Source of the DNA: Natrinema salinisoli
GTDB taxonomy: Archaea > Halobacteriota > Halobacteria > Halobacteriales > Natrialbaceae
DNA: 64,000 nt
Direction: 5' to 3'
Assembly (NCBI RefSeq): GCF_020405205.1
Contig: NZ_CP084469.1
Location: 2,914,001-2,978,000 of the forward strand
The position numbers and the translations under genes were made by a program. Shown here piece after piece: positions 1 through 64,000 of this stretch (within the stretch, counting starts at the first letter, position 1; each line of letters opens with the position of its first letter). The notes beneath the pieces were generated by a model. It did no database searches. It was not told the origin of the DNA and was given only the letters and a program-made list of their open reading frames with translations.

Positions 1-1222
1 CGCGGACGCGCGTGGTATCGGGCATGCCCGCGACGGGGTTGGTCGCGACCGCGTAGACGGCGTCGACGTCGTCGCCGATCGCGTCGACGATGCCGACCGG
101 TCCCGGTCCGGGGTCGTCGGGAAACCGAGAGACCGGCACGTCCCACGTCTCGGCGACCTCCCGTCGGTGCTCCGGATCAGCGAACGGTCGGTGGCCGGGC
201 CAGGACCCCTTCGACGAACAGACGCGGGTCCCCATCGAATTGGCCTGACCGGTCAGCGAAAACGGCCCCGAGCCCGGCCGGAGGTTACCCGTCGCGAGAC
301 ACAGATCGATCAGTGCGCCCGCGGCTGCGGTCCCGTTGACGCTCTGGTTGATTCCCATCCCCCAGTAGAGCAGGGAGGGGTCCTCGAGCGCCGCCGCGAG
401 GCGGTCGACGTCGGCCATCGAAACGCCCGCCATCTCGGCGGCATCGGCCGCGTCGGGGAGGTCCGCGCGGAGTTCCGCGAACCCGATCGTCGCCTCGTCG
501 ACGAACGCTTCGTCCACGCCGTCCGTTTCGATAACGCGGGCGAGGACGGCTCGAGCGAGTGCGAGGTCGCCGCCCGGCTCGAGGGGCACGTGGTGGTCGG
601 CGACCTCGGCGGTCTCGCTGTGGACGGGATCGACGACGATCAGCTCGGAGTCGTCCTCGGCCGCGGACTGCCGAATCCAGCGGAACATGACCGGGTGGGC
701 GGCCGCCGGATTCGCTCCCCAGACCACGTGCGTTTCGGCCTCGGGGATGTCGTCGTAGGTCGGCGGCGGCGCGTCGCTCCCGAACGCGTCGTAGTACGCC
801 GTGACGGCCGAGGCCATACACAGCGTCGTGTTGGCGTCGTAGTACCGGGTTCCGAAGCCGCCGCGGGCGAGTTTGCCCAGCGCGTAGGCCGCTTCGTTGG
901 TCTGCTGGCCGCTTCCCAGGACGGCGACGCTGTCGCCACCGGCCTCGTGAGCGGTCCCCAGCCCTTCCGCCGCGCGCTGGAGGGCGGACTCCCACGTCGT
1001 CGGCACGAGTTCGCCGTCTTCCCGCACGAGCGGCCGCGTCAGCCACTCGCCGCCCGGATCGGCGGTCTCGCTGACGCCGCGCTGACACGCCAGTCCCTGA
1101 TTGACCGGATGACTGGGATCGCCGCGGACGGTCTCGAGGCCGTAGCCCCGTTCCGGACTCTGCTGGACGTGCCCACACCCGACCGCACACCGCATACACG
1201 TGGTCGGGACGAGATCGGTCAC
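1..1222 (-). CDS. nasA: Assimilatory nitrate reductase, N-terminal part (cut by window edge)
   Basis: Molybdopterin oxidoreductase that would reduce nitrate to nitrite in the cytoplasm for nitrogen assimilation. About 407 N-terminal residues lie in the window and the frame is open at base 1. The N terminus carries the 4Fe-4S ligand pattern CMRCAVGC followed downstream by CQRG, and then reads TTLCMASAVTAYYDAFG, VVWGANPAAAHP and YWGMGINQSVNG, all typical of the bis-MGD reductase fold. I chose the GTG start at 1222 because a Shine-Dalgarno-like GAGGTG lies 6 bases before it; an in-frame GTG at 1231 is the alternative. The gene stands alone at the edge, with a palindromic promoter element about 40 bp upstream. 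Formate dehydrogenase alpha subunits share the fold, but the N-terminal cysteine motif and size favour NasA. The long minus-strand frame up to 1277 is an out-of-register shadow. Confidence 0.85.
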   Translation of the reverse strand, partial: MTDLVPTTCMRCAVGCGHVQQSPERGYGLETVRGDPSHPVNQGLACQRGVSETADPGGEWLTRPLVREDGELVPTTWESALQRAAEGLGTAHEAGGDSVAVLGSGQQTNEAAYALGKLARGGFGTRYYDANTTLCMASAVTAYYDAFGSDAPPPTYDDIPEAETHVVWGANPAAAHPVMFRWIRQSAAEDDSELIVVDPVHSETAEVADHHVPLEPGGDLALARAVLARVIETDGVDEAFVDEATIGFAELRADLPDAADAAEMAGVSMADVDRLAAALEDPSLLYWGMGINQSVNGTAAAGALIDLCLATGNLRPGSGPFSLTGQANSMGTRVCSSKGSWPGHRPFADPEHRREVAETWDVPVSRFPDDPGPGPVGIVDAIGDDVDAVYAVATNPVAGMPDTTRVR

Positions 1223-1550
1223 GATACCCACCTCGCCGCGGTACGGGAGTGAACGAGACTGTGTGATTTACAATCACACTCGTCCAATGGAGATTCGCGT
1301 AATATCATGCAGAGTTTCACAGATTAGGAGAACATACGGAACTACTAAACGGTGATCGTTTACAAACTGTTGGTTTTAGCTTGGAAATGGCCAGGAGTCC
1401 GGAATATGCGGACGGATAGGGAGAATATAAGGGCATTATATGAGGACCATTTCGCTCGGGGAGCGAACGAATGTCCACGAATCGATAGCAGGCGTGATCG
1501 CTCGAAGTGGCCGTCGTCGTGTCGAAAACGGGTAACTGACTCGAGTGCGG
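1223..1550. other. Intergenic region nasA-tatC
   Basis: A 328-bp AT-rich stretch. It holds the nasA palindrome and several A/T-rich blocks (for example around 1425-1442, gagaatataagggcatta). Short frames at 1352-1573 on both strands lack family resemblance or good starts, so I call no gene. Confidence 0.6.
1261..1279. promoter_or_regulatory. Perfect inverted repeat in the nasA promoter
   Basis: GTGTGATT-TAC-AATCACAC is a perfect 8-bp palindrome with a 3-bp spacer. Its centre is about 48 bp upstream of the nasA start. On the nasA strand the palindrome contains TTGTAAA, which could serve as the TATA-like element, so a protein bound here would compete with TBP. The role as an operator is inferred. 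Confidence 0.5.
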
Positions 1551-2522
1551 TTATTCCCGTCCGACCCACTTGAGGATGAACAGCGTCCCCTCGAACAGCA
1601 GGATCATCGTCACGGCGACGAGGATGGGTGCCATCCCCGTCGGGTCGAGCGTGAACGCGAAGGCCAGCGCCGCGAAGGCCGCCCAGAAGTACAGCCGCTT
1701 CTGGGCCAGCCAGCGACGGGTCGTCACGCCCAGCATGATCGCCAGCATGATGAACAGCGGAATTTGGAAGACGATCGCGAGGAAGCCCGTCAGCGTGATG
1801 ATCAGGTTAAACGTGTCGCCGAGCGCGTACTGGATATCCGCGCTCGCCTCCGCGTAGTACGTGAAGTACTCGAACAGGATCGGCAACACGAGCAGGTAGG
1901 AGAACACCATCCCGAGCGCTCCCAGCACGACGCTCGTCGGCACCGCCGCGAGGTAGTACTTGCGCTCGTTGGGGTACAGTCCCGGCCGCATGAACAGGTA
2001 ACACTCGTAGATGAACGCCGGCAACGCGACCATGATCCCGAGCAGCGACGAAATCTTGATCCGGGTCAACCACAGCTCGAGCGGATTATACACGTGCGGC
2101 GGTGGCGCGTCACCACCGGCCGGGAAGACGTTGAACCAGACGAACTGGATCGCGTCGGAGGCCCACAGCAGGCCGATCGCCGTCCCGCCCGCACCGAACA
2201 GCAAGACGACCGCCAGCCGGAGCACCATCTCCTCGATGTGATCGGCCAGCGGCATCTCCTCGTCGTCCGGCGGCGTCGAGATACCGCCGATGTCGTCGTC
2301 GGGGTCGGGATAGGTGGGTTCAGGGTTGTGACGGTCGCTGACGACTCCCTCACCGTCCGTCTCGAGGTTGGGATCGTCCGCACCGTCGTGTTCGGACGTC
2401 TCTGCGTCGCTTCCGGACTCCGGTTCGGACGCGTCAGTCGCGGTTGGCCGGTGCTCGTCGGGGTCCTCCCGCGGCTCTGCCGGGCCCTCGACGTCGCGGT
2501 CCTCCGCCGGCTCGTCCGACAT
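1551..2522 (-). CDS. tatC: Sec-independent protein translocase TatC (single-domain form)
   Basis: Integral membrane receptor core of the twin-arginine translocase, which exports folded proteins bearing RR signal peptides. The 323-residue protein has an unusually long, very acidic cytoplasmic N-terminal extension of about 90 residues (Asp/Glu/Pro rich). The TatC core follows: PLADHIEEMVLRL at the start of helix 1, then ALPAFIYECYLFMRPGLYPNERKYY, a classic TatC signature, and a total of about six membrane helices. It diverges from the double TatC gene on the plus strand with 140 bp between the starts. Haloarchaea rely heavily on Tat, and at least five predicted Tat substrates are encoded elsewhere in this window. 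It corresponds to the TatCo-type of Haloferax by size. Confidence 0.93.
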   Translation of the reverse strand: MSDEPAEDRDVEGPAEPREDPDEHRPTATDASEPESGSDAETSEHDGADDPNLETDGEGVVSDRHNPEPTYPDPDDDIGGISTPPDDEEMPLADHIEEMVLRLAVVLLFGAGGTAIGLLWASDAIQFVWFNVFPAGGDAPPPHVYNPLELWLTRIKISSLLGIMVALPAFIYECYLFMRPGLYPNERKYYLAAVPTSVVLGALGMVFSYLLVLPILFEYFTYYAEASADIQYALGDTFNLIITLTGFLAIVFQIPLFIMLAIMLGVTTRRWLAQKRLYFWAAFAALAFAFTLDPTGMAPILVAVTMILLFEGTLFILKWVGRE

Positions 2523-2662
2523 CTACAGGATATTGATAGGCCACCGGTTATAGGCCTTTTTCTTACGAAGACCCCTCGAGGGTGAGAAGGTCGTCCGATC
2601 GCCCCACGAACCGCGTACCCACTCGAAAGGTTGATAACTGGATGTCAGTTACCACCTACCCA
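2523..2662. promoter_or_regulatory. Divergent promoter region between the two tatC genes
   Basis: A 140-bp region between divergent starts. It contains a T-rich block (cctttttcttacg, about 2553-2566) and gttgataactgg near 2630-2641. These are plausible core promoter parts for the two directions, but neither transcription start is certain. Confidence 0.35.
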
Positions 2663-5008
2663 ATGAGTTCTGCCGTCGACGAGGACACTGCCAAGGCCAT
2701 CAACAGCGGCCGGGAGACGATCGGCGCGTTACTCTCGGGTGCCCAACAGCACCTCCAGAAAGTGTTTATCGTCTTTCTCGTCGGCTTCGTCGGCGCCTTC
2801 TACGCGCTTCGGATGGTCGTCTGGGACTTCCTCGAGGCGACCGCGAAGGGCCAGATGAACGAGGAGATCGCCGGCTCGACCGATATCATCACCCGGACGC
2901 CGTTCGAGGTGATCCTGTTACAGGCCAAGATCGGGATGGTCGTCGGAGCGCTCTTCGCACTCCCCGCCCTGCTCTTTTTCTCTCGGAAAGCGCTCCGCCG
3001 TCGCGGCTACACCAGCGTCGTCCCGATCTCGAAGGGGTACATCGCTGGATTCGTGATTATGGCGTTGTCGTTGTTCATGGCGGGCGTCGTCTATGCCTAC
3101 ACCATCTTCTTCCCGTACGCGTTCGGCTTCCTCGCAAAGAACGCCGTCAGCGCCGGCGTCAAACCCAGTTACGGCATTACCGAGTTTACTGAATTTATGG
3201 CCCTTCTGACGCTCTCCTTCGGCCTCGCCGCCCAGTTGCCGTTGTTGATGGGCGCGCTTTCCTACACCGAGATCATTCCCTTCGAAACGTTCCGGGACAA
3301 GTGGCGATACGCAGTTATCGGGATCGTGATCTTCGGGGCCCTGTTCTCGCCGCCGGACCCGTTCACGCAGGTCATGTGGGCGATGCCGATGATCGTCCTC
3401 TACGTCTTCAGCCTCGGACTGGCCAAGGTCGTCACCAACGTGCGACGGCGCGGCGCGGCGACCTCCGGCGGGACGGGGACGGCACACATCAAGCGCCGCC
3501 TGCTCCAGTTCGGCGGCGCGCTCGGCGTCGTCGCCCTCGCGATCACCGTCGCCGTCGATCAGGGTGCCTTCGGGTACCTCCACGAATCGGTCTTCCCCGC
3601 GTTCCCGTCGGCGGTGCGCCCCAGCAGGCCGACCGGACTCGAGACGACGGCGATCGAACACGGACTGCTCGGCGAGGTCGCGGTCGGGCTCCTCCTCGCC
3701 GCCGCCGTCGGGCTCCTCGTCCTGCTCGGCTACACGATCTACGTGCTGCAGGAGCCGGTCTATCCGCGACCGGACGACATCCGACGGGCCGACTCCCACG
3801 AGGACGTCGACTTCGACACGCTCGAGGCGGACGATATCGAGGGCCTCTCGACGCAGGTCTTCCGGACGATGAGCGAGGAGCAGGCGCTGGAGTACTCCCG
3901 GCAGGCGATGTACGACGACGACCGATCGAAGGCCGAGGCCATCCTCGATCGCTTCGATACGGTCCAGGAGATGCAAGCCGAGGGCGGAGACGGAAGCGCA
4001 GGCGGAGCAGCGAGTGCCGGCGGGGCCGCTTCGAGTGACGACGAGGGCGGCCTCTTCGCCAACACCGCCGCCGGCATGCTCGACCCCTTCACCGAGGACG
4101 AGACCACCGAGGACGACATCGGCGGCTACGCCTACGACATCGCATTCGTCCTCAACAGCCTCGCCTCGCGGATGTTCATCATCGTCGGCATGTTCATGGC
4201 CGTCATGGGCGGCACCTTCTTCTGGCTCTACTCGGGCGGTCTCGGGAACGTACTGTTGCTCTTCCTCGATCGGATACCCCGAGACGTGCTCGCCGAGGTC
4301 GTCGGCGAAGACGTCAATCTGAGCGAGTTGAACGAGACGCAGTTCCTCCATCAGATTATCGAGGAACTGGACATCGTCGTCGCCTTACACCCCGTCGAGG
4401 TGCTCATCTTCGAGGCGAAGGTGAGCGCGCTCGCCGGCCTCGTCGCCGTGTTGCCGGTGGTGCTGTACTTCGCCTGGCCGGCCGCCAAGGAGCGCGGACT
4501 GGTCTACGGCGACCGCCGCACGTTCATCGTCTGGGGCGGCGGCCTGCTAGCCGGCTTCGCCGTCGGGACCTACCTCGGGTTCTTCTGGATCGCCCCGTCG
4601 ATCATCTCGTATCTGGTCTCGGACGCCCTCGCGAACGATATCGTCGTCTCCTACCGGATCAAGAGCTTCTTCTGGCTCGTGATCTTCACCACCGTCGGGA
4701 TCGGCTTTCTGCTGAACATCATCGTCACGATGGCCCTGTTCCACGTCGGCGGCATCGTCAGCTACCGCTCGATGCTCGAGCGCTGGCGGCCGGTCGTCGT
4801 CGGGATCTTCGTCCTCGCGGCCTTCTTCAGCCCGAAGGGGATCCTCATGATGCTGATCTTCTCGATCCCGATCGCGCTCACGTACCTGATCGGGCTCGCC
4901 GTCCTCTACGTCCTGACCGCCGGCGGACGGCTGTTCGACGGCGGCGGTGGCGGATCGGCGACCGATCCGAACGCCGACGGCGACACCGGAGCCACCGTCG
5001 TCGACTGA
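2663..5008 (+). CDS. tatC: Double-domain TatC (TatCt type)
   Basis: Twin-arginine translocase subunit made of two fused TatC domains, 781 residues from the ATG at 2663. In-frame ATGs at 2582 and 2642 are less likely because the text before MSSAVDEDT is not TatC-like. Domain 1 occupies roughly residues 1-300. Two extra hydrophobic helices and a soluble Asp/Glu/Gly-rich linker follow (about 300-500), and then domain 2. Counting hydrophobic segments gives about 14 helices, the architecture known for haloarchaeal TatCt. The linker contains a Gly/Ala/Ser-rich stretch around 3990-4045. The known role of TatCt is to work beside the single TatC in exporting folded proteins under salt-in conditions; here that would include the secreted hydrolases at 48-61 kb. 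Confidence 0.93.
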   Translation: MSSAVDEDTAKAINSGRETIGALLSGAQQHLQKVFIVFLVGFVGAFYALRMVVWDFLEATAKGQMNEEIAGSTDIITRTPFEVILLQAKIGMVVGALFALPALLFFSRKALRRRGYTSVVPISKGYIAGFVIMALSLFMAGVVYAYTIFFPYAFGFLAKNAVSAGVKPSYGITEFTEFMALLTLSFGLAAQLPLLMGALSYTEIIPFETFRDKWRYAVIGIVIFGALFSPPDPFTQVMWAMPMIVLYVFSLGLAKVVTNVRRRGAATSGGTGTAHIKRRLLQFGGALGVVALAITVAVDQGAFGYLHESVFPAFPSAVRPSRPTGLETTAIEHGLLGEVAVGLLLAAAVGLLVLLGYTIYVLQEPVYPRPDDIRRADSHEDVDFDTLEADDIEGLSTQVFRTMSEEQALEYSRQAMYDDDRSKAEAILDRFDTVQEMQAEGGDGSAGGAASAGGAASSDDEGGLFANTAAGMLDPFTEDETTEDDIGGYAYDIAFVLNSLASRMFIIVGMFMAVMGGTFFWLYSGGLGNVLLLFLDRIPRDVLAEVVGEDVNLSELNETQFLHQIIEELDIVVALHPVEVLIFEAKVSALAGLVAVLPVVLYFAWPAAKERGLVYGDRRTFIVWGGGLLAGFAVGTYLGFFWIAPSIISYLVSDALANDIVVSYRIKSFFWLVIFTTVGIGFLLNIIVTMALFHVGGIVSYRSMLERWRPVVVGIFVLAAFFSPKGILMMLIFSIPIALTYLIGLAVLYVLTAGGRLFDGGGGGSATDPNADGDTGATVVD

Positions 5009-5030
5009 CGGCTCGGTGCCGCGAGCCGAC

Positions 5031-5040
5031 GGCTTAAGTC
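5031..5040 (+). promoter_or_regulatory. Putative TATA element of the RHH gene
   Basis: GGCTTAAGTC is centred about 33 bp before the ATG at 5068. This spacing would give a leaderless or nearly leaderless transcript, common in haloarchaea, and supports the shorter start over the upstream one at 5047. Confidence 0.4.
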
Positions 5041-5067
5041 GGGGGCTTGCGAACGGCTAGGCAACTG

Positions 5068-5244
5068 ATGCCAAAGATCAGCGTCGAAATCCCACAGGAG
5101 CTCCTCGACGACCTGGACGACCACGTCGGCGACGACGGCAAGTTCGTCAACCGCAGCGACGCCATCCGATCCTCGATCCGCAAAAACCTGGATATCCTGG
5201 ACGAGATCGACAAACGCCACGACCGCCTCGAGGACCAGGAGTAG
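5068..5244 (+). CDS. Small ribbon-helix-helix (CopG-like) DNA-binding protein
   Basis: A 58-residue protein beginning MPKISVEIP, the beta strand that inserts into DNA in RHH repressors. Two helices follow: PQELLDDLDDHVGD, then NRSDAIRSSIRKNL, with a short charged tail. RHH proteins act as dimers and usually repress nearby or scattered promoters. The start at 5068 is supported by the TATA spacing and by the RHH fold beginning directly there. It sits 59 bp after the double tatC gene, and its stop lies two bases from the stop of the convergent rlmE gene. Its target cannot be read from the sequence. Confidence 0.8.
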   Translation: MPKISVEIPQELLDDLDDHVGDDGKFVNRSDAIRSSIRKNLDILDEIDKRHDRLEDQE

Positions 5245-5246
5245 TG

Positions 5247-6023
5247 TTACTCCGCGTCGATCCGCTGGGCGAATCCGAAGTTCGGCTTCACGTCTTCGAC
5301 GCGGACGTCGACGGTCTCGCCTTCCTCGGTGCCCGATACGAACAGGCGATAGCCGTCGACCGACGCGATGCCGTCGCCCTCGGTACCGACGCTTTCGATC
5401 TCGACCTCGAGTTCGTCGCCGGGCCGCACCGGTGCGGTGAGCCGCCCCTTCCCGATGAAGTAGACCTCGGAGGACTCGTCGCGGCTGGCCTTCGGTGAGG
5501 TCGCGCGAACGTACTGGAACTCCTCCTCGACGTCTGCCCGGAAGTCGTCGACGTCCGGCCCCTCGAAGACCTTCACGACGAAGTCGCCGCCGCTGTCGAG
5601 GAGTTCGAGAGCGGTCTCGAAGGCCTGCCGCGCGAGGTGCAGCGAGCGGGCCTGGTCCAGCGAGTACTCGCCGGACATGTTGGGTGCCATGTCCGAAACG
5701 ACCACGTCGACGGGGCCGCCGGCGGCGTCGACGACGCGGTCGCGGGTCTTGTCCTCGGTCATGTCCCCGCGGAGCGTCTCGACGTTGTCGTGGTCGTCGA
5801 AATCCTTGATCCGCTGGAAGTCGACGCCGATGACGTTCCCGTTGGGGCCGACCGCCTCGGCGGCGACCTCGAGCCAGCCGCCGGGGGCCGCACCCAGGTC
5901 GACGACGGTGTCGCCGCCGTCGATGACGTTCTCGAGCTGGTCGAGCTGTTTGAGCTTGTAGGCCGCTCGAGAGCGGTACCCTTCCTGCTTCGCTTTGTTG
6001 TAGTAGTGGTCTTTTCCTGCCAT
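5247..6023 (-). CDS. rlmE: 23S rRNA (uridine-2'-O-)-methyltransferase RlmE/FtsJ with TRAM domain
   Basis: SAM-dependent ribose 2'-O-methyltransferase of 258 residues. It opens MAGKDHYYNKAKQEGYRSRAAYKL, containing the conserved first catalytic lysine region. The SAM-binding motif VVDLGAAPGGW and the catalytic segments VVSDMAPN (Asp) and DFVVKVF (Lys) are visible, so the K-D-K-E tetrad is largely in place. Residues after about 195 (PVRPGDELEVEIESVG and onward) form an added TRAM RNA-binding domain, a usual feature of haloarchaeal RlmE. By family it should methylate the 23S rRNA A-loop uridine. It is convergent with the RHH gene, with practically no gap. Confidence 0.92.
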   Translation of the reverse strand: MAGKDHYYNKAKQEGYRSRAAYKLKQLDQLENVIDGGDTVVDLGAAPGGWLEVAAEAVGPNGNVIGVDFQRIKDFDDHDNVETLRGDMTEDKTRDRVVDAAGGPVDVVVSDMAPNMSGEYSLDQARSLHLARQAFETALELLDSGGDFVVKVFEGPDVDDFRADVEEEFQYVRATSPKASRDESSEVYFIGKGRLTAPVRPGDELEVEIESVGTEGDGIASVDGYRLFVSGTEEGETVDVRVEDVKPNFGFAQRIDAE

Positions 6024-6250
6024 GGCGATGTCGCTCAGTTACCGTCCCTAGACGGTCGATACGGATAGGTGACGCGACTCGTCGGTTGCGGCTATCGAAC
6101 GGAGGCCCTCGGTCACCGCAATCGCGGCCAGCAGAACGCGATCGACCGTGGTTTGAAGGAAGAATCTACTACTTCGAAGCGAAGCTGCCCGCCCGTTCGG
6201 TGTCCCGTCAGGAGTCGTCGACTCGAGCGCCCTCGCGCGTAAAGGGTGCC

Positions 6251-6257
6251 TTTTTAT
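6251..6257 (+). promoter_or_regulatory. TATA element of pcn
   Basis: TTTTTAT lies about 26 bp before the ATG at 6283, giving an expected start of transcription almost at the start codon (leaderless). It argues for MFKAIVSA as the true N terminus rather than the in-frame ATG at 6256, which falls inside this element. Confidence 0.55.
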
Positions 6258-6282
6258 GTCGACCGTCCGTACGGCGACCTAT

Positions 6283-7026
6283 ATGTTCAAGGCCATCGTG
6301 AGCGCCGAAACGCTCACCAGCGCGCTCGATTCGGTGAGCGTGCTGGTCGACGAGTGCAAGATCCACCTCGAGGAAGACGGACTGGAGATCCGGGCCGTCG
6401 ACCCCGCGAACGTCGGGATGGTCGACCTCTCGCTCGATGCGTCTGCGTTCGAGTCCTACGAAGCGGACGGCGGACTGATCGGCGTCGACCTCTCGCGGCT
6501 CGAGGATATCGCTGGGATGGCCGAGTCCGGCCAGCTTATCCAGCTCGAACTCGACGAGGAAACCCGGAAGCTCCACATCCAGATCGACGGGCTCGAGTAC
6601 ACGCTCGCGCTCATCGATCCCGATTCGATCCGCCAGGAGCCGGACATCCCGGACCTCGATCTGCCCGCTGAGGTCGTCCTCGAGGGGAAAGACGTCAACC
6701 GCTCGGTGACCGCCGCCGACATGGTTTCCGATCACATCGCGCTCGGCGTCGACGAAACGGAGGAGTACTTCTACGTCGACGCGGAGGGCGACACCGACGA
6801 CGTCCACCTCGAACTCACGCAGGAGGATCTGATCGATCTGCAGGTCGGCCCCGCTCACTCGCTGTTCTCCCTGGATTATCTCAAGGACATGAACAAGGCG
6901 ATCCCCAAGGATACCGAGGTCACGCTCGATCTCGGCGAGGAGTTCCCCGTCAAGATCTACTTCGGCTTCGGGGAGGGGAAGGGCCAAGTCACGTACATGC
7001 TCGCGCCGCGGATCCAGAGCGACTGA
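6283..7026 (+). CDS. pcn: DNA polymerase sliding clamp (PCNA)
   Basis: Homotrimeric clamp that tethers DNA polymerases, ligase and nucleases to DNA. The 247-residue length and N terminus [18 protein letters not shown] match archaeal PCNA. The interdomain region follows ([20 protein letters not shown]), and the C terminus ends with [18 protein letters not shown], typical of PCNA. Two repeated clamp folds of about 120 residues are evident. It is a single-gene unit with its own TATA element and a downstream T-run. A clamp-loader-type gene lies 45 kb away at 51460-52464. As expected for a haloarchaeal protein it is strongly acidic. Confidence 0.96.
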
Positions 7027-7338
7027 CGACCGCGCCGCTCGAGCAGTCGAACTCGTTTTTTCGGGAAGACGGCGTTCTCGAGCGATAGCTATCGTGACCC
7101 TCGGAAGTGGCGTCAGATGGGGCTCCGGATCTCGGTGTTACGTCGGTCGTCGCTCGAATTCGACCGAATCCACGGGAAATTCGCGGGCGATCCCTATACT
7201 CGATTCTTCTACTATACAATAACTGTATTATTCAAGGCGTCCATTTCTTCACCCAATCCAGATAGCTGTTAGCAATGTGTATTCTCCGGATTGCATAATT
7301 TTATTGTATTGAACAATATTTTAGATCTAGTTGTGGCA
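7027..7338. other. Intergenic region pcn-subtilase
   Basis: A 312-bp stretch. The first part holds the pcn T-run. The right half (about 7195-7330) is markedly AT-rich, with cataattttatt at 7294-7305 as a candidate TATA element for the subtilase gene. No coding frame here resembles a gene. Confidence 0.55.
7056..7061 (+). terminator. Poly-T terminator after pcn
   Basis: Six consecutive T residues on the coding strand begin 29 bp after the pcn stop codon. Archaeal RNA polymerase terminates at such T-runs without needing a hairpin. Confidence 0.55.
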
Positions 7339-10300
7339 ATGACATATGGACTCAGTCGAGCAACCGTATTCGTAGTGCTCGTGGCGCTGTTGCTGGTGAC
7401 GTCTCCAGTCGCCATGGCAACAGGGAGCCTCACGGATGCAGGTAGCAGCGCAGATGGAGAATCGCTCACGGTTTCAGACGTACAGACGCAGTCAGGAGAA
7501 GACGTTCGGATCGAGTCCGAACTCGAGCAGTCGGCATCGTCGGCGGACACCGTCGACGTGTTCGTGCGCATGGACGCCGAGGTATCACAGTTCGCGACCG
7601 CAACCGACGCCGAGAGCGCGACCGCGCTCAAACGGGAGGCGGAAGCGACACAGCGGAGCCTCGAGACGTACGCCGAGGACGTCGACGGCGTCGAGATCGT
7701 CACCGAATTCTGGCTCACGAACGCGGCCCTCGTGGAAGTCGACACGACGCGGGTCGATATCGAGGAACTCGCGCGGATCGACGGGGTCACCGAACTCCAC
7801 CCGAACTACGAGGTCGAACTCGTCGAACCGGACGCGAACGACGGGTCGGCGAACGACTCGACGGTCACCTACGGCCTCGATCAGGTGAACGCGCCCGAGG
7901 TGTGGGAGGAGTTCGACGCGACCGGTGAGGGGGTCTCGGTCGCCGTCGTCGACACCGGGCTCGCGGCATCGCACGAGCAGTTCGCGGATCGCGACGAGGT
8001 CCGGGATAACTGGGCGGAGTTCGACTTCGACGGGAGCGAAATCGAGAGCCAGCCCTACGACCGGAACGGACACGGGACCCACGTCGCCGGGACGATTCTG
8101 GGCGGTGAGGCCGACGGGCAGCGGATCGGCGTCGCACCCGACGCGGAGCTGATCCCGATCAACGTCTTCCCGGGGATGCCCGATCGGCAGTCCACGACGC
8201 TCGCGGCGATCGTCGCCGGCATGCAGGAAGCGGTCGAGCAGGGCGCCGACGTGGCGAACTTCAGCCTCGGTGGCGGCGGATACGCTGCGATCTACGTCGA
8301 CGTCATCCGGAACGCCCAGCGGGCGGGCACGTTCATCGTGAGCGCCGCCGGGAACGACGGCCCTGGTGCCGAAGGAACGCCGGGGAACGTCTACGACACG
8401 CTCTCGATCGGTGCGACGGACGCGAACGAGCAGGTGGCCGAGTTCTCGACCGGCGCGACGGTGAACACCGACGAGGACTGGGGCCCCGTCGCACCGGGCG
8501 ACTGGCCCGAATCGTACGCGACGCCCGACGTCTCCGCACCCGGCGTGGACGTCCGGAGCTCCTACGTCGGCGGCAACGACACCTACGCGGAACTCTCCGG
8601 GACCAGTATGGCCACGCCACACACCAGCGGCGTGGCTGCGCTTCTGGCCGCCCAGGGCGTCGAGGACCCCTACGAGATGAAATCGCTCCTCGAGGAGACG
8701 GCGACGAAGCCGGCTCCCGATCGGATCAGTCAGCGGGTCACCGCAGAAGCACGAGAGGTGAGCGACGAACAGTACGAGAACGTCTACGACGACGACGAAC
8801 GCGATGTCCGGTACGGATACGGCATCATCGACGCGTACGCGGCGTCGGCAGCGCTGGCAAACGAAAGCCGGATCGACGGGACCGTCGTCGACGGCGACGG
8901 TGAACCGATCACGGATCGCTCCAACGACCTCCCGGACGGTAGCGGCCCCACGGTCACGATCGACGACGCAAATCGAACCCAGTACGCCGCCGACGGGAGT
9001 TTCGAATTCGACGTCACGGAAGGCCACCACGACGTGACCGTCTCCGGCGCGTTCGGCTACGCCGAAACGACGGAGATGATCGATGCGAGCGAACCGGTCG
9101 AGCGGGACATCGTCCTCGAGGAGCGCTTCGACCTCGCGGTCGTTCGGGGACAACCCCGTGAACTCGAGGCAGGGAGCACGGCCGAGGTCGCGGTCGACGT
9201 CGCCCACCTCGACGAACTCACCGTCGAGCTAGCCGACGAATCGACGGTCGACGAATCGAACGTGACCGTCGACCTCGTCGGCGTCGAATCGGACGTGCTT
9301 GGCAACACCGTCGCGTTCGGCGAACCGCTGACCGCGACGCCCGCCACGCTCGAGATTACCGTCGACGGAGCGAACGCGGGCGAAACGATCGAACTCGAGC
9401 ACACGTTCACTGGAAGCGACGGGACGACGGAAACGGTCACGACCGGGCCGACGACCGTCGTCACCGAGGTCTCTGAGACAGACCCCCTCCGAATCGTCGA
9501 GACGGACATCGTCGAGGAGGCGCTCGCCAGCGAGCAGATCGCACCGGGTCCAGTCGTCGTCGAGAACACGGACGACGAAGTCACCCAGAACGGCACCGTG
9601 GTCTGGAAGACGCCGATCGGGGACTTCTCCTCCGAGGAGTACGAGCTCGAGCCGGGCGAGACCGCGACGTACAATCGCACGCTCTCCTTCGGTGACGGCT
9701 CGCCGGCACCGTGGTCGTACATCGCCGACACCGGCGAGACCGTCGACCATCGGTTCGTGCTGGTCAACGAAACGCTGTCTCCGATCCAGGAGGAACGGTT
9801 CACCACGGACATCGTCGGGGGCGAACTCAACGGAACGGTGACCGACGCGGACACGGGCGAGCCGCTGCCCGGTATCGAGGTCACGGCGACGAACGGCGAC
9901 GCCGAGTTCAGTACCGTGACTGACAGTTCAGGCGCATACAGTATCATCGTCGACGCGCCGGGGGAGTGGACGGTCACTGCGGATGCGGCCAGCTACGGGC
10001 CGACGAGCACGACGGTCCAGTTCGACGACGATCTCGATCCGATCGAACGGAATCTCACGGTCGGCAGCGATCCAACGTTCGAGCTCTCGATGGAGGGCGG
10101 GAAGACCTACTCCGTCGGGCTGCCGGGTCCGGTCGAGGGCGGGACCGTCGGTGACGTCGTTCCCGAGGAAACCAACGCCACGGTCCTCACGTACAACGAA
10201 ACGACCAACCGCTGGGTGCAGCCGAGCCCGGACGACGAACTCGAGCCGCTCGACGCGCTCCTCGTGACGCCGTTCGAGGACACCACGGTGACCGTCGAAC

Positions 10301-11274
10301 TGGCCGGAACGCCCGGCACCGGCGACGGAGTGACGGAGCCGCGTGATATCGAGCGGGGCTGGAACTTCGTCGCACCGGCCGCCTACGACGACCCCGAGGC
10401 GGCGTTCGAGCACGATTCGGACGCCACCCTCGGCGTGTTCCGGATTCAGCGGGCACCCGACTCGAAAATGGTTCCCGAGAGCGGGTTCGGCGGCATCGGA
10501 ATCTTCGAAGAAACCCACAACGCGGTCAATCCGTTCACCGGCTACTTCGTGTTCGCCTCGGAAGATACCCAGCTCGAGACTACCGTGGACGAGGGAACGA
10601 CCCTCGACTCCGCCTACGAGGACCTCGAGATCGACGCCGAGCGACGGACTGGTACCGTCGAACGGAGCGTCGACGGCGCACCCGTCGCGAACGCGACGGT
10701 TCGCGTCCCGGGAACCTCGGTCTCGACAACGACGAGCACCGACGGGTCGTTCACGCTCCCGGCGCTCCCGACCGGTGTCGAGCAGGAGGTCACCGTCACC
10801 GCCGACGGCTTCGAAAACAGGACCGTGAGTCTCGACGAGAGCGAGACCGTCGAACTCCAGCAGACGGTCTTCTTCGACGTTACCGACCTCGCCGTGAACG
10901 AGACGGACCTTAGCGTGGGTGACGAGTACACGATCGAGTACGAACTCGAGAACAGGGGCACCGAACGGGCGTCAGAGATCGTCGAAGTCGAGTTCGGGCC
11001 GGGTCTCGAAGACGAGAAACGAGCGCGGCTGAGCGAGGACGTCGTCGCGATCAACAGTACGGTCGTCGAACTCGAACCCGGCGCCACGACGACGCTCGAG
11101 ATCCGGTCGGAAGTGATCGACGAACAGGTCACCGGTGAGAGCCAGATCGGCGTCTTCACCCCGGACGATAGCGAAGTCGTGAACGTCACCGTCACCGACG
11201 AGAACGGTACGTCGAGTGAGATCGCGGCCGGAGCGAACGAGCGAAGTGCTTCGCTGAGGGCGATCGCGGCGTAA
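7339..11274 (+). CDS. Secreted subtilisin-family (S8) serine protease with large C-terminal surface-type extension
   Basis: Extracellular endopeptidase of 1311 residues. A Sec-type signal (hydrophobic 8-23, cleavage near AMA-TGS) precedes an inhibitor-like propeptide (about 68-165). The S8 catalytic domain follows (about 175-530) with Asp205 in VAVVDTGLA, His245 in NGHGTHVAGT, oxyanion Asn339 in SAAGND and Ser423 in GTSMATPH. The long C-terminal half contains carboxypeptidase-regulatory-like beta folds (GTVTDADTGEPLPGIEVTA and a second copy after VERSVDGAPVANATVRVPG), a module of unknown type between them, and a terminal CARDB-like fold. No C-terminal anchor is seen. The ATG at 7339 was chosen over 7291 because the signal peptide begins there. 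The next gene follows after 26 bp and encodes a predicted anchored surface protein. At more than twice halolysin size, the extension is unusual. Confidence 0.9.
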   Translation: MTYGLSRATVFVVLVALLLVTSPVAMATGSLTDAGSSADGESLTVSDVQTQSGEDVRIESELEQSASSADTVDVFVRMDAEVSQFATATDAESATALKREAEATQRSLETYAEDVDGVEIVTEFWLTNAALVEVDTTRVDIEELARIDGVTELHPNYEVELVEPDANDGSANDSTVTYGLDQVNAPEVWEEFDATGEGVSVAVVDTGLAASHEQFADRDEVRDNWAEFDFDGSEIESQPYDRNGHGTHVAGTILGGEADGQRIGVAPDAELIPINVFPGMPDRQSTTLAAIVAGMQEAVEQGADVANFSLGGGGYAAIYVDVIRNAQRAGTFIVSAAGNDGPGAEGTPGNVYDTLSIGATDANEQVAEFSTGATVNTDEDWGPVAPGDWPESYATPDVSAPGVDVRSSYVGGNDTYAELSGTSMATPHTSGVAALLAAQGVEDPYEMKSLLEETATKPAPDRISQRVTAEAREVSDEQYENVYDDDERDVRYGYGIIDAYAASAALANESRIDGTVVDGDGEPITDRSNDLPDGSGPTVTIDDANRTQYAADGSFEFDVTEGHHDVTVSGAFGYAETTEMIDASEPVERDIVLEERFDLAVVRGQPRELEAGSTAEVAVDVAHLDELTVELADESTVDESNVTVDLVGVESDVLGNTVAFGEPLTATPATLEITVDGANAGETIELEHTFTGSDGTTETVTTGPTTVVTEVSETDPLRIVETDIVEEALASEQIAPGPVVVENTDDEVTQNGTVVWKTPIGDFSSEEYELEPGETATYNRTLSFGDGSPAPWSYIADTGETVDHRFVLVNETLSPIQEERFTTDIVGGELNGTVTDADTGEPLPGIEVTATNGDAEFSTVTDSSGAYSIIVDAPGEWTVTADAASYGPTSTTVQFDDDLDPIERNLTVGSDPTFELSMEGGKTYSVGLPGPVEGGTVGDVVPEETNATVLTYNETTNRWVQPSPDDELEPLDALLVTPFEDTTVTVELAGTPGTGDGVTEPRDIERGWNFVAPAAYDDPEAAFEHDSDATLGVFRIQRAPDSKMVPESGFGGIGIFEETHNAVNPFTGYFVFASEDTQLETTVDEGTTLDSAYEDLEIDAERRTGTVERSVDGAPVANATVRVPGTSVSTTTSTDGSFTLPALPTGVEQEVTVTADGFENRTVSLDESETVELQQTVFFDVTDLAVNETDLSVGDEYTIEYELENRGTERASEIVEVEFGPGLEDEKRARLSEDVVAINSTVVELEPGATTTLEIRSEVIDEQVTGESQIGVFTPDDSEVVNVTVTDENGTSSEIAAGANERSASLRAIAA

Positions 11275-11300
11275 TACTCGTCGTTTCGTTTTTCTCAGAG

Positions 11301-12458
11301 ATGGATACAATGCCACGCGATAGAACAGCAGGAATTCGATCGGCAGGGACGTCGCGGAAGTGGGGTATCGTACTCGTAGTCATGCTACTAGTAGGGCTCT
11401 CCGCGATCGCCGTCGGTGGCGGTGTCGCAACTGCACTGCAGGATGGCGGGCCCGATTCCGCACCCAATTACTCCGACACGTATATCGGTACCGTCGAAAT
11501 CGACGGCGAACCCGCACCCGTCGGAACGACCGTCACCGCCGAAATCGATGGCGAGCAACGCGGCTCGATTACCGTCGAGGAAGCCGGCGAATTCGGGTCC
11601 ATGGATAACAGATTGTCAGTCTCGGGGACGGCCAACGAGACCGGAACACCCGTCACCTTTCTCGTCGACGGCGAGGAAGCCACTGCGGATCCGGCCGTCA
11701 CCTTCGGTAGTGGTGGTGTGGTGAGTCTCACCGTCGAGAAGGGCTCGACACCAGCATCAGGCACAGGGTCGACCGCCGATTCCGACCCCGATCCGGATAC
11801 GACGGGTCCCGACTTCGAGGTGGTCGACGGCGAACTGAGTGCCGACACCGTCCGTGTCGGCGAGCGCATCGATGTGACGGCGACCGTCGAGAACGGCGGC
11901 GGAAACGGGACCGAACCGGTCGAACTGCTCGTCGACGGTGACGTCGACACCGAACGAAAAGTGACGCTCGAGGAGGGAGCCGCCGAGAACGTGACCTTCG
12001 AGCGACCGTTTAACGAGACAGGGAGCGCCGATATCGCAGTCGGTGACCTCGAACTCGGAACGGTCACCGTCCGGGATCGAGCGCCCGCGGCGTTCGAGGT
12101 CGCTACCGCACAGGTGAGTGCGACCGAACTCGAGGCCGGCGAGAGCGTCGACGTGACGGCGACCGTCAGGAACGTCGGTGAGGAGTCGAAGACGGACACG
12201 GTCCAGCTTGTCACTGACGGATCGGTCGCTGCGGAGCGTGACGTGACCCTCGACGGCAACGAATCGGAGACGGTGTCGTTCACCGAATCCTTCGAAAGAG
12301 CCGGCGAACACGAAATCGCCGTCGGCGACGCCGACGCGAGAACGGTCACGGTCACCGACGAGGACGCCGTTCCCGGATTCGGCGTCGCAACTGCGATCGC
12401 TGCGCTGGTCGGTGCGGTCGTCGGCCTGCGCGCCCGTAACGGGTGGTCAGACCGGTAG
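11301..12458 (+). CDS. PGF-CTERM-anchored CARDB-type surface protein
   Basis: A 385-residue secreted protein. An N-terminal hydrophobic segment (WGIVLVVMLLVGLSAIAV, about 21-38) is followed by a small beta domain (about 58-150), an acidic Asp/Pro/Ser/Thr linker, and two CARDB-like repeats beginning DFEVVDGELSADTVRVGERI and AFEVATAQVSATELEAGESV. The C terminus is VPGFGVATAIAALVGAVVGL plus a short basic tail: a PGF-CTERM signal that archaeosortase A would process, leaving the protein lipid-anchored. It begins 26 bp after the subtilase stop and probably belongs to the same unit, although a short T-run at about 11289-11295 lies between them. Binding partners are unknown; a role with the protease is inferred from position only. 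An ATG at 11310 is an alternative start. Confidence 0.82.
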   Translation: MDTMPRDRTAGIRSAGTSRKWGIVLVVMLLVGLSAIAVGGGVATALQDGGPDSAPNYSDTYIGTVEIDGEPAPVGTTVTAEIDGEQRGSITVEEAGEFGSMDNRLSVSGTANETGTPVTFLVDGEEATADPAVTFGSGGVVSLTVEKGSTPASGTGSTADSDPDPDTTGPDFEVVDGELSADTVRVGERIDVTATVENGGGNGTEPVELLVDGDVDTERKVTLEEGAAENVTFERPFNETGSADIAVGDLELGTVTVRDRAPAAFEVATAQVSATELEAGESVDVTATVRNVGEESKTDTVQLVTDGSVAAERDVTLDGNESETVSFTESFERAGEHEIAVGDADARTVTVTDEDAVPGFGVATAIAALVGAVVGLRARNGWSDR

Positions 12459-12673
12459 AAGCCGCGTCCACCGGCCGCGGCGCGTTCCGCGGTGCTGGTC
12501 GGACCGCTCGCACTCGAGTCGGGGCTGATTCGCGAGCGTATCGCGTTCGGGCCCGAGGGCACTCCACGGACGGTGGCTCGAGTCCCGATCGAACGACGAG
12601 GCGGACCCGTCGTGACTTAATGAGGGGACATGGAAAGGACTGCGGCTACGAGTATCGTCCTCGTACCTGATCT

Positions 12674-12982
12674 ATGCCCTCCAGAGACGACGGCCCCGCT
12701 CGACGCGACGCCGACTACGTCACGACGTTCGATCCGGCCGACGACCGTGCGAGCCAAGCCATCGTACATGCGGTCGCTGCCGTCATCGGGGCGGAACCGG
12801 GCGATCTCTCCCCGCTCTACGACGTCGTCGAGCCGGACGCGCTCGACTCGTTCGTCGAGCACGCCCAGCGAGTCGGCGACACCGGCACCCATCAGGTGTG
12901 GTTCACCTACGAGGGGGTCGACGTGGGCGTTCGAAGCGACGGCGAAATTCGGATCCGGGACGCCACCTCGACTGCCAGCTGA
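12674..12982 (+). CDS. HalOD1 (haloarchaeal output domain 1) protein
   Basis: A 102-residue single-domain protein. After an acidic leader, the core reads VHAVAAVIGAEPGDLSPLY, DVVEPDALDSFVEH, VWFTYEGVDVGVRSDGEIRI. This pattern (helix, 'L.PLYdvvdpdaLd', two strands ending in 'V..dG.i.v') defines HalOD1, a domain found alone or as the output of haloarchaeal signalling proteins. Its biochemical function is unknown. It stands alone between the PGF-CTERM gene and a convergent hydrolase, with gtgacttaatgagg (about 12610-12623) as a possible TATA element. A second protein of the same family is encoded at 25492-25749. Confidence 0.75.
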   Translation: MPSRDDGPARRDADYVTTFDPADDRASQAIVHAVAAVIGAEPGDLSPLYDVVEPDALDSFVEHAQRVGDTGTHQVWFTYEGVDVGVRSDGEIRIRDATSTAS

Positions 12983-13014
12983 GACGACTTCGCCGGCGCG
13001 CTCGAGGCCGGGAG

Positions 13015-13884
13015 TCAGTCCTGCTCGTCGAGGAACGACAGCACCGTCTCGTTGACCTCGTCGGCGTTCTCGATGAAGAAGAGGTGGGAGCCGCCCTCGA
13101 CGAGTTCGACGCGGCTATCGGCGATCTTCTCCTCGAGCAGCCGCGCGTTTTCGACGGGCACGACCTTGTCGTCCGTCCCGTGCAGGATCAGCGTCGGAAT
13201 CCGAAGCGCGTCCAGGCGATCGCTGACGTCGAAATTCAGGACGGCGGCGGCCTGGGCCTCGCGAGCCGGGTCGTCGGCGTCCTGTTCGAGTCGCCACTCG
13301 AGGATCCGATCGATGAGGTGCGGGTTCCGGTTGGTGAAGCGGTCGTTGAACGCGGGTCGCATCCGGTGGCGCAGCGTCTCCCGCTCGCTCGCCCCGTCGG
13401 GCGTGTCGAACATGTGTTCCTGCGTCTCGTCGGGAACCGGTGCCGCGTCGGTACCGCCGTGAGTCGTACAGCACAGCGTCAGCGACTTCGCCCGGGAGTA
13501 CTCGAGCGCGTAGCGCTGGGCGATCATCCCGCCCATGCTCGCGCCGACGATGTGGGCGTCGTAGATCCCCGCGTCGTCGAGGACGGCCTCGAGGTCGGCG
13601 GCCAGCCCCCCGATCGAGTAGCCCGCCAGCTTGAACAACACGAGGGCCCGGAGCTTGCCGGGCAGACGCGGGACCAGCGGCGGGAGGCCGACGTCCGAGC
13701 GGCCGGTGCCCCGGTTGTCGGGGGCGACGACGTCGTACTCGTCGGCGACGGCCTCGCGTTGCCAGCGCCACATCCACCGCCCGAACCCGAGCCCCTGCAC
13801 GAACACGACTGGCGCTCGACCGTCTCCGTCGCTCCGATCGTACTCGTAGTAAATCGACACGCCGTCTCTCGTCGCCTGTGGCAT
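13015..13884 (-). CDS. Alpha/beta-fold hydrolase
   Basis: A 289-residue soluble enzyme with a full alpha/beta-hydrolase layout: oxyanion region FVQGLGFGRWMW, nucleophile elbow GASMGG (Ser116), acid in LILHGTDDKVVP (about residue 238) and base in EGGSHLFF (about residue 267). The N terminus MPQATRDGVSIYYEYDRSDG resembles enol-lactonase and epoxide-hydrolase-like members. The substrate cannot be told. The gene is alone, convergent with the HalOD1 gene and divergent from priL, so context gives no pathway. An esterase, lactonase or C-C hydrolase activity are all possible. Confidence 0.8.
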   Translation of the reverse strand: MPQATRDGVSIYYEYDRSDGDGRAPVVFVQGLGFGRWMWRWQREAVADEYDVVAPDNRGTGRSDVGLPPLVPRLPGKLRALVLFKLAGYSIGGLAADLEAVLDDAGIYDAHIVGASMGGMIAQRYALEYSRAKSLTLCCTTHGGTDAAPVPDETQEHMFDTPDGASERETLRHRMRPAFNDRFTNRNPHLIDRILEWRLEQDADDPAREAQAAAVLNFDVSDRLDALRIPTLILHGTDDKVVPVENARLLEEKIADSRVELVEGGSHLFFIENADEVNETVLSFLDEQD

Positions 13885-14064
13885 ACCCGGACCGACGTGT
13901 CGAACACTCTTGAAATCGATCCTCGAGCGCGGGACGCCGACGGCTGTCCGCCGGGTGACCGGAGCCGGGTGCCGGTAATACGATTATACTGCCACCGTGA
14001 TCGGTGAGTAGCAGCAGCGCTGGCGATGGTCGAATCGGCGTCGCATACCGTCCGCGCTGGCAGT

Positions 14065-14074
14065 CATAATAAAG
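14065..14074 (+). promoter_or_regulatory. Putative TATA element of priL, with SD-like GGAG at 14108-14111
   Basis: CATAATAAAG would place the transcription start near 14097. The resulting short leader contains GGAG seven bases before the GTG at 14119, which favours that codon over the ATG at 14128. Confidence 0.4.
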
Positions 14075-14118
14075 GACGATTGTGGTAATCAGCGCGTTTA
14101 TCCCATCGGAGTAATATC

Positions 14119-15216
14119 GTGTTACCGATGCAGCGACTCCACGCCCGGTACCCGTTTCTCGAGGCGGCTCGCGAGTCGGTCGCGACGGAGGCGGTCGATC
14201 TGGCGACCGTCGTCGAACAGGACCGGGCGGTCGTCGACCGCGCGCGCCAACGCGTGATTACCGCGCTCGAAGAGGGTGACACGGGAGAGCCACACCGCGA
14301 CGCCCGCATCGAGCTGCTCTCCTACCCGGTCGCGCGGGTGCTCGTCTCGATGGTCGACGAACGCGTTCTCGTGCGCAAGTACGCCCGCGCCGAGGCCGCG
14401 ACGGCCTACGAGCGGTTCACCACGGACATGGCCGATACGACCGAACTGAAGAGCGTCGAGTCGACGGGGCTGGAGCTCGCGGACCTGCTCGCCGAGTTCG
14501 ACCTGCGGGAGGCCATCCGCGCGGGAGCGGACGGCGAGGGCTACCGGATCGACGTCGGCACCTACCTGCCGCTGGCGGAGGACCTGTGGGACGACGAGTG
14601 GCGACTCGTCAATCAGCCGCTGGACGCCGGCGAGATCCCGGTCGACGAGGACGAACTCCTCACGCTCCTGCGGGAAGCGATCCGGGGCCGTATCGAGGAC
14701 GGGCTTCCCTTCGAAGTGCCCGACGCCATCGCGACCGGGCTCGAGGACGACGTCGCCGAGATCCGCGAGGTGCTGGCGGACCTCGAGTTGACCCAGGACA
14801 TCGACACCGTCGTGCCGGACCTCTTCCCGCCGTGTATGAAGGCGCTGCTCGATCAGATCCAGAAGGGCGAGCACCTACCCCATCACTCGCGGTTCGCGAT
14901 CACGGCGTTCCTGACGAGCATCGGGATGAACACCGACCAGATCGTCGAGCTCTACCGCGTCAACTCCTCCTTCGGCGAGGAGATGACCCGCTACCAGACC
15001 GATCACATCCGCGGGGACAGTTCGCCCACGGAGTACTCCGCTCCCTCCTGTGCGACGATGCAGTCCTACGGCGACTGCGTGAACAAGGACGACCTCTGCG
15101 AACGGATCCCGCATCCGATGGCCTACTACGAGGAGCGAATCGACGAGGCCGACGACGAGGAGCTTGAAGACTGGCGGGAGAGCGAGGACGACGGGCAGTC
15201 GGCGAGCGGCGACTGA
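14119..15216 (+). CDS. priL: DNA primase large subunit PriL
   Basis: Regulatory and iron-sulfur subunit of the archaeal/eukaryotic-type primase that makes RNA primers for replication. The N terminus LHARYPFLEAARE and the segment SYPVARVLVSMVDERVLVRKYARAEA match the family. The C-terminal domain holds four cysteines in PPCMKAL, PSCATMQ, YGDCVNK and DDLCERI, the ligands of the 4Fe-4S cluster, followed by HPMAYYEER. The 365-residue length is normal. GTG 14119 has an SD-like GGAG in front; ATG 14128 (MQRLHARY) is the alternative. The tail is acidic and low-complexity. The small subunit PriS is not in the window. Confidence 0.92.
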   Translation: MLPMQRLHARYPFLEAARESVATEAVDLATVVEQDRAVVDRARQRVITALEEGDTGEPHRDARIELLSYPVARVLVSMVDERVLVRKYARAEAATAYERFTTDMADTTELKSVESTGLELADLLAEFDLREAIRAGADGEGYRIDVGTYLPLAEDLWDDEWRLVNQPLDAGEIPVDEDELLTLLREAIRGRIEDGLPFEVPDAIATGLEDDVAEIREVLADLELTQDIDTVVPDLFPPCMKALLDQIQKGEHLPHHSRFAITAFLTSIGMNTDQIVELYRVNSSFGEEMTRYQTDHIRGDSSPTEYSAPSCATMQSYGDCVNKDDLCERIPHPMAYYEERIDEADDEELEDWRESEDDGQSASGD

Positions 15217-15360
15217 CCGAGCTCGGGGTTCGGACTCGAGGGTGGATCGTCGACGGCGTCGGCCGGTTACTCACGACTGTCGGACCGTTTGTCGGGCAGT
15301 GAATCGTGAAGAAGCGCTACGGTCGTTTCAAATCGACAGCGACGAACAGTGGAGCCGCCC

Positions 15361-15633
15361 TCAGAACGTCCCCTTGGCGTCACCGTTGTCGTCATCGTCG
15401 TTGGTCTCGAGGCCGTCCTCGGGATCGTTCAGGGTGTAGGCCAGGCCGATGCCGACCGCGGCCATCAGGATAATGAAGCCGACGATGACGCCGATGAGCA
15501 TCTGGCCGCCCTCGGGCGAGAGCGTGCTGTTTTCGGTTCCGTAGGTAGAGCCGATGGCGATCATAGCCGCCAGCATCAAGAAGACAGCACCGACCGAGAC
15601 GACGATTTCGATGAGCTGCTCGCGTTCGACCAT
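15361..15633 (-). CDS. Small two-helix membrane protein, haloarchaeal conserved
   Basis: A 90-residue protein starting MVEREQLIEIVVSVGA. Two hydrophobic helices (about 8-28 and 45-66) are separated by a short loop (GSTYGTENSTLSPEGGQ), and the tail is very acidic (NDDDDNGDAKGTF). I recognise it only as a conserved haloarchaeal membrane-protein type of unknown function. The ATG at 15633 is preferred over the frame's first codon at 15750 because the upstream part is Arg/Pro-rich and unlike the family. It is divergent from the SWIM protein gene. No function can be assigned. Confidence 0.65.
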   Translation of the reverse strand: MVEREQLIEIVVSVGAVFLMLAAMIAIGSTYGTENSTLSPEGGQMLIGVIVGFIILMAAVGIGLAYTLNDPEDGLETNDDDDNGDAKGTF

Positions 15634-15827
15634 TGTCCGATCGGTTTCGCCGGGCCGGTGAAAAGCGCTTCGAAGGGGGCTGCGGCGGGGCGGGTCGATC
15701 GCGATGGTCGAAACCGCGTCGTCATATAAACGCCGACCGTGGGTACGCAAGCGTGTCCGTTATTCGACTGCAGCCCCTATCACTGTCGAATAGCCAGCCG
15801 ACCAGCGATTCCCACTCCGACGCATCC

Positions 15828-16466
15828 ATGAAAACAACAGCGTCACCGAAAGCACCGCTTCCAGTACCGTCTCCCGACCACCTCACCGAGCGATCGCGCC
15901 GGGCGCGCACCGAACCGATGTCGGTGTTGCCCCTCGGCGACGGCCTCTACGAGATCGAGTCCGCGAGCGATCACACCTACCTCGTCGATCTCGAGGCCGG
16001 CCGCTGTACCTGTCCGGACCACGTCTTCCGCGGGGCCCGGTGCAAACACGTCCGGCGGGTCGCGATCGAGATCACGGAGGGCCGGACCCCGCCGCCGGGC
16101 GAAATCGCCGTCGACTGTCACGACTGCGGCGAGACGATCTTCGTCGACGAGGAGGCACCCGCGCCGTTCTACTGTGATCGTCACACGATCTCCCCGGGCG
16201 ACACCGTCCTCGACCGCGAGACCGGCGATCGCCTCACCGTCGTCGACGTCTCCGAGCTCCGGGCCGACGCCGTCGAAATCGGGGCGGCCGACTGCACCGT
16301 CGCCGAGTACGGGACGAACGAGGCGTACGACCCCGATGTCCCCGTCGTCGGCGCGGTGTATCCGCACGCGACCGTGGCGACCAACGGCGTCGTCCCGTCG
16401 TCGCTGAAGGTCTACGTCTTCCCGCGAACCCGCCTCGAGAAACCCGCGAACGGGCTGTCAGGGTAA
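15828..16466 (+). CDS. SWIM zinc-finger protein
   Basis: A 212-residue protein. After a short leader the sequence LPLGDGLYEIESASDHTYLV runs into the SWIM finger RCTCPDHVFRGARCKHVRRV (CxC...CxH), which binds zinc and mediates protein or nucleic-acid contacts. A second zinc-ribbon-like pattern follows (CHDCGETIFVDEEAPAPFYCDRH), then a C-terminal domain of about 80 residues with repeated beta strands. Haloarchaea have several such stand-alone SWIM proteins of unknown target. The ATG at 15828 was chosen because the upstream open frame has no domain. It lies 91 bp before the acyl-CoA dehydrogenase gene on the same strand. Confidence 0.75.
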   Translation: MKTTASPKAPLPVPSPDHLTERSRRARTEPMSVLPLGDGLYEIESASDHTYLVDLEAGRCTCPDHVFRGARCKHVRRVAIEITEGRTPPPGEIAVDCHDCGETIFVDEEAPAPFYCDRHTISPGDTVLDRETGDRLTVVDVSELRADAVEIGAADCTVAEYGTNEAYDPDVPVVGAVYPHATVATNGVVPSSLKVYVFPRTRLEKPANGLSG

Positions 16467-16557
16467 CGCACCCGTCGAACCGCCCGGACAACCGCTTCCA
16501 ACGCGTCCGAAATTGAAACCGCCCGTTTTCTTGTGTACTGGTACCGATGAGCGTGCT

Positions 16558-18396
16558 ATGGGAACGGGAATCGACTACGGCGAGTTCGACGAGGGGCGGT
16601 ACGTAAACTACTGGAACCTCGACCACACGCTCCAGCGGGAACTGCGTCGGGCGTCCGAGACGGAGACGGTCGAGTGGGACGAGCCTCGACTGGCCGAGTT
16701 CGGCGAGCTGATCGGCCACACGGTCGCGGACAACGCCGATTACATCGACGATCACGGACCCGAACTCGAGACGTACGACAGGTATGGCGACGTACAGAAC
16801 GTCGTCCGGTACCCGGCCGAGCAACGCGAGAACGACGAACTGGTCTACGAGGCGGGCATCGTGGCCGACGCGTTCGAGGCCCCGCCCGGCCGCGACGAAC
16901 CGCTGCCGTTCAGCCACTATCTCGCCCGGTTGCATCTGCTGTGTTACGCCGACGCCGGCTTCGGCTGTCCCGTCGCGATGACGGCCGGCGCGGCGCTGGT
17001 CCTCGAGCGGTTCGACGACGGCGAACTCGCGGACTACTACCGGGGGCTCGTCAGCCGGGACTACGACGACCTGATCGAAGGCGCGATGTTCCTCACCGAA
17101 GAACAGGGCGGTAGCGACGTGGGGGCGAACGAAACCACCGCGCGGTACGACGAGACGGCCGACTGCTGGCGGCTCACGGGAGAGAAGTGGTTCTGTTCGA
17201 ATATCGACGCCGAGGGGACGCTCGCGCTCGCCCGGACGGCGGACGCGCCGGCGGGAACCGACGGCCTCTCGATGTTCCTGGTCCCTCACGGCGACCCCGA
17301 CGGGGGAGTCATGACCAAGGGCGACCGGCACGACTTCGACGGAGAACCGCCGGGAGACGCCGTAAACGACCAGCTGTACCGTCGGCTAAAGGACAAGCTC
17401 GGAACCATCTCCGTCCCGACCGGCGAAGTCGAGTTCGAGGAGACGGAGGCGTTCCTCGTCGGACAGGAGGAAGCCGGATTCAAACAGATGACCGAGATGC
17501 TGAACCTCGAGCGGCTGTCGAACGCCGCCGCATCGTGTGGTATCATGGGTCGATCCCTGCTCGAGAGCAAGGTGCAAGCCGCGACCCGGGAGGCGTTCGG
17601 ACGGACGATCGACGAGTTCCCGCTGATGCGCGAGGATCTCGTCGACATGACCGTCGACTACGAGGCCGCGACGGCGTACGTCTACGAGGCGGGTCGGCTC
17701 TTCTCCGAGCGCGAGCGGGCGAGACGGAACGGCGACTCGAGCGACGAACTCGACGACACCTACCGGTTGCTGCGATTGCTGGTCCCGATCGCGAAGCTCC
17801 GCACGGGCCGGATGGCCGTCGACACCGCTTCCTACGCGATGGAGATTCAGGGCGGAAACGGCTACGTCGACGACTTCGTCACCAACCGGCTGCTCCGGGA
17901 CGCGCAGGTGCTCCCGATCTGGGAGGGGACCGAGAACATCCTCTCGCTCGACGCGCTCCGCGCCCTCGAGCGCGAGGACGCCCACGAGCCGTTCGCGCGC
18001 GTCGTCGAGGAGCGACTCGAGGCCGTCGCCCATCCCGCGCTCGCCGACGCGGCCGACACCGTCGCCGACGAGTACGAGGAGTTGACCGGGGCGCTGATCG
18101 CGCTGGCCGGCGAAGATACCGAGTACGCCCAGCTCTCGGCCAAGCGCCTCGCCCACTACGTCTTCGAGGTCTTCACCGCCGCACTGTTGCTCGACGAGGC
18201 CCAGACCGGTCTCGAGAACGGAGACGGACGGATGGCGATGGTCGCGCGACGGTTCGTTTCGACGACGCTCGCGGACCGGGAGGCGCGAGGGATCACCGGC
18301 GGCGACCGGTTCGCCCTCGAGGCGTTCGAGCCGATCGTCCACCACGCCCCGGTCGATCCCGAGACGGTTTCGGAGGCGATCGCGGCCGACGATTGA
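16558..18396 (+). CDS. Acyl-CoA dehydrogenase, long AidB-like form
   Basis: FAD-dependent alpha,beta-dehydrogenation of an acyl-CoA. At 612 residues it is longer than classic acyl-CoA dehydrogenases and resembles AidB-type members. Visible are the flavin/substrate motif MFLTEEQGGSDVGANET with RLTGEKWFCSN, a central domain with MLNLERLSNAAAS, and the C-terminal helix bundle containing MEIQGGNGYVDDF and PIWEGTENILSL, whose Glu is in the position of the catalytic base. The extra C-terminal 100 residues or so are helical. Start ATG 16558; an upstream in-frame ATG at 16513 adds unrelated residues. No beta-oxidation partners adjoin, so the substrate is unknown. Confidence 0.88.
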   Translation: MGTGIDYGEFDEGRYVNYWNLDHTLQRELRRASETETVEWDEPRLAEFGELIGHTVADNADYIDDHGPELETYDRYGDVQNVVRYPAEQRENDELVYEAGIVADAFEAPPGRDEPLPFSHYLARLHLLCYADAGFGCPVAMTAGAALVLERFDDGELADYYRGLVSRDYDDLIEGAMFLTEEQGGSDVGANETTARYDETADCWRLTGEKWFCSNIDAEGTLALARTADAPAGTDGLSMFLVPHGDPDGGVMTKGDRHDFDGEPPGDAVNDQLYRRLKDKLGTISVPTGEVEFEETEAFLVGQEEAGFKQMTEMLNLERLSNAAASCGIMGRSLLESKVQAATREAFGRTIDEFPLMREDLVDMTVDYEAATAYVYEAGRLFSERERARRNGDSSDELDDTYRLLRLLVPIAKLRTGRMAVDTASYAMEIQGGNGYVDDFVTNRLLRDAQVLPIWEGTENILSLDALRALEREDAHEPFARVVEERLEAVAHPALADAADTVADEYEELTGALIALAGEDTEYAQLSAKRLAHYVFEVFTAALLLDEAQTGLENGDGRMAMVARRFVSTTLADREARGITGGDRFALEAFEPIVHHAPVDPETVSEAIAADD

Positions 18397-18446
18397 GAGC
18401 CGAGCCGTCGGTTCGCCGCCGGCGTCCGGCATCGACCGGGACGGGA

Positions 18447-18968
18447 CTACTCGAGCAGTTCGGCGGCCTCGTCGACGTCCATGATCCCCTGCGCGACCGC
18501 GTTCAGCACGCGAACGATCTCCTCGTCCGGTCCGTCCTGGCCGTCGTCGCCGACCTCCTCGAGCGTGACTTTTTCCGATTGACCGGTGAACTCGGGGAAG
18601 TCCGTCCCCTCCGCGAGGGCGGTTTCCTTCTTGACGCGGTAGTTCCCGCCGTCGGTGACGTGGAGGTCGCCGGGGTGGAAGAAGTACCAGTCCTCGCGGT
18701 CGAAGCGGACGCCGATACGGGGTTTCGCGCCGAAGTTTCGCGCGAAGAAGGTCAGCGCCTCGACCTCCTCGCCGGTGAGGTAGATCGGATCGCCCGAACT
18801 CGACTTCGCTTCGATCGCGTAGAACTGCTCGCCGTCGCCGGCGAGCACGTCGGGGAGTTCGCGCTCGGTCGCGGAGCCGCTGGCGGGCGCGCGCATCACC
18901 GCGAAGCCGGCCCCGTCGAGTTCGTTGACGAGTTCCCGCTCGCGGCGGTCGCCCTTCGCCTGAGACAT
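18447..18968 (-). CDS. hjc: Holliday junction resolvase Hjc
   Basis: Archaeal structure-specific endonuclease that resolves four-way DNA junctions in recombination. The N terminus [18 protein letters not shown] contains the conserved Glu, and the nuclease motif continues with ELPDVLAG (Asp) and FYAIEAKSS (E-x-K). At 173 residues it is about 40 longer than archaeal Hjc enzymes such as that of Pyrococcus; the extra C-terminal part is acidic and ends in a helix ([22 protein letters not shown]). The gene lies between the converging acyl-CoA dehydrogenase and the CPBP protease gene on the same strand (70-bp gap). Confidence 0.9.
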
Positions 18969-19038
18969 ACCTCTCCCTCACTCGCGGCCGCTAATAATAG
19001 GACCGGACGGCGCGGCGGACGTGGTCCGCTGCTGACGC

Positions 19039-19851
19039 TTAGAGCGGAACGGCCATCGCGACGTCGACCAGCAGCGACGACGTGGGGTCGGCGGCTTCGA
19101 GGTCGTACTCGAGGGCGAGGTAGAGGAGCCCGAACTGGAACCCGTTGAACACGGCGTGGGCGGCGATGGGAACGAGGAGGTTGTCGGTCTTCGCGTAGAG
19201 GTAGCCGAAGATGGCCGCGCCGCCGACGACGACGGTGACCGGAACTGCGGTCGCGAGCAGCGACTCCGAGAGGGCGGCGTACACCGGGAAGTGAATCAGG
19301 CCGAAGATGACGCTGGCGATGGCGACGGATTGCAGGCGAGAGAACGCATCGTAGAGTCGTTTCTGGACGATGTTCCGGTAGAGGAATTCCTCGGCGGGTG
19401 CGTTGAAGAGGAACACGATGACGATCATGACGAGTACCATCGTCTGATCGTCACCGATGTAGGTCGAGACCTGGTTCTCGGCGGCCGGCAGCGAGAGTAC
19501 CTGGACGGTCACGCTGACGAGAACGTAAAACGCGAGGCCGCCGAGGATACCGGCGAGGACGTACCCCCACTCCCGTCGCGTCGGCATCCGAAGGTCGACG
19601 TACGCCCAGCCCCGGCCGGTGGCGGCGAGATAGATGGCTCCCGCGAGGGCGAACCCGACGAAGTTCAGGATCAACAGCGTCGCCCGACTGGCGATCGACG
19701 TCTCCGTCGGCGCGGTAAAGAGCGCCGGATCGAGCAACAGCGCCGGCAGCGTCGTAAACTGCGCCGCAAACAGGCCGGATATCGCGAGCCCGGCGGCGAT
19801 GAGCGTCGACCAGAGCGGATCATCGGTCCAGCGGCGTGAAGACGTTGCCAT
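19039..19851 (-). CDS. CPBP-family intramembrane metalloprotease
   Basis: A 271-residue multispanning membrane protein of the CAAX/Abi protease family. The conserved motifs are all visible: EEFLYR (Glu154, Glu155, Arg159), FGLIHFP (His187) and AAHAVFNGFQF (His232, Asn236), which together form the active site in this family. About seven to eight hydrophobic helices surround them. Known members cleave prenylated proteins or act in bacteriocin immunity; the archaeal substrate is unknown. The start MATSSRRW at 19851 was chosen because the upstream frame is Arg-rich shadow. It lies 86 bp downstream of the giant Bat-like gene on the same strand and could be cotranscribed. Confidence 0.82.
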   Translation of the reverse strand: MATSSRRWTDDPLWSTLIAAGLAISGLFAAQFTTLPALLLDPALFTAPTETSIASRATLLILNFVGFALAGAIYLAATGRGWAYVDLRMPTRREWGYVLAGILGGLAFYVLVSVTVQVLSLPAAENQVSTYIGDDQTMVLVMIVIVFLFNAPAEEFLYRNIVQKRLYDAFSRLQSVAIASVIFGLIHFPVYAALSESLLATAVPVTVVVGGAAIFGYLYAKTDNLLVPIAAHAVFNGFQFGLLYLALEYDLEAADPTSSLLVDVAMAVPL

Positions 19852-19937
19852 GTGGACCGGTAGGGTCACCGGGCCCTTGGGCGTTCCTCTCCGCGTCGAG
19901 CCGTCCGGTCTCGCGTGGTCGAAACCGGAACCCGCGC

Positions 19938-22900
19938 TCACTCCGCGGGAACCGGAACCTCGTCCTCGAATAACTGTGCCAACAGCCGCTGCTGACCGAC
20001 CCGCAGGTGCCGATTGACCGTCGGCTGGGTCACGTCGAGCATGTCGGCGATCTCCTCGCCGGTGCTCTCGCGGGGCCACTCGAAGAAGCCGGCGAAGTAC
20101 GCGGTCCGCAGCACCTCGAGTTGCCGGTCGGTGAGGCCGTCGAACAGCGACGTGACGAGTTCGCCTCGCGTCCCCATGGAGCGCTCGACGTGGCGGCGGG
20201 CCTGCAGTTCGACGGTCGTGTACTGGTCACGGAGCATCTCGACGAACTCGCGAACGTCGGTTCCCGTGGGGACGTCCACGGTGACTTCCATGCCGTCCCC
20301 GGCAGCGGTCATCGAGCGCGGGCTGCCACCGTGTCGAACCAGCCGTGAGGCGACGATATCGCCCGTGACGGTCGCCTCGAACCGGCACTCGTCGTCGTCC
20401 GTCTCGCTGATCAGTCGATACGCGGTGACCGAGACGAGGTCGTCGAGGGCCGCCCGGACTTCGTCGGCCGGGACGCCGCTGGTTTCGAAGAACAGCACCA
20501 TCTCGTCGGTGGAGTGAGCCCCGAGACCCTCGTACTCGACGGTGGCCCCCGTCGTCGTCGCGATCCGGGAGAGAGGATCGTCAGAGCCCTCGATCTCGAG
20601 CGTGAGTTCGAGCAGCGTTTCGGCGTGGAGCGCCTCTCGCGTCTTGGCCGCGGTGATGGCGCTCGCGATGCCCTCCCCGAGTTCCGTCAGCACCGTCCGC
20701 TCGAGCTCACCGAACGCGTCCGGCTCGTCCGCGTAGACCGTGAGGACGCCGTACGTGTACTCGGCGTAGGAGATGGGGACGCTTATGACCGACTGGAACC
20801 CGCGGTTCAGGGCCTCTCGCCGCCACTCCTCGTCCTGGAGCCCGTCGACGACGTTCGAAACGACCGTCGGCGTTTCGCTCCGGGCGGTCCGGACGGCCGG
20901 CTCGGTCGCCCCGTCGTGCTCGAGCGGGACGTCGTCCAGATACTCCTGTCCGGGGCCGGCCCAGGCTCGGGGCTCGAGTCGCGTCCCGCTGGCGTCGAGC
21001 GCGCCGATCCACCCGAACGCGATGTCGTCGGCCTCGAGCAGTCGGTCAGTGACGGTGCGTTCGATCTCCTCCCGACCGTCGGCCCCGATGAGCGACTGGT
21101 CGATGCGCCGGATGAGTTCGGTGATCGAGATCTGGCGGTTGAGCCGCCGGTTCCGGTCCTCGAGTTCGGCCTCCCGCTCGCGGAGGCTGGCCTCGCTCTC
21201 GAGGCGGTCGAACGCGGCCTCGGTCGTGGCGACGAGCGTCTCGATGAGCTGGCGGGCTCCGGTGTCGATCGCCTCGCCGCTGGACGCGACCGCGAAGACG
21301 CCGTGATCGCCGACCGGGACGACGACGCCGCGTTCGACGTCCGGACCGAACACCTGCGATTGATCGAACGACGCCGGATCGTCGACGACCGTTCCCGCCT
21401 CGGTCACGTAGGCGTTCCAGAGGGCGGAGTCAGGATCGCCGACGGCGACCGACGGCGGCCCCGCACAGAGCGTCGCGAACTCGTCAGTGTACGCGACCGG
21501 CTCGAGCCGGTTCACCTCGGGGTCGAGTTGATAGACGGCCACGCCCGACGCGTCGAGGATTTCCGCGGCCGTCTCGACGACTAGCTCCGCGACTTCCGCT
21601 TCGGAATCGGTCCCGAGCAAGTCGCGAGCAGCGGTGTGGAGCGATTCGAGTGCGAATTCGTGCTCCTTGCGCGGGGTGATATCGTTGTTGATTCCGACCA
21701 TCCGACTGCCGCCACCCTCCTTGCTCACGACCCGAGCGCGTGCCCCGACCCAGATCCGGGTCCCGTCCTCGTGGCGCAACCTGAACTCCGTCTGGAACAG
21801 CTCGTCGTTCGCGATCGCCCGATCGACCGCCGTCTCGATCCGCGGGAGATCGTCCGGATGGACGTACTCCTCGAACGCGTCGAACGTCCCCTCGAACGAT
21901 CCCGGTTCGAGTCCGACTATTCGCTCGAGCGTCTCGTTCCAGGAAACCGTATCGGTGTCCAGATCCCACTCCCAGACGCCCGTGTTCGTCCCTTCCAGTG
22001 CGAGTTCGAGACGGCGTTTGGTCTCGCGGAGATCCCGCTCGCGGTTCTTTCGTTCCGTCACGTCCCGACTGATCGCGATAAATCGGTTTTCGTTGTCGAT
22101 ATCGATACAGATCTGGTGGACTTCGACGGGGAACGTCGAGCCGTCGCGACGCCGGTACTGCGACTCGAACTTCCGCCGTTCACCGACCGATAGGTCCTCG
22201 AGGAAGGTCACGACATGGTCCGAGTCGAACGCGGAATCGTGTTCCCAGATGTTCGTTCCGACCAGCTCGTGCTTGGCGTAGCCCAACTCGTCGGCGAACC
22301 GCCGATTCGCGTCGACGATCGTCCCAGCGGTATCGAGGACGTTGATCATGTCGGGGGAGTTCTCGAACAGCGCCTCGAGCCGAGAGCTCGTCGTTTCGAG
22401 TCGACGCTCGCGCTCCTTGCGCTCGGTGATATCGCGGACGACGCCCGCGGTTCCGGCGAACTCGCCGTCTCCCATCGGTAACAGCGCGATGTGGTTTTCT
22501 ACGTCGATCAGGTCGTCGTCGGCGGTCTCGAGGGCGATCTCGACCGTTCGGGAGGGGTCGTCGGATCGGAGCAGTTCGCGGATCATCTCCTGGGCGTTCT
22601 CGACGTCCGCCGCCGGGATCACGGTCGCCGCGGGCTCGCCGAGCAGCTCCCCCGGCTCGTATCCGAGGATCCGCGTGACGGCGTCGTTCAGGAAGGTAAA
22701 GCGGCCCGCCTCGTCCAGCGTGTACACCAGTTCGTCGAGCGCCTGAACGATCGTCTCGAAGCGCTCGAGTTCGCGTTCGCGCTCCTTGCGGCCGGTGATG
22801 TCCTGTATCGACCCGCGAATGGCGACGACCTCGTCGCCCTCGGTGACGGGTTCGCCGATAACCCGCACCCACCGCTCGGATCCGTTGCCGGAAAACAGTC

Positions 22901-25214
22901 GCACCTCGAGATCGTAACTCTCGCCGTCCGCGATCGCGGCACGCGTTGCTCGCGCGACTTCGGGGTAGTCTTCGGGGTGGTAGAATTCCAAGGAGTCCGC
23001 CGGACCGACGTCCGCCCCGGGAGGGATATCGAACAGCTGATACAGCCCTTCCGTGACCGCCAACTCGTTCTCGTCGGGGCGAACGTCGAGCTCCCAGCCG
23101 GCGAACCCCGCGATCCGCTGGGCCTGTTCGAGCAGCTCCGTCGTCCGCTCGAGTTCGCGTTCGCGCTCCTTGCGCTCGGTGATGTCCTGAACGGAGCCCT
23201 GAATTTTGACGATTTCCCCGCCCTCGTACACGGGTTCGCCGATCGACCGAACCCAGCGGCGATCGCCGTCCGCCGTGATCAACCGCAACTCGAGGTCGTA
23301 GCTCTCTCCGTTCTCGAGCGCCCCGTCGATTGCGGCCTCGATGCGGGAGCGGTCGTCGGGATGGTAGAACTCGACGCCGCGATCCACATCGATTGGGTCG
23401 TCAATCGGAACGTCATGGATCCGGTACACCTCGTCGCTCCACTCCAGTTCGGGCGGGTCGACGGTCGCGTCGAGTTCCCACCCACCGACGTTCGCCAGCC
23501 GCTGGGCCTGAGAGAGCAGCCGCCTCGTCCGCTCGAGCGTTCGTTCTCGCTCCTTTCGGTCGGAGATGTCGCGGCCGATGCCGGCTTCGACCGGGGTTCC
23601 GTCGGGATCCTCGAGCACCGACGCGATGAACTCGTAGGGGACTCGCTCGCCCGATTTCGTTTCGAGTGCCGCTTCGACGTGCGTATCCCCCGTTTCGAAG
23701 GCTTCCTCGACCGAGTCTCGGATGATCGGCCGATTCGTCTCGTCGAAGAAGTCCAGGGCGTTCATCCCGGCGATCTCGTCGTCCGTATAGCCCGTCACCT
23801 CGGCCAGCGACTCGTTCCAGCGCCGGAGGTCGCCGTCGTCGTCGAGGAGGTAGAAGACGTCGTCCAGCGCGTCCAACACGTCGTTCATGAACATTTCGTA
23901 GCGCTCGAGGTGCTGTTCCTTGGTCGTGCGCTCGCTGACGTCGCGACCGATGCCGGCGATGACCCGGTTTCCAGCCGGATCCTCGAGCGCCGAGGCCGAG
24001 AATTCGTACGGAATCGTCTCGCCCGACTTCGTCTCGATCCTCGATTCGACCCGGGTTCGACCGGTCTCGAGGGCCTCTTCGATCGCGTTCGCGACCATTT
24101 CACAGTTCGATTCGTCGAAGAAGTCCAGCGCGTGCATCTCCGCGATCTTGTCGTCCACGTAGCCCGTTACCTCGGTCAGCGACTCGTTCCAGCGCTGCAA
24201 CTCGCCGTCCTCGTCGAGCAGATAGACGACGTCGTCGACGGCGTCCAGCATGTCGTCGGTGAACTCGCGGGCGCGCTCGAGTCGTTGTTCTCGTTCCCGA
24301 ATCTGGCGAACGTACCGTCGGCGTTCGAACGACTGACTGAGCCACCGGGCCATCAGGTCGATAAACGACTTTTCGGCCGGCGTAAACGGTCGATCTCGAG
24401 GTTCGGAGTTCAGAAAGCACAGCGTCCCGTAGCGGTCGTCCTCGACCGTGATCTTCCCGCCGACGTAGCAACTGATGCCCAGCTGGTCGGCGATCGGATG
24501 ATCCGCTCGCCCCGTCGCCGCGGCGTCGTAGATCCCCAGAATATCGTCCGACCCGATCGTCTCCTGACAGTAGGTCGTCGAGAGGTCCAGCACCGTTCCC
24601 TCCCGGTCACCCTCGCGTCCGACGGCCGTCTCGATCTCGTACCGGTCGGCCGACTCGTCGATCCGAGCGATGAGCCCCGTCTCGACGCCCAGCCGCTCAC
24701 AGCCGAGCTCGAGCAGTCGACGAACCTTCGTCTCACCCTGGCAGTTGGGGTCCGACGTGATCCGATAGAGGTCCTGTCGATAGCGTTCGCTCTCGGCACG
24801 CCGTCGTTCGCGATCACGTACCGCTCCCGCCAGGTCGTCGACGGCCGCCGAAAGCCGTCCGATATCGTCGTCCCGGTCGATCGTAAAGTCGATCGGACGA
24901 TCCGTGTCGACGGGTCCGTCACCGGTCTCCTCGGCGAACGCCGTGGGCCGTTCGTCCTCGATTCGAGAGACGAACTGTCGGAGCTGGTCGGTCAGGCGTT
25001 CGATGTCGCCCCTCGGATCCGATCCGCTTCGTGCGGCGAGACCGACGACGAACACTCCCGGTCCCGGCGCCGGTCCGATTCCCAGCGTTGCGGGCTCCAA
25101 AAGCAGTAGCCCCGCCCCGACGCCGATCACGATACCGATCACGCCGAGAATCCCTCCCAACGGCCGTCGCGACCCGGCCGCGAGTATCCTGGCGTAAACC
25201 GCAGTAACGATCAT
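19938..25214 (-). CDS. Giant multi-PAS/GAF sensor with Bat-type HTH-10 output
   Basis: A 1758-residue one-component regulator. The N terminus has one or two membrane helices (about 17-65), then a HAMP-like/linker region. GAF1 follows (about 145-300). Seven PAS domains start near 317, 445, 568, 691, 818, 948 and 1068, each ended by a 'GxxRDIT/VSERKERE' linker. GAF2 spans about 1195-1340, GAF3 about 1361-1515, a Bat-type sensor domain about 1536-1690, and the HTH-10 DNA-binding domain is about 1695-1758 (LTDRQLEVLRTAYFAGFF, then EIADMLDVTQPTVNRHLR). PAS1/PAS2 are close duplicates (both have ALDFFDE and TKSGE), as are PAS3/PAS4 (GWELD, EFYHPED/DD, GESYDLE). No histidine-kinase core is present. 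Bat family members activate bacterio-opsin and other genes in response to light or redox; the target here is unknown. It diverges from a HalOD1 gene. Confidence 0.88.
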   Translation of the reverse strand: MIVTAVYARILAAGSRRPLGGILGVIGIVIGVGAGLLLLEPATLGIGPAPGPGVFVVGLAARSGSDPRGDIERLTDQLRQFVSRIEDERPTAFAEETGDGPVDTDRPIDFTIDRDDDIGRLSAAVDDLAGAVRDRERRRAESERYRQDLYRITSDPNCQGETKVRRLLELGCERLGVETGLIARIDESADRYEIETAVGREGDREGTVLDLSTTYCQETIGSDDILGIYDAAATGRADHPIADQLGISCYVGGKITVEDDRYGTLCFLNSEPRDRPFTPAEKSFIDLMARWLSQSFERRRYVRQIREREQRLERAREFTDDMLDAVDDVVYLLDEDGELQRWNESLTEVTGYVDDKIAEMHALDFFDESNCEMVANAIEEALETGRTRVESRIETKSGETIPYEFSASALEDPAGNRVIAGIGRDVSERTTKEQHLERYEMFMNDVLDALDDVFYLLDDDGDLRRWNESLAEVTGYTDDEIAGMNALDFFDETNRPIIRDSVEEAFETGDTHVEAALETKSGERVPYEFIASVLEDPDGTPVEAGIGRDISDRKERERTLERTRRLLSQAQRLANVGGWELDATVDPPELEWSDEVYRIHDVPIDDPIDVDRGVEFYHPDDRSRIEAAIDGALENGESYDLELRLITADGDRRWVRSIGEPVYEGGEIVKIQGSVQDITERKERERELERTTELLEQAQRIAGFAGWELDVRPDENELAVTEGLYQLFDIPPGADVGPADSLEFYHPEDYPEVARATRAAIADGESYDLEVRLFSGNGSERWVRVIGEPVTEGDEVVAIRGSIQDITGRKERERELERFETIVQALDELVYTLDEAGRFTFLNDAVTRILGYEPGELLGEPAATVIPAADVENAQEMIRELLRSDDPSRTVEIALETADDDLIDVENHIALLPMGDGEFAGTAGVVRDITERKERERRLETTSSRLEALFENSPDMINVLDTAGTIVDANRRFADELGYAKHELVGTNIWEHDSAFDSDHVVTFLEDLSVGERRKFESQYRRRDGSTFPVEVHQICIDIDNENRFIAISRDVTERKNRERDLRETKRRLELALEGTNTGVWEWDLDTDTVSWNETLERIVGLEPGSFEGTFDAFEEYVHPDDLPRIETAVDRAIANDELFQTEFRLRHEDGTRIWVGARARVVSKEGGGSRMVGINNDITPRKEHEFALESLHTAARDLLGTDSEAEVAELVVETAAEILDASGVAVYQLDPEVNRLEPVAYTDEFATLCAGPPSVAVGDPDSALWNAYVTEAGTVVDDPASFDQSQVFGPDVERGVVVPVGDHGVFAVASSGEAIDTGARQLIETLVATTEAAFDRLESEASLREREAELEDRNRRLNRQISITELIRRIDQSLIGADGREEIERTVTDRLLEADDIAFGWIGALDASGTRLEPRAWAGPGQEYLDDVPLEHDGATEPAVRTARSETPTVVSNVVDGLQDEEWRREALNRGFQSVISVPISYAEYTYGVLTVYADEPDAFGELERTVLTELGEGIASAITAAKTREALHAETLLELTLEIEGSDDPLSRIATTTGATVEYEGLGAHSTDEMVLFFETSGVPADEVRAALDDLVSVTAYRLISETDDDECRFEATVTGDIVASRLVRHGGSPRSMTAAGDGMEVTVDVPTGTDVREFVEMLRDQYTTVELQARRHVERSMGTRGELVTSLFDGLTDRQLEVLRTAYFAGFFEWPRESTGEEIADMLDVTQPTVNRHLRVGQQRLLAQLFEDEVPVPAE

Positions 25215-25491
25215 GGACCTCTTATGCGACGCTTGACAAAGATACGCGCGGTTGGTTCCGCGTTCAACACATAAGTATCAGTAGGAGTCAATTACGACGA
25301 TAACTCCCGAAAGAACGAAACTCGAACCGGAGCCGAACCATAGCACCCGCGGCTTCGGTCGATCAGGTCCCAGAACCCGATCGCAGTCGGGCTGTTTCTC
25401 CGACACACTATACACGTAGCGTCGCCGCCGCGAGGAAATTACGTGTATAACGAGCAAGCGGAAACCCTCCAGTGTCGTCCCTCTATCCAAG
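25215..25491. promoter_or_regulatory. Divergent promoter region, Bat-like gene / HalOD1 gene
   Basis: A 277-bp region between divergent starts. GTGTATAA at 25444-25450 could be the TATA element of the plus-strand gene (about 45 bp before its ATG). acataagtatc near 25268-25278 is a candidate for the minus-strand regulator. The Bat-like protein might regulate both directions; this is inference. Confidence 0.35.
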
Positions 25492-25749
25492 ATGCCTGGG
25501 ACCACACTGGATTACCACAACGACTCGATCAGTCTGCGGGTCGTCGAAGCGCTCGCGGACGCGACCGACACCGATGCACACGAACTCGAGCCGCTGTACA
25601 ACGTCGTCGATCCCGAAGCGCTCGATACCCTCTTCGAGCGCGACTCGAACGTCCCGATTCGCGTCGAGTTCGAGTATGACGATTCGTCGGTCGAAGTTCG
25701 AAGCGACGGTACCGTCACGGTCGACGGAACGGTCCATGACGATCGGTGA
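25492..25749 (+). CDS. HalOD1 (haloarchaeal output domain 1) protein
   Basis: An 85-residue single-domain protein: SLRVVEALADATDTDAHELEPLYN, VVDPEALDTLFERD, RVEFEYDDSSVEVRSDGTVTV. This is the HalOD1 pattern, closely similar to the protein at 12674-12982. The biochemical role is unknown. Its stop is 3 bp before the GTG of the receiver-PAS gene, so the two are very likely one operon, divergent from the giant PAS/GAF regulator. That context supports a signalling role. Confidence 0.78.
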   Translation: MPGTTLDYHNDSISLRVVEALADATDTDAHELEPLYNVVDPEALDTLFERDSNVPIRVEFEYDDSSVEVRSDGTVTVDGTVHDDR

Positions 25750-25752
25750 GCA

Positions 25753-26613
25753 GTGTCGACTCCATCGAACGCCGATCCGGCACGGGTGGTGTCAATGCTA
25801 ACCCCGCCAACCGAAACAACCGTTCCGACCGATCGAAACCGCCAATTAGGCCTGTCTCTCCTGGTCGTCGACGACGACGACCGGATAGCTGCGGCCGTCG
25901 AACGATCGTTCAACGGCGACGGAGCCGACGTCGTCGTCGAAACCGTGGCGACGCTCGAGGACGCCTGGAACCGAGTCGACGACGTCGATTGCCTCGTCAT
26001 CGCGTCGGAACCGGACACCGACGAGGCGACCCGCGACGACGCGCCCGAGATCGACGTCGAAGACCTGAACGACCGGCTCGAGGCGATCGAGACCAACGCG
26101 CCCGAGCTGCCGACTGTCGTCCTCGTGCCGGAGCGAACCGCCGAAATCGCACGCACGGTTCGGTCGCACGACTGGACCGCCGTTCTCGAGGAGTCCGAGA
26201 TCGGCGATCGACTCGCCGACCGCGTCCACGGCCTCCTCGAGCGGCGTCGACTGGCCGCGCTGTCGCGACGGTCCCTGGCGAGCATCGAGTTCGCCGGGGC
26301 CGCCATCGCAGTCGTCGACCCAAGCGGCGACGTCCAGTTCGCGAGTCGGTCCTTCGCGATGCAGTTCGGCGACGATACCGACGCCATCGCCGGCACGCCC
26401 TGGCGGGAGTTGTTTACCGACGCCGCCGTCGATCACCTCGAGTCGGCGGCGATTCCGATGGTCGCGGACGGATGGCAGTGGACCGGTACCTGCACCGGCC
26501 GCCGACGGACTGGTGAGACGTTCCCGGCCCGCGTGCGCCTCGGGAGCCTCGAGGACGGCAGTCTGGTAGTCGGGCTCGACGGAGGCGAGCATCGCGACGG
26601 GCTCGAGGACTGA
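25753..26613 (+). CDS. Pseudo-receiver plus PAS domain protein
   Basis: A 286-residue soluble signalling protein. Residues about 33-155 look like a CheY-type receiver: LSLLVVDDDDRIAAAV keeps the acidic pocket, but strand 3 reads VDCLVIASEPD where the phosphorylated Asp is expected, and the usual 'K-P' is replaced in AVLEESEI. It is therefore probably not phosphorylated. Residues about 175-275 form a PAS domain (AIAVVDPSGDVQFASRSF, MQFGDDTDAIAGTPWRELF). No output or kinase domain follows. The GTG at 25753 begins 3 bp after the HalOD1 stop; ATG 25795 is an alternative start. Together with HalOD1 and the neighbouring Bat-like protein it suggests a local signalling module. Confidence 0.7.
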   Translation: MSTPSNADPARVVSMLTPPTETTVPTDRNRQLGLSLLVVDDDDRIAAAVERSFNGDGADVVVETVATLEDAWNRVDDVDCLVIASEPDTDEATRDDAPEIDVEDLNDRLEAIETNAPELPTVVLVPERTAEIARTVRSHDWTAVLEESEIGDRLADRVHGLLERRRLAALSRRSLASIEFAGAAIAVVDPSGDVQFASRSFAMQFGDDTDAIAGTPWRELFTDAAVDHLESAAIPMVADGWQWTGTCTGRRRTGETFPARVRLGSLEDGSLVVGLDGGEHRDGLED

Positions 26614-26871
26614 TTCGGTGACGCTCGTGCGTTGCCGTTCACGTTCCGACACGCAACGGGTATCGTAGCCACCGAAAGCCGGTGCAACCGAATCGTAGGA
26701 TTACGTTGTGAGTCGTGTACGAATCGGTTCAGTGGCTACGATAGCGAGCACCCCGTCGCGTTCGCTCGTCCGCCGGAAGGAAGACGTCAGAACGAGATTG
26801 AGACGTAGCTCCGTTGATCGGTCGCCCGAAGAGACGAGGTGCGATTCGACGGGAGAGCGGTCAGGGCGAGC

Positions 26872-28161
26872 CTACGTCCCGTGGTCCCAGCTGTCCATGT
26901 ACTCGCGCTGGGTGTCGGTCAGCGAATCGAAGGCGACGCCCTCGGCCTCGAGTTTGATCTCGGCGATCTCCTTGTCGAGTTCGTCGGGGACGTCGTGGAC
27001 GCCGGCATCGTAGGCGTCGCCGTTCTCGAGCATTTCCCGCACGCAGACGGCCTGAATACCGAACGACTGGTCCATGACCTCGACGGGGTGGCCCAGCGAG
27101 ACGGGCGCGGCCAGGTTGACGAGTCGGCCCTCGGCGATGACGTTCAGTTTGCGGCCGTCGGCCATCTCGTAGGCCTCGACGCCGTCTCGCGCTTCGTAGC
27201 GGTCGACCGCGAGGTCGTCGAGCGCCTCGAGGTCGATCTCGATGTCGAAGTGACCCGCGTTGGCCAGCAGGACGCCGTCCTGCATCTTCTCGAAGTGGTC
27301 TTCGACGATGACGTCGCGGTTGCCGGTCGTCGTCAGGAAGACGTCGCCGACTTCGGCGGCTTCCGCCATCGGCATGACCTCGTAGCCCTCCATGTGGGCC
27401 TCGAGGGCGCGCCGTGGCTCGACTTCGGTGACGATCACGTTGGCGTTCTGGCCCGACGCCTTCTGGGCGACGCCCTTGCCGCAGTAGCCGTAGCCCGCGA
27501 CGACGACGTTTTTGCCGGCCCACGAGAGGTTCGTAGTCATGGCGATGGAGGCCAGCGAGGACTCGCCGGTGCCGTGGACGTTATCGAAGAGGCGTTTCAT
27601 CGGCGTGTCGTTCACAGCAAATACGGGATAGTCGAGCGCGCCGTCGGCGTCCATCGCGCGCAGACGGTGAACGCCGGTCGTCGTCTCCTCGGCACCGCCG
27701 ACGATACCGTCGATCAGTTCGGGGTAGTCCTCGTGGATCGCGGCGACGAGGTCCATCCCGTCGTCGACGGTGATCGTCGGCTCGTGGGCGATGACGGCCT
27801 CGATGGCCGCGTAGTACTCCTCGTCGTCGACGCCGCGCTTGGCGTAGCTCGTGATGTTCTCGTGGGTATCGAGCGCCGCCGAGACGTCGTCGTGCGTCGA
27901 GAGCGGGTTACAGCCGGTGATGGCGACCTCCGCGCCACCTTCCGCGAGCGTCTCGACAAGCATCGCCGTCTTGGCCTCGACGTGCATCGCCATGCCGATG
28001 CGCTCGCCCTCGAAGGGCTGGTCGGCGACGAACTCCTCGCGAACGTGCTCGAGGATCGGCATGTGTTGGGCGGCCCAGTCCATCTTCCGGCGTCCCTCCT
28101 CGCGAGCGGACTCGAGGTCGTCCAGCTGCTCGCTGATCGGGGGATACTCGGTGTCTGTCAT
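26872..28161 (-). CDS. ahcY: S-adenosyl-L-homocysteine hydrolase
   Basis: NAD-dependent cleavage of S-adenosylhomocysteine to adenosine and homocysteine, removing the product inhibitor of SAM-dependent methylation. The 429-residue protein shows KTAMLVETLAEGGAEVAITGCNP, the catalytic region NDTPMKRLFDNVHGTGES, the NAD-binding loop VVVAGYGYCGKGVAQKA, and the C-terminal SFGIQAVCVREML and REYMDSWDHGT. ATG 28161 (MTDTEYPPIS) fits archaeal homologues. A deaminase that can act on 5'-deoxyadenosine or SAH is encoded 1 kb upstream on the same strand, with a secreted protein between them. A single-gene unit is likely. Confidence 0.95.
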   Translation of the reverse strand: MTDTEYPPISEQLDDLESAREEGRRKMDWAAQHMPILEHVREEFVADQPFEGERIGMAMHVEAKTAMLVETLAEGGAEVAITGCNPLSTHDDVSAALDTHENITSYAKRGVDDEEYYAAIEAVIAHEPTITVDDGMDLVAAIHEDYPELIDGIVGGAEETTTGVHRLRAMDADGALDYPVFAVNDTPMKRLFDNVHGTGESSLASIAMTTNLSWAGKNVVVAGYGYCGKGVAQKASGQNANVIVTEVEPRRALEAHMEGYEVMPMAEAAEVGDVFLTTTGNRDVIVEDHFEKMQDGVLLANAGHFDIEIDLEALDDLAVDRYEARDGVEAYEMADGRKLNVIAEGRLVNLAAPVSLGHPVEVMDQSFGIQAVCVREMLENGDAYDAGVHDVPDELDKEIAEIKLEAEGVAFDSLTDTQREYMDSWDHGT

Positions 28162-28446
28162 GGGTCGACTGAGTGGGAGTAGGGCCAAAACGCTACCGAA
28201 CCGTACCGGCGAACGGTGGCGCGGCGGCCCGGTTTCGGCAGCGGAGACGTGTCCGTACGGGATTGAAAAACGATCGGCGAAGGTGGTGGGTGATCCGCAA
28301 TCGCTACGTGCCTTTTCGATCGGGGCGGTCAGCATCGACCGCGACCGCCGCGATCGGGTACCGACACCGGCGACGGCCGCTTTGGTGTGGCAGCGACGTC
28401 GACCGGCATCAGTCGTTCGAACGCGAATCTGAATCGCTATCCGTCG

Positions 28447-29097
28447 TTAGTTGCCGGCGTTACTCGGCGGGCCGCCGCCGTTTCCACCATTGTTGCCGGA
28501 CGGACCGCCGTCGCTCGGCGGGCCACGCTTGTCGTCCTCGTCGTCACCGTCGTCCTGACCGGACTGGCCGACGTCACTCGGTGGGCCTCGCTTGTCATCG
28601 TCTTCGCCCGGCGGGCCGGGGTCGCTCGGCGGGCCGGCGTGCGCGGGTGCGTTACCCGGGTTGTTCTCGACGACGAAGCTCGCGACCGACAGACCGATCG
28701 AGTCGTTGGAGTCGTTCGATTCGTTCTGCAGATTCTCGACGTAATCGGAGACGAGGGATCCGAAGTTCGTTTCGTTGTCCTCGGTCTCGTTGTCGTCCGT
28801 CTCGTTTCCGTCTAACTCGTCCTCGGTCTCGTTATCTTCTGTATCGTTATCGAGAGTTTCGTTGTCCTCAGCGTCGTTGAGGGTCTCGTTATCCTCGGTG
28901 TCGTTATCGAGGTCATCAGTATCGTTGTCGTCGGTCTCGTTGTCCGTCGTGTTATCCGCTGCGAGCGAGAACGTCGCATCGCCGTCGACGGACGCCGCAT
29001 CGGCCCCGCCCGTATCGGCCGCTGCGGCCATCGGTGCGAAGACGGACGCGACCATCGCGACCGCCAGTACAAGTGCAAAGAGTCGGTTCTGTCTCAT
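28447..29097 (-). CDS. Secreted low-complexity acidic protein, rich in N-glycosylation sequons
   Basis: A 216-residue protein of no recognised family. A Sec signal peptide (LFALVLAVAMVASVFAPMAAA) is followed by an acidic region (about 48-110) built of short repeats such as DNETED, with about 14 N-x-S/T sequons in total when the following QNESNDSNDS is included. A short ordered-looking part (GLSVASFVVENNPGN) leads to a Gly/Pro/Ser-rich tail with four copies of GPPS(D/N), two of them inside DDKRGPPSD. No C-terminal membrane or PGF-CTERM anchor is seen, so it is probably released or held in the S-layer. The function is unknown. It stands alone with an AT-rich upstream region (29100-29220). Confidence 0.75.
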   Translation of the reverse strand: MRQNRLFALVLAVAMVASVFAPMAAAADTGGADAASVDGDATFSLAADNTTDNETDDNDTDDLDNDTEDNETLNDAEDNETLDNDTEDNETEDELDGNETDDNETEDNETNFGSLVSDYVENLQNESNDSNDSIGLSVASFVVENNPGNAPAHAGPPSDPGPPGEDDDKRGPPSDVGQSGQDDGDDEDDKRGPPSDGGPSGNNGGNGGGPPSNAGN

Positions 29098-29226
29098 TCC
29101 GAGTCGAACATTCAGTGATTCCTGAATAAACCCCTCCGGCAGTTCGATCAGTTCGAAGACTTGTCTCGAGCGATAAGAAGCGTTTATACCGTTTATAGAC
29201 TTTTTTGAGAGTTCAACTCGCGGTCA

Positions 29227-30522
29227 TCACTCGACACGGGCGGCCAGCGCGTCGGCCGCTTCAAGCGCGCGCTCCCGAACACCGGCTTCGTCCAGCGTCA
29301 GCACCTCGCGGTCGCGCATGAGCACGTCTCCGTCGCAGACGGTGTGGCGCACGTCGGCCGCCGCGGCAGCGTACGCGAGGTGGCTCACGAGGTCGTGACG
29401 CGGCGTCAGGTGGGGCGCCTCGAGGTCGATCACCGCGAGATCGGCCGGTGCGCCAGCCTCGAGACGGCCCGACTCGAGGCCGATCGCGTCGGCGCTTCCT
29501 CGCGTCAGCATGTCGACGACGGCCTCGGCAGGGACCGCGCTGGCGTCGTCGGCGGCCAGTTTACCAAGCATGGCCGCGTCGCGGGCTTCGTCGAGCATCG
29601 AGAGGTCGTTGTTCGAGGCCGCGCCGTCCGTCCCGAGGCCGACGGTGACGCCCGCCTCGCGCATGCGTTCGACCGGGGCCATCCCGCTCGCCAGTTTCAT
29701 GTTCGAGGCCGGACAGTGGATCACGCCGGTGCCGGCCTCGGCGAGCAGCTCGATCTCCGACTCGTCGACGTGGACGCCGTGGGCGACGAAGTCCTCGGAC
29801 TCGAGGAGACCGTGCTCAGCGGCGTAATCGAGGGGGCGCTGGCCGTGTTCGTCGACGATCGGTGCGACTTCGTCCTCCGTCTCGTTGGCGTGATAGTGGA
29901 TCGGAACGCTCGCCTCCCGCGCTTCGGGAACGAACTCCGCGAGGTACTCGCTGCCGACGGTCGTCAGCGAGTGGGGCATGAAGGCCGTCGAAATCCGGCC
30001 GTCGGCCGCACCGTCGTACTCGCGAGCGATCTCGAGGCTCGTTTTCGCGTCCTCGCGGGCCGCCTCGCCGTCTTTCCCGACGGTGACGATTCCGTGCCCG
30101 AGACGGGCTCGGACGCCGGCCGCCTCGACCGCGTCGGCGACCTCCGGGACGTGAAAGTACATGTCCGCGAACGCGGTGACGCCCGACCGTATCAGCTCGA
30201 GCAGGCCCAGTTCCGCACCCGCGCGGACGTCCTCGGGCGTTAGCTCCCCCTCGGCAGGCCAGATGTCCTCCTGAAGCCACGCCTCGAGCGGTTTGTCGTC
30301 GGCGTACCCCCGCAGGAGCGTCATCGCGACGTGGCAGTGGCCGTTGACGAACCCCGGCGTCACGAGCGAGTCCGCGGCGTCGAGGGTGTCGTCGGCGTCG
30401 CCCGCGAGATCGGGACCGATCTCGAGGATTTCGCCGACGTCTCGATCGATCAGTACGTCCGCAGCCGCCACCGTCAGGTCGGGTCGGAGGACCCGCCCGT
30501 CGGTGATCGCAAGCGTCGTCAT
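29227..30522 (-). CDS. dadD: Amidohydrolase, 5'-deoxyadenosine/SAH/MTA deaminase type
   Basis: Zinc-dependent aminohydrolase of 431 residues that would deaminate adenosine-type nucleosides. Metal ligands are visible in GFVNGHCHVAMTLLRG (H-x-H), HYHANETEDE (His and Glu), VAHGVHVDE (His) and VGLGTDGAASNN (Asp). The TDGAASNN segment and LVTPGFVN are typical of the MtaD/SAH deaminase group. In methanogens the DadD enzyme converts 5'-deoxyadenosine and SAH to inosine forms for salvage. The genome also has SAH hydrolase 1 kb away, so here the main substrate may be 5'-deoxyadenosine or methylthioadenosine. It is divergent from the SpoIIM-like gene. The exact substrate is inferred. Confidence 0.82.
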   Translation of the reverse strand: MTTLAITDGRVLRPDLTVAAADVLIDRDVGEILEIGPDLAGDADDTLDAADSLVTPGFVNGHCHVAMTLLRGYADDKPLEAWLQEDIWPAEGELTPEDVRAGAELGLLELIRSGVTAFADMYFHVPEVADAVEAAGVRARLGHGIVTVGKDGEAAREDAKTSLEIAREYDGAADGRISTAFMPHSLTTVGSEYLAEFVPEAREASVPIHYHANETEDEVAPIVDEHGQRPLDYAAEHGLLESEDFVAHGVHVDESEIELLAEAGTGVIHCPASNMKLASGMAPVERMREAGVTVGLGTDGAASNNDLSMLDEARDAAMLGKLAADDASAVPAEAVVDMLTRGSADAIGLESGRLEAGAPADLAVIDLEAPHLTPRHDLVSHLAYAAAAADVRHTVCDGDVLMRDREVLTLDEAGVRERALEAADALAARVE

Positions 30523-30623
30523 TGACTCACCGTTCTCGTCGGGCGGCCTTATACTGTCGATCCGCTGGGCAGTATCCCGACCCCGGTCGCCGGGTTTATG
30601 GTTTCTTTCGATGACGTATCCGT

Positions 30624-31298
30624 ATGGATTCCGGGACGCGATACGACGACGACCGCCGCGAGGACGGGTATCCGCCCGGCGAGGCGCTCACGGACGCGTG
30701 GAACGAGCACCGCCGGTACGTCGGGTTCGCGGCCGGCCTGTTCGGTCTCGGCGTCCTCATCGGCGTCGTCCTCTTTGCGGCCGGCTACAACCTGCTCGAG
30801 ATTATCCAGGACGCGCTCGGAGAACCCCTCTTCCCCGACATCGGCGAGCAGAGTCGCATCGAACTGGCACGCTTCTTGTTTGTGAACAACACGCAGGCGT
30901 TCTTCCTGTCGATCCTCGGTGCGTTGACGCTCGGGCTCCTCACCGCCTGGGCGATGCTGTTCAACGGTGTCATCGTCGGGAACGTCGCCGCCATCGTCAC
31001 GGAGAACGTCGGATTCGACTACATCCTCGTCGGACTGCTCCCCCACGGAATCTTCGAACTTCCCGCGCTCTTCATCGCCGCCGGCGTCGGCTTCCGGCTG
31101 CTCTACCGATTCGGCGAGCGGATTTTCGGCACGCGCGACGCGATCGTCACGAAACCCTACGTGTACCGAACCGGCCTCCTCGTCTTGGTCGGCTGGTTGC
31201 TGCTCGTCGTGGCAGCGTTCGTCGAGGCCTTCGTCACGCCCGCGCTGCTCGAGACCCTGTTCGCCGACCGGCTCGAGGGACTGAGCGCGGCACCGTAG
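30624..31298 (+). CDS. SpoIIM-like (DUF95) membrane protein
   Basis: A 224-residue membrane protein of the stage II sporulation protein M family, which is widespread in non-sporulating prokaryotes. About five hydrophobic helices are seen, with the family segments NNTQAFFLSILGALTLGLLT, FNGVIVGNVAA and LLPHGIFELPALFIAAGVGF. The PHGIFELPA motif is strongly conserved in the family. The function outside sporulation is not established; roles in membrane remodelling or transport have been suggested. The short acidic N terminus begins MDSGTRYDDDRRE. It is divergent from the deaminase gene and is followed after 113 bp by a lipoprotein gene on the same strand. Confidence 0.82.
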   Translation: MDSGTRYDDDRREDGYPPGEALTDAWNEHRRYVGFAAGLFGLGVLIGVVLFAAGYNLLEIIQDALGEPLFPDIGEQSRIELARFLFVNNTQAFFLSILGALTLGLLTAWAMLFNGVIVGNVAAIVTENVGFDYILVGLLPHGIFELPALFIAAGVGFRLLYRFGERIFGTRDAIVTKPYVYRTGLLVLVGWLLLVVAAFVEAFVTPALLETLFADRLEGLSAAP

Positions 31299-31411
31299 CG
31301 ACCACTTGCCCCCGTTCAACGACTCTTTCGACGGATTTCGCGGGCCTGAACGATCGTGAACGGATCCAATGGTCGCTCCCCTTTTTCTCTGCGAGGTGAC
31401 TGTGTCCCGAT

Positions 31412-32383
31412 GTGAACAGACGCGCAATCCAACTGGTACTCGTTGCAGCACTCGTCGCAATCGCCGGGTGCACCGGCGGTATGGGCGGGGACCTGACGAA
31501 CGATTCGACGACTGATGACTCCTCCGTGACGGACTCGGACGGCGGCGCGGGAACGGCCGCGTTCTACGTCAGCGACGAGCCGAACGTGATCGACGACTTC
31601 GAACACCTCAACGTGACGATCACGAAAGTCGGGTTCAAGAAGGCCGGCGATGGAGGCGACGATGACTCGAACGAAACCGACGAAGACGACACGAACGAGT
31701 CCGACGACGAGTCGACCGACGAAGAGGCGGATGACGACGAATCGTCCAACGAGACGACCGACGACAGTGAATCAACCAACGAAACCGACGAAGAGACAGA
31801 CGGCAACGAATCGGAAGCGGAAGACGAGGAGGCAGGTGGAGACGATGACGGCGACGAGAGCGACGGCGGATGGGTCGAGCACGACGTCGACAACCGGACG
31901 GTCGACCTCACCGAGCTGAAAGGCGCGAACGCGTCCATGATCGACGAGTTCGAGCTGCCGGCCGGCGACTACGAGAAGGTCTTCATCTACGTCAGCGACA
32001 CCGAGGGTATCCTGACCGACGGAAGCGAGACGAAGGTGAAACTACCCAGCAACAAGCTCCAGATCAACTCGAAATTCACCATCGGTGACGGCGAGCGGGT
32101 CGACTTCGTCTACGACATCGCACCCCACAAGGCCGGCAACAGCGGGAAGTACATCCTCAAGCCGGTGATCAGCCAGAGCGGAACGGGTGACAAGGTCGAG
32201 ATCAACGATATCGACAAGGACGACGAGGCGGAGGACGAGAGCGAAGACGAGACCGACGAGGAGAGCGAGGAAGAAACGGACGACGAAGAGACGGACGACG
32301 AAGACGCGCAAGCGGACGACGAACAGCAGGCCAACGAAACCGACGGGAACGAAACTACCATGGAAATGGCCCCTCTCCGGTAG
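31412..32383 (+). CDS. DUF4382-type lipoprotein with acidic low-complexity insertions
   Basis: A 323-residue predicted lipoprotein. The signal ends in lipobox VAIAGC (Cys20), then a Gly/Ser/Asp linker. The DUF4382-like beta domain begins AFYVSDEPNVIDDFEHLNVTI and KVGFKKAG. It is interrupted by an Asp/Glu/Ser/Thr insertion of about 80 residues with several N-glycosylation sequons, and resumes at GWVEHDVDNRTVDLTELKGA with VFIYVSDTEGIL and PSNKLQINSKFTI. The C terminus is a second very acidic repeat region (about 270-315). The start is GTG. Surface-exposed, function unknown. DUF4382 itself is normally continuous at this strand pair, so the insertion is unusual. Confidence 0.75.
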   Translation: MNRRAIQLVLVAALVAIAGCTGGMGGDLTNDSTTDDSSVTDSDGGAGTAAFYVSDEPNVIDDFEHLNVTITKVGFKKAGDGGDDDSNETDEDDTNESDDESTDEEADDDESSNETTDDSESTNETDEETDGNESEAEDEEAGGDDDGDESDGGWVEHDVDNRTVDLTELKGANASMIDEFELPAGDYEKVFIYVSDTEGILTDGSETKVKLPSNKLQINSKFTIGDGERVDFVYDIAPHKAGNSGKYILKPVISQSGTGDKVEINDIDKDDEAEDESEDETDEESEEETDDEETDDEDAQADDEQQANETDGNETTMEMAPLR

Positions 32384-32460
32384 TATCGGTTCCGTCGATT
32401 CGACACCATACGAGAACGCTATTCTTTGAACGACTCACCGATCCCGTCCAGCACCGCCGA

Positions 32461-35052
32461 TCACCGCCGGAGCCGACCGAACAGTTCGTAGTCGCGGTCG
32501 GGCGTGTACCGGCGGAACAGCAGGCTGTTCGAGAGCACCGACACGGACGACAGCGCCATCGCCCCGGCCGCGAGGACCGGCTGGAGCAAGCCCAGCGAGG
32601 CCAGCGGAATCAGCGTCGTGTTGTACCCCAGCGCCCAGACCAGGTTCTGCTTGATCTTCTGCAGCGTCGCCTCGGAGATGCGGATCGCCTTCACCACGTC
32701 GAGGGGATCGTCGCGCATCAGCGTCACGTCCGCCGCCTCGATGGCCACGTCGGTCCCGGAACCGATAGCGGTGCCGACGTAGGCGACGGCGAGCGCCGGC
32801 GCGTCGTTGACCCCGTCGCCGACCATCATCGCCTTTCGACCGTCGGACTGGATGTCTTCGACGGCGTCAGCCTTGTCTTCGGGGAGGACCCCCGCCCGGA
32901 CGTTGTCCGGATCGATTCCGACCCGTTCGGCGACGGCGCGGGCCGTCCGCTCGTTGTCGCCGGTGATCATCATGACGTCGAGATCGCGTTCCTGCAGGGC
33001 AGCGACCGCCTCGGTCGAACTCTCCTTGACCGAGTCGGCGTCCGCGACCACGCCCACGACTTCGCCGTCGGCCGCGACCAGCATCGCGGTCTTGCCCTCT
33101 TGCTCGAGCCGTTCCATCTCGTCGCCTGCGGATGACGGATCCACGCCGTTTTCCTCGAGCAGCCGCCGGTTGCCGACCAGGACCTCACGACCGTCGACGG
33201 TCGCCCGAACGCCCTGTCCGGGGACGTTCTCGAACTCGTCGGGATCGGATAGCTCGAGGCCGCGTTCCTCGGCACCCGCGACGATCGCCTGTGCGAGCGG
33301 GTGTTCGCTGTTGCGCTCGGCGCTGGCGGCGAGGCGGAGCACCGCGTCCTCGTCGAGCGATTCGCGAGCGGCCAGCGCGCCGCCGTCAGTAGCCGCGTCG
33401 CCGCCGTCCGTGGCAGCCCGCTCTCCCTCGAGCGCGACCACGTCGGTCAGCGTCATCTCGCCGGTCGTCAGCGTCCCGGTCTTGTCGAAGACGACGGTGT
33501 CGACGTCCTTCGCGCGCTCCAAGATATCACCGCCCTTGAACAGGACGCCGTTTTGCGCGCCGAGGGTGCTGCCGACCATCGTCGCCGCGGGCGTCGCCAG
33601 TCCGAGCGCGCAGGGACAGGCGATCAACACCGCGGAGGCGAAGACGACGACCGCGAACTCGAACGTCGAGAGGGCGGCCGGGCCGCCGCCGACGAGGTCC
33701 AATATCGGCACCGCGCCGCCGATAGCGGCCAGTGTCTCGGGGAAAGCGAACCAGAGGAGCCCCCAGAAGATCGCGTTGAGGATGACCGCGGGGACGAAGT
33801 ACGCCGAAATCCGATCCGCCAGATTCTGAATCTCCGGCTGGCGCGATTGGGCTTCCTTGACCGTCTGGACGATCCCCTGCAGCGCGGTGTCCTCGCCGAC
33901 CTTCGTCGCCTCGACGACCAGCACGCCGTTCTCGTTGATCGTCGATCCGATCACCTCGTCGCCGTCTTCCTTTTCGACGGGCACGGACTCACCGGTCACC
34001 ATCGACTCGTCGACGGCGGACTGGCCGTCCACGACGACGCCGTCCGTCGGAATCTTCTCTCCCGGCCGCACTTTCATCCGGTCACCGACTTCCACGTCCT
34101 CGAGCGGGACCTCCTCCTCGGTCCCGTCCTCGTCGACCAGCGTCGCCGTCTCGGCCTCCATCTCGAGGAGTTTCCGCAGCGCGTCGCCGGCCTGGCCCTT
34201 CGAGCGGGCCTCGAGGTAGTTGCCCAGCGTGATGAACACGAGGATCAGGACGGCGGTGTCGAAGTAGAGGTTCCCCGCGAGCTGGTCCAGCAGGACGACG
34301 AGGCTGTAGACGTACGCCGTCGAAGCGCCCAGCGCGATCAACACGTCCATGTTGGCGGTCCGGTTTTTCACGAGCGCCGTGTAGGAGTTCGCGAGGAACT
34401 CGCGGCCGAGCACGACGTAGACGGGCGTCGCGAGCAGGAACTCGACCCAGCCGAATTCGACGCCGAAGACCCTCCCCGGCACGTACGCGCCCCCGAGCAG
34501 GAACTTATCTGCGAGGAAGAACAGGAACGGGACCGACAGGATCGCCCCGAACAGGGTCAGGCGGAGCTGCTTGCGGATCTCCGCCTGTCGGGCCGCGTCG
34601 CGACGCTCCTGATCCGACTCCTCGCCGCCGTCGTCGCGTACGGGCGTGTAGCCGGCGTCTTCGATCGCCTCGTAGAGCGCGTCGAGCGAGACGTCGCGGG
34701 GGTTGTACTCGACGCCGGCCTCGTCGGTCGCGTAGTTGACCTCCGCGCCGATGACGCCGGGCACGGACTCCAGTGCCGACTCGTTCGTCTCGGCGCAGTT
34801 CGCGCAGGTCATGTCCGTGATCCCGATCGACCGGCTCGCGCGTTCGGCCTCGTAGCCGGCGTCCTCGATGGCCGCGTAGATCTCGGCGAGCGATACCTCC
34901 TCGGGGTCGTACTCGACGCTTCCCTCGTCGGTGGCGAAGTTCGCGTTCGCCTCGGACACGCCGTCGAGGGACTCCAGGGCACTACCGATCGTCTGCGAGC
35001 AGTTCGCGCAGCTCATGCCCCGAATGTCCAGCTGTGCAGTTCGGGTACTCAT
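32461..35052 (-). CDS. copA: Copper-exporting P1B-type ATPase CopA
   Basis: An 863-residue membrane ATPase that would expel Cu(I). Two N-terminal HMA metal-binding domains carry GMSCANC (Cys15/18) and DMTCANC (Cys83/86). About eight membrane helices follow, with the ion-binding motif [10 protein letters not shown]. Also present are the actuator TGES, phosphorylation motif [20 protein letters not shown] and hinge [14 protein letters not shown] Gly/Ala-rich stretch in the nucleotide-binding region (about 33371-33430) is a small insertion. The upstream neighbour on the same strand is an Lrp regulator with a metal-sensing tail, and CopZ is divergent from that regulator, so the three genes form a copper-response unit. 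Confidence 0.95.
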
Positions 35053-35100
35053 TACTGACTAGTAGGGGATCCCGTCTTACCCCCTTTACTGATCAGAAGT

Positions 35101-35126
35101 CAAAGAGAACCGGGACGCGTTCTTTG
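35101..35126. promoter_or_regulatory. Imperfect inverted repeat upstream of copA
   Basis: CAAAGAGAAC and GTTCTTTG face each other across 8 bp, about 50-75 bp before the copA start and upstream of a TATA-like segment (tttactgatc on the plus strand, 35085-35094). CAAAGAA-type words also occur in the lrp-copZ interval. A binding site for the neighbouring metal-sensing Lrp protein is possible but inferred. Confidence 0.35.
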
Positions 35127-35159
35127 GAATCGAAACTCAGCAACCGTCCTCGGGTCGCA

Positions 35160-35750
35160 TCAGACGCCTTCCTCGAGTCGATCGTATCGGCCCTCGAAGC
35201 GACTCTGACAGGACGGACAACAGAAGTGGTACACCTCGCCGTCGATGCGGGCCGATTCCCCCTCGTCGTCGACGGTGTTGCCACACTCCGCGCAGGTGAG
35301 CGCGAACGCCGTGCCCTCGAGCGAGGGCGTCCACTCCGCGTCGTCGACCAGCGTCACGTCGTAGTCGATGTCGTCCGCGTCGGGGAGCAGTCCCTCGAGC
35401 CACTCGTGGACCCGCTGGACCTGCGCGCGAGCGTAAAACCAGACGTCGCCATCGGCGGTGACGAAGACGTGTTCGACCGCGTCGGCCTCCGCGACCGTTG
35501 TTTTACAGTCGTCAATAGCGCCCGTGGGAACGGTCGCCCGCACGAATACCGGAACGCCGGCCCGGAGCTGTGACTGATCGACGTCGACGGTGAAGCGTTC
35601 GATGATTCCGGCCTCCTCGAGGCGCTCGACGCGGTCGGAGACCGCCGGCCCGGAGAGGCCGACCGCCTCGGCGATCTCGCTGTACGGTCGTCGCGCGTCG
35701 TCGCCCAGCAATCGCAGGATCTCCATGTCGGTTTCGTCGAGGTCGCGCAT
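35160..35750 (-). CDS. Lrp/AsnC-type regulator with C-terminal TRASH metal-sensing domain
   Basis: A 196-residue transcription factor. The N-terminal winged helix reads DETDMEILRLLGDDARRPYS and EIAEAVGLSGPAVSDRVERL, a typical Lrp HTH. A central ligand-binding/oligomerisation domain of about 75 residues follows (ERFTVDVDQSQLRAGVPVFV). The C terminus (about 148-190) has TCAECGNTV, then YHFCCPSCQSRFE, a TRASH-type cysteine module known from archaeal metallochaperone and copper-sensor proteins. This points to direct Cu(I) (or other thiophilic metal) sensing. It lies 107 bp upstream of copA on the same strand and is divergent from copZ, so it most likely controls both. Confidence 0.88.
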   Translation of the reverse strand: MRDLDETDMEILRLLGDDARRPYSEIAEAVGLSGPAVSDRVERLEEAGIIERFTVDVDQSQLRAGVPVFVRATVPTGAIDDCKTTVAEADAVEHVFVTADGDVWFYARAQVQRVHEWLEGLLPDADDIDYDVTLVDDAEWTPSLEGTAFALTCAECGNTVDDEGESARIDGEVYHFCCPSCQSRFEGRYDRLEEGV

Positions 35751-35877
35751 AGCTCACCGTTGTGTCCACCGATCAAAGAATGTGGCGGCGATTGCTTTAG
35801 AACACAAAGTATCTTCCGTCGTAGCCCTAGCATCGAAAGCAGTAACGCACAAAGAAGAGCCGCCCCTATGGTTTCGT
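35751..35877. promoter_or_regulatory. Divergent promoter region, lrp-type regulator / copZ
   Basis: A 127-bp interval. It contains CAAAGAA at 35774-35780 and 35850-35856, the longer repeat CACAAAG at 35803-35809 and 35848-35854, and TTGTGT (35760-35765) facing ACACAA (35802-35807). These repeated words are candidate operator half-sites for the metal-sensing regulator. Confidence 0.35.
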
Positions 35878-36075
35878 ATGAGTCAGACCATTACAGTCGA
35901 AGGAATGTCCTGTGAACACTGCGAGCAGACCGTCGAGGAGGCACTCGAGGGCGTCGCTGGCGTCGAGTCGGCCGACGTCGATCGCGAGGCGGAACGAGCC
36001 ACCGTCGACGGAGACGTGGACACGCAGACGCTCGTTACCGCGGTCGACGACGCCGGCTACGACGCAAGCGCGTGA
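35878..36075 (+). CDS. copZ: Copper chaperone, HMA domain (CopZ-like)
   Basis: A 65-residue single HMA domain: MSQTITVEGMSCEHCEQTVE with the metal-binding M-x-C-x-x-C (Cys12/15), then the typical strand-helix pattern GVAGVESADVD, RATVDGDVD and VDDAGYDAS. Such proteins carry Cu(I) in the cytosol and hand it to CopA. The ATG at 35878 begins exactly at the domain; the longer open frame upstream is a shadow of the regulator gene. It is divergent from that regulator and close to copA, which supports the role. Confidence 0.92.
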   Translation: MSQTITVEGMSCEHCEQTVEEALEGVAGVESADVDREAERATVDGDVDTQTLVTAVDDAGYDASA

Positions 36076-36174
36076 TCGAGCGCCGCGCGTTTCGACCCGT
36101 TCTATTCGCCGCACCCGAGATCCGCGCCCTGATCCGTCGGAGTCCCCGTTTTCAGCGATAAATTGGCAGCGGCG

Positions 36175-37572
36175 TCAGTGATGGTCGTGCGACGAGTCAG
36201 CGTCCGAAATTCGTGGCGGGTGCTCCGCGAAGTCGTCCGGCGCGTCCTCGAACGTCCGCTTGCAGGTGCTCGAGCAGAAGTGATAGGTCTCGCCATCGTG
36301 CGTCGCCGTCGGGCCGTCGTCATCGGTCCGCATCCCACAGACCGGATCACGGTACTGGCCGGGGGCACCGAGGCCGCGACGGTACACGTACAGGAGGAAC
36401 CCGGAGAGAGCGAACGCGACGAGGTTGAGGTAGAAGGTATAGTTCACCTCGAAGTACTGCCGCTCGGTCGCCGTCTCGCCGCCGGCCAGGTTCGGGACGA
36501 TTCCGAGCGCGTCGAACAGCAGTTCCATGAGAAAGCCGGTGAACGCCATCGTCACGAAGAAGACGCCGAGGATGTACAGCATGACCGACCAGCCGTAGTA
36601 CTTCCGGTAGACGTTCAACACCGGAATCGTGATGAGATCGGCGTAGACGAACGCGATGACGCCGGCGAAGCTGACCCCACCACCCCAGAGGGCGACCGCG
36701 AAGGGGACGTTTCCCATGCTTCCGACGAAGCTGATGACGGCGATCGCGACGCCCATGACCGCATTCTCGGCGGTCACGAGCAGGCCATCGCCCTCGAGGA
36801 ACAGCGCGTTCCAGACCCACTGCGGGACGAAGACGATGACGAATCCCGAGATGAGAAACCCCGCGACGACGTCCGTCCAGATCATCGACCACTCCTTGCG
36901 GTACTGGTTGCCGAGTTTGTACCAGCCGCCCCAGGAGCGGAGTTCGTCGTGCCACTCGCCGCTGCTCGCCGTCTGCTGCCGGTAGGTCTCCAGACAGCCC
37001 TCCGAGCAGAATTTCAGCGTCTCGCCGCCGTCAGTCACGATGGCGTGCTCGTCCGTCCCCTCCATGCCGCAGGTCGGGTCCGTCATATCGCCGCGGTCGC
37101 GATCCTGACGCTCGAGTTCCGTGCGAACCTCCTCGAACAGCGTCTCCGGGAGCGTCACGCGGACGATGACGGCCATGATCGCGATGAGGACGAGCCCGCC
37201 GAGGAGTTCCGCGACGAGGAACTCCCAGCCCAGCAGTATCAGGATCATCAGTCCGAGTTCGACGATGAGGTTCGTCGAAGCGAACATGAACGCGAGGAAA
37301 TTCACCGCGTGCGCGCCCTTCGCGAACAGTCCCTTGCCGATGGCGACGGCCCCGAAGCTACAGCCGCTGCTCGCCGCGCCGAACGCCGTCGCCTTCGCGA
37401 GACTCGAGACGTCGTTCTCACCCAGAACCCTGGCCATTCGCTCCTTCGAGACGTACACCTGAACGAGACTCGTGATGGCGAGCCCCATGATGATCGCCCA
37501 CGCTGCTGTCCAGAGGAACCCGACGCCGATTCGGAGCGACTCGAGCACCCCCTCGATGAGTGTCCCCTCCAT
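36175..37572 (-). CDS. DUF318-type permease with two YHS metal-binding modules
   Basis: A 465-residue membrane protein. The two hydrophobic halves resemble DUF318 permeases: half one has AFGAASSGCSFGAVAIGKGLF, half two has GSMGNVPFAVALWGGGVSFAG. Between the halves is a soluble insert with MTDPTCGMEG...LKFCSEGCLETY, and the C terminus carries RDPVCGMRTD...YHFCSSTCKRTF, ending in a His-rich SSHDHH. Each is a YHS/TRASH-like module with Cys pairs that can bind soft metal ions. DUF318 members include predicted arsenite and other metal exporters. Placed among CopA, CopZ and CopB, this is likely a metal (copper, mercury or arsenic) efflux or trafficking permease; the ion is unknown. ATG 37572 fits the first helix; the longer upstream frame does not. 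Confidence 0.82.
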   Translation of the reverse strand: MEGTLIEGVLESLRIGVGFLWTAAWAIIMGLAITSLVQVYVSKERMARVLGENDVSSLAKATAFGAASSGCSFGAVAIGKGLFAKGAHAVNFLAFMFASTNLIVELGLMILILLGWEFLVAELLGGLVLIAIMAVIVRVTLPETLFEEVRTELERQDRDRGDMTDPTCGMEGTDEHAIVTDGGETLKFCSEGCLETYRQQTASSGEWHDELRSWGGWYKLGNQYRKEWSMIWTDVVAGFLISGFVIVFVPQWVWNALFLEGDGLLVTAENAVMGVAIAVISFVGSMGNVPFAVALWGGGVSFAGVIAFVYADLITIPVLNVYRKYYGWSVMLYILGVFFVTMAFTGFLMELLFDALGIVPNLAGGETATERQYFEVNYTFYLNLVAFALSGFLLYVYRRGLGAPGQYRDPVCGMRTDDDGPTATHDGETYHFCSSTCKRTFEDAPDDFAEHPPRISDADSSHDHH

Positions 37573-38039
37573 ACGTACTACGTCGGACGGATCGGCTATT
37601 GCAGTTGTTCTTCGAAACGTAATGATTCGAACCCACTGAACGACGTATTCGAAAGTGAATGACGAATATCGCTTTGGCTGTCGGAGCAACTTGGTCACTG
37701 CACACCCGAGCGCACGGTGTCGTTGCGATCAGTGTGTGACCCGGGTCAGTGGCACGGACGCTACTCATCGGTATCCAAGCGTTCCTCACGGGATTCTCGA
37801 GAGAGCCATCGATCGTCGGCACGTGGCTGCAATCGAAGGCGACAGCGCCTCGAGACCGCTGTCAGGCAGTGCTGGTCCCACGAAAACGCTGATTCGATAA
37901 ATCGACGGTCGAGCGATACTGAACGATGAATATCGAAGACTGATCCGATCCGAACATTGGATTCGAAGGGGGAATCGCATTGAGTAGGGAGACCGTCTCT
38001 AGAGATAGAGACGGACCGATCCGTCACTGGTGAACTCAT
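37573..38039. other. Intergenic region permease-SHOCT gene
   Basis: The second longest gene gap I list (467 bp). Short frames on both strands have no domain or credible start. It holds the inverted repeat at 37993-38014 near the right end and an AT-rich segment around 37575-37680 that probably contains the permease promoter. A T-loop-like string at about 37621-37640 does not fold into a tRNA. Confidence 0.55.
37993..38014. promoter_or_regulatory. Perfect 8-bp inverted repeat before the SHOCT gene
   Basis: CCGTCTCT, a 6-bp spacer, then AGAGACGG. It ends 25 bp before the ATG at 38040, in the position expected for the transcription start or just upstream. It may be an operator or a hairpin in the 5' leader. 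Confidence 0.4.
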
Positions 38040-38408
38040 ATGGCAACGGACACACGCGATACGCGACTCGTCACGATCGTCCTCGTTACCCTCGGCGCCC
38101 TCGTGGTTCTGCCGATGCTCTTCATGGGCTTTGGACTGATGGGGTTCGGCCCGATGATGGGCGGAATGTGGGGGCACGGAGCGTGGGATGGCGGAACGGT
38201 CCCCGGCTGGATGCCCCTCGTGGCCGTCCTGATGCAGCTCCTGTTCGTCGCTCTCATTGTCGGGGCCGGATACCTCCTCTATCGAGCGATGACCGGATCG
38301 GACGACGCCGATCGAGCGCTCGAGGAGCTTCGCCTCGCGTACGCCCGCGGCGAGTTGGACGACGATGAGTACGAACAGCGGCGAAACACGCTCGAGCGGG
38401 ACAGGTGA
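38040..38408 (+). CDS. SHOCT-domain membrane protein
   Basis: A 122-residue protein. Two hydrophobic segments (about 12-35, rich in Met and Gly: MGFGLMGFGPMMGGMWGHG follows) and (about 58-82) precede a C-terminal SHOCT motif, ALEELRLAYARGELDDDEYEQRRNTL. SHOCT domains sit at the end of many small membrane or oligomerising proteins; the role is poorly known. The Met/His-rich loop between the helices could bind copper, which would fit the neighbouring metal genes, but this is inference. A striking inverted repeat lies just before the start. Confidence 0.8.
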   Translation: MATDTRDTRLVTIVLVTLGALVVLPMLFMGFGLMGFGPMMGGMWGHGAWDGGTVPGWMPLVAVLMQLLFVALIVGAGYLLYRAMTGSDDADRALEELRLAYARGELDDDEYEQRRNTLERDR

Positions 38409-38492
38409 AGACCGGAACCGGCCCGTGTTCAGTACGACGGTAACCGGCATCGATCGACGCGCAGTCTCGAATCGATCGACGACGAGTCTTCG

Positions 38493-39389
38493 TTACCCGA
38501 GATCCGCGTCCTCGAACCGCCAGTAGCCCACGACGACGGGAACGAGCCCCCACGCGAGCAACACGAGCACGGAGAACCAGTCCGCGAGGTAGAACGGGAC
38601 ATCTCCTGCGAGCCGGTTGGAAAGTTCGAGCGTTTCGGGCGGCGCGCTCGCGGGAACGTCCTCGAGTGGGAATTCCGGGACTCCGTCTACCCGCTGGTCG
38701 AGGACGGCACCGGCGAGGACGCGGTAGGCCTCGAGGGGGTTGAGTCGCTTCAGGAGGACGTACCACGGCTCGACCCGAATCCCCGGCAACGAGCCGGTGA
38801 CCGCGTAGTAGATGCCGACGACGACCGGCTTCCAGAAGAACACCATCCCCACGAACGATCCGATAGTGAGGGTCCGCGCCCGTCCTTGGGTCGACGCGGC
38901 GGCCGATCCGCCGACCGCGAGGGCCGTGAACGTCAATCCGAGCAGAACGCCGGTCGCCACGAACCCGACGAACGTCACCGCGTCAGGGACGCCGTACAGT
39001 CCGAGGACGAGCACGCTGGCCACGGCGAACCCGATAGTCAGCGCCGTGCCGGTGACGAGCAGTCGACCAGCGAGCTTTCCGACCACGACGTCACCCCTGG
39101 AAAACGGATAGCTCAGTAACACTCGCAGGCTCCCGGATCGCCGCTCGCCGACCACGGCCATGTAGCCGGCGACCAGTGCGATGCCCGGGACGAACAGCTG
39201 CGCGAGCATCGCGACGCCCGAAAGCGCCATCGCAGCGTCGACGGTCACGGGCTCCGGAAAGAGCTGCTCGGCCGAGAGCAGTGACATCACCAGAAAGGCG
39301 ACGAACACGAAGATGAGCCCCCACAGGAGCCGCGAGCGGACGGCGTCCTCGAAGTCCTTCCGCGCGACGTCCGTCCAGGTGGCCGTCAT
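38493..39389 (-). CDS. ABC-2 type transporter permease
   Basis: A 298-residue membrane protein beginning MTATWTDVARKDFEDAVRSRLLWGL, the N-terminal form of NosY/CcmB-like ABC-2 permeases. About six hydrophobic helices are visible; the segment VVGERRSGSLRVLLSYPFSRGDVVVGKL is a hallmark of the family. It overlaps the upstream ATPase gene by the 4-base ATGA, so the two proteins are translationally coupled and form one exporter. The substrate is unknown. NosFY-type pairs take part in copper-site maturation of nitrous oxide reductase, but nosD and nosZ are not present here. Confidence 0.87.
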   Translation of the reverse strand: MTATWTDVARKDFEDAVRSRLLWGLIFVFVAFLVMSLLSAEQLFPEPVTVDAAMALSGVAMLAQLFVPGIALVAGYMAVVGERRSGSLRVLLSYPFSRGDVVVGKLAGRLLVTGTALTIGFAVASVLVLGLYGVPDAVTFVGFVATGVLLGLTFTALAVGGSAAASTQGRARTLTIGSFVGMVFFWKPVVVGIYYAVTGSLPGIRVEPWYVLLKRLNPLEAYRVLAGAVLDQRVDGVPEFPLEDVPASAPPETLELSNRLAGDVPFYLADWFSVLVLLAWGLVPVVVGYWRFEDADLG

Positions 39390-40339
39390 GCTGGTACCTC
39401 CGTGACGGCAGTTTCGTCCGTTTCGGATTCGAAACCGTTCGAATCGGTCGTGTAGGCCGTGAATACGTCCTCGAGTGACGCCTCCTCGGAGTCGACGTCG
39501 AGGATTTCGATACCGGCGTTCGTCAGCCGGGTAACGACCCGCGCTTTTGCACGCGGGTCCGAACACGCGACCCGGAGGATACCGTCCGCCAGCCGCACCG
39601 ACTCGACGCCGTCGATGGCGGCCACGTCGAGGTCCACGTCGCCGGTCACGCGAAGACGTAGTTCTGACCCAGTCCCGACCGTTCGCCGCAACCCCTCGAC
39701 GGTGTCGACGGCCACTAGCTCGCCCTCGGACAGGATCCCGACGCGGTCACAGACCGCCTCGACCTGGCCGAGAACGTGGCTCGAAAAGAACACCGTCGTC
39801 CCGTTCGCGGCCTCCTCGCGGACTAGCTCCCGCATTCGGCGAATACCGTTCGGGTCGAGCCCCGAGGACGGCTCGTCGAGGACGAGCAGGTCGGGGTCGC
39901 CGACCAGCGCCATTCCCAGCGCGAGCCGCTGTTGCATGCCCGTTGAGTAGTCGCCGACCGAACGGGCCGCGTCGCGTTCGTCCAGTCCGACGCGGTCGAG
40001 TATCGCGTCCGGATCGTCGGCCGCATCCGCCCACTCGATCGCGAATTCGAGGTGGCGGCGACCAGTCAACCGGTCGTAAAGGCTGATTCCGTCCGGAAAG
40101 ACGCCGATTCGCTCACGGAGCGCCTCCGATTCCTCGTGTGCGTCCATGCCGAGTACCGTCGCGGTTCCAGCCGTCGGGCGCACGTAATCCAACAGCATGT
40201 CGATGGTCGTGGATTTGCCGGCACCGTTCGGTCCGAGGAAGCCGAACACGTCGCCGTCTTCGACGTGCAGGTCGAGGCCGTCGACGGCCGCGACGTCGTC
40301 GAAGCGTTTGGTCAGATCGTCCGTCTGGATTGCAGGCAT
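39386..40339 (-). CDS. ABC transporter ATP-binding protein
   Basis: A 317-residue ATPase with Walker A GPNGAGKST, signature YSTGMQQRLALG and Walker B LLVLDEPSSGLDP, followed by the H-loop segment FFSSHVLGQVEAVCDRV. A C-terminal extension of about 90 residues (ELRLRVTGDVDLDVAAIDGV and on) is typical of ABC-2 exporter ATPases. The start MPAIQTDDLTKRF at 40339 matches the family; an upstream in-frame Met at 40363 is less likely. It overlaps the permease gene by 4 bases. It lies within the metal island and is divergent from an HTH-10 regulator that may control it. Confidence 0.9.
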   Translation of the reverse strand: MPAIQTDDLTKRFDDVAAVDGLDLHVEDGDVFGFLGPNGAGKSTTIDMLLDYVRPTAGTATVLGMDAHEESEALRERIGVFPDGISLYDRLTGRRHLEFAIEWADAADDPDAILDRVGLDERDAARSVGDYSTGMQQRLALGMALVGDPDLLVLDEPSSGLDPNGIRRMRELVREEAANGTTVFFSSHVLGQVEAVCDRVGILSEGELVAVDTVEGLRRTVGTGSELRLRVTGDVDLDVAAIDGVESVRLADGILRVACSDPRAKARVVTRLTNAGIEILDVDSEEASLEDVFTAYTTDSNGFESETDETAVTEVPA

Positions 40340-40511
40340 CACCCGCCCATACCGGGGCAGCACGCAAGGCCCGTTCTCCGAGTATACTGGGACGGTTTAT
40401 GTACCCGCTCGAGCACCCATCGAACGGCAGTTCGGTACCTGTGGAGAGTAGTCGGCCAAGTGACCGGTGGATAACACTTTATTCGATGCCGGTCTGGTCT
40501 CAGTCGAAAAG

Positions 40512-41144
40512 ATGCGAGAAGCCCACGTGTCACTCAGCGACCCCGCGTTCGATCGGATGGGGATCGCGGAACTCGTTACGCTCGCTCGCGAAGCGGGGGT
40601 TCTGGGGTTCGAGGAACTCGCGTGTCACGGGACCGGCGGGATCGTCCAGGTTGCGGTCGAGAGAGCGATCGACGAGGGCCGGCTGGCCGGCCTCGAGTGC
40701 GTCGACTGGTGGGAGCAGATCGGGGAGTCGGCCGACGACTACCGATACGTAATCGCGTTTACTGCACCGGGCCTCCCCGAGAGCCTCGGGGAGCGGGCGG
40801 ACGAGCTGGTCGGAACCTGCGAACCCGACGTGACCGATCGGGGTACCACGCTCTCCCTGGTCGGATCGCAGGAGGCGATCGCCGAAACCCTCGACGAGTA
40901 CGAAAGCGCGGGCGTTTCGCCGGAGCTGCGGAAATTCGGGGCGTACGACGGCCGCGATCAGCCGCTGGACCAACTGACCGACCGCCAACGGGAGATGGTC
41001 CGGACCGCCTACGAGATGGGGTACTACGAGGTGCCGCGAACGGTGACGACCGAAGACGTCGCCGCCGAACTCGACGTCGATCCGTCGACGGTCGCCGAGC
41101 ATCTCCAGCGGGCCGAGCGGAACCTGTTGGGACAGTACCTGTGA
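40512..41144 (+). CDS. HTH-10 (Bat-like) transcriptional regulator
   Basis: A 210-residue regulator. The N-terminal 140 residues form a ligand/sensor region of unknown type (MREAHVSLSDPAFDRMGIAE...). The C terminus is an HTH-10 domain, LTDRQREMVRTAYEMGYYEV and EDVAAELDVDPSTVAEHLQR. This class regulates diverse haloarchaeal genes. The ATG at 40512 is chosen because a TATA-like ACTTTATT (40475-40482) sits about 34 bp before it; the longer GTG start at 40467 would lie upstream of that element. The gene is divergent from the ABC transporter pair, which is its likeliest target. Confidence 0.75.
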   Translation: MREAHVSLSDPAFDRMGIAELVTLAREAGVLGFEELACHGTGGIVQVAVERAIDEGRLAGLECVDWWEQIGESADDYRYVIAFTAPGLPESLGERADELVGTCEPDVTDRGTTLSLVGSQEAIAETLDEYESAGVSPELRKFGAYDGRDQPLDQLTDRQREMVRTAYEMGYYEVPRTVTTEDVAAELDVDPSTVAEHLQRAERNLLGQYL

Positions 41145-41185
41145 ACCGGTGCGAATCGCGACCGGATAGCTCTCTCCGTCGTCGT

Positions 41186-41824
41186 TCACGCGACGAGTTC
41201 GGCCGCTAGATCCGTGGCACCCGCGAGCGGCATCGCGACGGTTGCCACCGGGACGGTCGCCGCCCACCGTTCGTACGCCTCGAGGTCCGGGAAGGCCCTG
41301 ACGGACGGGCAGACTGCGGCGTAGATGTCCGCGCGTGACGGCTCGCCGTCCGCTGGCGGTGCGACGGTCTCGTCGACGCCGAACGAAAACACTGCCTCGT
41401 CGGGCGAGACTGTCAGCTCGGCGGTCCCCACGGATCGCGCTTCGATCACCATTCCGTCCGGACTCTCCGTTCGAATCGTGACCGGCGTTTCCGTGAGCGC
41501 CGACAGTATCACCGCGTCGTAGAAACACCGGAAGTGGTATCGCTCTCCCTCGATCTCGCCCCAGTGAGCCGTCTCCTCTCCGGCGTGGCACAGATCGTCG
41601 ACTGTGATCGGTCCACCGCCGGTTCGACGACGGACCGCGGTGACCCACTCGTCCAGCGTCTCGACCGACCCCCCGCCGAGGAGTCGTCCCAGCGCGGCTC
41701 GGACATCGTCAGGGAGCGGTGCCTCGAGAGGCTGCGACTCGGGGATCCAGCGATCGGACATTGGTTCGAGGTCGTGCTCCCGGTCGTCGGCGGGACTGTC
41801 GCGGGGACACGGGTTGTCCGTCAT
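41186..41824 (-). CDS. MerB-like organomercurial (alkylmercury) lyase
   Basis: A 212-residue protein. The segment RYHFRCFYDAVIL contains Cys100 and Asp103, matching the C-x-x-D of MerB (Cys96/Asp99), and YAAVCPSVRAFPDLEAYERWA contains Cys172, matching the second catalytic Cys (159) with similar spacing. MerB cleaves the carbon-mercury bond of organomercurials; Cys-Cys-Asp is the catalytic trio. The N-terminal HTH-like segment PLPDDVRAALGRLLGGGSVETL is also MerB-typical. No merA reductase is in the window, so the released Hg(II) might be handled by the neighbouring P-type ATPases; this is inference. ATG 41761 (MSDRWIPES) is an alternative start. Some haloarchaeal MerB-like proteins may not act on mercury. 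Confidence 0.75.
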   Translation of the reverse strand: MTDNPCPRDSPADDREHDLEPMSDRWIPESQPLEAPLPDDVRAALGRLLGGGSVETLDEWVTAVRRRTGGGPITVDDLCHAGEETAHWGEIEGERYHFRCFYDAVILSALTETPVTIRTESPDGMVIEARSVGTAELTVSPDEAVFSFGVDETVAPPADGEPSRADIYAAVCPSVRAFPDLEAYERWAATVPVATVAMPLAGATDLAAELVA

Positions 41825-41934
41825 ACTGCAGTAGAAGACCCGCCGAGGCCATTGCCGTGACTCCCAACGTGCTGGGACCGTTTACGTGTCCGCGGGTGAT
41901 CGCGCGGGACGATCAGAACGACCCGATAAGCGAA

Positions 41935-44199
41935 TTAGTCCGCCGGCCGCGGTTCCTTCGGTGCGGAGACCCCCGGGAGGCTCGGCACGGAGAGATCCAC
42001 GCGCCGGAGGAACTGCGCGTTGATCGCGACGATCACCGTACTGAGCGACATGAGCAGCGCGCCGACGGCCGGCGAGAGGAGGATCCCGATCGGAGCGAGG
42101 ACGCCCGCAGCGAGCGGGAGCGCGAAGACGTTGTACCCCGCGGCCCAGACGAGGTTCTGCTTCATCTTCCGGTAGCTCGCCCGGCTCAGTTTCACGAGTC
42201 GAACGACGTCCATCGGGTTGTTCTGGACGAGGATGATATCCGCCGACTGGACCGCGACGTCCGTCCCGCTGCCGATCGCGATGCCGATGTCGGCTCGCGT
42301 GAGCGCCGGGGCGTCGTTAACCCCGTCGCCGACCATCGCGACCGACTTGCCCTGCTCCTGGAGCTCCGTGATCTTCTCGTCCTTGTCCTCGGGCAGCACC
42401 TCCGCGAAGACCGTATCGATCCCGAGGTCGGCCGCGACCGCGCGGGCCACGTCTTCCGAATCGCCGGTCAGCATCGCCACCTCGAGCCCGAGTTCGTGGA
42501 GCGCGTCGACGACGCGGTAGCTCTCCTCGCGGATCACGTCCGCCAGGGCGAAGGCGGCGACGGGTTCGCCATCGCGGATCAGGTAGACCACAGTCCGGGC
42601 GTTCTCGCCGGCCCGATCGGCGAAGCGCTCGAGGTCCGCGGGCACGTCACCCTCGAGTTCCGAGAGCAGGTTCGGGCCGCCGACGTGGATCCGTTCACCG
42701 TCCACTGTCGCGCGAACCCCGCGCCCTTTCAGCGCCTCGAACTCCGTGGCGGATCCCCTCGAGACGCCGCGCTCCTCGGCCGCTTCGCGAACCGCTCGAG
42801 CGATCATGTGTTCGGAGTCGCCTTCGACGGTCGCGGCGAGTCGCAGGGCGTCCTCCTCGGAGACGCCGTCGACGGTCGCGATATCGACCACGCCCTGCTC
42901 GCCCTCGGTGAGCGTTCCGGTCTTGTCGAAGACGACGGTATCGAGGGTGCGAGCCTGCTCCATCGCGATCCGATCCCGGACGAGCATCCCGTTTCGGGCC
43001 GCCAGCGAGGTGTTGATCGCGACGACGAGCGGAATCGCCAGCCCGAGCGCGTGCGGACAGGCGATGACGAGGACGGTGACGACCCGTTCGATCACCGTCG
43101 ACTCGAACCCCGTCGCGATCGTCCACGCGACGGCCGTGACGACGGCCGCGCCGAGGGCGACGTAGAACAGCCATCCCGCAGCCCGGTCGGCCAGCATTTG
43201 CGTCTGGGACTTGCTCTCCTGTGCCTCCTCGACGAGGCGCATGATCCCCGCCAGCGTCGTCTCCTCGCCCGTCGCGCTGATTCGAACCCGGAGGCTGCCG
43301 TCGCCGTTTACCGTCCCGCCGATCACCTCGTCGCCGGGCTCCTTCCCGACGGGCGTCGACTCGCCGGTGATCATCGACTCGTCGACGTCCGACTCGCCCT
43401 CCTCGAGGACGCCGTCGGCGGGCACGCTCGCGCCCGGTCGGACGAGGACGAGGTTCCCCTCCTCGAGTTCGCTCGCCGGAACCTCCTCCGTCTCGCCCTC
43501 GTCGGTGATCCGCTCGGCCGTGTCCGGCATGAGCTGGGCCAGTTCGTCGAGCGCGCTCGAGGCCCGGCGGACGCTTCGCATCTCGATCCAGTGGCCGAGC
43601 AGCATGATGTCGATCAGCGTGACGAGTTCCCAGAAGAACGCCGACTGGGTGGGGAAGACGACGCTCGCGAGGCTGTAGACGAACGCGACGGTGATCGCCA
43701 TCGAGATGAGCGTCATCATCCCCGGCGTCCGATCGCGCAGTTCCGGGGCGGCCATTCGGAGGAATGGAACGCCACCGTAGGCGAAGACGATCACCGCGAA
43801 GACGGGATTGATCCACTCGCTGCCGGGGAACGCCGGCACCGAAAAGCCGAGCCACTCCTGAAGCGTCTCGCTGTAGAGGAGGACGGGGATCGAGAGCAGC
43901 GTCGAGACGAAAAACCGTCGCCGAAACATCGTCTCGTGACCGGCGTGCATGCCGCCGTCGCCGTGGTCGCCGCCGTGATCGTGGTCACCGCCGGCCTCGT
44001 GGCCGCCGTGATCCTGAGCGTCCGCTTCGGCCTGGTCTCCGCCGTGCTCCTGCCGGTCGCGGATCTCGTCGCGTCCCCGCTCGGCGTCGGCGGCCTCGTC
44101 CTCGAGTAGCGACTCCTCGACCCGGTCCGACCGGTCACCGTCGCCTCCGGTATCCGCTGGCCCCTGATCGTCTTCGCTTCGGCGGTCGTGGTCCTCCAT
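41935..44199 (-). CDS. copB: Heavy-metal P1B-type ATPase, CopB-like (CPH type)
   Basis: A 754-residue metal-exporting ATPase. Instead of HMA domains it has an N-terminal His/Asp/Gly-rich tail ([20 protein letters not shown] and on, residues about 50-90) that can bind metal. The ion-binding motif in the membrane is [11 protein letters not shown], the CPH signature of CopB-type (Cu2+/Ag+/Cu+) pumps. TGEST, the phosphorylation motif [20 protein letters not shown] and [13 protein letters not shown] are intact, so the enzyme should be active. ATG 44199 (MEDHDRR) was chosen over 44256. It is upstream of the MerB-like gene on the same strand and complements CopA in the same island. Confidence 0.9.
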
Positions 44200-44345
44200 C
44201 GGTCGGTTCTTGTCGGACGATACGCCATCGAACACCAAGATAGTGAGGCAGGCCACTCCCGAGTGAGCATCGAATTCGGACGACTCGAGGCAACCGTTCG
44301 CCGGGATGAAAAGACAATTCCCCGCCGATACCGAAGACTGTCCAT

Positions 44346-45206
44346 ATGCGAATCGCCGTTCCCAACAAGGGCCGCCTGCACGAGCCGACGATCGACCTCT
44401 TAGAGCGGGCGGGGCTCCACCTCGAGAACGGTGCCGACCGAAAGCTCTACGCGGATACCGTCGATCCCGACGTGACAGTGCTGTTCGCCCGCGCGGCCGA
44501 CATCCCGGAGTACGTCGCCGACGGCGCGGCCGATCTCGGGATCACGGGGTTTGACCAGGTGCAGGAGGCGAGAGTCGACAACGTTTCGGAACTGCTCGAC
44601 CTCGAGTTCGGCCGGTGCCGGCTCGTTCTAGCAGCACCCGAAGACGGCGATATCGACGGTATCGAGGATCTCGCGGGCAAGACCGTCGCCACCGAGTTCC
44701 CGAACATCACCGCGGACTTCTTCGCGGACACCGGCGTCGAGCCCGACATCGTCGAGGTTTCGGGCGCGACCGAGCTCACGCCCCACGTCGAGATGGCCGA
44801 CGCGATCGTCGACATCACGAGCACCGGGACCACGCTGAAGATGAACCGACTGGCCGTCGTCGAGGACGTGCTCTCGAGTTCGGTCCGGCTCTTCGGTCGG
44901 GACGACGTCCTCGACGAGCCGAAAGTCGGCGAAGTCCGAACTGCGCTCTCCTCCGTGAAGAGCGCCGAGGGGAAGCGCTACCTGATGATGAACGTTCCCC
45001 GGGACCGACTCGAGGACGTGCGCGACGTGATTCCGGGACTCGGCGGGCCGACGATCATGGACATCGCAGACGACGAGGAGGACGGGGCGATGGTCGCCGT
45101 CCACGCCGTCGTCAACGAACGGGACGTCTTCGAGACGATCACCGAGGTCAAGGGAGCCGGCGCGAGCGATATTCTGGTCACCGAAATCGAGCGACTGGTC
45201 GAGTGA
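44346..45206 (+). CDS. hisG: ATP phosphoribosyltransferase, long form
   Basis: First enzyme of histidine biosynthesis, joining ATP and [24 protein letters not shown] at the N terminus and the PRPP-binding segment [15 protein letters not shown] are diagnostic. At 286 residues it is the long HisG_L form with a C-terminal ACT-like regulatory domain (about 210-286, [20 protein letters not shown] and on), which gives histidine feedback inhibition without HisZ. It stands alone; no other his genes adjoin, as is common in haloarchaea. Confidence 0.96.
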
Positions 45207-45241
45207 TCGCGGCCGAAAGGAGGGATTACTCGACGCGGAGC

Positions 45242-45661
45242 TTACTCGAGCCGGGCGGCGATCGGTCGCTCGAGCGATTCGAACTCCAGGAGTGACTCGA
45301 ACGCGGCACAGTTCGCCGCCGACGCGACGAGGTTCCGCACCCGATCGTAGCGGACGATATCGTGTTCTTCGAGGAGAGGAAGGTGGGTTTCACGCAGCGA
45401 GGTGTGGATGCGCTGGCGGAGTTGGTGGATCGTCGTCCCAACCGTCGGATCGTGTTCGGCGTCGGCGAGTCGTCCGACCAGCGTTTGCAATGCGATCGGA
45501 TCGTCCGCGGCGAGTACGCAGCGGATCACCTCGCGTCGACGGTCGCTGTCGACCACGTGGCGGACCGTCTCTCGCGGGAGCGGGCGACGTCCCATCGCGC
45601 CGTCGCTACCGAGGTGGAACCGATCCGAACCGGCCGTCGTTCGATCTGGGTGGATCGTCAT
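45242..45661 (-). CDS. DUF7344-type winged-helix protein
   Basis: A 139-residue protein from ATG 45661. The core reads VVDSDRRREVIRCVLAADDPI, ALQTLVGRLADAEHD, IHTSLRETHLPLLEEHDIVRYD, a pattern of haloarchaeal small winged-helix proteins (DUF7344 group). Such proteins are presumed DNA-binding regulators. The longer frame from 45715 adds unrelated residues. It is convergent with hisG (35-bp gap) and has no operon partner, so its targets are unknown. Confidence 0.7.
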   Translation of the reverse strand: MTIHPDRTTAGSDRFHLGSDGAMGRRPLPRETVRHVVDSDRRREVIRCVLAADDPIALQTLVGRLADAEHDPTVGTTIHQLRQRIHTSLRETHLPLLEEHDIVRYDRVRNLVASAANCAAFESLLEFESLERPIAARLE

Positions 45662-46023
45662 GGGCACGTGAGAGTCAGGGGTTGGATGCCGGATAAACGC
45701 GAACGGTCGTTTCATCGAATCAGGCTCGATTCAGTCGAGTCAGACCTGCTCGCACGGGATTAAACGGTCGCCAATCCGGTGGAACGGAATAGAGTGGGAC
45801 GAACTGGGACCGGAACTGGCGGCCGTTCGACGGACACGTCGGTACTCTAGAGCGGTAACACGGGATTACCGACGGCTACGCTCCGATGACGGTCGGATCG
45901 AACCGATTCCGGAGCGACAAAAGCAGGCGACCGGTCGCGTTCCAACGACGCCTCTGCGACCGGACGGCACGCTGGTGGCGCGGCATCGCTCGAGTCGGTC
46001 GCGGCGACCGACCGCTAACGGCG
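45662..46023. other. Intergenic region, DUF7344 gene to tbp
   Basis: A 362-bp stretch. It holds the upstream region of the DUF7344 gene and the 3' flank of tbp. Frames across it are extensions of shadows. I see no tRNA-like T-arm and no repeat. Confidence 0.5.
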
Positions 46024-46584
46024 TTACTCGAGCAGGCCCAGGTCCTCGAGCCGGGAGACGATCTTGTCGACGGCGTGTTCGGCGTCGACCGGCTTCTTGC
46101 CGCCGGTGATGACGAGCTTCCCGGAGCCAAAGAGCAGGGCGACGACTTCCGGTTCGTCGAGTCGATAGACGAGGCCGGGGAACTGCTCGGGCTCGTACTC
46201 GATGTTCTCCAGTCCCAGTCCGATGGCGATCGCGTTCAGGTTGAGGTTCCGGCCCAGATCGGCCGAGGTGACGATGTTCTGGACGACGATCTCGGGGTCC
46301 TCGTTGACCTGAATCTGGAGTTCGCGGAGCTTGTCGAAGACGATGCGCAGGCTCTCGTGGACGTCGTCGGTGCTCTTCGCGCCGGTACAGACGATCTTTC
46401 CGGAGCGGAAGATCAGGGCGGCGGATTTGGGATTCTGGGTTCGGTAGACGAGACCGGGGAACTGCTCGGGGTCGTAGTCGGCCCCCTCGAGGTCCATTGC
46501 GACGCTCTGAAGGTCGAGTTCCTGGCCGATACCGGTCGACGCCACCACGTTTTCGATGTTGATGGTATCCTTCGGATCCGTCAT
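46024..46584 (-). CDS. tbp: TATA-box-binding protein
   Basis: General archaeal transcription factor that binds the TATA element and recruits TFB and RNA polymerase. The 186-residue protein consists of two homologous saddle halves: INIENVVASTGIGQELDLQ...YDPEQFPGLVYRT and IVVQNIVTSADLGRNLNLN...YEPEQFPGLVYRL, each with the FxSGKxVxTG strand (IFRSGKIVCTGAKS and LFGSGKLVITGGKK). Haloarchaea often carry several tbp genes; this one looks complete. A strong TATA element sits 31 bp from the start codon, so the mRNA has almost no leader. Confidence 0.97.
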   Translation of the reverse strand: MTDPKDTINIENVVASTGIGQELDLQSVAMDLEGADYDPEQFPGLVYRTQNPKSAALIFRSGKIVCTGAKSTDDVHESLRIVFDKLRELQIQVNEDPEIVVQNIVTSADLGRNLNLNAIAIGLGLENIEYEPEQFPGLVYRLDEPEVVALLFGSGKLVITGGKKPVDAEHAVDKIVSRLEDLGLLE

Positions 46585-46611
46585 TAGTCGCTTAAAAAGA
46601 CGTATTTAAGA

Positions 46612-46619
46612 TTTATAAA
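46612..46619 (-). promoter_or_regulatory. TATA element of tbp
   Basis: TTTATAAA is centred about 31 bp upstream of the tbp ATG. Further A/T-rich blocks (cgtatttaag, cttaaaaaga) lie between it and the start codon. The factor that reads this element is its own product, so autoregulation is possible. Confidence 0.6.
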
Positions 46620-46761
46620 GGTTAGTACCGCCACCTGATATATCCGGTTTATACGGTCGGCGGTCATTCCGGGAATACCCGATTTTCGGTTGTTCGACGG
46701 GTCAACGGAGTGATATTTGCCGCCGCGTTCGATCGGTCGGTCGGCGGAAAGCGGTAGGCTC

Positions 46762-47883
46762 ATGGCCGGTCCGGAGCGATCATCGGCCGTGTATCTGCTC
46801 GAGCTCGGCGGCGAAGACGACGCGTTCGCGGCCCGCGAGGCGGCCAGCGCGGCGACCGGAATCCGCCGAATCGCACCCGGGCTCGCCGTCGCCGGGGGAA
46901 TCGTCCCCGAGCGCGTCCGCGGCCTCGCCTACACGCACCGCGCGAGCGAGCTCCTCGGACGGGGCGACGCCGACCTCGCGAGCGCTCGCGCCGTCCTCGA
47001 GGCCGCGTCGATCGACCGAGAGGGGTCGGTCGCGGTCCGGGCGACGGACGTCCACGGCTCGAGCGGCGTGCGTACGGAACGGGCGGAACGCGAACTGGGA
47101 CAAATCCTGGTCGACCGCGGGTTCGCCGTCGATCTCGACGAGCCCGACCACCTCCTGCGGGTCGTCTTTTCGGAGGGAGTCTTCGAGGCCGATGCGGGAG
47201 GGAACGCCCTCGAGCGCGTCGGGGGCGAGGATGACGGACCCGAGAGGCCGGCGGGAGAGCACGTCTCCGTCTGTGCGCTCGGCTGGCTCGCGGCCGAGAG
47301 CGTCCGGGATTTCGGGACGCGCCACCCGACGGACAAACCGTTCTTCCAGCCCGGGAGCATGGATCCCCTGCTCGCCCGCGCGGTCGCGAACCTCGCGGGC
47401 GCTCGAGCCGGAGCGACGGTTCTGGACCCGATGTGTGGCACGGGCGGCGTGCTCGTGGAGGCGGGGCTGGTCGGGGCGGACGTAATCGGCACCGACGCGC
47501 AGGCGAAGATGGCCCGTGGGGCGCGGGAGAACCTGCGGCACTTCCTCGAGCGGGACGAGCCCTCTCCGACCGGCCTCGAGCGGGGGTCGTGGCACGTCGG
47601 TCGGGGTGACGCGATGCGGCTCCCGCTGGTCGACGACGCCGTCGACGGCGTCGTCTTCGACGCGCCCTACGGCCGCCAGTCGAAGATCGACACGCATCGG
47701 CTCGAGGACCTCGTCTCGGGCGCGCTCGCCGAGGCCCATCGGGTCGCGCCGCGTGCGGTCGTGGTCGCCGATCGCTCGTGGGCGGGCGAGGCGCGTGCCG
47801 CCGGGTGGGAGCTCGAGGCCTCCTTCGAGCGCCGGGTGCATCAGTCGCTAACGCGGTACGTGATGGTGCTCGAGCGGCGATAA
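46762..47883 (+). CDS. trmG10: tRNA (guanine10-N2)-methyltransferase, THUMP type
   Basis: A 373-residue RNA modification enzyme. The N-terminal part (about 1-165) is an NFLD/THUMP-like RNA-binding region. The SAM-binding motif VLDPMCGTGGVLVEAGL is followed by the catalytic motif VVFDAPYGRQSKID, a D-A-P-Y variant of D-P-P-Y typical of archaeal Trm-G10. HPTDKPFFQPGSMDPLLARA before the methyltransferase fold is also diagnostic. It methylates N2 of G10 in tRNA. ATG 46762 (MAGPERSS) fits; the longer frame at 46717 does not. It is divergent from tbp. Confidence 0.9.
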   Translation: MAGPERSSAVYLLELGGEDDAFAAREAASAATGIRRIAPGLAVAGGIVPERVRGLAYTHRASELLGRGDADLASARAVLEAASIDREGSVAVRATDVHGSSGVRTERAERELGQILVDRGFAVDLDEPDHLLRVVFSEGVFEADAGGNALERVGGEDDGPERPAGEHVSVCALGWLAAESVRDFGTRHPTDKPFFQPGSMDPLLARAVANLAGARAGATVLDPMCGTGGVLVEAGLVGADVIGTDAQAKMARGARENLRHFLERDEPSPTGLERGSWHVGRGDAMRLPLVDDAVDGVVFDAPYGRQSKIDTHRLEDLVSGALAEAHRVAPRAVVVADRSWAGEARAAGWELEASFERRVHQSLTRYVMVLERR

Positions 47884-48035
47884 TCGTCCTCGAATCAGTC
47901 GAATTCACTCGAATCGGAGACGAAGAACGCGCTGCGATCGCAGCGGCGAGGGGTTCCGCGCCCTCCTCGGCCGAGTTGTGGTTCGTCGTCGACTCGCCGC
48001 GACCGCGCGCCGCGGTGGCGCTCGCAGCTGCGACC

Positions 48036-50282
48036 CTACGAACTCGAGCCTTCCTCGCACAGCGCGACCGTCCGGCTCGAGTCGCCCGCGGGGAACTCGA
48101 GCGTCCGTTCGCCGGCCCCGCTCGTCAGCGTGAGCGTCAGATCGCGGGACGTCTCGACGCGGAGTTCGAGGGGTTCGGTCGTGTCGACCCGGGCGTCGTC
48201 GACGTACAGCGTGGCCGCGGTGACGGCTTCGGCCACAAGTTCGATCGCGTTCTCGGCGGGACGGTACTGGAGCGGCGGCCGCCAGCGGATTCCCTCTCGA
48301 GTGTTGGCTCTCGGTTCGGTCGATTCCGCTTCGAACTCCTCGGCGACGGGCTCGCCGTAGCCGTCGGCGAGCGACAGGACGTCGATCAGCCCGTCCTCGA
48401 CGTCGCCGGCGACCGTGATATCGTGGACCCAGTACGCGCCGTCGTGGCGGATGTCGTAGGTCTCGTTGCCGAACTCGGGGACGGCGCGGTAGGTGACGCG
48501 AGCGGGCAGGCGGTCGACGGTGGCGTCGCCGAGGTGGTCCCGACCCGGCCCCCACTCGTCCTTCGCGAAGAAGGAGAAGTGGTCGTCCTCCGGGAACGAG
48601 TCGAGCCGGTGGCGGTACCCGTGCTCGACGAGGTCGTCGCGGTAGTTACGGACGCCCGCGTAGGGGACGAGTTCGTCGAGCATTCCGGCCCACATGAGCA
48701 GCGGGACGTGGCGCAGATTGTCAGTCACGCGCATCATATTCTGCGGGTTCTCGGAGGAACTCGAGTACTCGCCGTAGAGCCCGTCCGTCGGCGCGCCGAG
48801 GATCGACTCGTCCGCCGGGCCGACGACGGCGTAGCCGCGCGCGAACAGATCGGGATACAGCGAACCCATGCGGTAGGTCCCGTGGCCTCCCATCGAGTAG
48901 CCGCTGACGGAGACGCGGTCCGAATCGATGTCGTACCGGGCCCGCAGATCCGCCCAGGCCTCGAAGAGGTCCAGTTCGGCCTCGTTCTTCCACCAGCCCG
49001 CCGGGCCGCGGCCGTGGGGCATCAATACGATCGCGTCGCGCTGTTCGCCGAGCTGAGCGAGCATGTTCGGCGACGCCGAGTACTGGTTGTAGTTCTGGCC
49101 AAGCGAGTGCAACAGCACCAGAAGCCCCGACGGTTCGCCGGGCTCGTAGCTCTCCGGTACGTAGACGGAGTAGGGTTGCACCCGGCTCTGGTACACCTCG
49201 CGGGGCTCCTCGAGGTCGATCCCCGCCCCGAGATCGTACCGCGAGGCGTAGAGCCGGTTGTGATAGCCCGCTCGCGGGACCGATCGGTCGACGTCGCCGT
49301 CCGCGAGCCGGCCGAAGTCGACGTCGGCACCGAGTGCGGAAACGTCGCGCTCGGAGAGCGCCTCGGCCTGTCCCGCTGCACGCCACATCCCCTCGCCGTC
49401 CGAGAGGAGCGTCGTGTAGTCCCCCGTCTCGGAGAGGGCGTCCCGGTCCTCCTCGCGCGACTCGAGCGGTTCGTCCGCGACGGTCCGGAACCCGACGTCG
49501 TAGACCGGCGGCTCGTTCGCGTCGAACGGGCCCGAATCGCGGGAGAATCCACCGTCTCCGTCGTGAACCCCGGACACCGCGTAGTGACGCCACGTCTCCC
49601 GGCCGGGCTCGAGGGGCACCTCGATTTCCAGCTGATTGCGCTCGGGATCGACCGCGACCGCGTCGTCGGGCAGCGGTTCGCCGTCCAGCGTCGCGCCGGT
49701 ACCCCAGGTCGCGACCACGTGGTCGACGCCGGCGCCCAGGTCACCGAGACCGTGTCTCCAGTCGGTGCGATCGCCGCCCCCGGTATCGATCCCGAGAGCG
49801 ATGATCGCGGCGTCGGACTCGACCATCGCGTTCAGTGCGATCCGGTAGGCGATCCCGTCCGCCGTCGACCGGACGCGGACCTCGAGGATATCCGCGGCGT
49901 TGTTCGCGTAACGGTCCCCGTCCGGATAGCTGCGCTCGTTGTTCGCCCCGCGGTCGTCGAACGGCCACGCCTGCGCGAGGAACTCGCCGTCGGCGTAGGC
50001 GGTCCGGCCGCAGACGAGCAGGGGATCCGCGCTCCAGCCGTCGGTCGGCTCGAGTTCCGGCGGCGTCACGGGGTCGTCGTACAGCACGTCGGGGCCGGGT
50101 CGCGGCGACTCGAGGTGGTCGGCACCGGGACAGCCGTCGGGCTCGGCGGCAACGCCCGTCGGGCCGGTACCAGCACCGAGTAGGCCGCCGGCGGAGGCCG
50201 CACCGAGGGCGCGGAGCACGCGTCGACGGGACGATTCATTCTCGATCTCGTGGTCGGTAGGGGCTGTGCGTTCATAACCCAT
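48036..50282 (-). CDS. Tat-exported alpha/beta-hydrolase (esterase/peptidase-like) with N-terminal glucodextranase-like beta domain
   Basis: A 748-residue extracellular enzyme. The Tat signal is SSRRRVLRALGAASAGGLLG (about 17-36). Residues about 95-270 form a beta-rich domain (ILEVRVRSTADGIAYRIALN) resembling the carbohydrate-binding-type domain found in glucodextranase-like proteins. The catalytic alpha/beta-hydrolase domain (about 370-600) has YSVYVPESYEPGEPSGLLVL, nucleophile GYSMGGHG, a probable acid in WAGMLDELVPY and the base in FPEDDHFSF, a layout seen in feruloyl-esterase/PHB-depolymerase-like secreted hydrolases. The C terminus is another beta domain. The natural substrate is unknown: a polyester, polysaccharide ester or peptide are all possible. 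No dockerin-like module is present. Confidence 0.78.
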   Translation of the reverse strand: MGYERTAPTDHEIENESSRRRVLRALGAASAGGLLGAGTGPTGVAAEPDGCPGADHLESPRPGPDVLYDDPVTPPELEPTDGWSADPLLVCGRTAYADGEFLAQAWPFDDRGANNERSYPDGDRYANNAADILEVRVRSTADGIAYRIALNAMVESDAAIIALGIDTGGGDRTDWRHGLGDLGAGVDHVVATWGTGATLDGEPLPDDAVAVDPERNQLEIEVPLEPGRETWRHYAVSGVHDGDGGFSRDSGPFDANEPPVYDVGFRTVADEPLESREEDRDALSETGDYTTLLSDGEGMWRAAGQAEALSERDVSALGADVDFGRLADGDVDRSVPRAGYHNRLYASRYDLGAGIDLEEPREVYQSRVQPYSVYVPESYEPGEPSGLLVLLHSLGQNYNQYSASPNMLAQLGEQRDAIVLMPHGRGPAGWWKNEAELDLFEAWADLRARYDIDSDRVSVSGYSMGGHGTYRMGSLYPDLFARGYAVVGPADESILGAPTDGLYGEYSSSSENPQNMMRVTDNLRHVPLLMWAGMLDELVPYAGVRNYRDDLVEHGYRHRLDSFPEDDHFSFFAKDEWGPGRDHLGDATVDRLPARVTYRAVPEFGNETYDIRHDGAYWVHDITVAGDVEDGLIDVLSLADGYGEPVAEEFEAESTEPRANTREGIRWRPPLQYRPAENAIELVAEAVTAATLYVDDARVDTTEPLELRVETSRDLTLTLTSGAGERTLEFPAGDSSRTVALCEEGSSS

Positions 50283-50377
50283 ACCACCCCTGGCACGATT
50301 CCGACAAAAGGCATTGTGACAATTCCATCCAAGAGAACTGTTCGCATTCCTCGAGCGGATGAGAACGGGGGATCGGG

Positions 50378-50815
50378 TTAGCTGTCGAACTCGTGGACGC
50401 GATCCCGAAGTCGCGCTCCTTCCTCGGACTCAACGGAAAGGTCGGGTACGGGGACCTTCTCGCCGTTTTCGTCGATCGCGACGAACGTGAACGTGGACTC
50501 GGTGGTCTTCTCGGTCTCGCCGCTGCGGGGTTCCTCCCGCCACGCGCGCAGCGCGACGTGGACGCTCGTCCGGCCGGCGTCGTAGACGTAGGCCTCGACG
50601 AGGGCCGTATCGCCGATCTGAATCGGCCGCTCGAAGTCGAGTTCGTTCACGCGGGCGGTGACGCAGGTCTCGCCGGCGAAGCGCATCGCAGACATCGCGC
50701 TCACCTCGTCGAGCCACTTCATCAGGTTGCCGCCGTGGAGCGTGTCGTTGTTGTTCGCGTGGTTGGGCTGCACGCGAAATCGGTTCCGGATGTGCGTCTC
50801 GAGAAGCGTGGGCAT
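50378..50815 (-). CDS. Acyl-CoA thioesterase, hotdog fold
   Basis: A 145-residue enzyme that hydrolyses acyl-CoA to free acid and CoA. NHANNNDTLHGGNLMKWLDEVSA is the catalytic hotdog signature of the YciA/BFIT-type group (Asn and Asp in place), followed by RVNELDFERPIQIGDTALVEAYV and the end STFTFVAID. The acidic tail is haloarchaeal. The gene is alone, so the acyl chain preference cannot be inferred. Confidence 0.88.
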   Translation of the reverse strand: MPTLLETHIRNRFRVQPNHANNNDTLHGGNLMKWLDEVSAMSAMRFAGETCVTARVNELDFERPIQIGDTALVEAYVYDAGRTSVHVALRAWREEPRSGETEKTTESTFTFVAIDENGEKVPVPDLSVESEEGARLRDRVHEFDS

Positions 50816-50914
50816 ACCCGCCCTTCGTCCGGCGATCGGAAAACGACCCGTGCCGTCACGATATTGGCCGGTGAATCCCGTTCCTTCTTGAGGGTCGTCT
50901 CTAAATCGGGGGCC

Positions 50915-51430
50915 ATGGTTGACCTCACGCTGGCCTGGTTCGGACTCGGTGCCACCGTCGTCTTGCTGTGTTGTAGCGCCTTCTTCTCGAGCGCGGAAAC
51001 CGCGATCTTCACCCTCCCGATGGCGTGGGTCGACGAGCAGGCAGCGACCGACGATCCGCGGGCGGGCGTGCTCAAGGGGTTACGGGACGACCCACACCGG
51101 TTGCTGGTGACGGTTCTGGTCGGCAACAACGTCGTCAACGTCGCCCTCTCGAGCATCGTGACGGTCGTCTTCGCCACCTACCTGCCGACCGGCATCGCCG
51201 TCACTGCCGCGACGGTGGCCGTCAGCGTCGTCATCCTCGTCTTCGGCGAGATCGTCCCGAAGTCCTACGGACTGGGCAATGCCCAGGGGTGGGCGATGCG
51301 GGTCGCCCGACCGGTCTCGCTGGTCGAGCGCGCACTGTCGCCGCTGGTGACCGTCTTCGACGTCGTGACCGGGTGGATCAGCGACCGCCTCGGCGGGACG
51401 ACCGATCTCGAGAAGCCGTACGTCGATTGA
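50915..51430 (+). CDS. CNNM/DUF21 transmembrane protein without CBS domains
   Basis: A 171-residue membrane protein. The DUF21/CNNM signature SAFFSSAETAIFTLPMAWVDEQ and the segment LVGNNVVNVALSSIVTVVFA are clear, with FGEIVPKSYGLGNAQ following. These proteins are linked to Mg2+/Co2+ transport. The usual C-terminal CBS pair and CorC/HlyC domain are missing: the frame stops after LEKPYVD. Either it is a short natural form or a truncated one; no coding remnant follows, because the next gene (rfc-type, minus strand) begins 30 bp on. Confidence 0.82.
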   Translation: MVDLTLAWFGLGATVVLLCCSAFFSSAETAIFTLPMAWVDEQAATDDPRAGVLKGLRDDPHRLLVTVLVGNNVVNVALSSIVTVVFATYLPTGIAVTAATVAVSVVILVFGEIVPKSYGLGNAQGWAMRVARPVSLVERALSPLVTVFDVVTGWISDRLGGTTDLEKPYVD

Positions 51431-51459
51431 AAAACGAGCCGGCCAGTCGTCCGGGACAG

Positions 51460-52464
51460 TCAGGCGTCCCGGCCGAGTTCCGCCAGCAGATGCGAGACGT
51501 GAACTCGATCGCTCGTGCCTTCGTGCATCTCGAAATCGATGTCCGCGGCCAACTGGTGGATCTCGGCGAGCTGGTCGCCCTGATACCGCTTGCGAGCGAT
51601 GCGGAGGATCGCCTCGAGCACCTCGTTGCCGTCCAACCCTTCGTCGACGAGCAGGTCGTCGAGAGTCGACCGTGCGTCCGTAAATTCGCCGGCTTCGGCG
51701 TCGTCGAGCATCGACTCGATCTCCTCGTCCAGACCGACCTCGCCGATCGTCTCGTAGGCCGCGCTCATCGTGAGCTCGCCCTCGTCCTCGACGGTCGTCT
51801 GGGCAGCCAGAATCGCCTGCCGGAGGTTGCCGTTGGCATAGCCCGCGACGAACTCGAGGCTGTCGTCGTCGTAGTCGACGCCCTCGGCCTCGACGATTCG
51901 CTCGAGGACGGTGACGATCTCCTCGCTGGTCGGCGAGGGGAAGGAGACGGGGAAACACCGCGAGCGGATCGGCGGGATGAGCTTGGTGGGCTGGCGCGTC
52001 GCGACGATGAACTGCGTCGTCCGGTGGTGTTGCTCCATGATCCGGCGCAGGGCCTGCTGGAAGTCCTCGCGGACGTCCTCGGCGTTGTCCAGGAGGACCG
52101 TCGTGTAGCCGCCCGAAACGGGCGCGTAACTCGCGGACTCCTTGAGGACGTGGTTGATCATGTCCCGCTTGGACATCGAGGAGCGACCGACGAGGAAGTG
52201 CTCGAAGCGGGGATCGTTCTTGATCTCGGTCTTGGTCCGGCCGAAGAAGTCGGCGACGTTGATCTCGACGAAATCGTTGTCAGGGTCCTCGTGTGCCTCG
52301 CGGGCCAGTGCGCGCGCCGCCGCGGTCTTCCCGCTCCCGGGCGGTCCCTGCAGGAGGAGGTTGATCGGCTCCTCGACCGCTCGCTGTAAGTACTCGCGAG
52401 CGTCGTCCTGTGGCAACTCGGCCAGCTCCGGGGCGTGGGTTTCGGTCCACAGCGGCGCGTCCAT
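51460..52464 (-). CDS. rfcC: AAA clamp-loader ATPase, replication factor C small subunit-like
   Basis: A 334-residue ATPase of the RFC family that loads PCNA onto DNA. Walker A is GPPGSGKT (residues 40-47). The Walker B position reads TVLLDNAED rather than the usual DExx. Sensor and arginine-finger-like residues appear in LIPPIRSRCFPVSF. A C-terminal collar domain follows (about 215-334). Haloarchaea have two small RFC-like subunits plus a large one; this looks like the second small type (RfcC). The N terminus MDAPLWTETHAPELAELPQD matches. PCNA is encoded at 6283-7026. Confidence 0.82.
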   Translation of the reverse strand: MDAPLWTETHAPELAELPQDDAREYLQRAVEEPINLLLQGPPGSGKTAAARALAREAHEDPDNDFVEINVADFFGRTKTEIKNDPRFEHFLVGRSSMSKRDMINHVLKESASYAPVSGGYTTVLLDNAEDVREDFQQALRRIMEQHHRTTQFIVATRQPTKLIPPIRSRCFPVSFPSPTSEEIVTVLERIVEAEGVDYDDDSLEFVAGYANGNLRQAILAAQTTVEDEGELTMSAAYETIGEVGLDEEIESMLDDAEAGEFTDARSTLDDLLVDEGLDGNEVLEAILRIARKRYQGDQLAEIHQLAADIDFEMHEGTSDRVHVSHLLAELGRDA

Positions 52465-52518
52465 CGCCAGCGGATAGGGCCGGTACGGGTAAGAATCGGT
52501 CGGTTATCGATCGGTCCG

Positions 52519-53640
52519 CTATCCGCCGGTCGACTCGTTCCCGGTACTGCCGTCGCTCGAGCCGTCGCCCGCGTCCGCGAGCGTGAACGTCGTTCGGACC
52601 GGCTCGCCCTCGTGTTCGATCGGCGACGCGGAATCGACATCGCCCGGAGCGCCGCCGTAGAGCGTCGCCGTCAGTTCGTCGTCCTCGGCGACGGAGGCGT
52701 TCTCCGAGAGATCGACGGTGACGTTCTCGTGTTCGCCGGGCTCGAGTTCGCCGCTCGTTCCCAGTACCGTGCCGTTCCGTTCGACGGCGACGAACCCCGT
52801 CTCGGGGATCGCGGCGGCGACCGTCACGCTCTCATTGCCTGCGTCGTCGACGGTGACGCTCGGATCGGTGTGGAACTCGAGTTCGATCGGCGCGACCGCG
52901 CCGTCAGCGTCGGTGTAGACGCCGATCGTCCGGTTTCCGGGCGCTGCACCGCTCGTGTCCGTCTCGAACGTCACCGTCCGCGATTCGCCGCCTTCGAGTT
53001 CGAGCACCTGCCGCTCGAAGACCGCTCCGTCGATGCGAACCGTGATGGCCTGTTGGGTCTGGAACTCGGTCGGGTTGCGAATCTCGGCACTGAGTTCGAT
53101 GGTCTCGTTCGTCGTCGCGTTCGCGGGCGCGTCGATCGAGTCCACGACGAAGGAGTCGCCTCCGATGGGTTCCTCGCTCGTCGTCACCGTCGCGGTGTCG
53201 CTGACTGGGAACCCGTCCTCGAGGTAAGGGCGATCCTCCTCGCCGTCGGTCGCCTCGTACGCGTAGCCGTCCTGCTCCGAGGTGTCTCGGTGGACCGTCG
53301 CCGTGAGCTGGCCGACGAGTTCGCGGGGCGCCTCGTCGTCGCGCTCGACGGTGACGTTCTCGTGGCTGCCGGATTCGAGGCGGTCGGAGACGGCGAGCGT
53401 CTCGCCGCCACTGCCAGTGATGACGACGTAGCCACCGTCCGACAGGGAGACGGACTGAATCGTGACGTTGGTCCCGTCGCCCTGTTGATCCTCGAACGTG
53501 ATCGAGGCCTCGGGATCCTGCTCGACGCCGAAGATGGCGGGCGCCTGGCCGACGATGATACCGGCCGCGAGTACGACCGCGATCGCGATCAGGATGGCGA
53601 TGATCCGCTTGAGCGTCCCGAACGTCAATCTCGAACTCAT
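52519..53640 (-). CDS. Membrane-anchored surface protein with DUF7282-like and CARDB-like domains
   Basis: A 373-residue protein with an N-terminal anchor helix (IIAILIAIAVVLAAGIIVG, about 12-30) and an extracellular beta-domain region. Residues about 40-150 (ASITFEDQQGDGTNVTIQSV, GGYVVITGSGG, SGSHENVTVERDDEA) and about 265-350 (GFVAVERNG, LEPGEHENVTVDLSE) resemble paired DUF7282-type repeats; a CARDB-like domain lies between them (FVVDSIDAPANATTNETIEL). The C terminus is Ser/Gly/Asn-rich with no second anchor. The function is unknown. ATG 53640 was chosen because the longer frame from 53757 lacks a hydrophobic start. Confidence 0.65.
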   Translation of the reverse strand: MSSRLTFGTLKRIIAILIAIAVVLAAGIIVGQAPAIFGVEQDPEASITFEDQQGDGTNVTIQSVSLSDGGYVVITGSGGETLAVSDRLESGSHENVTVERDDEAPRELVGQLTATVHRDTSEQDGYAYEATDGEEDRPYLEDGFPVSDTATVTTSEEPIGGDSFVVDSIDAPANATTNETIELSAEIRNPTEFQTQQAITVRIDGAVFERQVLELEGGESRTVTFETDTSGAAPGNRTIGVYTDADGAVAPIELEFHTDPSVTVDDAGNESVTVAAAIPETGFVAVERNGTVLGTSGELEPGEHENVTVDLSENASVAEDDELTATLYGGAPGDVDSASPIEHEGEPVRTTFTLADAGDGSSDGSTGNESTGG

Positions 53641-53941
53641 TGGGTGTCGTCGGTTGTCGTTTCGTACCGGACGAAGGTAAAATGCGCCGTCCGTTCGCAG
53701 GACGGTGGCTCGTTCCGCGACGGGTTGCCCGAATAGGCGCCAGTTACGACAGTTCACCCGCCCCGTTCGTCGTTGGAACTGACGCTGCGCCGGAAAAAGA
53801 TTCCAACGCTCGAGACGGGATCAGTAGCCGACTTAACCCCGATCGACCGCGGTTCCCAGGTACTGAGGCTGGTGGGACGAGCGAGATTGACGCTCGAGCG
53901 ATCCGAAGCCGGTTTAGTCGCGGCCCGCGGAGCGTGTACCG
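53641..53941. other. Intergenic region, surface protein to rnz
   Basis: A 301-bp stretch between divergent genes. It should hold both promoters. agccgacttaacccc near 53825-53839 is a weak TATA-like candidate. I see no gene or tRNA here. Confidence 0.45.
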
Positions 53942-54868
53942 ATGCCACTGCGCGTGACGTTTCTGGGGACAGCGGGGGCGATTCCGACGACCGAGCGGAA
54001 TCCGAGTAGCGTCTTCGTCGCCCGGGACGGCGAGGGGTTGTTGTTCGACGCCGGCGAGGGAACCCAGCGTCAGATGATGCGGTTCGGGACGGGATTTTCG
54101 GTCTCGCACCTGTTCGTCACGCACCTCCACGGCGATCACGTGCTCGGGATTCCGGGCCTGCTCCAGACGATGGCCTTCAACGATCGCGAGGAGCCCCTCG
54201 CGATCCATACGCCCCACGGCACGCGCGGCCAGCTGAAATCGCTCGTGAACGCGCTCGGGAACCGGCCCTCGTTTCCCGTGCGGATCAGCGAGGTCGGCGG
54301 CGGCGACGTCGCCTACCGCGCCGACGAGTACGAGGTCCGCGCGTTCGACACCGACCACGACACCCGGTCGGTCGGCTACGCGCTCGTCGAAGACGACCGC
54401 AAGGGCCGGTTCGACCGCGAGCGCGCCGAAGAACTCGGCGTCCCGGTCGGTCCCAAGTTCTCGCGGCTTCACGAGGGCGAGTCCGTCGAACTCGAGGACG
54501 GCACCGTCGTTGACCCCGAGCAGGTGGTCGGCGAGCCCCGCCCCGGCCGCTCGATCGTGTACACCGGCGACACCCGCCCCGCGGAGGCGACGATCGAGGT
54601 CGCCGACGACCCGGACCTGCTGATTCACGACGCGACCTTCGCCGACGATCGCGCCGATCGAGCGACCGACACGGCTCACTCGACGGCTCGACAGGCCGCC
54701 GAAATCGCAAACCGGGCGGGCGCGGACCGGCTCGCACTGATGCACCTCTCCTCCCGGTACGCTGGCAACACCGACGATCACGAACGGGAGGCCCGCGAGG
54801 TATTCGAGGGAACGGCGTTCGTCCCCCACGACGGTGAGAAACTCGAACTTCCGTACCTCGACGACTGA
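53942..54868 (+). CDS. rnz: Ribonuclease Z
   Basis: Metallo-beta-lactamase-fold endonuclease that removes the 3' trailer of pre-tRNA. MPLRVTFLGTAGAIPTTERN at the N terminus and the zinc motif THLHGDHVLG (His61-His66) identify the short RNase Z form. Further ligands lie in FDTDHD, VYTGDTRPAEA and LMHLSSRY. An exosite-like helix region (GRFDRERAEELGVPVGPKFS) is also present. At 308 residues it has normal length. It is followed by convergent minus-strand glycoside hydrolase genes. Confidence 0.95.
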   Translation: MPLRVTFLGTAGAIPTTERNPSSVFVARDGEGLLFDAGEGTQRQMMRFGTGFSVSHLFVTHLHGDHVLGIPGLLQTMAFNDREEPLAIHTPHGTRGQLKSLVNALGNRPSFPVRISEVGGGDVAYRADEYEVRAFDTDHDTRSVGYALVEDDRKGRFDRERAEELGVPVGPKFSRLHEGESVELEDGTVVDPEQVVGEPRPGRSIVYTGDTRPAEATIEVADDPDLLIHDATFADDRADRATDTAHSTARQAAEIANRAGADRLALMHLSSRYAGNTDDHEREAREVFEGTAFVPHDGEKLELPYLDD

Positions 54869-54952
54869 TCGATCGCCCGTTCGGCCGGCGTTCGAGACAG
54901 CTCCGGGAGCGCTGACGACTCGTGTCCGATCCGCTTCGATGGCGATCCGACC

Positions 54953-56431
54953 TCAGATCTCCTCGAGCAACTCGAGGATGTCCGAGAAGCCGAAACGGCC
55001 GTTCCCGTCGAAGTCGAACTTCTCGGGGTTGTTCCGGACGCCGTCCGAATCCCGGTGCTCGAAGAGGGCGTTGACGTCGCCGTGAGTCGTCTCGTTGTCC
55101 CCGTTGACGTCCTCGTACAGACCGTCGTCGTCGAGATCCCGGGCCTCGTACTCGCCGACCGAGATCGTGTCGTGGCCGGACCCGCCGCTCTTCTCGTCGA
55201 CGATCGCCGCGTACTCCTCGATGAGGTGGCCGGACTCGCTCGCGTAGAGCTGGAACCCGTCGTGGTCCTGGGTTTCTTCGAGGACGACTTGCCACGGGAG
55301 GACGGCGTTGCAATCGTACTCGTCGGCGACGTCGTACCACGACGCGAGCGTCTCGTTTTTCGTCTCGAGGTCGTGCTGGGTGTCGTCGACGTTGAACTCG
55401 CCGAGGTAGGCGGGCTTGCCGATCTCCTCGTGGGCGTCGACGACGCGGTTCCGGATGTACGCCGCCCCCTCCTCGAGCGGGAAATTCCAGTGATCCGGAT
55501 ACAGGTGGAACGAGCAGGCGTCGATCGTCTCGATCGAGTGGTGGTCGACGTAGTCCTGCCCGTCCCAGTTGCCGTCCGGGTACTCGTCCTCCCGGGTTCC
55601 GTAGTAGTGGCCCTCCGACCCCGTCGAGACGAGGTGATTCCCGTCGAGGTCGTTGACGTACGTCGACATGTCTTCGAACCAGGTCCCGAGGATCTCGCGG
55701 TGTTCGGGCGACTCGAGGGAGTCCATGTCGTCGGGGACGTCGTCCTGCTCGAGGCGCGGTTCGTTGGCCAGTTCCCAGAGTGCGATGGTGGGATCCTCGC
55801 GCCACTCGATTCCGCTGATCGAGTTCTCCCGTGTGAGGATGGTTTCGACGTGGGTACGGTACATCTCCCGGGTTTCGTCCATCGTGTAGAACTCGTAGCG
55901 CGACTCGCCCCCGGCCCACTCGGCGTACTGGAGCATGCCGCCCTCGTGGTCCCAGTTGTCCACGAGCGTCGCGATGAGCCTGATGCCCCGCTCCCTGGCC
56001 GCTTCGATCAGGTAATCGAGGTTCTGGAGGGCCTCCTCGTTGTACTCGCCGGGTTCGGGCTGGAGTGCGAGGGGACCGTCTTTCCCCTCGCCGTGCGCCC
56101 AGAACCGGACGAGGTCGATCCCCAGCTCCTGGTAGAGATCCAGGACGTCGTCGATGCGTTGCCTGGTTCCCTCGTATTCGTGGGTGATCCAGAAGTTGTT
56201 CGCCCCGTTGAAGTAGACCGGTTCGCCGTCGACGACGAACTCGGTTCCGTCGGTCTCGACGAACGCGAGGTCGTCGGGGTCGGTCATCGGCTCCGCGGCT
56301 GCCGCTGCAGTGCCGATGCCCGTCGAGGCGATCGCCGCACCGGCGCCGATCGCTTTGACGAAGCGGCGACGGGTGTGCTGTGCTGTTCGATCAGTCGTGC
56401 GACCGTCCGCAATCGATTCGTTCCTGGTCAT
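54953..56431 (-). CDS. Tat-exported GH5-type glycoside hydrolase (mannanase-like) with dockerin-like module
   Basis: A 492-residue extracellular enzyme. The Tat signal TRRRFVKAIGAGAAIAS lies at about 20-36. The catalytic TIM barrel spans about 58-415: VYFNGANNFWI opens the domain, acid/base Glu224 sits in LANEPR and nucleophile Glu345 in LGEFNVDD, as in clan GH-A. The opening and LVDNWDHEGGM resemble GH5 endo-beta-mannanases. After a short Gly/Ser linker, residues about 428-492 form a dockerin-like module with two Ca-binding loops, DVNGDNETTHGD and DFDGNGRFGFSD. Closely similar modules end the next two genes. It is the last gene of the five-gene block; 317 bp separate it from the preceding one. 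Mannan is the likeliest substrate but this is inferred. Confidence 0.85.
   Translation of the reverse strand: MTRNESIADGRTTDRTAQHTRRRFVKAIGAGAAIASTGIGTAAAAAEPMTDPDDLAFVETDGTEFVVDGEPVYFNGANNFWITHEYEGTRQRIDDVLDLYQELGIDLVRFWAHGEGKDGPLALQPEPGEYNEEALQNLDYLIEAARERGIRLIATLVDNWDHEGGMLQYAEWAGGESRYEFYTMDETREMYRTHVETILTRENSISGIEWREDPTIALWELANEPRLEQDDVPDDMDSLESPEHREILGTWFEDMSTYVNDLDGNHLVSTGSEGHYYGTREDEYPDGNWDGQDYVDHHSIETIDACSFHLYPDHWNFPLEEGAAYIRNRVVDAHEEIGKPAYLGEFNVDDTQHDLETKNETLASWYDVADEYDCNAVLPWQVVLEETQDHDGFQLYASESGHLIEEYAAIVDEKSGGSGHDTISVGEYEARDLDDDGLYEDVNGDNETTHGDVNALFEHRDSDGVRNNPEKFDFDGNGRFGFSDILELLEEI
54962..55117 (-). repeat. Dockerin-encoding direct repeat, copy 1 of 3
   Basis: A 156-bp segment that is nearly identical to 56758-56913 and 58408-58563, on the same strand. 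It encodes the two calcium-binding loops and adjoining helices of the dockerin-like module at the end of a GH5 gene. Confidence 0.85.
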
Positions 56432-56748
56432 GTGTATCGGGATTCGTCTTCGCCGAGCGGTCGCTGTGGGTCACCGGACACACGCACGCGTACCGAGCGA
56501 TCGGTAAGTGGTCGATCCGTGACTGGCGATCGCCAGTGCTCGCGTTGCTCGTTCGGCATCCGGTTTCGCACGTCGTCCGCGTTCCGGGACCGGCCGAGAG
56601 TTGGGAGCCGGTAACGGCGATTCCGTCTCGGCTCCCGTTCTCGGTCCGACTACACTCGCTCTACCCCGTATTTGTACAAGTATTTTTATTAGGAAATAAT
56701 TCGTTTTCCTCGGCCATATGTAATTTTTCTGTCCTCCCGCGACCCCGT
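56432..56748. other. Intergenic region between the first two GH5 genes
   Basis: A 317-bp stretch. A strongly AT-rich block (about 56670-56735, including tatttttattagg) contrasts with the GC-rich remainder. On the minus strand it offers CCTAATAAAAATA as a possible TATA element, though it is about 250 bp from the next start codon. A long leader or an unrecognised regulatory segment is possible. Confidence 0.45.
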
Positions 56749-58254
56749 TCAGAGCTCCTCGAGCAACTCGAGGATGTCCGAGAAACCGAAACGACCGTTG
56801 CCGTCGAAGTCGAACTTCTCGGGGTTGTTCTGGACGCCCTCGGAGTTCCGATGTTCGAACAGAGCGTTGACGTCCCCGTGGGTCGTCTCGTTGTCCCCGT
56901 TGACGTCCTCGTAGCGGCCGTCGCCGTCCCTGTCGTAGGCCCTGTGGTCGCCCAGATCGATCCAGTCGGAGTCGCCGCCGCCGACGAACGTGTCGTCTTT
57001 CGTGTCCTCGAGCCACTCCCGAACGAACCAGCCCATCTGTTCGGGGTCGTCTTTCAGTTCCCACGGTTCGGCGGCCCCCTCGCCGGGCGAGTCGAAGAAG
57101 GTCGGAGCCCACGTGTCGTCGAAACACCAGGCGAGCCAGCCCATGTTCTCGTAGGACTCCATCCACTCGCGAACGGGTTCTCCCCAGTCGCTCGTCGTGC
57201 CGGAATCGACGTTTTCTTCGAATTCCTCGGCGGGATCCCACCCGAATTCGGTGACGACCACTGGGACGTCATCGGCCGGCGCACCGTACTCCGGATCGAA
57301 CGGGCCGACCTCCTCGGTGTCGCCTTCCGACCCCCGTTCGACCGTCTCGTAGGGGAGTCCGTGGGCCGGATAGATGTGGGCGGCGTAGATCAGGTTCTCG
57401 CCCTCGAAGGGGTACTCGGGGGCGAACTTGGTCCGAGAGGTCCAGTCGGGTGAGCCGATGACGATCGGCGTCTCGGGAGCGTCGTTCCGAATCAGGTCGA
57501 CCCACGACTGCGCGGTATCGCGCCACAGCAACCACTCGTCTTCGCGCGTCCGAATATCCGGCCCGTGCTCCCCGTACGACGACCACGTGACTGGGAGCGT
57601 CGGTTCGTTGTACAGTTCGAAGAGGACGTTCTCGTCGTCGGCGAAGGCCGGGGCGACCGCGCCCCAGAACTCCGTCAACAGGTCGTCGGTGTCGACGTGT
57701 GGATCGAACCCGAGGCCGTCGAGGCTATCGGCCCACCCGTCGTCGACCATTCCTTCCCCGTGGGCCATCGCCTCCACGTACGGTCGAATGAGGTGGAAGT
57801 CGATCATCGCGTAGACCCCCCGGTCGGCCAGCAGGTCGACGGCCGGCCGCAACAGGTCCTCCACGATGTAGTCCGTTCCCTCTTCGTGGACCGCGTCCTC
57901 CCCGACCGGGAGCCTGACGACGTTCGGATGCCACCGGTCCCCGTCGGTCGCGTGCTCGAGGATCTCCCGCTGACTCTTCGGGAACCACGACGCGTCGATG
58001 TAATCCAGCGACGCCGGCGAGAGGCCGCGAAGTTTCACTCGCTTCCCGTCCTCGGTGACGATCCACTTGCCGTCGGTTCCCAGTCGCGGCGTCGGGTTGT
58101 CCACGGCCGCTACCGATCCCGACAGCCCGCCGAGTGCGAGCCCGGCCGCGCCGACGCCCGCCGCTTTCACGAACGTCCGTCGCGTCGGTCGGAGCGATCC
58201 CCGATCTCCCCGTTCTGGTTGCCGATTCTCTCCCGTAGTGTTATGATCTACCAT
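56749..58254 (-). CDS. Tat-exported GH5-type glycoside hydrolase (cellulase-like) with dockerin-like module
   Basis: A 501-residue extracellular enzyme. The Tat signal is TRRTFVKAAGVGAAGLALGG (about 24-43). The GH-A catalytic domain (about 55-420) starts RLGTDGKWIVTEDGKRVKLR, has VNVVRLP-like VVRLPVGED, acid/base Glu217 in LYNEPT and nucleophile Glu336 in VTEFGWD, a pattern of GH5 endoglucanase-type enzymes. Residues about 437-501 are the dockerin-like module (DVNGDNETTHGD and DFDGNGRFGFSD loops), almost the same as in both neighbours. The ATG at 58254 is 32 bp from a good TATA element, so the mRNA is nearly leaderless. It probably acts on beta-glucan or a related polymer outside the cell, tethered by a cohesin partner. 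Confidence 0.85.
   Translation of the reverse strand: MVDHNTTGENRQPERGDRGSLRPTRRTFVKAAGVGAAGLALGGLSGSVAAVDNPTPRLGTDGKWIVTEDGKRVKLRGLSPASLDYIDASWFPKSQREILEHATDGDRWHPNVVRLPVGEDAVHEEGTDYIVEDLLRPAVDLLADRGVYAMIDFHLIRPYVEAMAHGEGMVDDGWADSLDGLGFDPHVDTDDLLTEFWGAVAPAFADDENVLFELYNEPTLPVTWSSYGEHGPDIRTREDEWLLWRDTAQSWVDLIRNDAPETPIVIGSPDWTSRTKFAPEYPFEGENLIYAAHIYPAHGLPYETVERGSEGDTEEVGPFDPEYGAPADDVPVVVTEFGWDPAEEFEENVDSGTTSDWGEPVREWMESYENMGWLAWCFDDTWAPTFFDSPGEGAAEPWELKDDPEQMGWFVREWLEDTKDDTFVGGGDSDWIDLGDHRAYDRDGDGRYEDVNGDNETTHGDVNALFEHRNSEGVQNNPEKFDFDGNGRFGFSDILELLEEL
56758..56913 (-). repeat. Dockerin-encoding direct repeat, copy 2 of 3
   Basis: The same 156-bp unit as copies 1 and 3, at the 3' end of the second GH5 gene. 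Encoded differences are few (for example HRNSEGVQ against HRDSDGVR). Confidence 0.85.
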
Positions 58255-58280
58255 ATTTACTATCACGCATGGTTCGAAGT

Positions 58281-58290
58281 CAAATATAAC
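58281..58290 (-). promoter_or_regulatory. TATA element of the second GH5 gene
   Basis: GTTATATTTG on the minus strand is centred about 32 bp before the ATG at 58254. It implies a separate promoter for this gene, so the block is probably not a single transcript. Confidence 0.5.
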
Positions 58291-58398
58291 TTACTCAAGC
58301 GTGTAATAAAATGTCGCTCGAGCGCGGATACTGTGCGAGTGCGACGCTACTGGAACGGGGTCTCGACTGCGGTCGCTCGTATCCCGAAGCGCTCTGCG

Positions 58399-60477
58399 TT
58401 ATATCCGCTCGAGCAACTCGAGGATGTCCGAGAAGCCGAAGCGGCCGTTGCCGTCGAAGTCGAACTTCTCGGGGTTGTTCTGGACGCCGTCGGCGTTTCG
58501 GTTCTCGAAGAGGGCGTTGACGTCGCCGTGGGTCGTCTCGTTGTCCCCGTTGACGTCCTCGTAACGGCCGTCGCCGTCGAGATCCCGCGCCTCGTACTCG
58601 CCGACCGATATCGTCTCGTTGCCGTCGCCGCCGTCGTCCCCGTCACCGATTGTCCGCGTGTCGAAGGGAACCTTGTCGTTTTTGTGCTCCTCGAGCATCT
58701 GCTTGATGTAGACGCCGCTGTCCTCGCCCCCGATCAGGTCCCACTCGCAGGGAAGCTCGTCGCATCCGACCGGGAGGTCCTCGAAGGGCGTGTCGTAGAA
58801 GTTGTCGTTGACGAGGTCGAGTTCGCCCTCTTCCGGCGCGTTCGGGTTGTCGAACATCTTCGGCAGCCAGCGGACGTCGGCACACCAGCCGACCCAGCTG
58901 ATTCGGTCGTCCTGCTCGACCTGGTCGAGGAACGGAACACCGTACTCGGGGAGCGTCCCCTGCCCGGTGGTCGTCCCGCGCAGCCAGTGGGAGACGTCCG
59001 CGTCGTTGATCCAGCCGAACTCGGTGATCGCGACGGGGTGGTGCTCCATCGCGTTCTGCAGACCCGCCGCCTCGTAGGCTTCCCAGCCGTAACACTCCTG
59101 CTCGTAGGGGTCGTCCTCCACCGGGAGATAGGGGCTCTCGAGGTCCTCGCCGGTTTCGGCCTCGACCGCGTCGGGGCTCTGGTAGTTCGTGTCGTTGAAC
59201 CAGTTGTTCATCTGGCTGACGTCGTGGCCCGCGTAGTTGTGCCAGGTGACGGCGATGTTGTCGTAGCCCGCGTCGTTGAAGTTCCGCCAGTGAAGCGCCT
59301 GCACCGACTGACACCAGCCGGGGACGCCGACCAGCAGGACGCGATCGGACTGGTACTCCCTGATCTTCTCGATGATCGGTCCCATGAACTGATCGAGGAA
59401 CGTGTCCCAGAGGGGCTTCTGCTTGAACGCCCCGCAACCCTCGACGGGACCCCAGATCCCCGGCGCGGTCGGCTCGTTGTACGGCTCGAAGAGCACGTGC
59501 TCCATCTCGCCGTAGCGCTCGGCCACCACGTCCCAGAACATGAGGACTTCGTCGAGCAGCTCCTGGTTGACCGTCCAGTTCTCGTACGCGTACGGCGTGC
59601 CCTCGAGGTTGCCCTCGCTAATCCCTTCGACGTAGTCGTCACCGGGCGTGTTCTCGATGTACGTCTGGTCGACGTACCCCCAGGAGCCGGGCGCGTCCTT
59701 GCCGAACATCTCGTGGCTGTTGTACGCCCAGTAGTTCGTGTACTCGCTGTTGTAGGGCAGGTGGTTCTCGGCGTAGGCGGGTTCCTCGATGCCCGGCGGC
59801 TGCTCGTGCCAGTGGCGGTGGTAGTCGACGATGCAGTAGACGCCGCGCTCCTTGCAGCGTTCGACGATCGGGTCGTAGTAGTTCTCGAGGTAGTCCTCGA
59901 GTTCTTCTCGCGTGAACGCCTGTGGCTGTGCCGGGCGCTGCTTGCGCCGGTCGTCGTCGACCGCCTGGGGCGACTCGAGTTCGCCGTACTCGTACTCGGG
60001 TCCGGTGTGTCCCATCGGGTGGTGCGAACCGTCGTCCTTCGTGCCGATGTCCTGTGGCTGTGCGGGAACCCGGATAACCCGCGGGTGCCAGCCGGCTTCG
60101 TTGTTCGTGACCATATCGAGGAGCTGTTCCGGCGTCTTCCCGCGGAGGTTCCGCGTCCGGTGGAGCCGCTTCGGATCGGGAATGCTGAGCCCCCGCATTT
60201 TGAACGTCTCGCCGTCCTCGTTGACGATTCGGTTGTCGTCGCTGACCGTCAGGTCCTGGAACTCGTCGAGCCCGCCGGCCGCCGCACTGCCGGCGAAGCC
60301 GGCGCTCATCCCGAGGCCGGCGACGCCCGCGGCGGCGGTCGTTCGCATCACGCTACGCCGAGTGAGGTTGATCGGCGACGTCGCGTCGTCCTCCGTCCGC
60401 TTCAGTACACTTCGTCGCGTGCTCTCGTTCGTCGGTTCGTCCGTCTGCTGCGCGTTATCAGTCTGTTTCATTGTCAT
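58399..60477 (-). CDS. Large Tat-exported GH5-like glycoside hydrolase with dockerin-like module
   Basis: A 692-residue extracellular enzyme. Two twin-arginine motifs occur in the leader (TRRSVLK at about 20 and LTRRSVMRTTAAAGVAGLG at about 39); only the second is followed by a hydrophobic stretch, so it is the likely Tat signal. The GH-A barrel (about 75-600) contains DNRIVNEDGETFKMRGLSIP, acid/base Glu335 in PYNEPT and nucleophile Glu486 in ITEFGW. It has insertions (for example around residues 145-190 and 230-300) that make it larger than most GH5 enzymes. Residues about 625-692 are the dockerin-like module (DVNGDNETTHGD and DFDGNGRFGFSD). It lies at the head of the three enzyme genes. The substrate is unknown. 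Confidence 0.82.
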   Translation of the reverse strand: MTMKQTDNAQQTDEPTNESTRRSVLKRTEDDATSPINLTRRSVMRTTAAAGVAGLGMSAGFAGSAAAGGLDEFQDLTVSDDNRIVNEDGETFKMRGLSIPDPKRLHRTRNLRGKTPEQLLDMVTNNEAGWHPRVIRVPAQPQDIGTKDDGSHHPMGHTGPEYEYGELESPQAVDDDRRKQRPAQPQAFTREELEDYLENYYDPIVERCKERGVYCIVDYHRHWHEQPPGIEEPAYAENHLPYNSEYTNYWAYNSHEMFGKDAPGSWGYVDQTYIENTPGDDYVEGISEGNLEGTPYAYENWTVNQELLDEVLMFWDVVAERYGEMEHVLFEPYNEPTAPGIWGPVEGCGAFKQKPLWDTFLDQFMGPIIEKIREYQSDRVLLVGVPGWCQSVQALHWRNFNDAGYDNIAVTWHNYAGHDVSQMNNWFNDTNYQSPDAVEAETGEDLESPYLPVEDDPYEQECYGWEAYEAAGLQNAMEHHPVAITEFGWINDADVSHWLRGTTTGQGTLPEYGVPFLDQVEQDDRISWVGWCADVRWLPKMFDNPNAPEEGELDLVNDNFYDTPFEDLPVGCDELPCEWDLIGGEDSGVYIKQMLEEHKNDKVPFDTRTIGDGDDGGDGNETISVGEYEARDLDGDGRYEDVNGDNETTHGDVNALFENRNADGVQNNPEKFDFDGNGRFGFSDILELLERI
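58408..58563 (-). repeat. Dockerin-encoding direct repeat, copy 3 of 3
   Basis: The same 156-bp unit as copies 1 and 2, at the 3' end of the third GH5 gene. Homology extends further right into the RYEDVN/EYEARDLDG coding part in copies 1 and 3. Confidence 0.85.
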
Positions 60478-60914
60478 TTCGTCGATCGGATCCGCGTGCG
60501 TCCGTCACGGGTCGTCCGCGATATCTGCGAAGATCCACCCACAAGTCTTCTTTCTACCACATTAAAATTAACTAGAGTAGTAGAAGAAATTATTGTTACG
60601 CGCCTTGTTGTAACATTCCATACACGTAACCGCCCGACCGTGCTCCTCGAAGGGCAGCGGCGAGCCCGTACCCACGATCTCGCATCTCGACGACCGCGAT
60701 CGCATTCTGGAACGGCCTTCGGCCCGCGTCTGGACGACGATCTCGAGAGCGTCGGTCCGACGAGTGTCGCTGTATTCGTCGGCCGCCTGTTCTCGGTCGG
60801 TAGTCCGGGCAGTACCAGTCCGGTCGGATCGCCACCCACACGAGTGGCCTCGCGATCCAGATCGAACCGGCCGCCGGTTCGGACTCCGAGTACAGCCGAC
60901 GCCTCAGTCGACTC
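60478..60914. other. Intergenic region, GH5 gene to cohesin-like gene
   Basis: A 437-bp stretch. The part next to the GH5 gene (about 60545-60620) is AT-rich, with TAATTTTAAT on the minus strand (60561-60570) as a possible TATA element and an untranslated leader of about 60 bases. Open frames on either strand here show no recognisable domain. Confidence 0.5.
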
Positions 60915-61637
60915 TCACTCCGACCTCCCGGATCGGTCACCCCGTCTCCCGAGCGCGTACGCGATCCGCCCTGCAGCGCCGATCACCGTAGCCGAGGGAC
61001 CGAAGCCCGGAATTTCGTCGTCGGTACCGGCAGTCGTCTCAGGTCCACCGCCACCGTCCGCCGATTCGCCATCTCCGACGGTGAGCGCCGCCGATTCGCC
61101 CGTCGATTCGACGACCTTGCCGTCGCCGTCCTCGAGCCGGACGATCTCGACCTCGGCTGTGGTTTCACCGACTGCCACTCCCTCGACTTCCACGTAGCCG
61201 ACATCGAGGTCAGTAGCACCGGCATCGATCGACTTCGCCGCGGCGAGACTCGCCGTCCCGTCCGTCGTTTCGACGTCCTGAACCAGGGCGTCGGCGAACG
61301 TCTCGCCGAGCCCGGCGTCGGCGACGGTCGCGACGTCCGTGTCGACGGTGACCTCGAGATCGAACCCCGAGAGTCCATCGGGGGCCTCGGTCAGGCCGAT
61401 ATCGACCGTCGTGGTCTCGCCCGAATCGATCGCCGTCTCCGCCGGCGTCATCGTTACCGTCGGTGTCTCACTCGTCTCGGCAACCGGTCCAGTCTTCCCG
61501 GCGACCGGTCCGGCCGCTACGCCCGCACTGACGAGGCCGGCGGCCGCCAGGAATCCCCGCCGGCCGATCGCATCGTCGGACGTTACGGCGCACTGACTCG
61601 CCCCTTCCACCCGTTTCGTTTCCGTAGTTTCGTGCAT
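60915..61637 (-). CDS. Cohesin-like domain protein with Tat signal and PGF-CTERM-like anchor
   Basis: A 240-residue surface protein. The Tat signal is IGRRGFLAAAGLVSAGVAAG (about 24-43). Residues about 60-188 look like a type I cohesin beta-sandwich: TVTMTPAETAIDSGETTTVDI, EAPDGLSGFDLEVTVDTDVA, GTASLAAAKSI, YVEVEGVAVGETTAEVEI. A close relative of this domain lies in the next protein (both have TTTVDIG and GLSGF). After an acidic Gly/Thr linker the C terminus reads EIPGFGPSATVIGAAGRIAY and a basic tail, a PGF-CTERM-like signal, although the Arg inside the hydrophobic run makes it less canonical. It would hold dockerin-bearing enzymes at the cell surface. The cohesin call needs an HMM test. Confidence 0.7.
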   Translation of the reverse strand: MHETTETKRVEGASQCAVTSDDAIGRRGFLAAAGLVSAGVAAGPVAGKTGPVAETSETPTVTMTPAETAIDSGETTTVDIGLTEAPDGLSGFDLEVTVDTDVATVADAGLGETFADALVQDVETTDGTASLAAAKSIDAGATDLDVGYVEVEGVAVGETTAEVEIVRLEDGDGKVVESTGESAALTVGDGESADGGGGPETTAGTDDEIPGFGPSATVIGAAGRIAYALGRRGDRSGRSE

Positions 61638-61860
61638 TGGTAGACAACTCCGTCAGGGCCACCGACCGCGTCCCGCAGATCGTCGCTCGACGACCGGGCC
61701 GGCGGTGGCAACGGACGGCACTCGTTCGAATCGATTCGTTCTCGTTGTTCGCCTCGATGTCACGGTATTCCGTCGAACCCCGCATCGAAACGGGAGTCGA
61801 CGGGGTACCGAATTCGAGGTACCGACGCGACGACGGCGGTCGGTCCCCCCGACGTCGGGA

Positions 61861-64000
61861 TTACGAGACCGTGATCTCGACGTCGTGGGTCGTCTGCCGT
61901 CCGCGCTGATCCGTCGCGGTAAGCGTCACCGTGTAGGTGCCACTGGACTCGTAGGAATGCCCGGCGTACCAGCCGCTGACGGACGTTCCGTCGCCGAGGT
62001 CCCACTCGAGCCCAGTGATCCAGATATCGCCGGGCGTGTCGTCCCTGACATGGAAGCCGATGCGCTCGCCGGTCTCGACGTCCGTGGCGCTCGGGTCGAT
62101 CTTCGCGAGGTGGTCGACCTCGAGGGGAATCTCGCCGTCGACGGGCTCCCAGGCGTAATTTTCCTCGTACTTCGGTTCCGTACCCTGGTTCGTCCACCGT
62201 GCTTCCCAGTCTTCGCCGTTCCAGTGAACGCGCTCGCCGCTCTGGTAGAGCGTGTTGGCGTCCCACTCGGGATACTCGCTGTCGCCACCGTCTTCGTTGT
62301 CGCCGTCGTCACCTCCCGCAGTCGTGGCGGAGACCGTCGCGGGATCGGTCTCCGTCCCCTCCTCACCGACCGCGCTGACGCCGATCTCGTAGGTCGTCTC
62401 GGCCTCGAGGTCGGTGACGGTGGCGCTGGTCGAGCTCGTGGTCGTTTCCTCGGTACCGTCGACGGAGACGACGTATTCGACGGCGTTCGGGTCGGAACTC
62501 CACGCGACTTCGATCGACGTCTCGTTCTCGGCGACGACCTCGAGGCCCTCGGGCGTGCTCGGCGGCACGTGGGGCTCCGCAGTCGTGGCGGAGACCGTAG
62601 CGGGGTCGGTCTCCGTCCCTTCCTCGCCGACCGCGCTGACGTTGATGTCGTAGGTGGTTCCCGACTCGAGATCGGGGACCGTAATGCTGGTCGAGGTCGT
62701 GGTGAGCGTCTCCTCCCCGCGGGCCCAGACGTTGTACTCGACGGCGTTCGGGTCAGAGTCCCACGCGACTTCGATCGACGTCTCGTTCTCGGCGACGACC
62801 TCGAGACCCTCGGGCGTGCTCGGCGGCGTATTGGCCTCCGCGGTCGTGGCGGAAATCGTCGCGGGGTCGGTCTCGGTGTCCTCCCCGCCGATGGCGCTAA
62901 CACCGATCTGATAGGTCGTGCCCGACTCGAGGTCGGTGACGGTGGCGCTGGTCGCTGTCGTGGTCGTTTCCTGCTCGCCGTCGACGTACACGGCGTACTC
63001 GTCGGCGTTCGGATCGGTCGCCCACGCGACCTCGATCGAGGTCTCGGTTTCGGCGACCACTTCGAGATCCTCGGGAACGCTCGGCGGCTTCTCGTCCGGT
63101 TCGCCGTCGCCGACGGTGAGCATCGCCTCTTCGAATTTCGGTTCGATGAGTTTCGCGCCGTCGTTGCCGGGAAGCGTTTCCATCGGGGTGTTCCCCTCCG
63201 CGACGTCGACGACCGTCTCGCCGTCGGCGACGCCCTCGAGTTCGACGGTTGCGAGGTCGAGGTCGGTCGTTCCTTCGCTGATCCGTTTTCCCGCCGCTGC
63301 GACGGTCGCGGACCCGTCGGTCACGTCGATCTCGGGCGGGAACAGGGAATCGGCGAACGTCTCACCGATCTCGGCGTCGACGATGATCGCGGCCTCGGTG
63401 TTGACGTCGATATCGAGTTCGAACCCGGACAGCCCGTTGGGGACCGCCGTCATGCCGATATCGACGGTCGTCGTCTGGCCCGGATCGACCTGAGCGTCGG
63501 CGAGATCCACGGTCACCGTGGGCGTCTCCGGCTCCGACCCCGCGACGGTCGTGGCCTGCACCGTCGCCATCCCGGAGGCGGTTTCGCCCTCACCGACGGC
63601 ACTGACGCCGATATCGTAGGTCGTGTCGGCCTCGAGCCCCGTGATTGTCGCGCTGCTCGAGGTCGTCGTCAGCTCCTGCTCGCCGTCGACGGAAACCGCG
63701 TACTCGAGGGCGTCCGGTACCGGACTCCACTCGACCTCGACCGAGGTCTCGCTCTCGTCGACGACCGCGAGGTCCGCGGGCATATCGGGCACGCTGGGGT
63801 CGTCGCCGACCCTGAGCGTCGGCGTCTCGTAGTCGACCGCGACCGCTTCGTCCTCGGCGTCGGTCAGCAGGAAGTCCGACAGTTCGACGTCGGTCGTCCC
63901 GTCTTCCTGTGCCTCGAGGACGAAGGTGGCGAACTCGTACTCGCTCGTTCCGACGTCCATGACCCCGCCGTCCTGCCTGAACGCAGCGTAGTCCGCCCGG
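61861..64000 (-). CDS. Scaffoldin-like multidomain surface protein, C-terminal part (cut by window edge)
   Basis: The frame is open to base 64000, so the N terminus is outside the window; 712 codons are seen. Numbering from the internal Met at 63960, the order is: end of a cohesin-like domain (1-53, FATFVLEAQEDGTTDVELSD), FN3-1 (about 55-139), a complete cohesin-like domain (about 146-285, TTTVDIGMTAVPNGLSGFEL), FN3-2, -3 and -4 (about 292-548), a CBM5/12-like module (about 563-608, YPEWDANTLYQSGERVHWNG) and a PKD-like domain (about 620-699, EWDLGDGTSVSGWYAGHSYE). No catalytic domain or C-terminal anchor is in the visible part. It could be a scaffold, or the tail of an enzyme whose catalytic domain is off-window. 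Confidence 0.72.
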   Translation of the reverse strand, partial: RADYAAFRQDGGVMDVGTSEYEFATFVLEAQEDGTTDVELSDFLLTDAEDEAVAVDYETPTLRVGDDPSVPDMPADLAVVDESETSVEVEWSPVPDALEYAVSVDGEQELTTTSSSATITGLEADTTYDIGVSAVGEGETASGMATVQATTVAGSEPETPTVTVDLADAQVDPGQTTTVDIGMTAVPNGLSGFELDIDVNTEAAIIVDAEIGETFADSLFPPEIDVTDGSATVAAAGKRISEGTTDLDLATVELEGVADGETVVDVAEGNTPMETLPGNDGAKLIEPKFEEAMLTVGDGEPDEKPPSVPEDLEVVAETETSIEVAWATDPNADEYAVYVDGEQETTTTATSATVTDLESGTTYQIGVSAIGGEDTETDPATISATTAEANTPPSTPEGLEVVAENETSIEVAWDSDPNAVEYNVWARGEETLTTTSTSITVPDLESGTTYDINVSAVGEEGTETDPATVSATTAEPHVPPSTPEGLEVVAENETSIEVAWSSDPNAVEYVVSVDGTEETTTSSTSATVTDLEAETTYEIGVSAVGEEGTETDPATVSATTAGGDDGDNEDGGDSEYPEWDANTLYQSGERVHWNGEDWEARWTNQGTEPKYEENYAWEPVDGEIPLEVDHLAKIDPSATDVETGERIGFHVRDDTPGDIWITGLEWDLGDGTSVSGWYAGHSYESSGTYTVTLTATDQRGRQTTHDVEITVS
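62317..63087 (-). repeat. Three tandem FN3-encoding repeats
   Basis: Three consecutive units of about 255-260 bp encode FN3 domains that share blocks such as PEGLEVVAENETSIEVAW, DPNAVEY and ETDPATVSATTA. Units 2 and 3 (of FN3-2 to -4) are the most alike, which suggests recent duplication. A fourth FN3 further upstream is more diverged. Confidence 0.8.

Follow-up and report, generated by a model that had tools for sequence, protein, structure and literature searches.

We identified a locus in Natrinema salinisoli that probably codes for a haloarchaeal cellulosome of small size; we put the probability at about 85%. This reading is based on the modules of the proteins, their folds, the gene order, the co-occurrence of the parts, and their concerted evolution. 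The locus lies at the right edge of the window, by which we mean the whole 64,000-nucleotide stretch that was analyzed (G000:C1:2914001-2978000, where G000 is the window genome). It comprises a gene for a GH5 enzyme with a dockerin, a scaffold gene, a gene for a 240-amino-acid cohesin protein, and three genes for GH5 enzymes with dockerins. The best-known cellulosomes are those of anaerobic bacteria. Cellulose-growing haloarchaea are typically aerobes that live at near-saturating salt. The features are, in window coordinates:

66301..64412, outside the window: GH5 enzyme with a TAT signal and a C-terminal dockerin, 43 bp upstream of the scaffold gene
61861..64000, minus strand: visible part of the scaffold gene, with TAT signal MTNDNNTYDDAQLTDQQTDSSASRRTFMQAAGASAG (TAT-type N-terminus SRRTFMQAAG)
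63793..64000 visible, full to 64227, minus strand: cohesin 1, residues ~47-193
63541..63783, minus strand: FN3-1 (Pfam fn3; limits approximate, from sequence)
63094..63534, minus strand: cohesin 2, residues ~279-425 (Pfam Cohesin and AlphaFold)
62299..63087, minus strand: FN3-2 to FN3-4 (Pfam fn3; limits approximate)
62149..62268, minus strand: CBM5/12-like module, residues 701-740 (Pfam CBM_5_12, E = 3.6e-4)
61867..62100, minus strand: PKD domain, residues 757-834 (Pfam PKD_4, 51.8 bits)
60915..61637, minus strand: 240-amino-acid cohesin protein with a TAT-like N-terminus and a PGF-CTERM-like C-terminus, DEIPGFGPSATVIGAAGRIAYALGRRGDRSGRSE
58399..60477, minus strand: GH5 enzyme (cellulase-like) with a TAT signal; dockerin at 58402-58617
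56749..58266, minus strand: GH5 enzyme (cellulase-like) with a TAT signal; dockerin at 56752-56967
54953..56431, minus strand: GH5 enzyme of the beta-mannanase type with a TAT signal; dockerin at 54956-55171

Inspection of the open reading frames showed that, on the minus strand, the scaffold frame continues without a stop from 61861 beyond the window's right edge. With the adjoining DNA added, the whole gene spans 64368..61861 on the minus strand (L009 16368-13861) and encodes 835 amino acids; its first 368 bases fall outside the window. The module order is a TAT signal, cohesin 1, FN3, cohesin 2, three FN3 domains, the CBM5/12-like module, and PKD, and Pfam's fn3 model finds four stretches in the protein. 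The original prediction, made from the visible part, was that there are at least two cohesin modules: the N-terminal 53 residues would be the end of one, and a full one would follow FN3-1. Those residues are indeed the second half of cohesin 1, the module after FN3-1 is cohesin 2 (63094-63534), and the extended gene encodes exactly two cohesins and zero catalytic domains. FN3, CBM5/12, and PKD modules are common in modular chitinase- and cellulase-type enzymes, and their presence here would fit an ordinary enzyme of this type that is cut by the window edge. However, a Pfam scan of the complete 835-amino-acid protein found no catalytic domain, and what lies upstream within the protein is only the TAT signal and cohesin 1, not the catalytic domain without a cohesin that would have contradicted the prediction. 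We therefore rejected this explanation, which has a negligible chance of being correct. The nearest catalytic domain is in the product of another gene, 43 bp upstream of the scaffold gene, and this product has a dockerin at its end.

The predicted PKD domain was confirmed by HMM search. The CBM5/12 assignment did not hold at Pfam's standard, as the module scores 20.9 bits against PF02839 (E = 3.6e-4), under the curated cut-off of 26.2. This match is real though weak, and we refer to the module as CBM5/12-like only. Across seven scaffolds of relatives, the CBM5/12-like and PKD modules are 60-88% identical (60-87% for the CBM5/12-like module). No dockerin or anchor was found on the scaffold protein itself, so the scaffold would not be attached to the cell by a PGF-CTERM-type route. 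As in known cellulosomes, then, there is a non-catalytic scaffoldin with several cohesins (two) and a carbohydrate-binding module, albeit one that falls below the Pfam cut-off.

Pfam Cohesin (PF00963) recognized cohesin 2 in the genome search, with 26.2 bits, which is above the cut-off. It did not recognize cohesin 1 or the cohesin of the 240-amino-acid protein (61059-61472), both of which we joined to the family via our own cohesin alignment (A1). Against the resulting profile these modules score 179 and 192 bits, respectively, but each is itself a row of the profile. By sequence, the profile matches scaffoldin C only at E = 0.003, and this weak similarity may explain why the modules were missed by annotation.

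Structure models provide a further line of evidence. The AlphaFold model of cohesin 2 (from a seven-sequence alignment; pLDDT 90.7) has the cohesin of R. flavefaciens ScaC as its best Foldseek match (E = 2.4e-9). Structure alignment gives Z = 15.0 and an rmsd of 2.4 over 132 residues to a C. cellulolyticus cohesin; Z is 15.0 to 1g1k and 4ums and 14.8 to the archaeal cohesin 2xdh, and cohesins account for nearly all of the best 50 structure matches. For cohesin 1 we modeled the copy from N. salsiterrestre, which is 95% identical (pLDDT 76.9, with two poor loops), and its top matches are cohesins as well (Foldseek E = 7.5e-8; Z = 12.4 to 6kge). The models confirm a predicted cohesin beta-sandwich for cohesin 2 and, less confidently, for cohesin 1. 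Because cohesin 1 is just ~30% identical to cohesin 2 and gave a weaker model, it may have another partner.

The prediction that the scaffold collects enzymes is supported by the neighboring enzyme genes, each of which carries a dockerin. A search of the genome with Dockerin_1 (PF00404) found five places, four of them around the scaffold, and our own dockerin-family search added a sixth. Two of the dockerin genes lie far from the locus, at 814-818 kb; one is for an arabinanase-like enzyme of GH43 and the other for a pectate lyase similar to PelZ. Within the locus, the product of 54953..56431 matches a GH5 mannanase (PDB 8gf3, E = 1.2e-57) and the other three GH5 proteins match GH5 cellulases. 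All four have the acid/base (NEP) and nucleophile (E-F) motifs of GH5. The genome thus encodes six plant-polysaccharide enzymes with dockerins (4 GH5, 1 GH43, and 1 pectate lyase-like), which is another hallmark of a cellulosome. The dockerins have the two duplicated calcium-loop/helix segments of type I: both loops are present, as D-x-[NTD]-x-D...D and D-x-D-x-N...D, and the loop positions are invariant. Their PDB matches are EF-hand proteins and the CelS dockerin. Scored protein by protein, they reach 19.4-23.0 bits with Pfam, at or just below the cut-off of 22.9; in the genome search they are above it.

The 240-amino-acid protein, whose cohesin is 52% identical to cohesin 2 of the scaffold, ends with a PGF motif, a hydrophobic segment, and a basic tail, and the motif is conserved in relatives. 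The PGF_CTERM HMM gives it 13.8 bits, versus a cut-off of 24.5, and archaeosortase A (ArtA) is encoded in the genome (318 bits). Judging from these sequence features, we propose that it is a membrane-anchored cohesin.

The scheme that we infer covers the route of export in vivo, the binding and its stoichiometry, the anchoring, and the substrate. The enzymes and the scaffold would leave the cell folded via the TAT pathway, and the calcium-loaded C-terminal dockerins of the enzymes would plug into the two cohesins of the scaffold, which implies at most two enzymes per scaffold. The dockerins would also dock on the small separate cohesin, which a PGF-CTERM/archaeosortase anchor would keep in the membrane. 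The CBM5/12-like and PKD modules might keep the assembled enzymes on the polysaccharide, and the anchored cohesin might keep dockerin enzymes at the cell surface.

The same cluster is present in the public genomes of Natrinema salsiterrestre and N. ejinorense. To describe its distribution across the genus, we compared cohesin and dockerin matches in 29 genomes. At the default threshold, the cohesin-positive and dockerin-positive sets are the same 20 genomes, although part of this overlap stems from a separate PhoX cohesin/dockerin pair (described below). Above 100 bits, the two sets are the same seven genomes. Across the family (125 genomes), 13 genomes from five genera have multi-cohesin frames, and these very 13 are also the ones with strong dockerins. 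The family thresholds (1e-15 and 1e-18) were picked after the genus result was known; the default-threshold result for the genus does not depend on them. A recurrent gene order was seen in the five genera: a dockerin-GH5 gene, the scaffold, in several cases an anchored cohesin, and a run of dockerin enzymes. Linkage and common descent account for part of the co-occurrence within the cluster. In one of the 13 genomes (G393), a scaffold is present and the dockerin genes are unlinked, hundreds of kilobases away. With the A1 and A2 profiles, the one stretch of G002 that we searched had a weak dockerin match only.

The number of cohesins per scaffold varies:

2 cohesins: Natrinema and G077
3 cohesins: G321, G062, and G105
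at least 5 cohesins: G104, where the gene ends at a contig edge
8 cohesins: G344
10 cohesins and an N-terminal GH5: G399 (2096 amino acids; L059:5179-11469), whose cohesins are unrecognized by Pfam

A second protein of G399 combines a weak match to cohesin with a dockerin and is possibly an adaptor. In G264, a dockerin-rich genome of family f3, a frame of 1040 amino acids has several cohesin matches (G264:C1:2396347-2398530). Among the cargo of G321 are GH5 and GH10 enzymes, a rhamnogalacturonan lyase, and a protein with BNR/Vps10 repeats. We consider it fairly likely, with less confidence than for the window's locus, that haloarchaea hold a true archaeal family of cellulosomes, which would range from two-cohesin scaffolds to ten-cohesin catalytic scaffoldins, would use plug-and-socket sets homogenized within each genome, and would extend the same logic to other enzymes.

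Within a genome, the dockerins evolve in concert. We compared 66 orthologous pairs of enzymes from seven genomes, with catalytic identity over 50% (mostly 75-97%). In 53 of the 66 pairs, the dockerin is nearer to its closest same-genome paralog, in both genomes, than to its own ortholog; in 8 pairs the orthologous dockerin is closer than the paralogs of both genomes. Among unrelated enzymes of the window genome, the dockerins are 67-99% identical while the catalytic parts are 22-34% identical. At position 11 of calcium loop 1, the window genome and N. salsiterrestre have G, except in the GH43 protein (A); all of the copies from G321 have A, and the other four genomes have E. The residue hardly varies within a genome but changes from lineage to lineage. 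Clostridial dockerins have recognition residues here, and we presume that the position serves recognition in these dockerins as well.

As for the cohesins, their median identities among the seven scaffolds are 0.50 and 0.53, versus 0.76 for the CBM and 0.75 for PKD, so the scaffold cohesins diverge faster than those two modules. Cohesin-2 similarity correlates with dockerin similarity across genomes (Mantel r = 0.83), but so does that of PKD (0.77), and we regard this correlation, which is confounded by phylogeny, as minor support. In G321, the three cohesins of the cohesin-2 type, one of which is the anchored cohesin, share 75-83% identity among themselves and 50-60% with those of other genomes. 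This homogenization is absent from the window genome, where cohesin 2 and the anchored cohesin are 52% identical. Together, these patterns match what would be expected if plugs and sockets formed a set that is subject to shared selection or gene conversion. Along with the co-occurrence, the concerted evolution lends indirect support to the predicted high-affinity binding of dockerins and cohesins.

Type I dockerins of haloarchaea have been said to take part, or to be likely to take part, in the binding of substrates (PMC10963439, PMC13260240). Could the dockerins of this locus be stand-alone modules that bind the substrate or are stabilized by calcium, and the cohesin proteins be unrelated adhesins or wall proteins? 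The matches of the dockerins to generic EF-hand proteins agree with this, as do those two papers, which take the dockerins as substrate binders. On the other hand, stand-alone modules do not account for the perfect match, among 125 genomes, between the 13 that have scaffold cohesins and the 13 that have the dockerins, or for the adjacency of scaffold and dockerin genes in five genera. Nor would substrate-binding modules be expected to be homogenized within a genome when they are attached to unrelated enzymes with different substrates, or to share one residue, almost throughout a genome, at the position that is presumed to serve recognition. We consider this explanation to be very improbable.

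A less improbable alternative, which we still think unlikely, is that cohesins and dockerins do bind, but that the anchored single cohesin is what mainly holds the enzymes, for surface display, and that the scaffold acts as a minor cross-linker or as an adhesin for polymers and does not build a multi-enzyme complex. This would suit a scaffold with two cohesins only and a single anchored cohesin next to it. Also, elsewhere in the genus, a PhoX protein with a cohesin and a dockerin adjoins a 253-amino-acid PGF-CTERM-like cohesin protein. But no A1-type anchored cohesin was found in four of the seven scaffold-bearing Natrinema-type genomes, which implies that surface attachment is not general; complexes in those four genomes are likely to be free. 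Furthermore, proteins at the same scaffold position in other genera have 3 to 10 cohesins.

The locus has much in common with the cellulosomes of clostridia and ruminococci (CipA, ScaB, or ScaC type): a secreted, non-catalytic scaffold that combines cohesins with a carbohydrate-binding module, adjacent genes for enzymes that have dockerins at their C-termini, the cohesin fold, calcium-loop dockerins, and a separate, putatively anchored cohesin, which we take to be comparable to OlpA-type anchors. It differs in its archaeal host, its TAT signals, and its acidic, halophilic sequences; in having a putative PGF-CTERM/archaeosortase-type anchor instead of SLH or sortase; and in that its scaffold has CBM5/12-like and PKD modules instead of CBM3, two cohesins, and no dockerin. 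The ten-cohesin protein of G399 may be likened to ScaA of Acetivibrio cellulolyticus, which we take to be a catalytic scaffoldin, although the catalytic family, the host, and the export differ, and the window's scaffold is non-catalytic.

Outside of cellulosomes, archaeal cohesin and dockerin modules are known from Archaeoglobus fulgidus (2xdh) and from ANME archaea, whose scaffoldin-like proteins carry as many as 5 cohesins (PMC9012536). The common dockerin proteins named for ANME archaea are transporter components (transporter-binding proteins), whereas here plant-polysaccharide enzymes and a scaffold with a CBM are encoded in one cluster. In the Peer 2009 survey, at least as cited in PMC9012536, archaea with cohesins and dockerins lacked multi-cohesin scaffoldins; multi-cohesin scaffolds in haloarchaea contrast with that view. 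Clusters of GH5, GH10, and GH26 enzymes, with secreted GH5 enzymes and in some cases type I dockerins, have been reported in haloarchaea (PMC10267330, PMC10963439). A text search of these two papers found no mention of cohesin, and in PMC10267330 the cellulosome and scaffoldin appear solely as a bacterial model. How cellulose-growing haloarchaea organize their many secreted GH5 and GH10 enzymes has been described as almost unknown (PMC10267330), and a cohesin scaffold is a direct and testable answer. We found no haloarchaeal scaffoldin in the open literature that we searched; subscription papers and preprints were outside of its scope, so priority is uncertain. The kind of system is known, and its archaeal form seems to be new as far as the open literature shows, which is not certain. 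The system would also offer salt-stable cohesin-dockerin pairs for enzyme display.

Other proteins with these modules are found in the window genome and its relatives. The window genome encodes a 269-amino-acid Pfam cohesin protein with a PGF-CTERM-like end (L010:7707-8516, which is G000:C1:3855707-3856516; match at 3855884). We set it aside as a partner because such Pfam cohesins are genus-wide, even in genomes without Pfam dockerin matches. The same genome also encodes a 292-amino-acid cohesin-like protein (L056). At G143:C3:75704-75910, a dockerin match with an internal TGA adjoins another dockerin gene and is apparently a decayed enzyme gene. The PhoX pair is exemplified by G004, where a PhoX-type alkaline phosphatase with a C-terminal cohesin and dockerin (L055:3194-6580) lies beside the 253-amino-acid PGF-CTERM-like cohesin protein; equivalents are present in most Natrinema-type genomes, and similar pairs are found class-wide. 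Finally, a protein of 2087 amino acids in G207 (L053:6161-12424) has 14 cohesins by Pfam and a PGF-CTERM-like C-terminus; its gene is clustered with genes for secreted proteins that have dockerins at their ends. G043 has a corresponding cluster (L051/L052), in which both of the dockerin proteins that we scanned are subtilases, and the 14-cohesin cluster is possibly a haloarchaeal scaffold for proteases.
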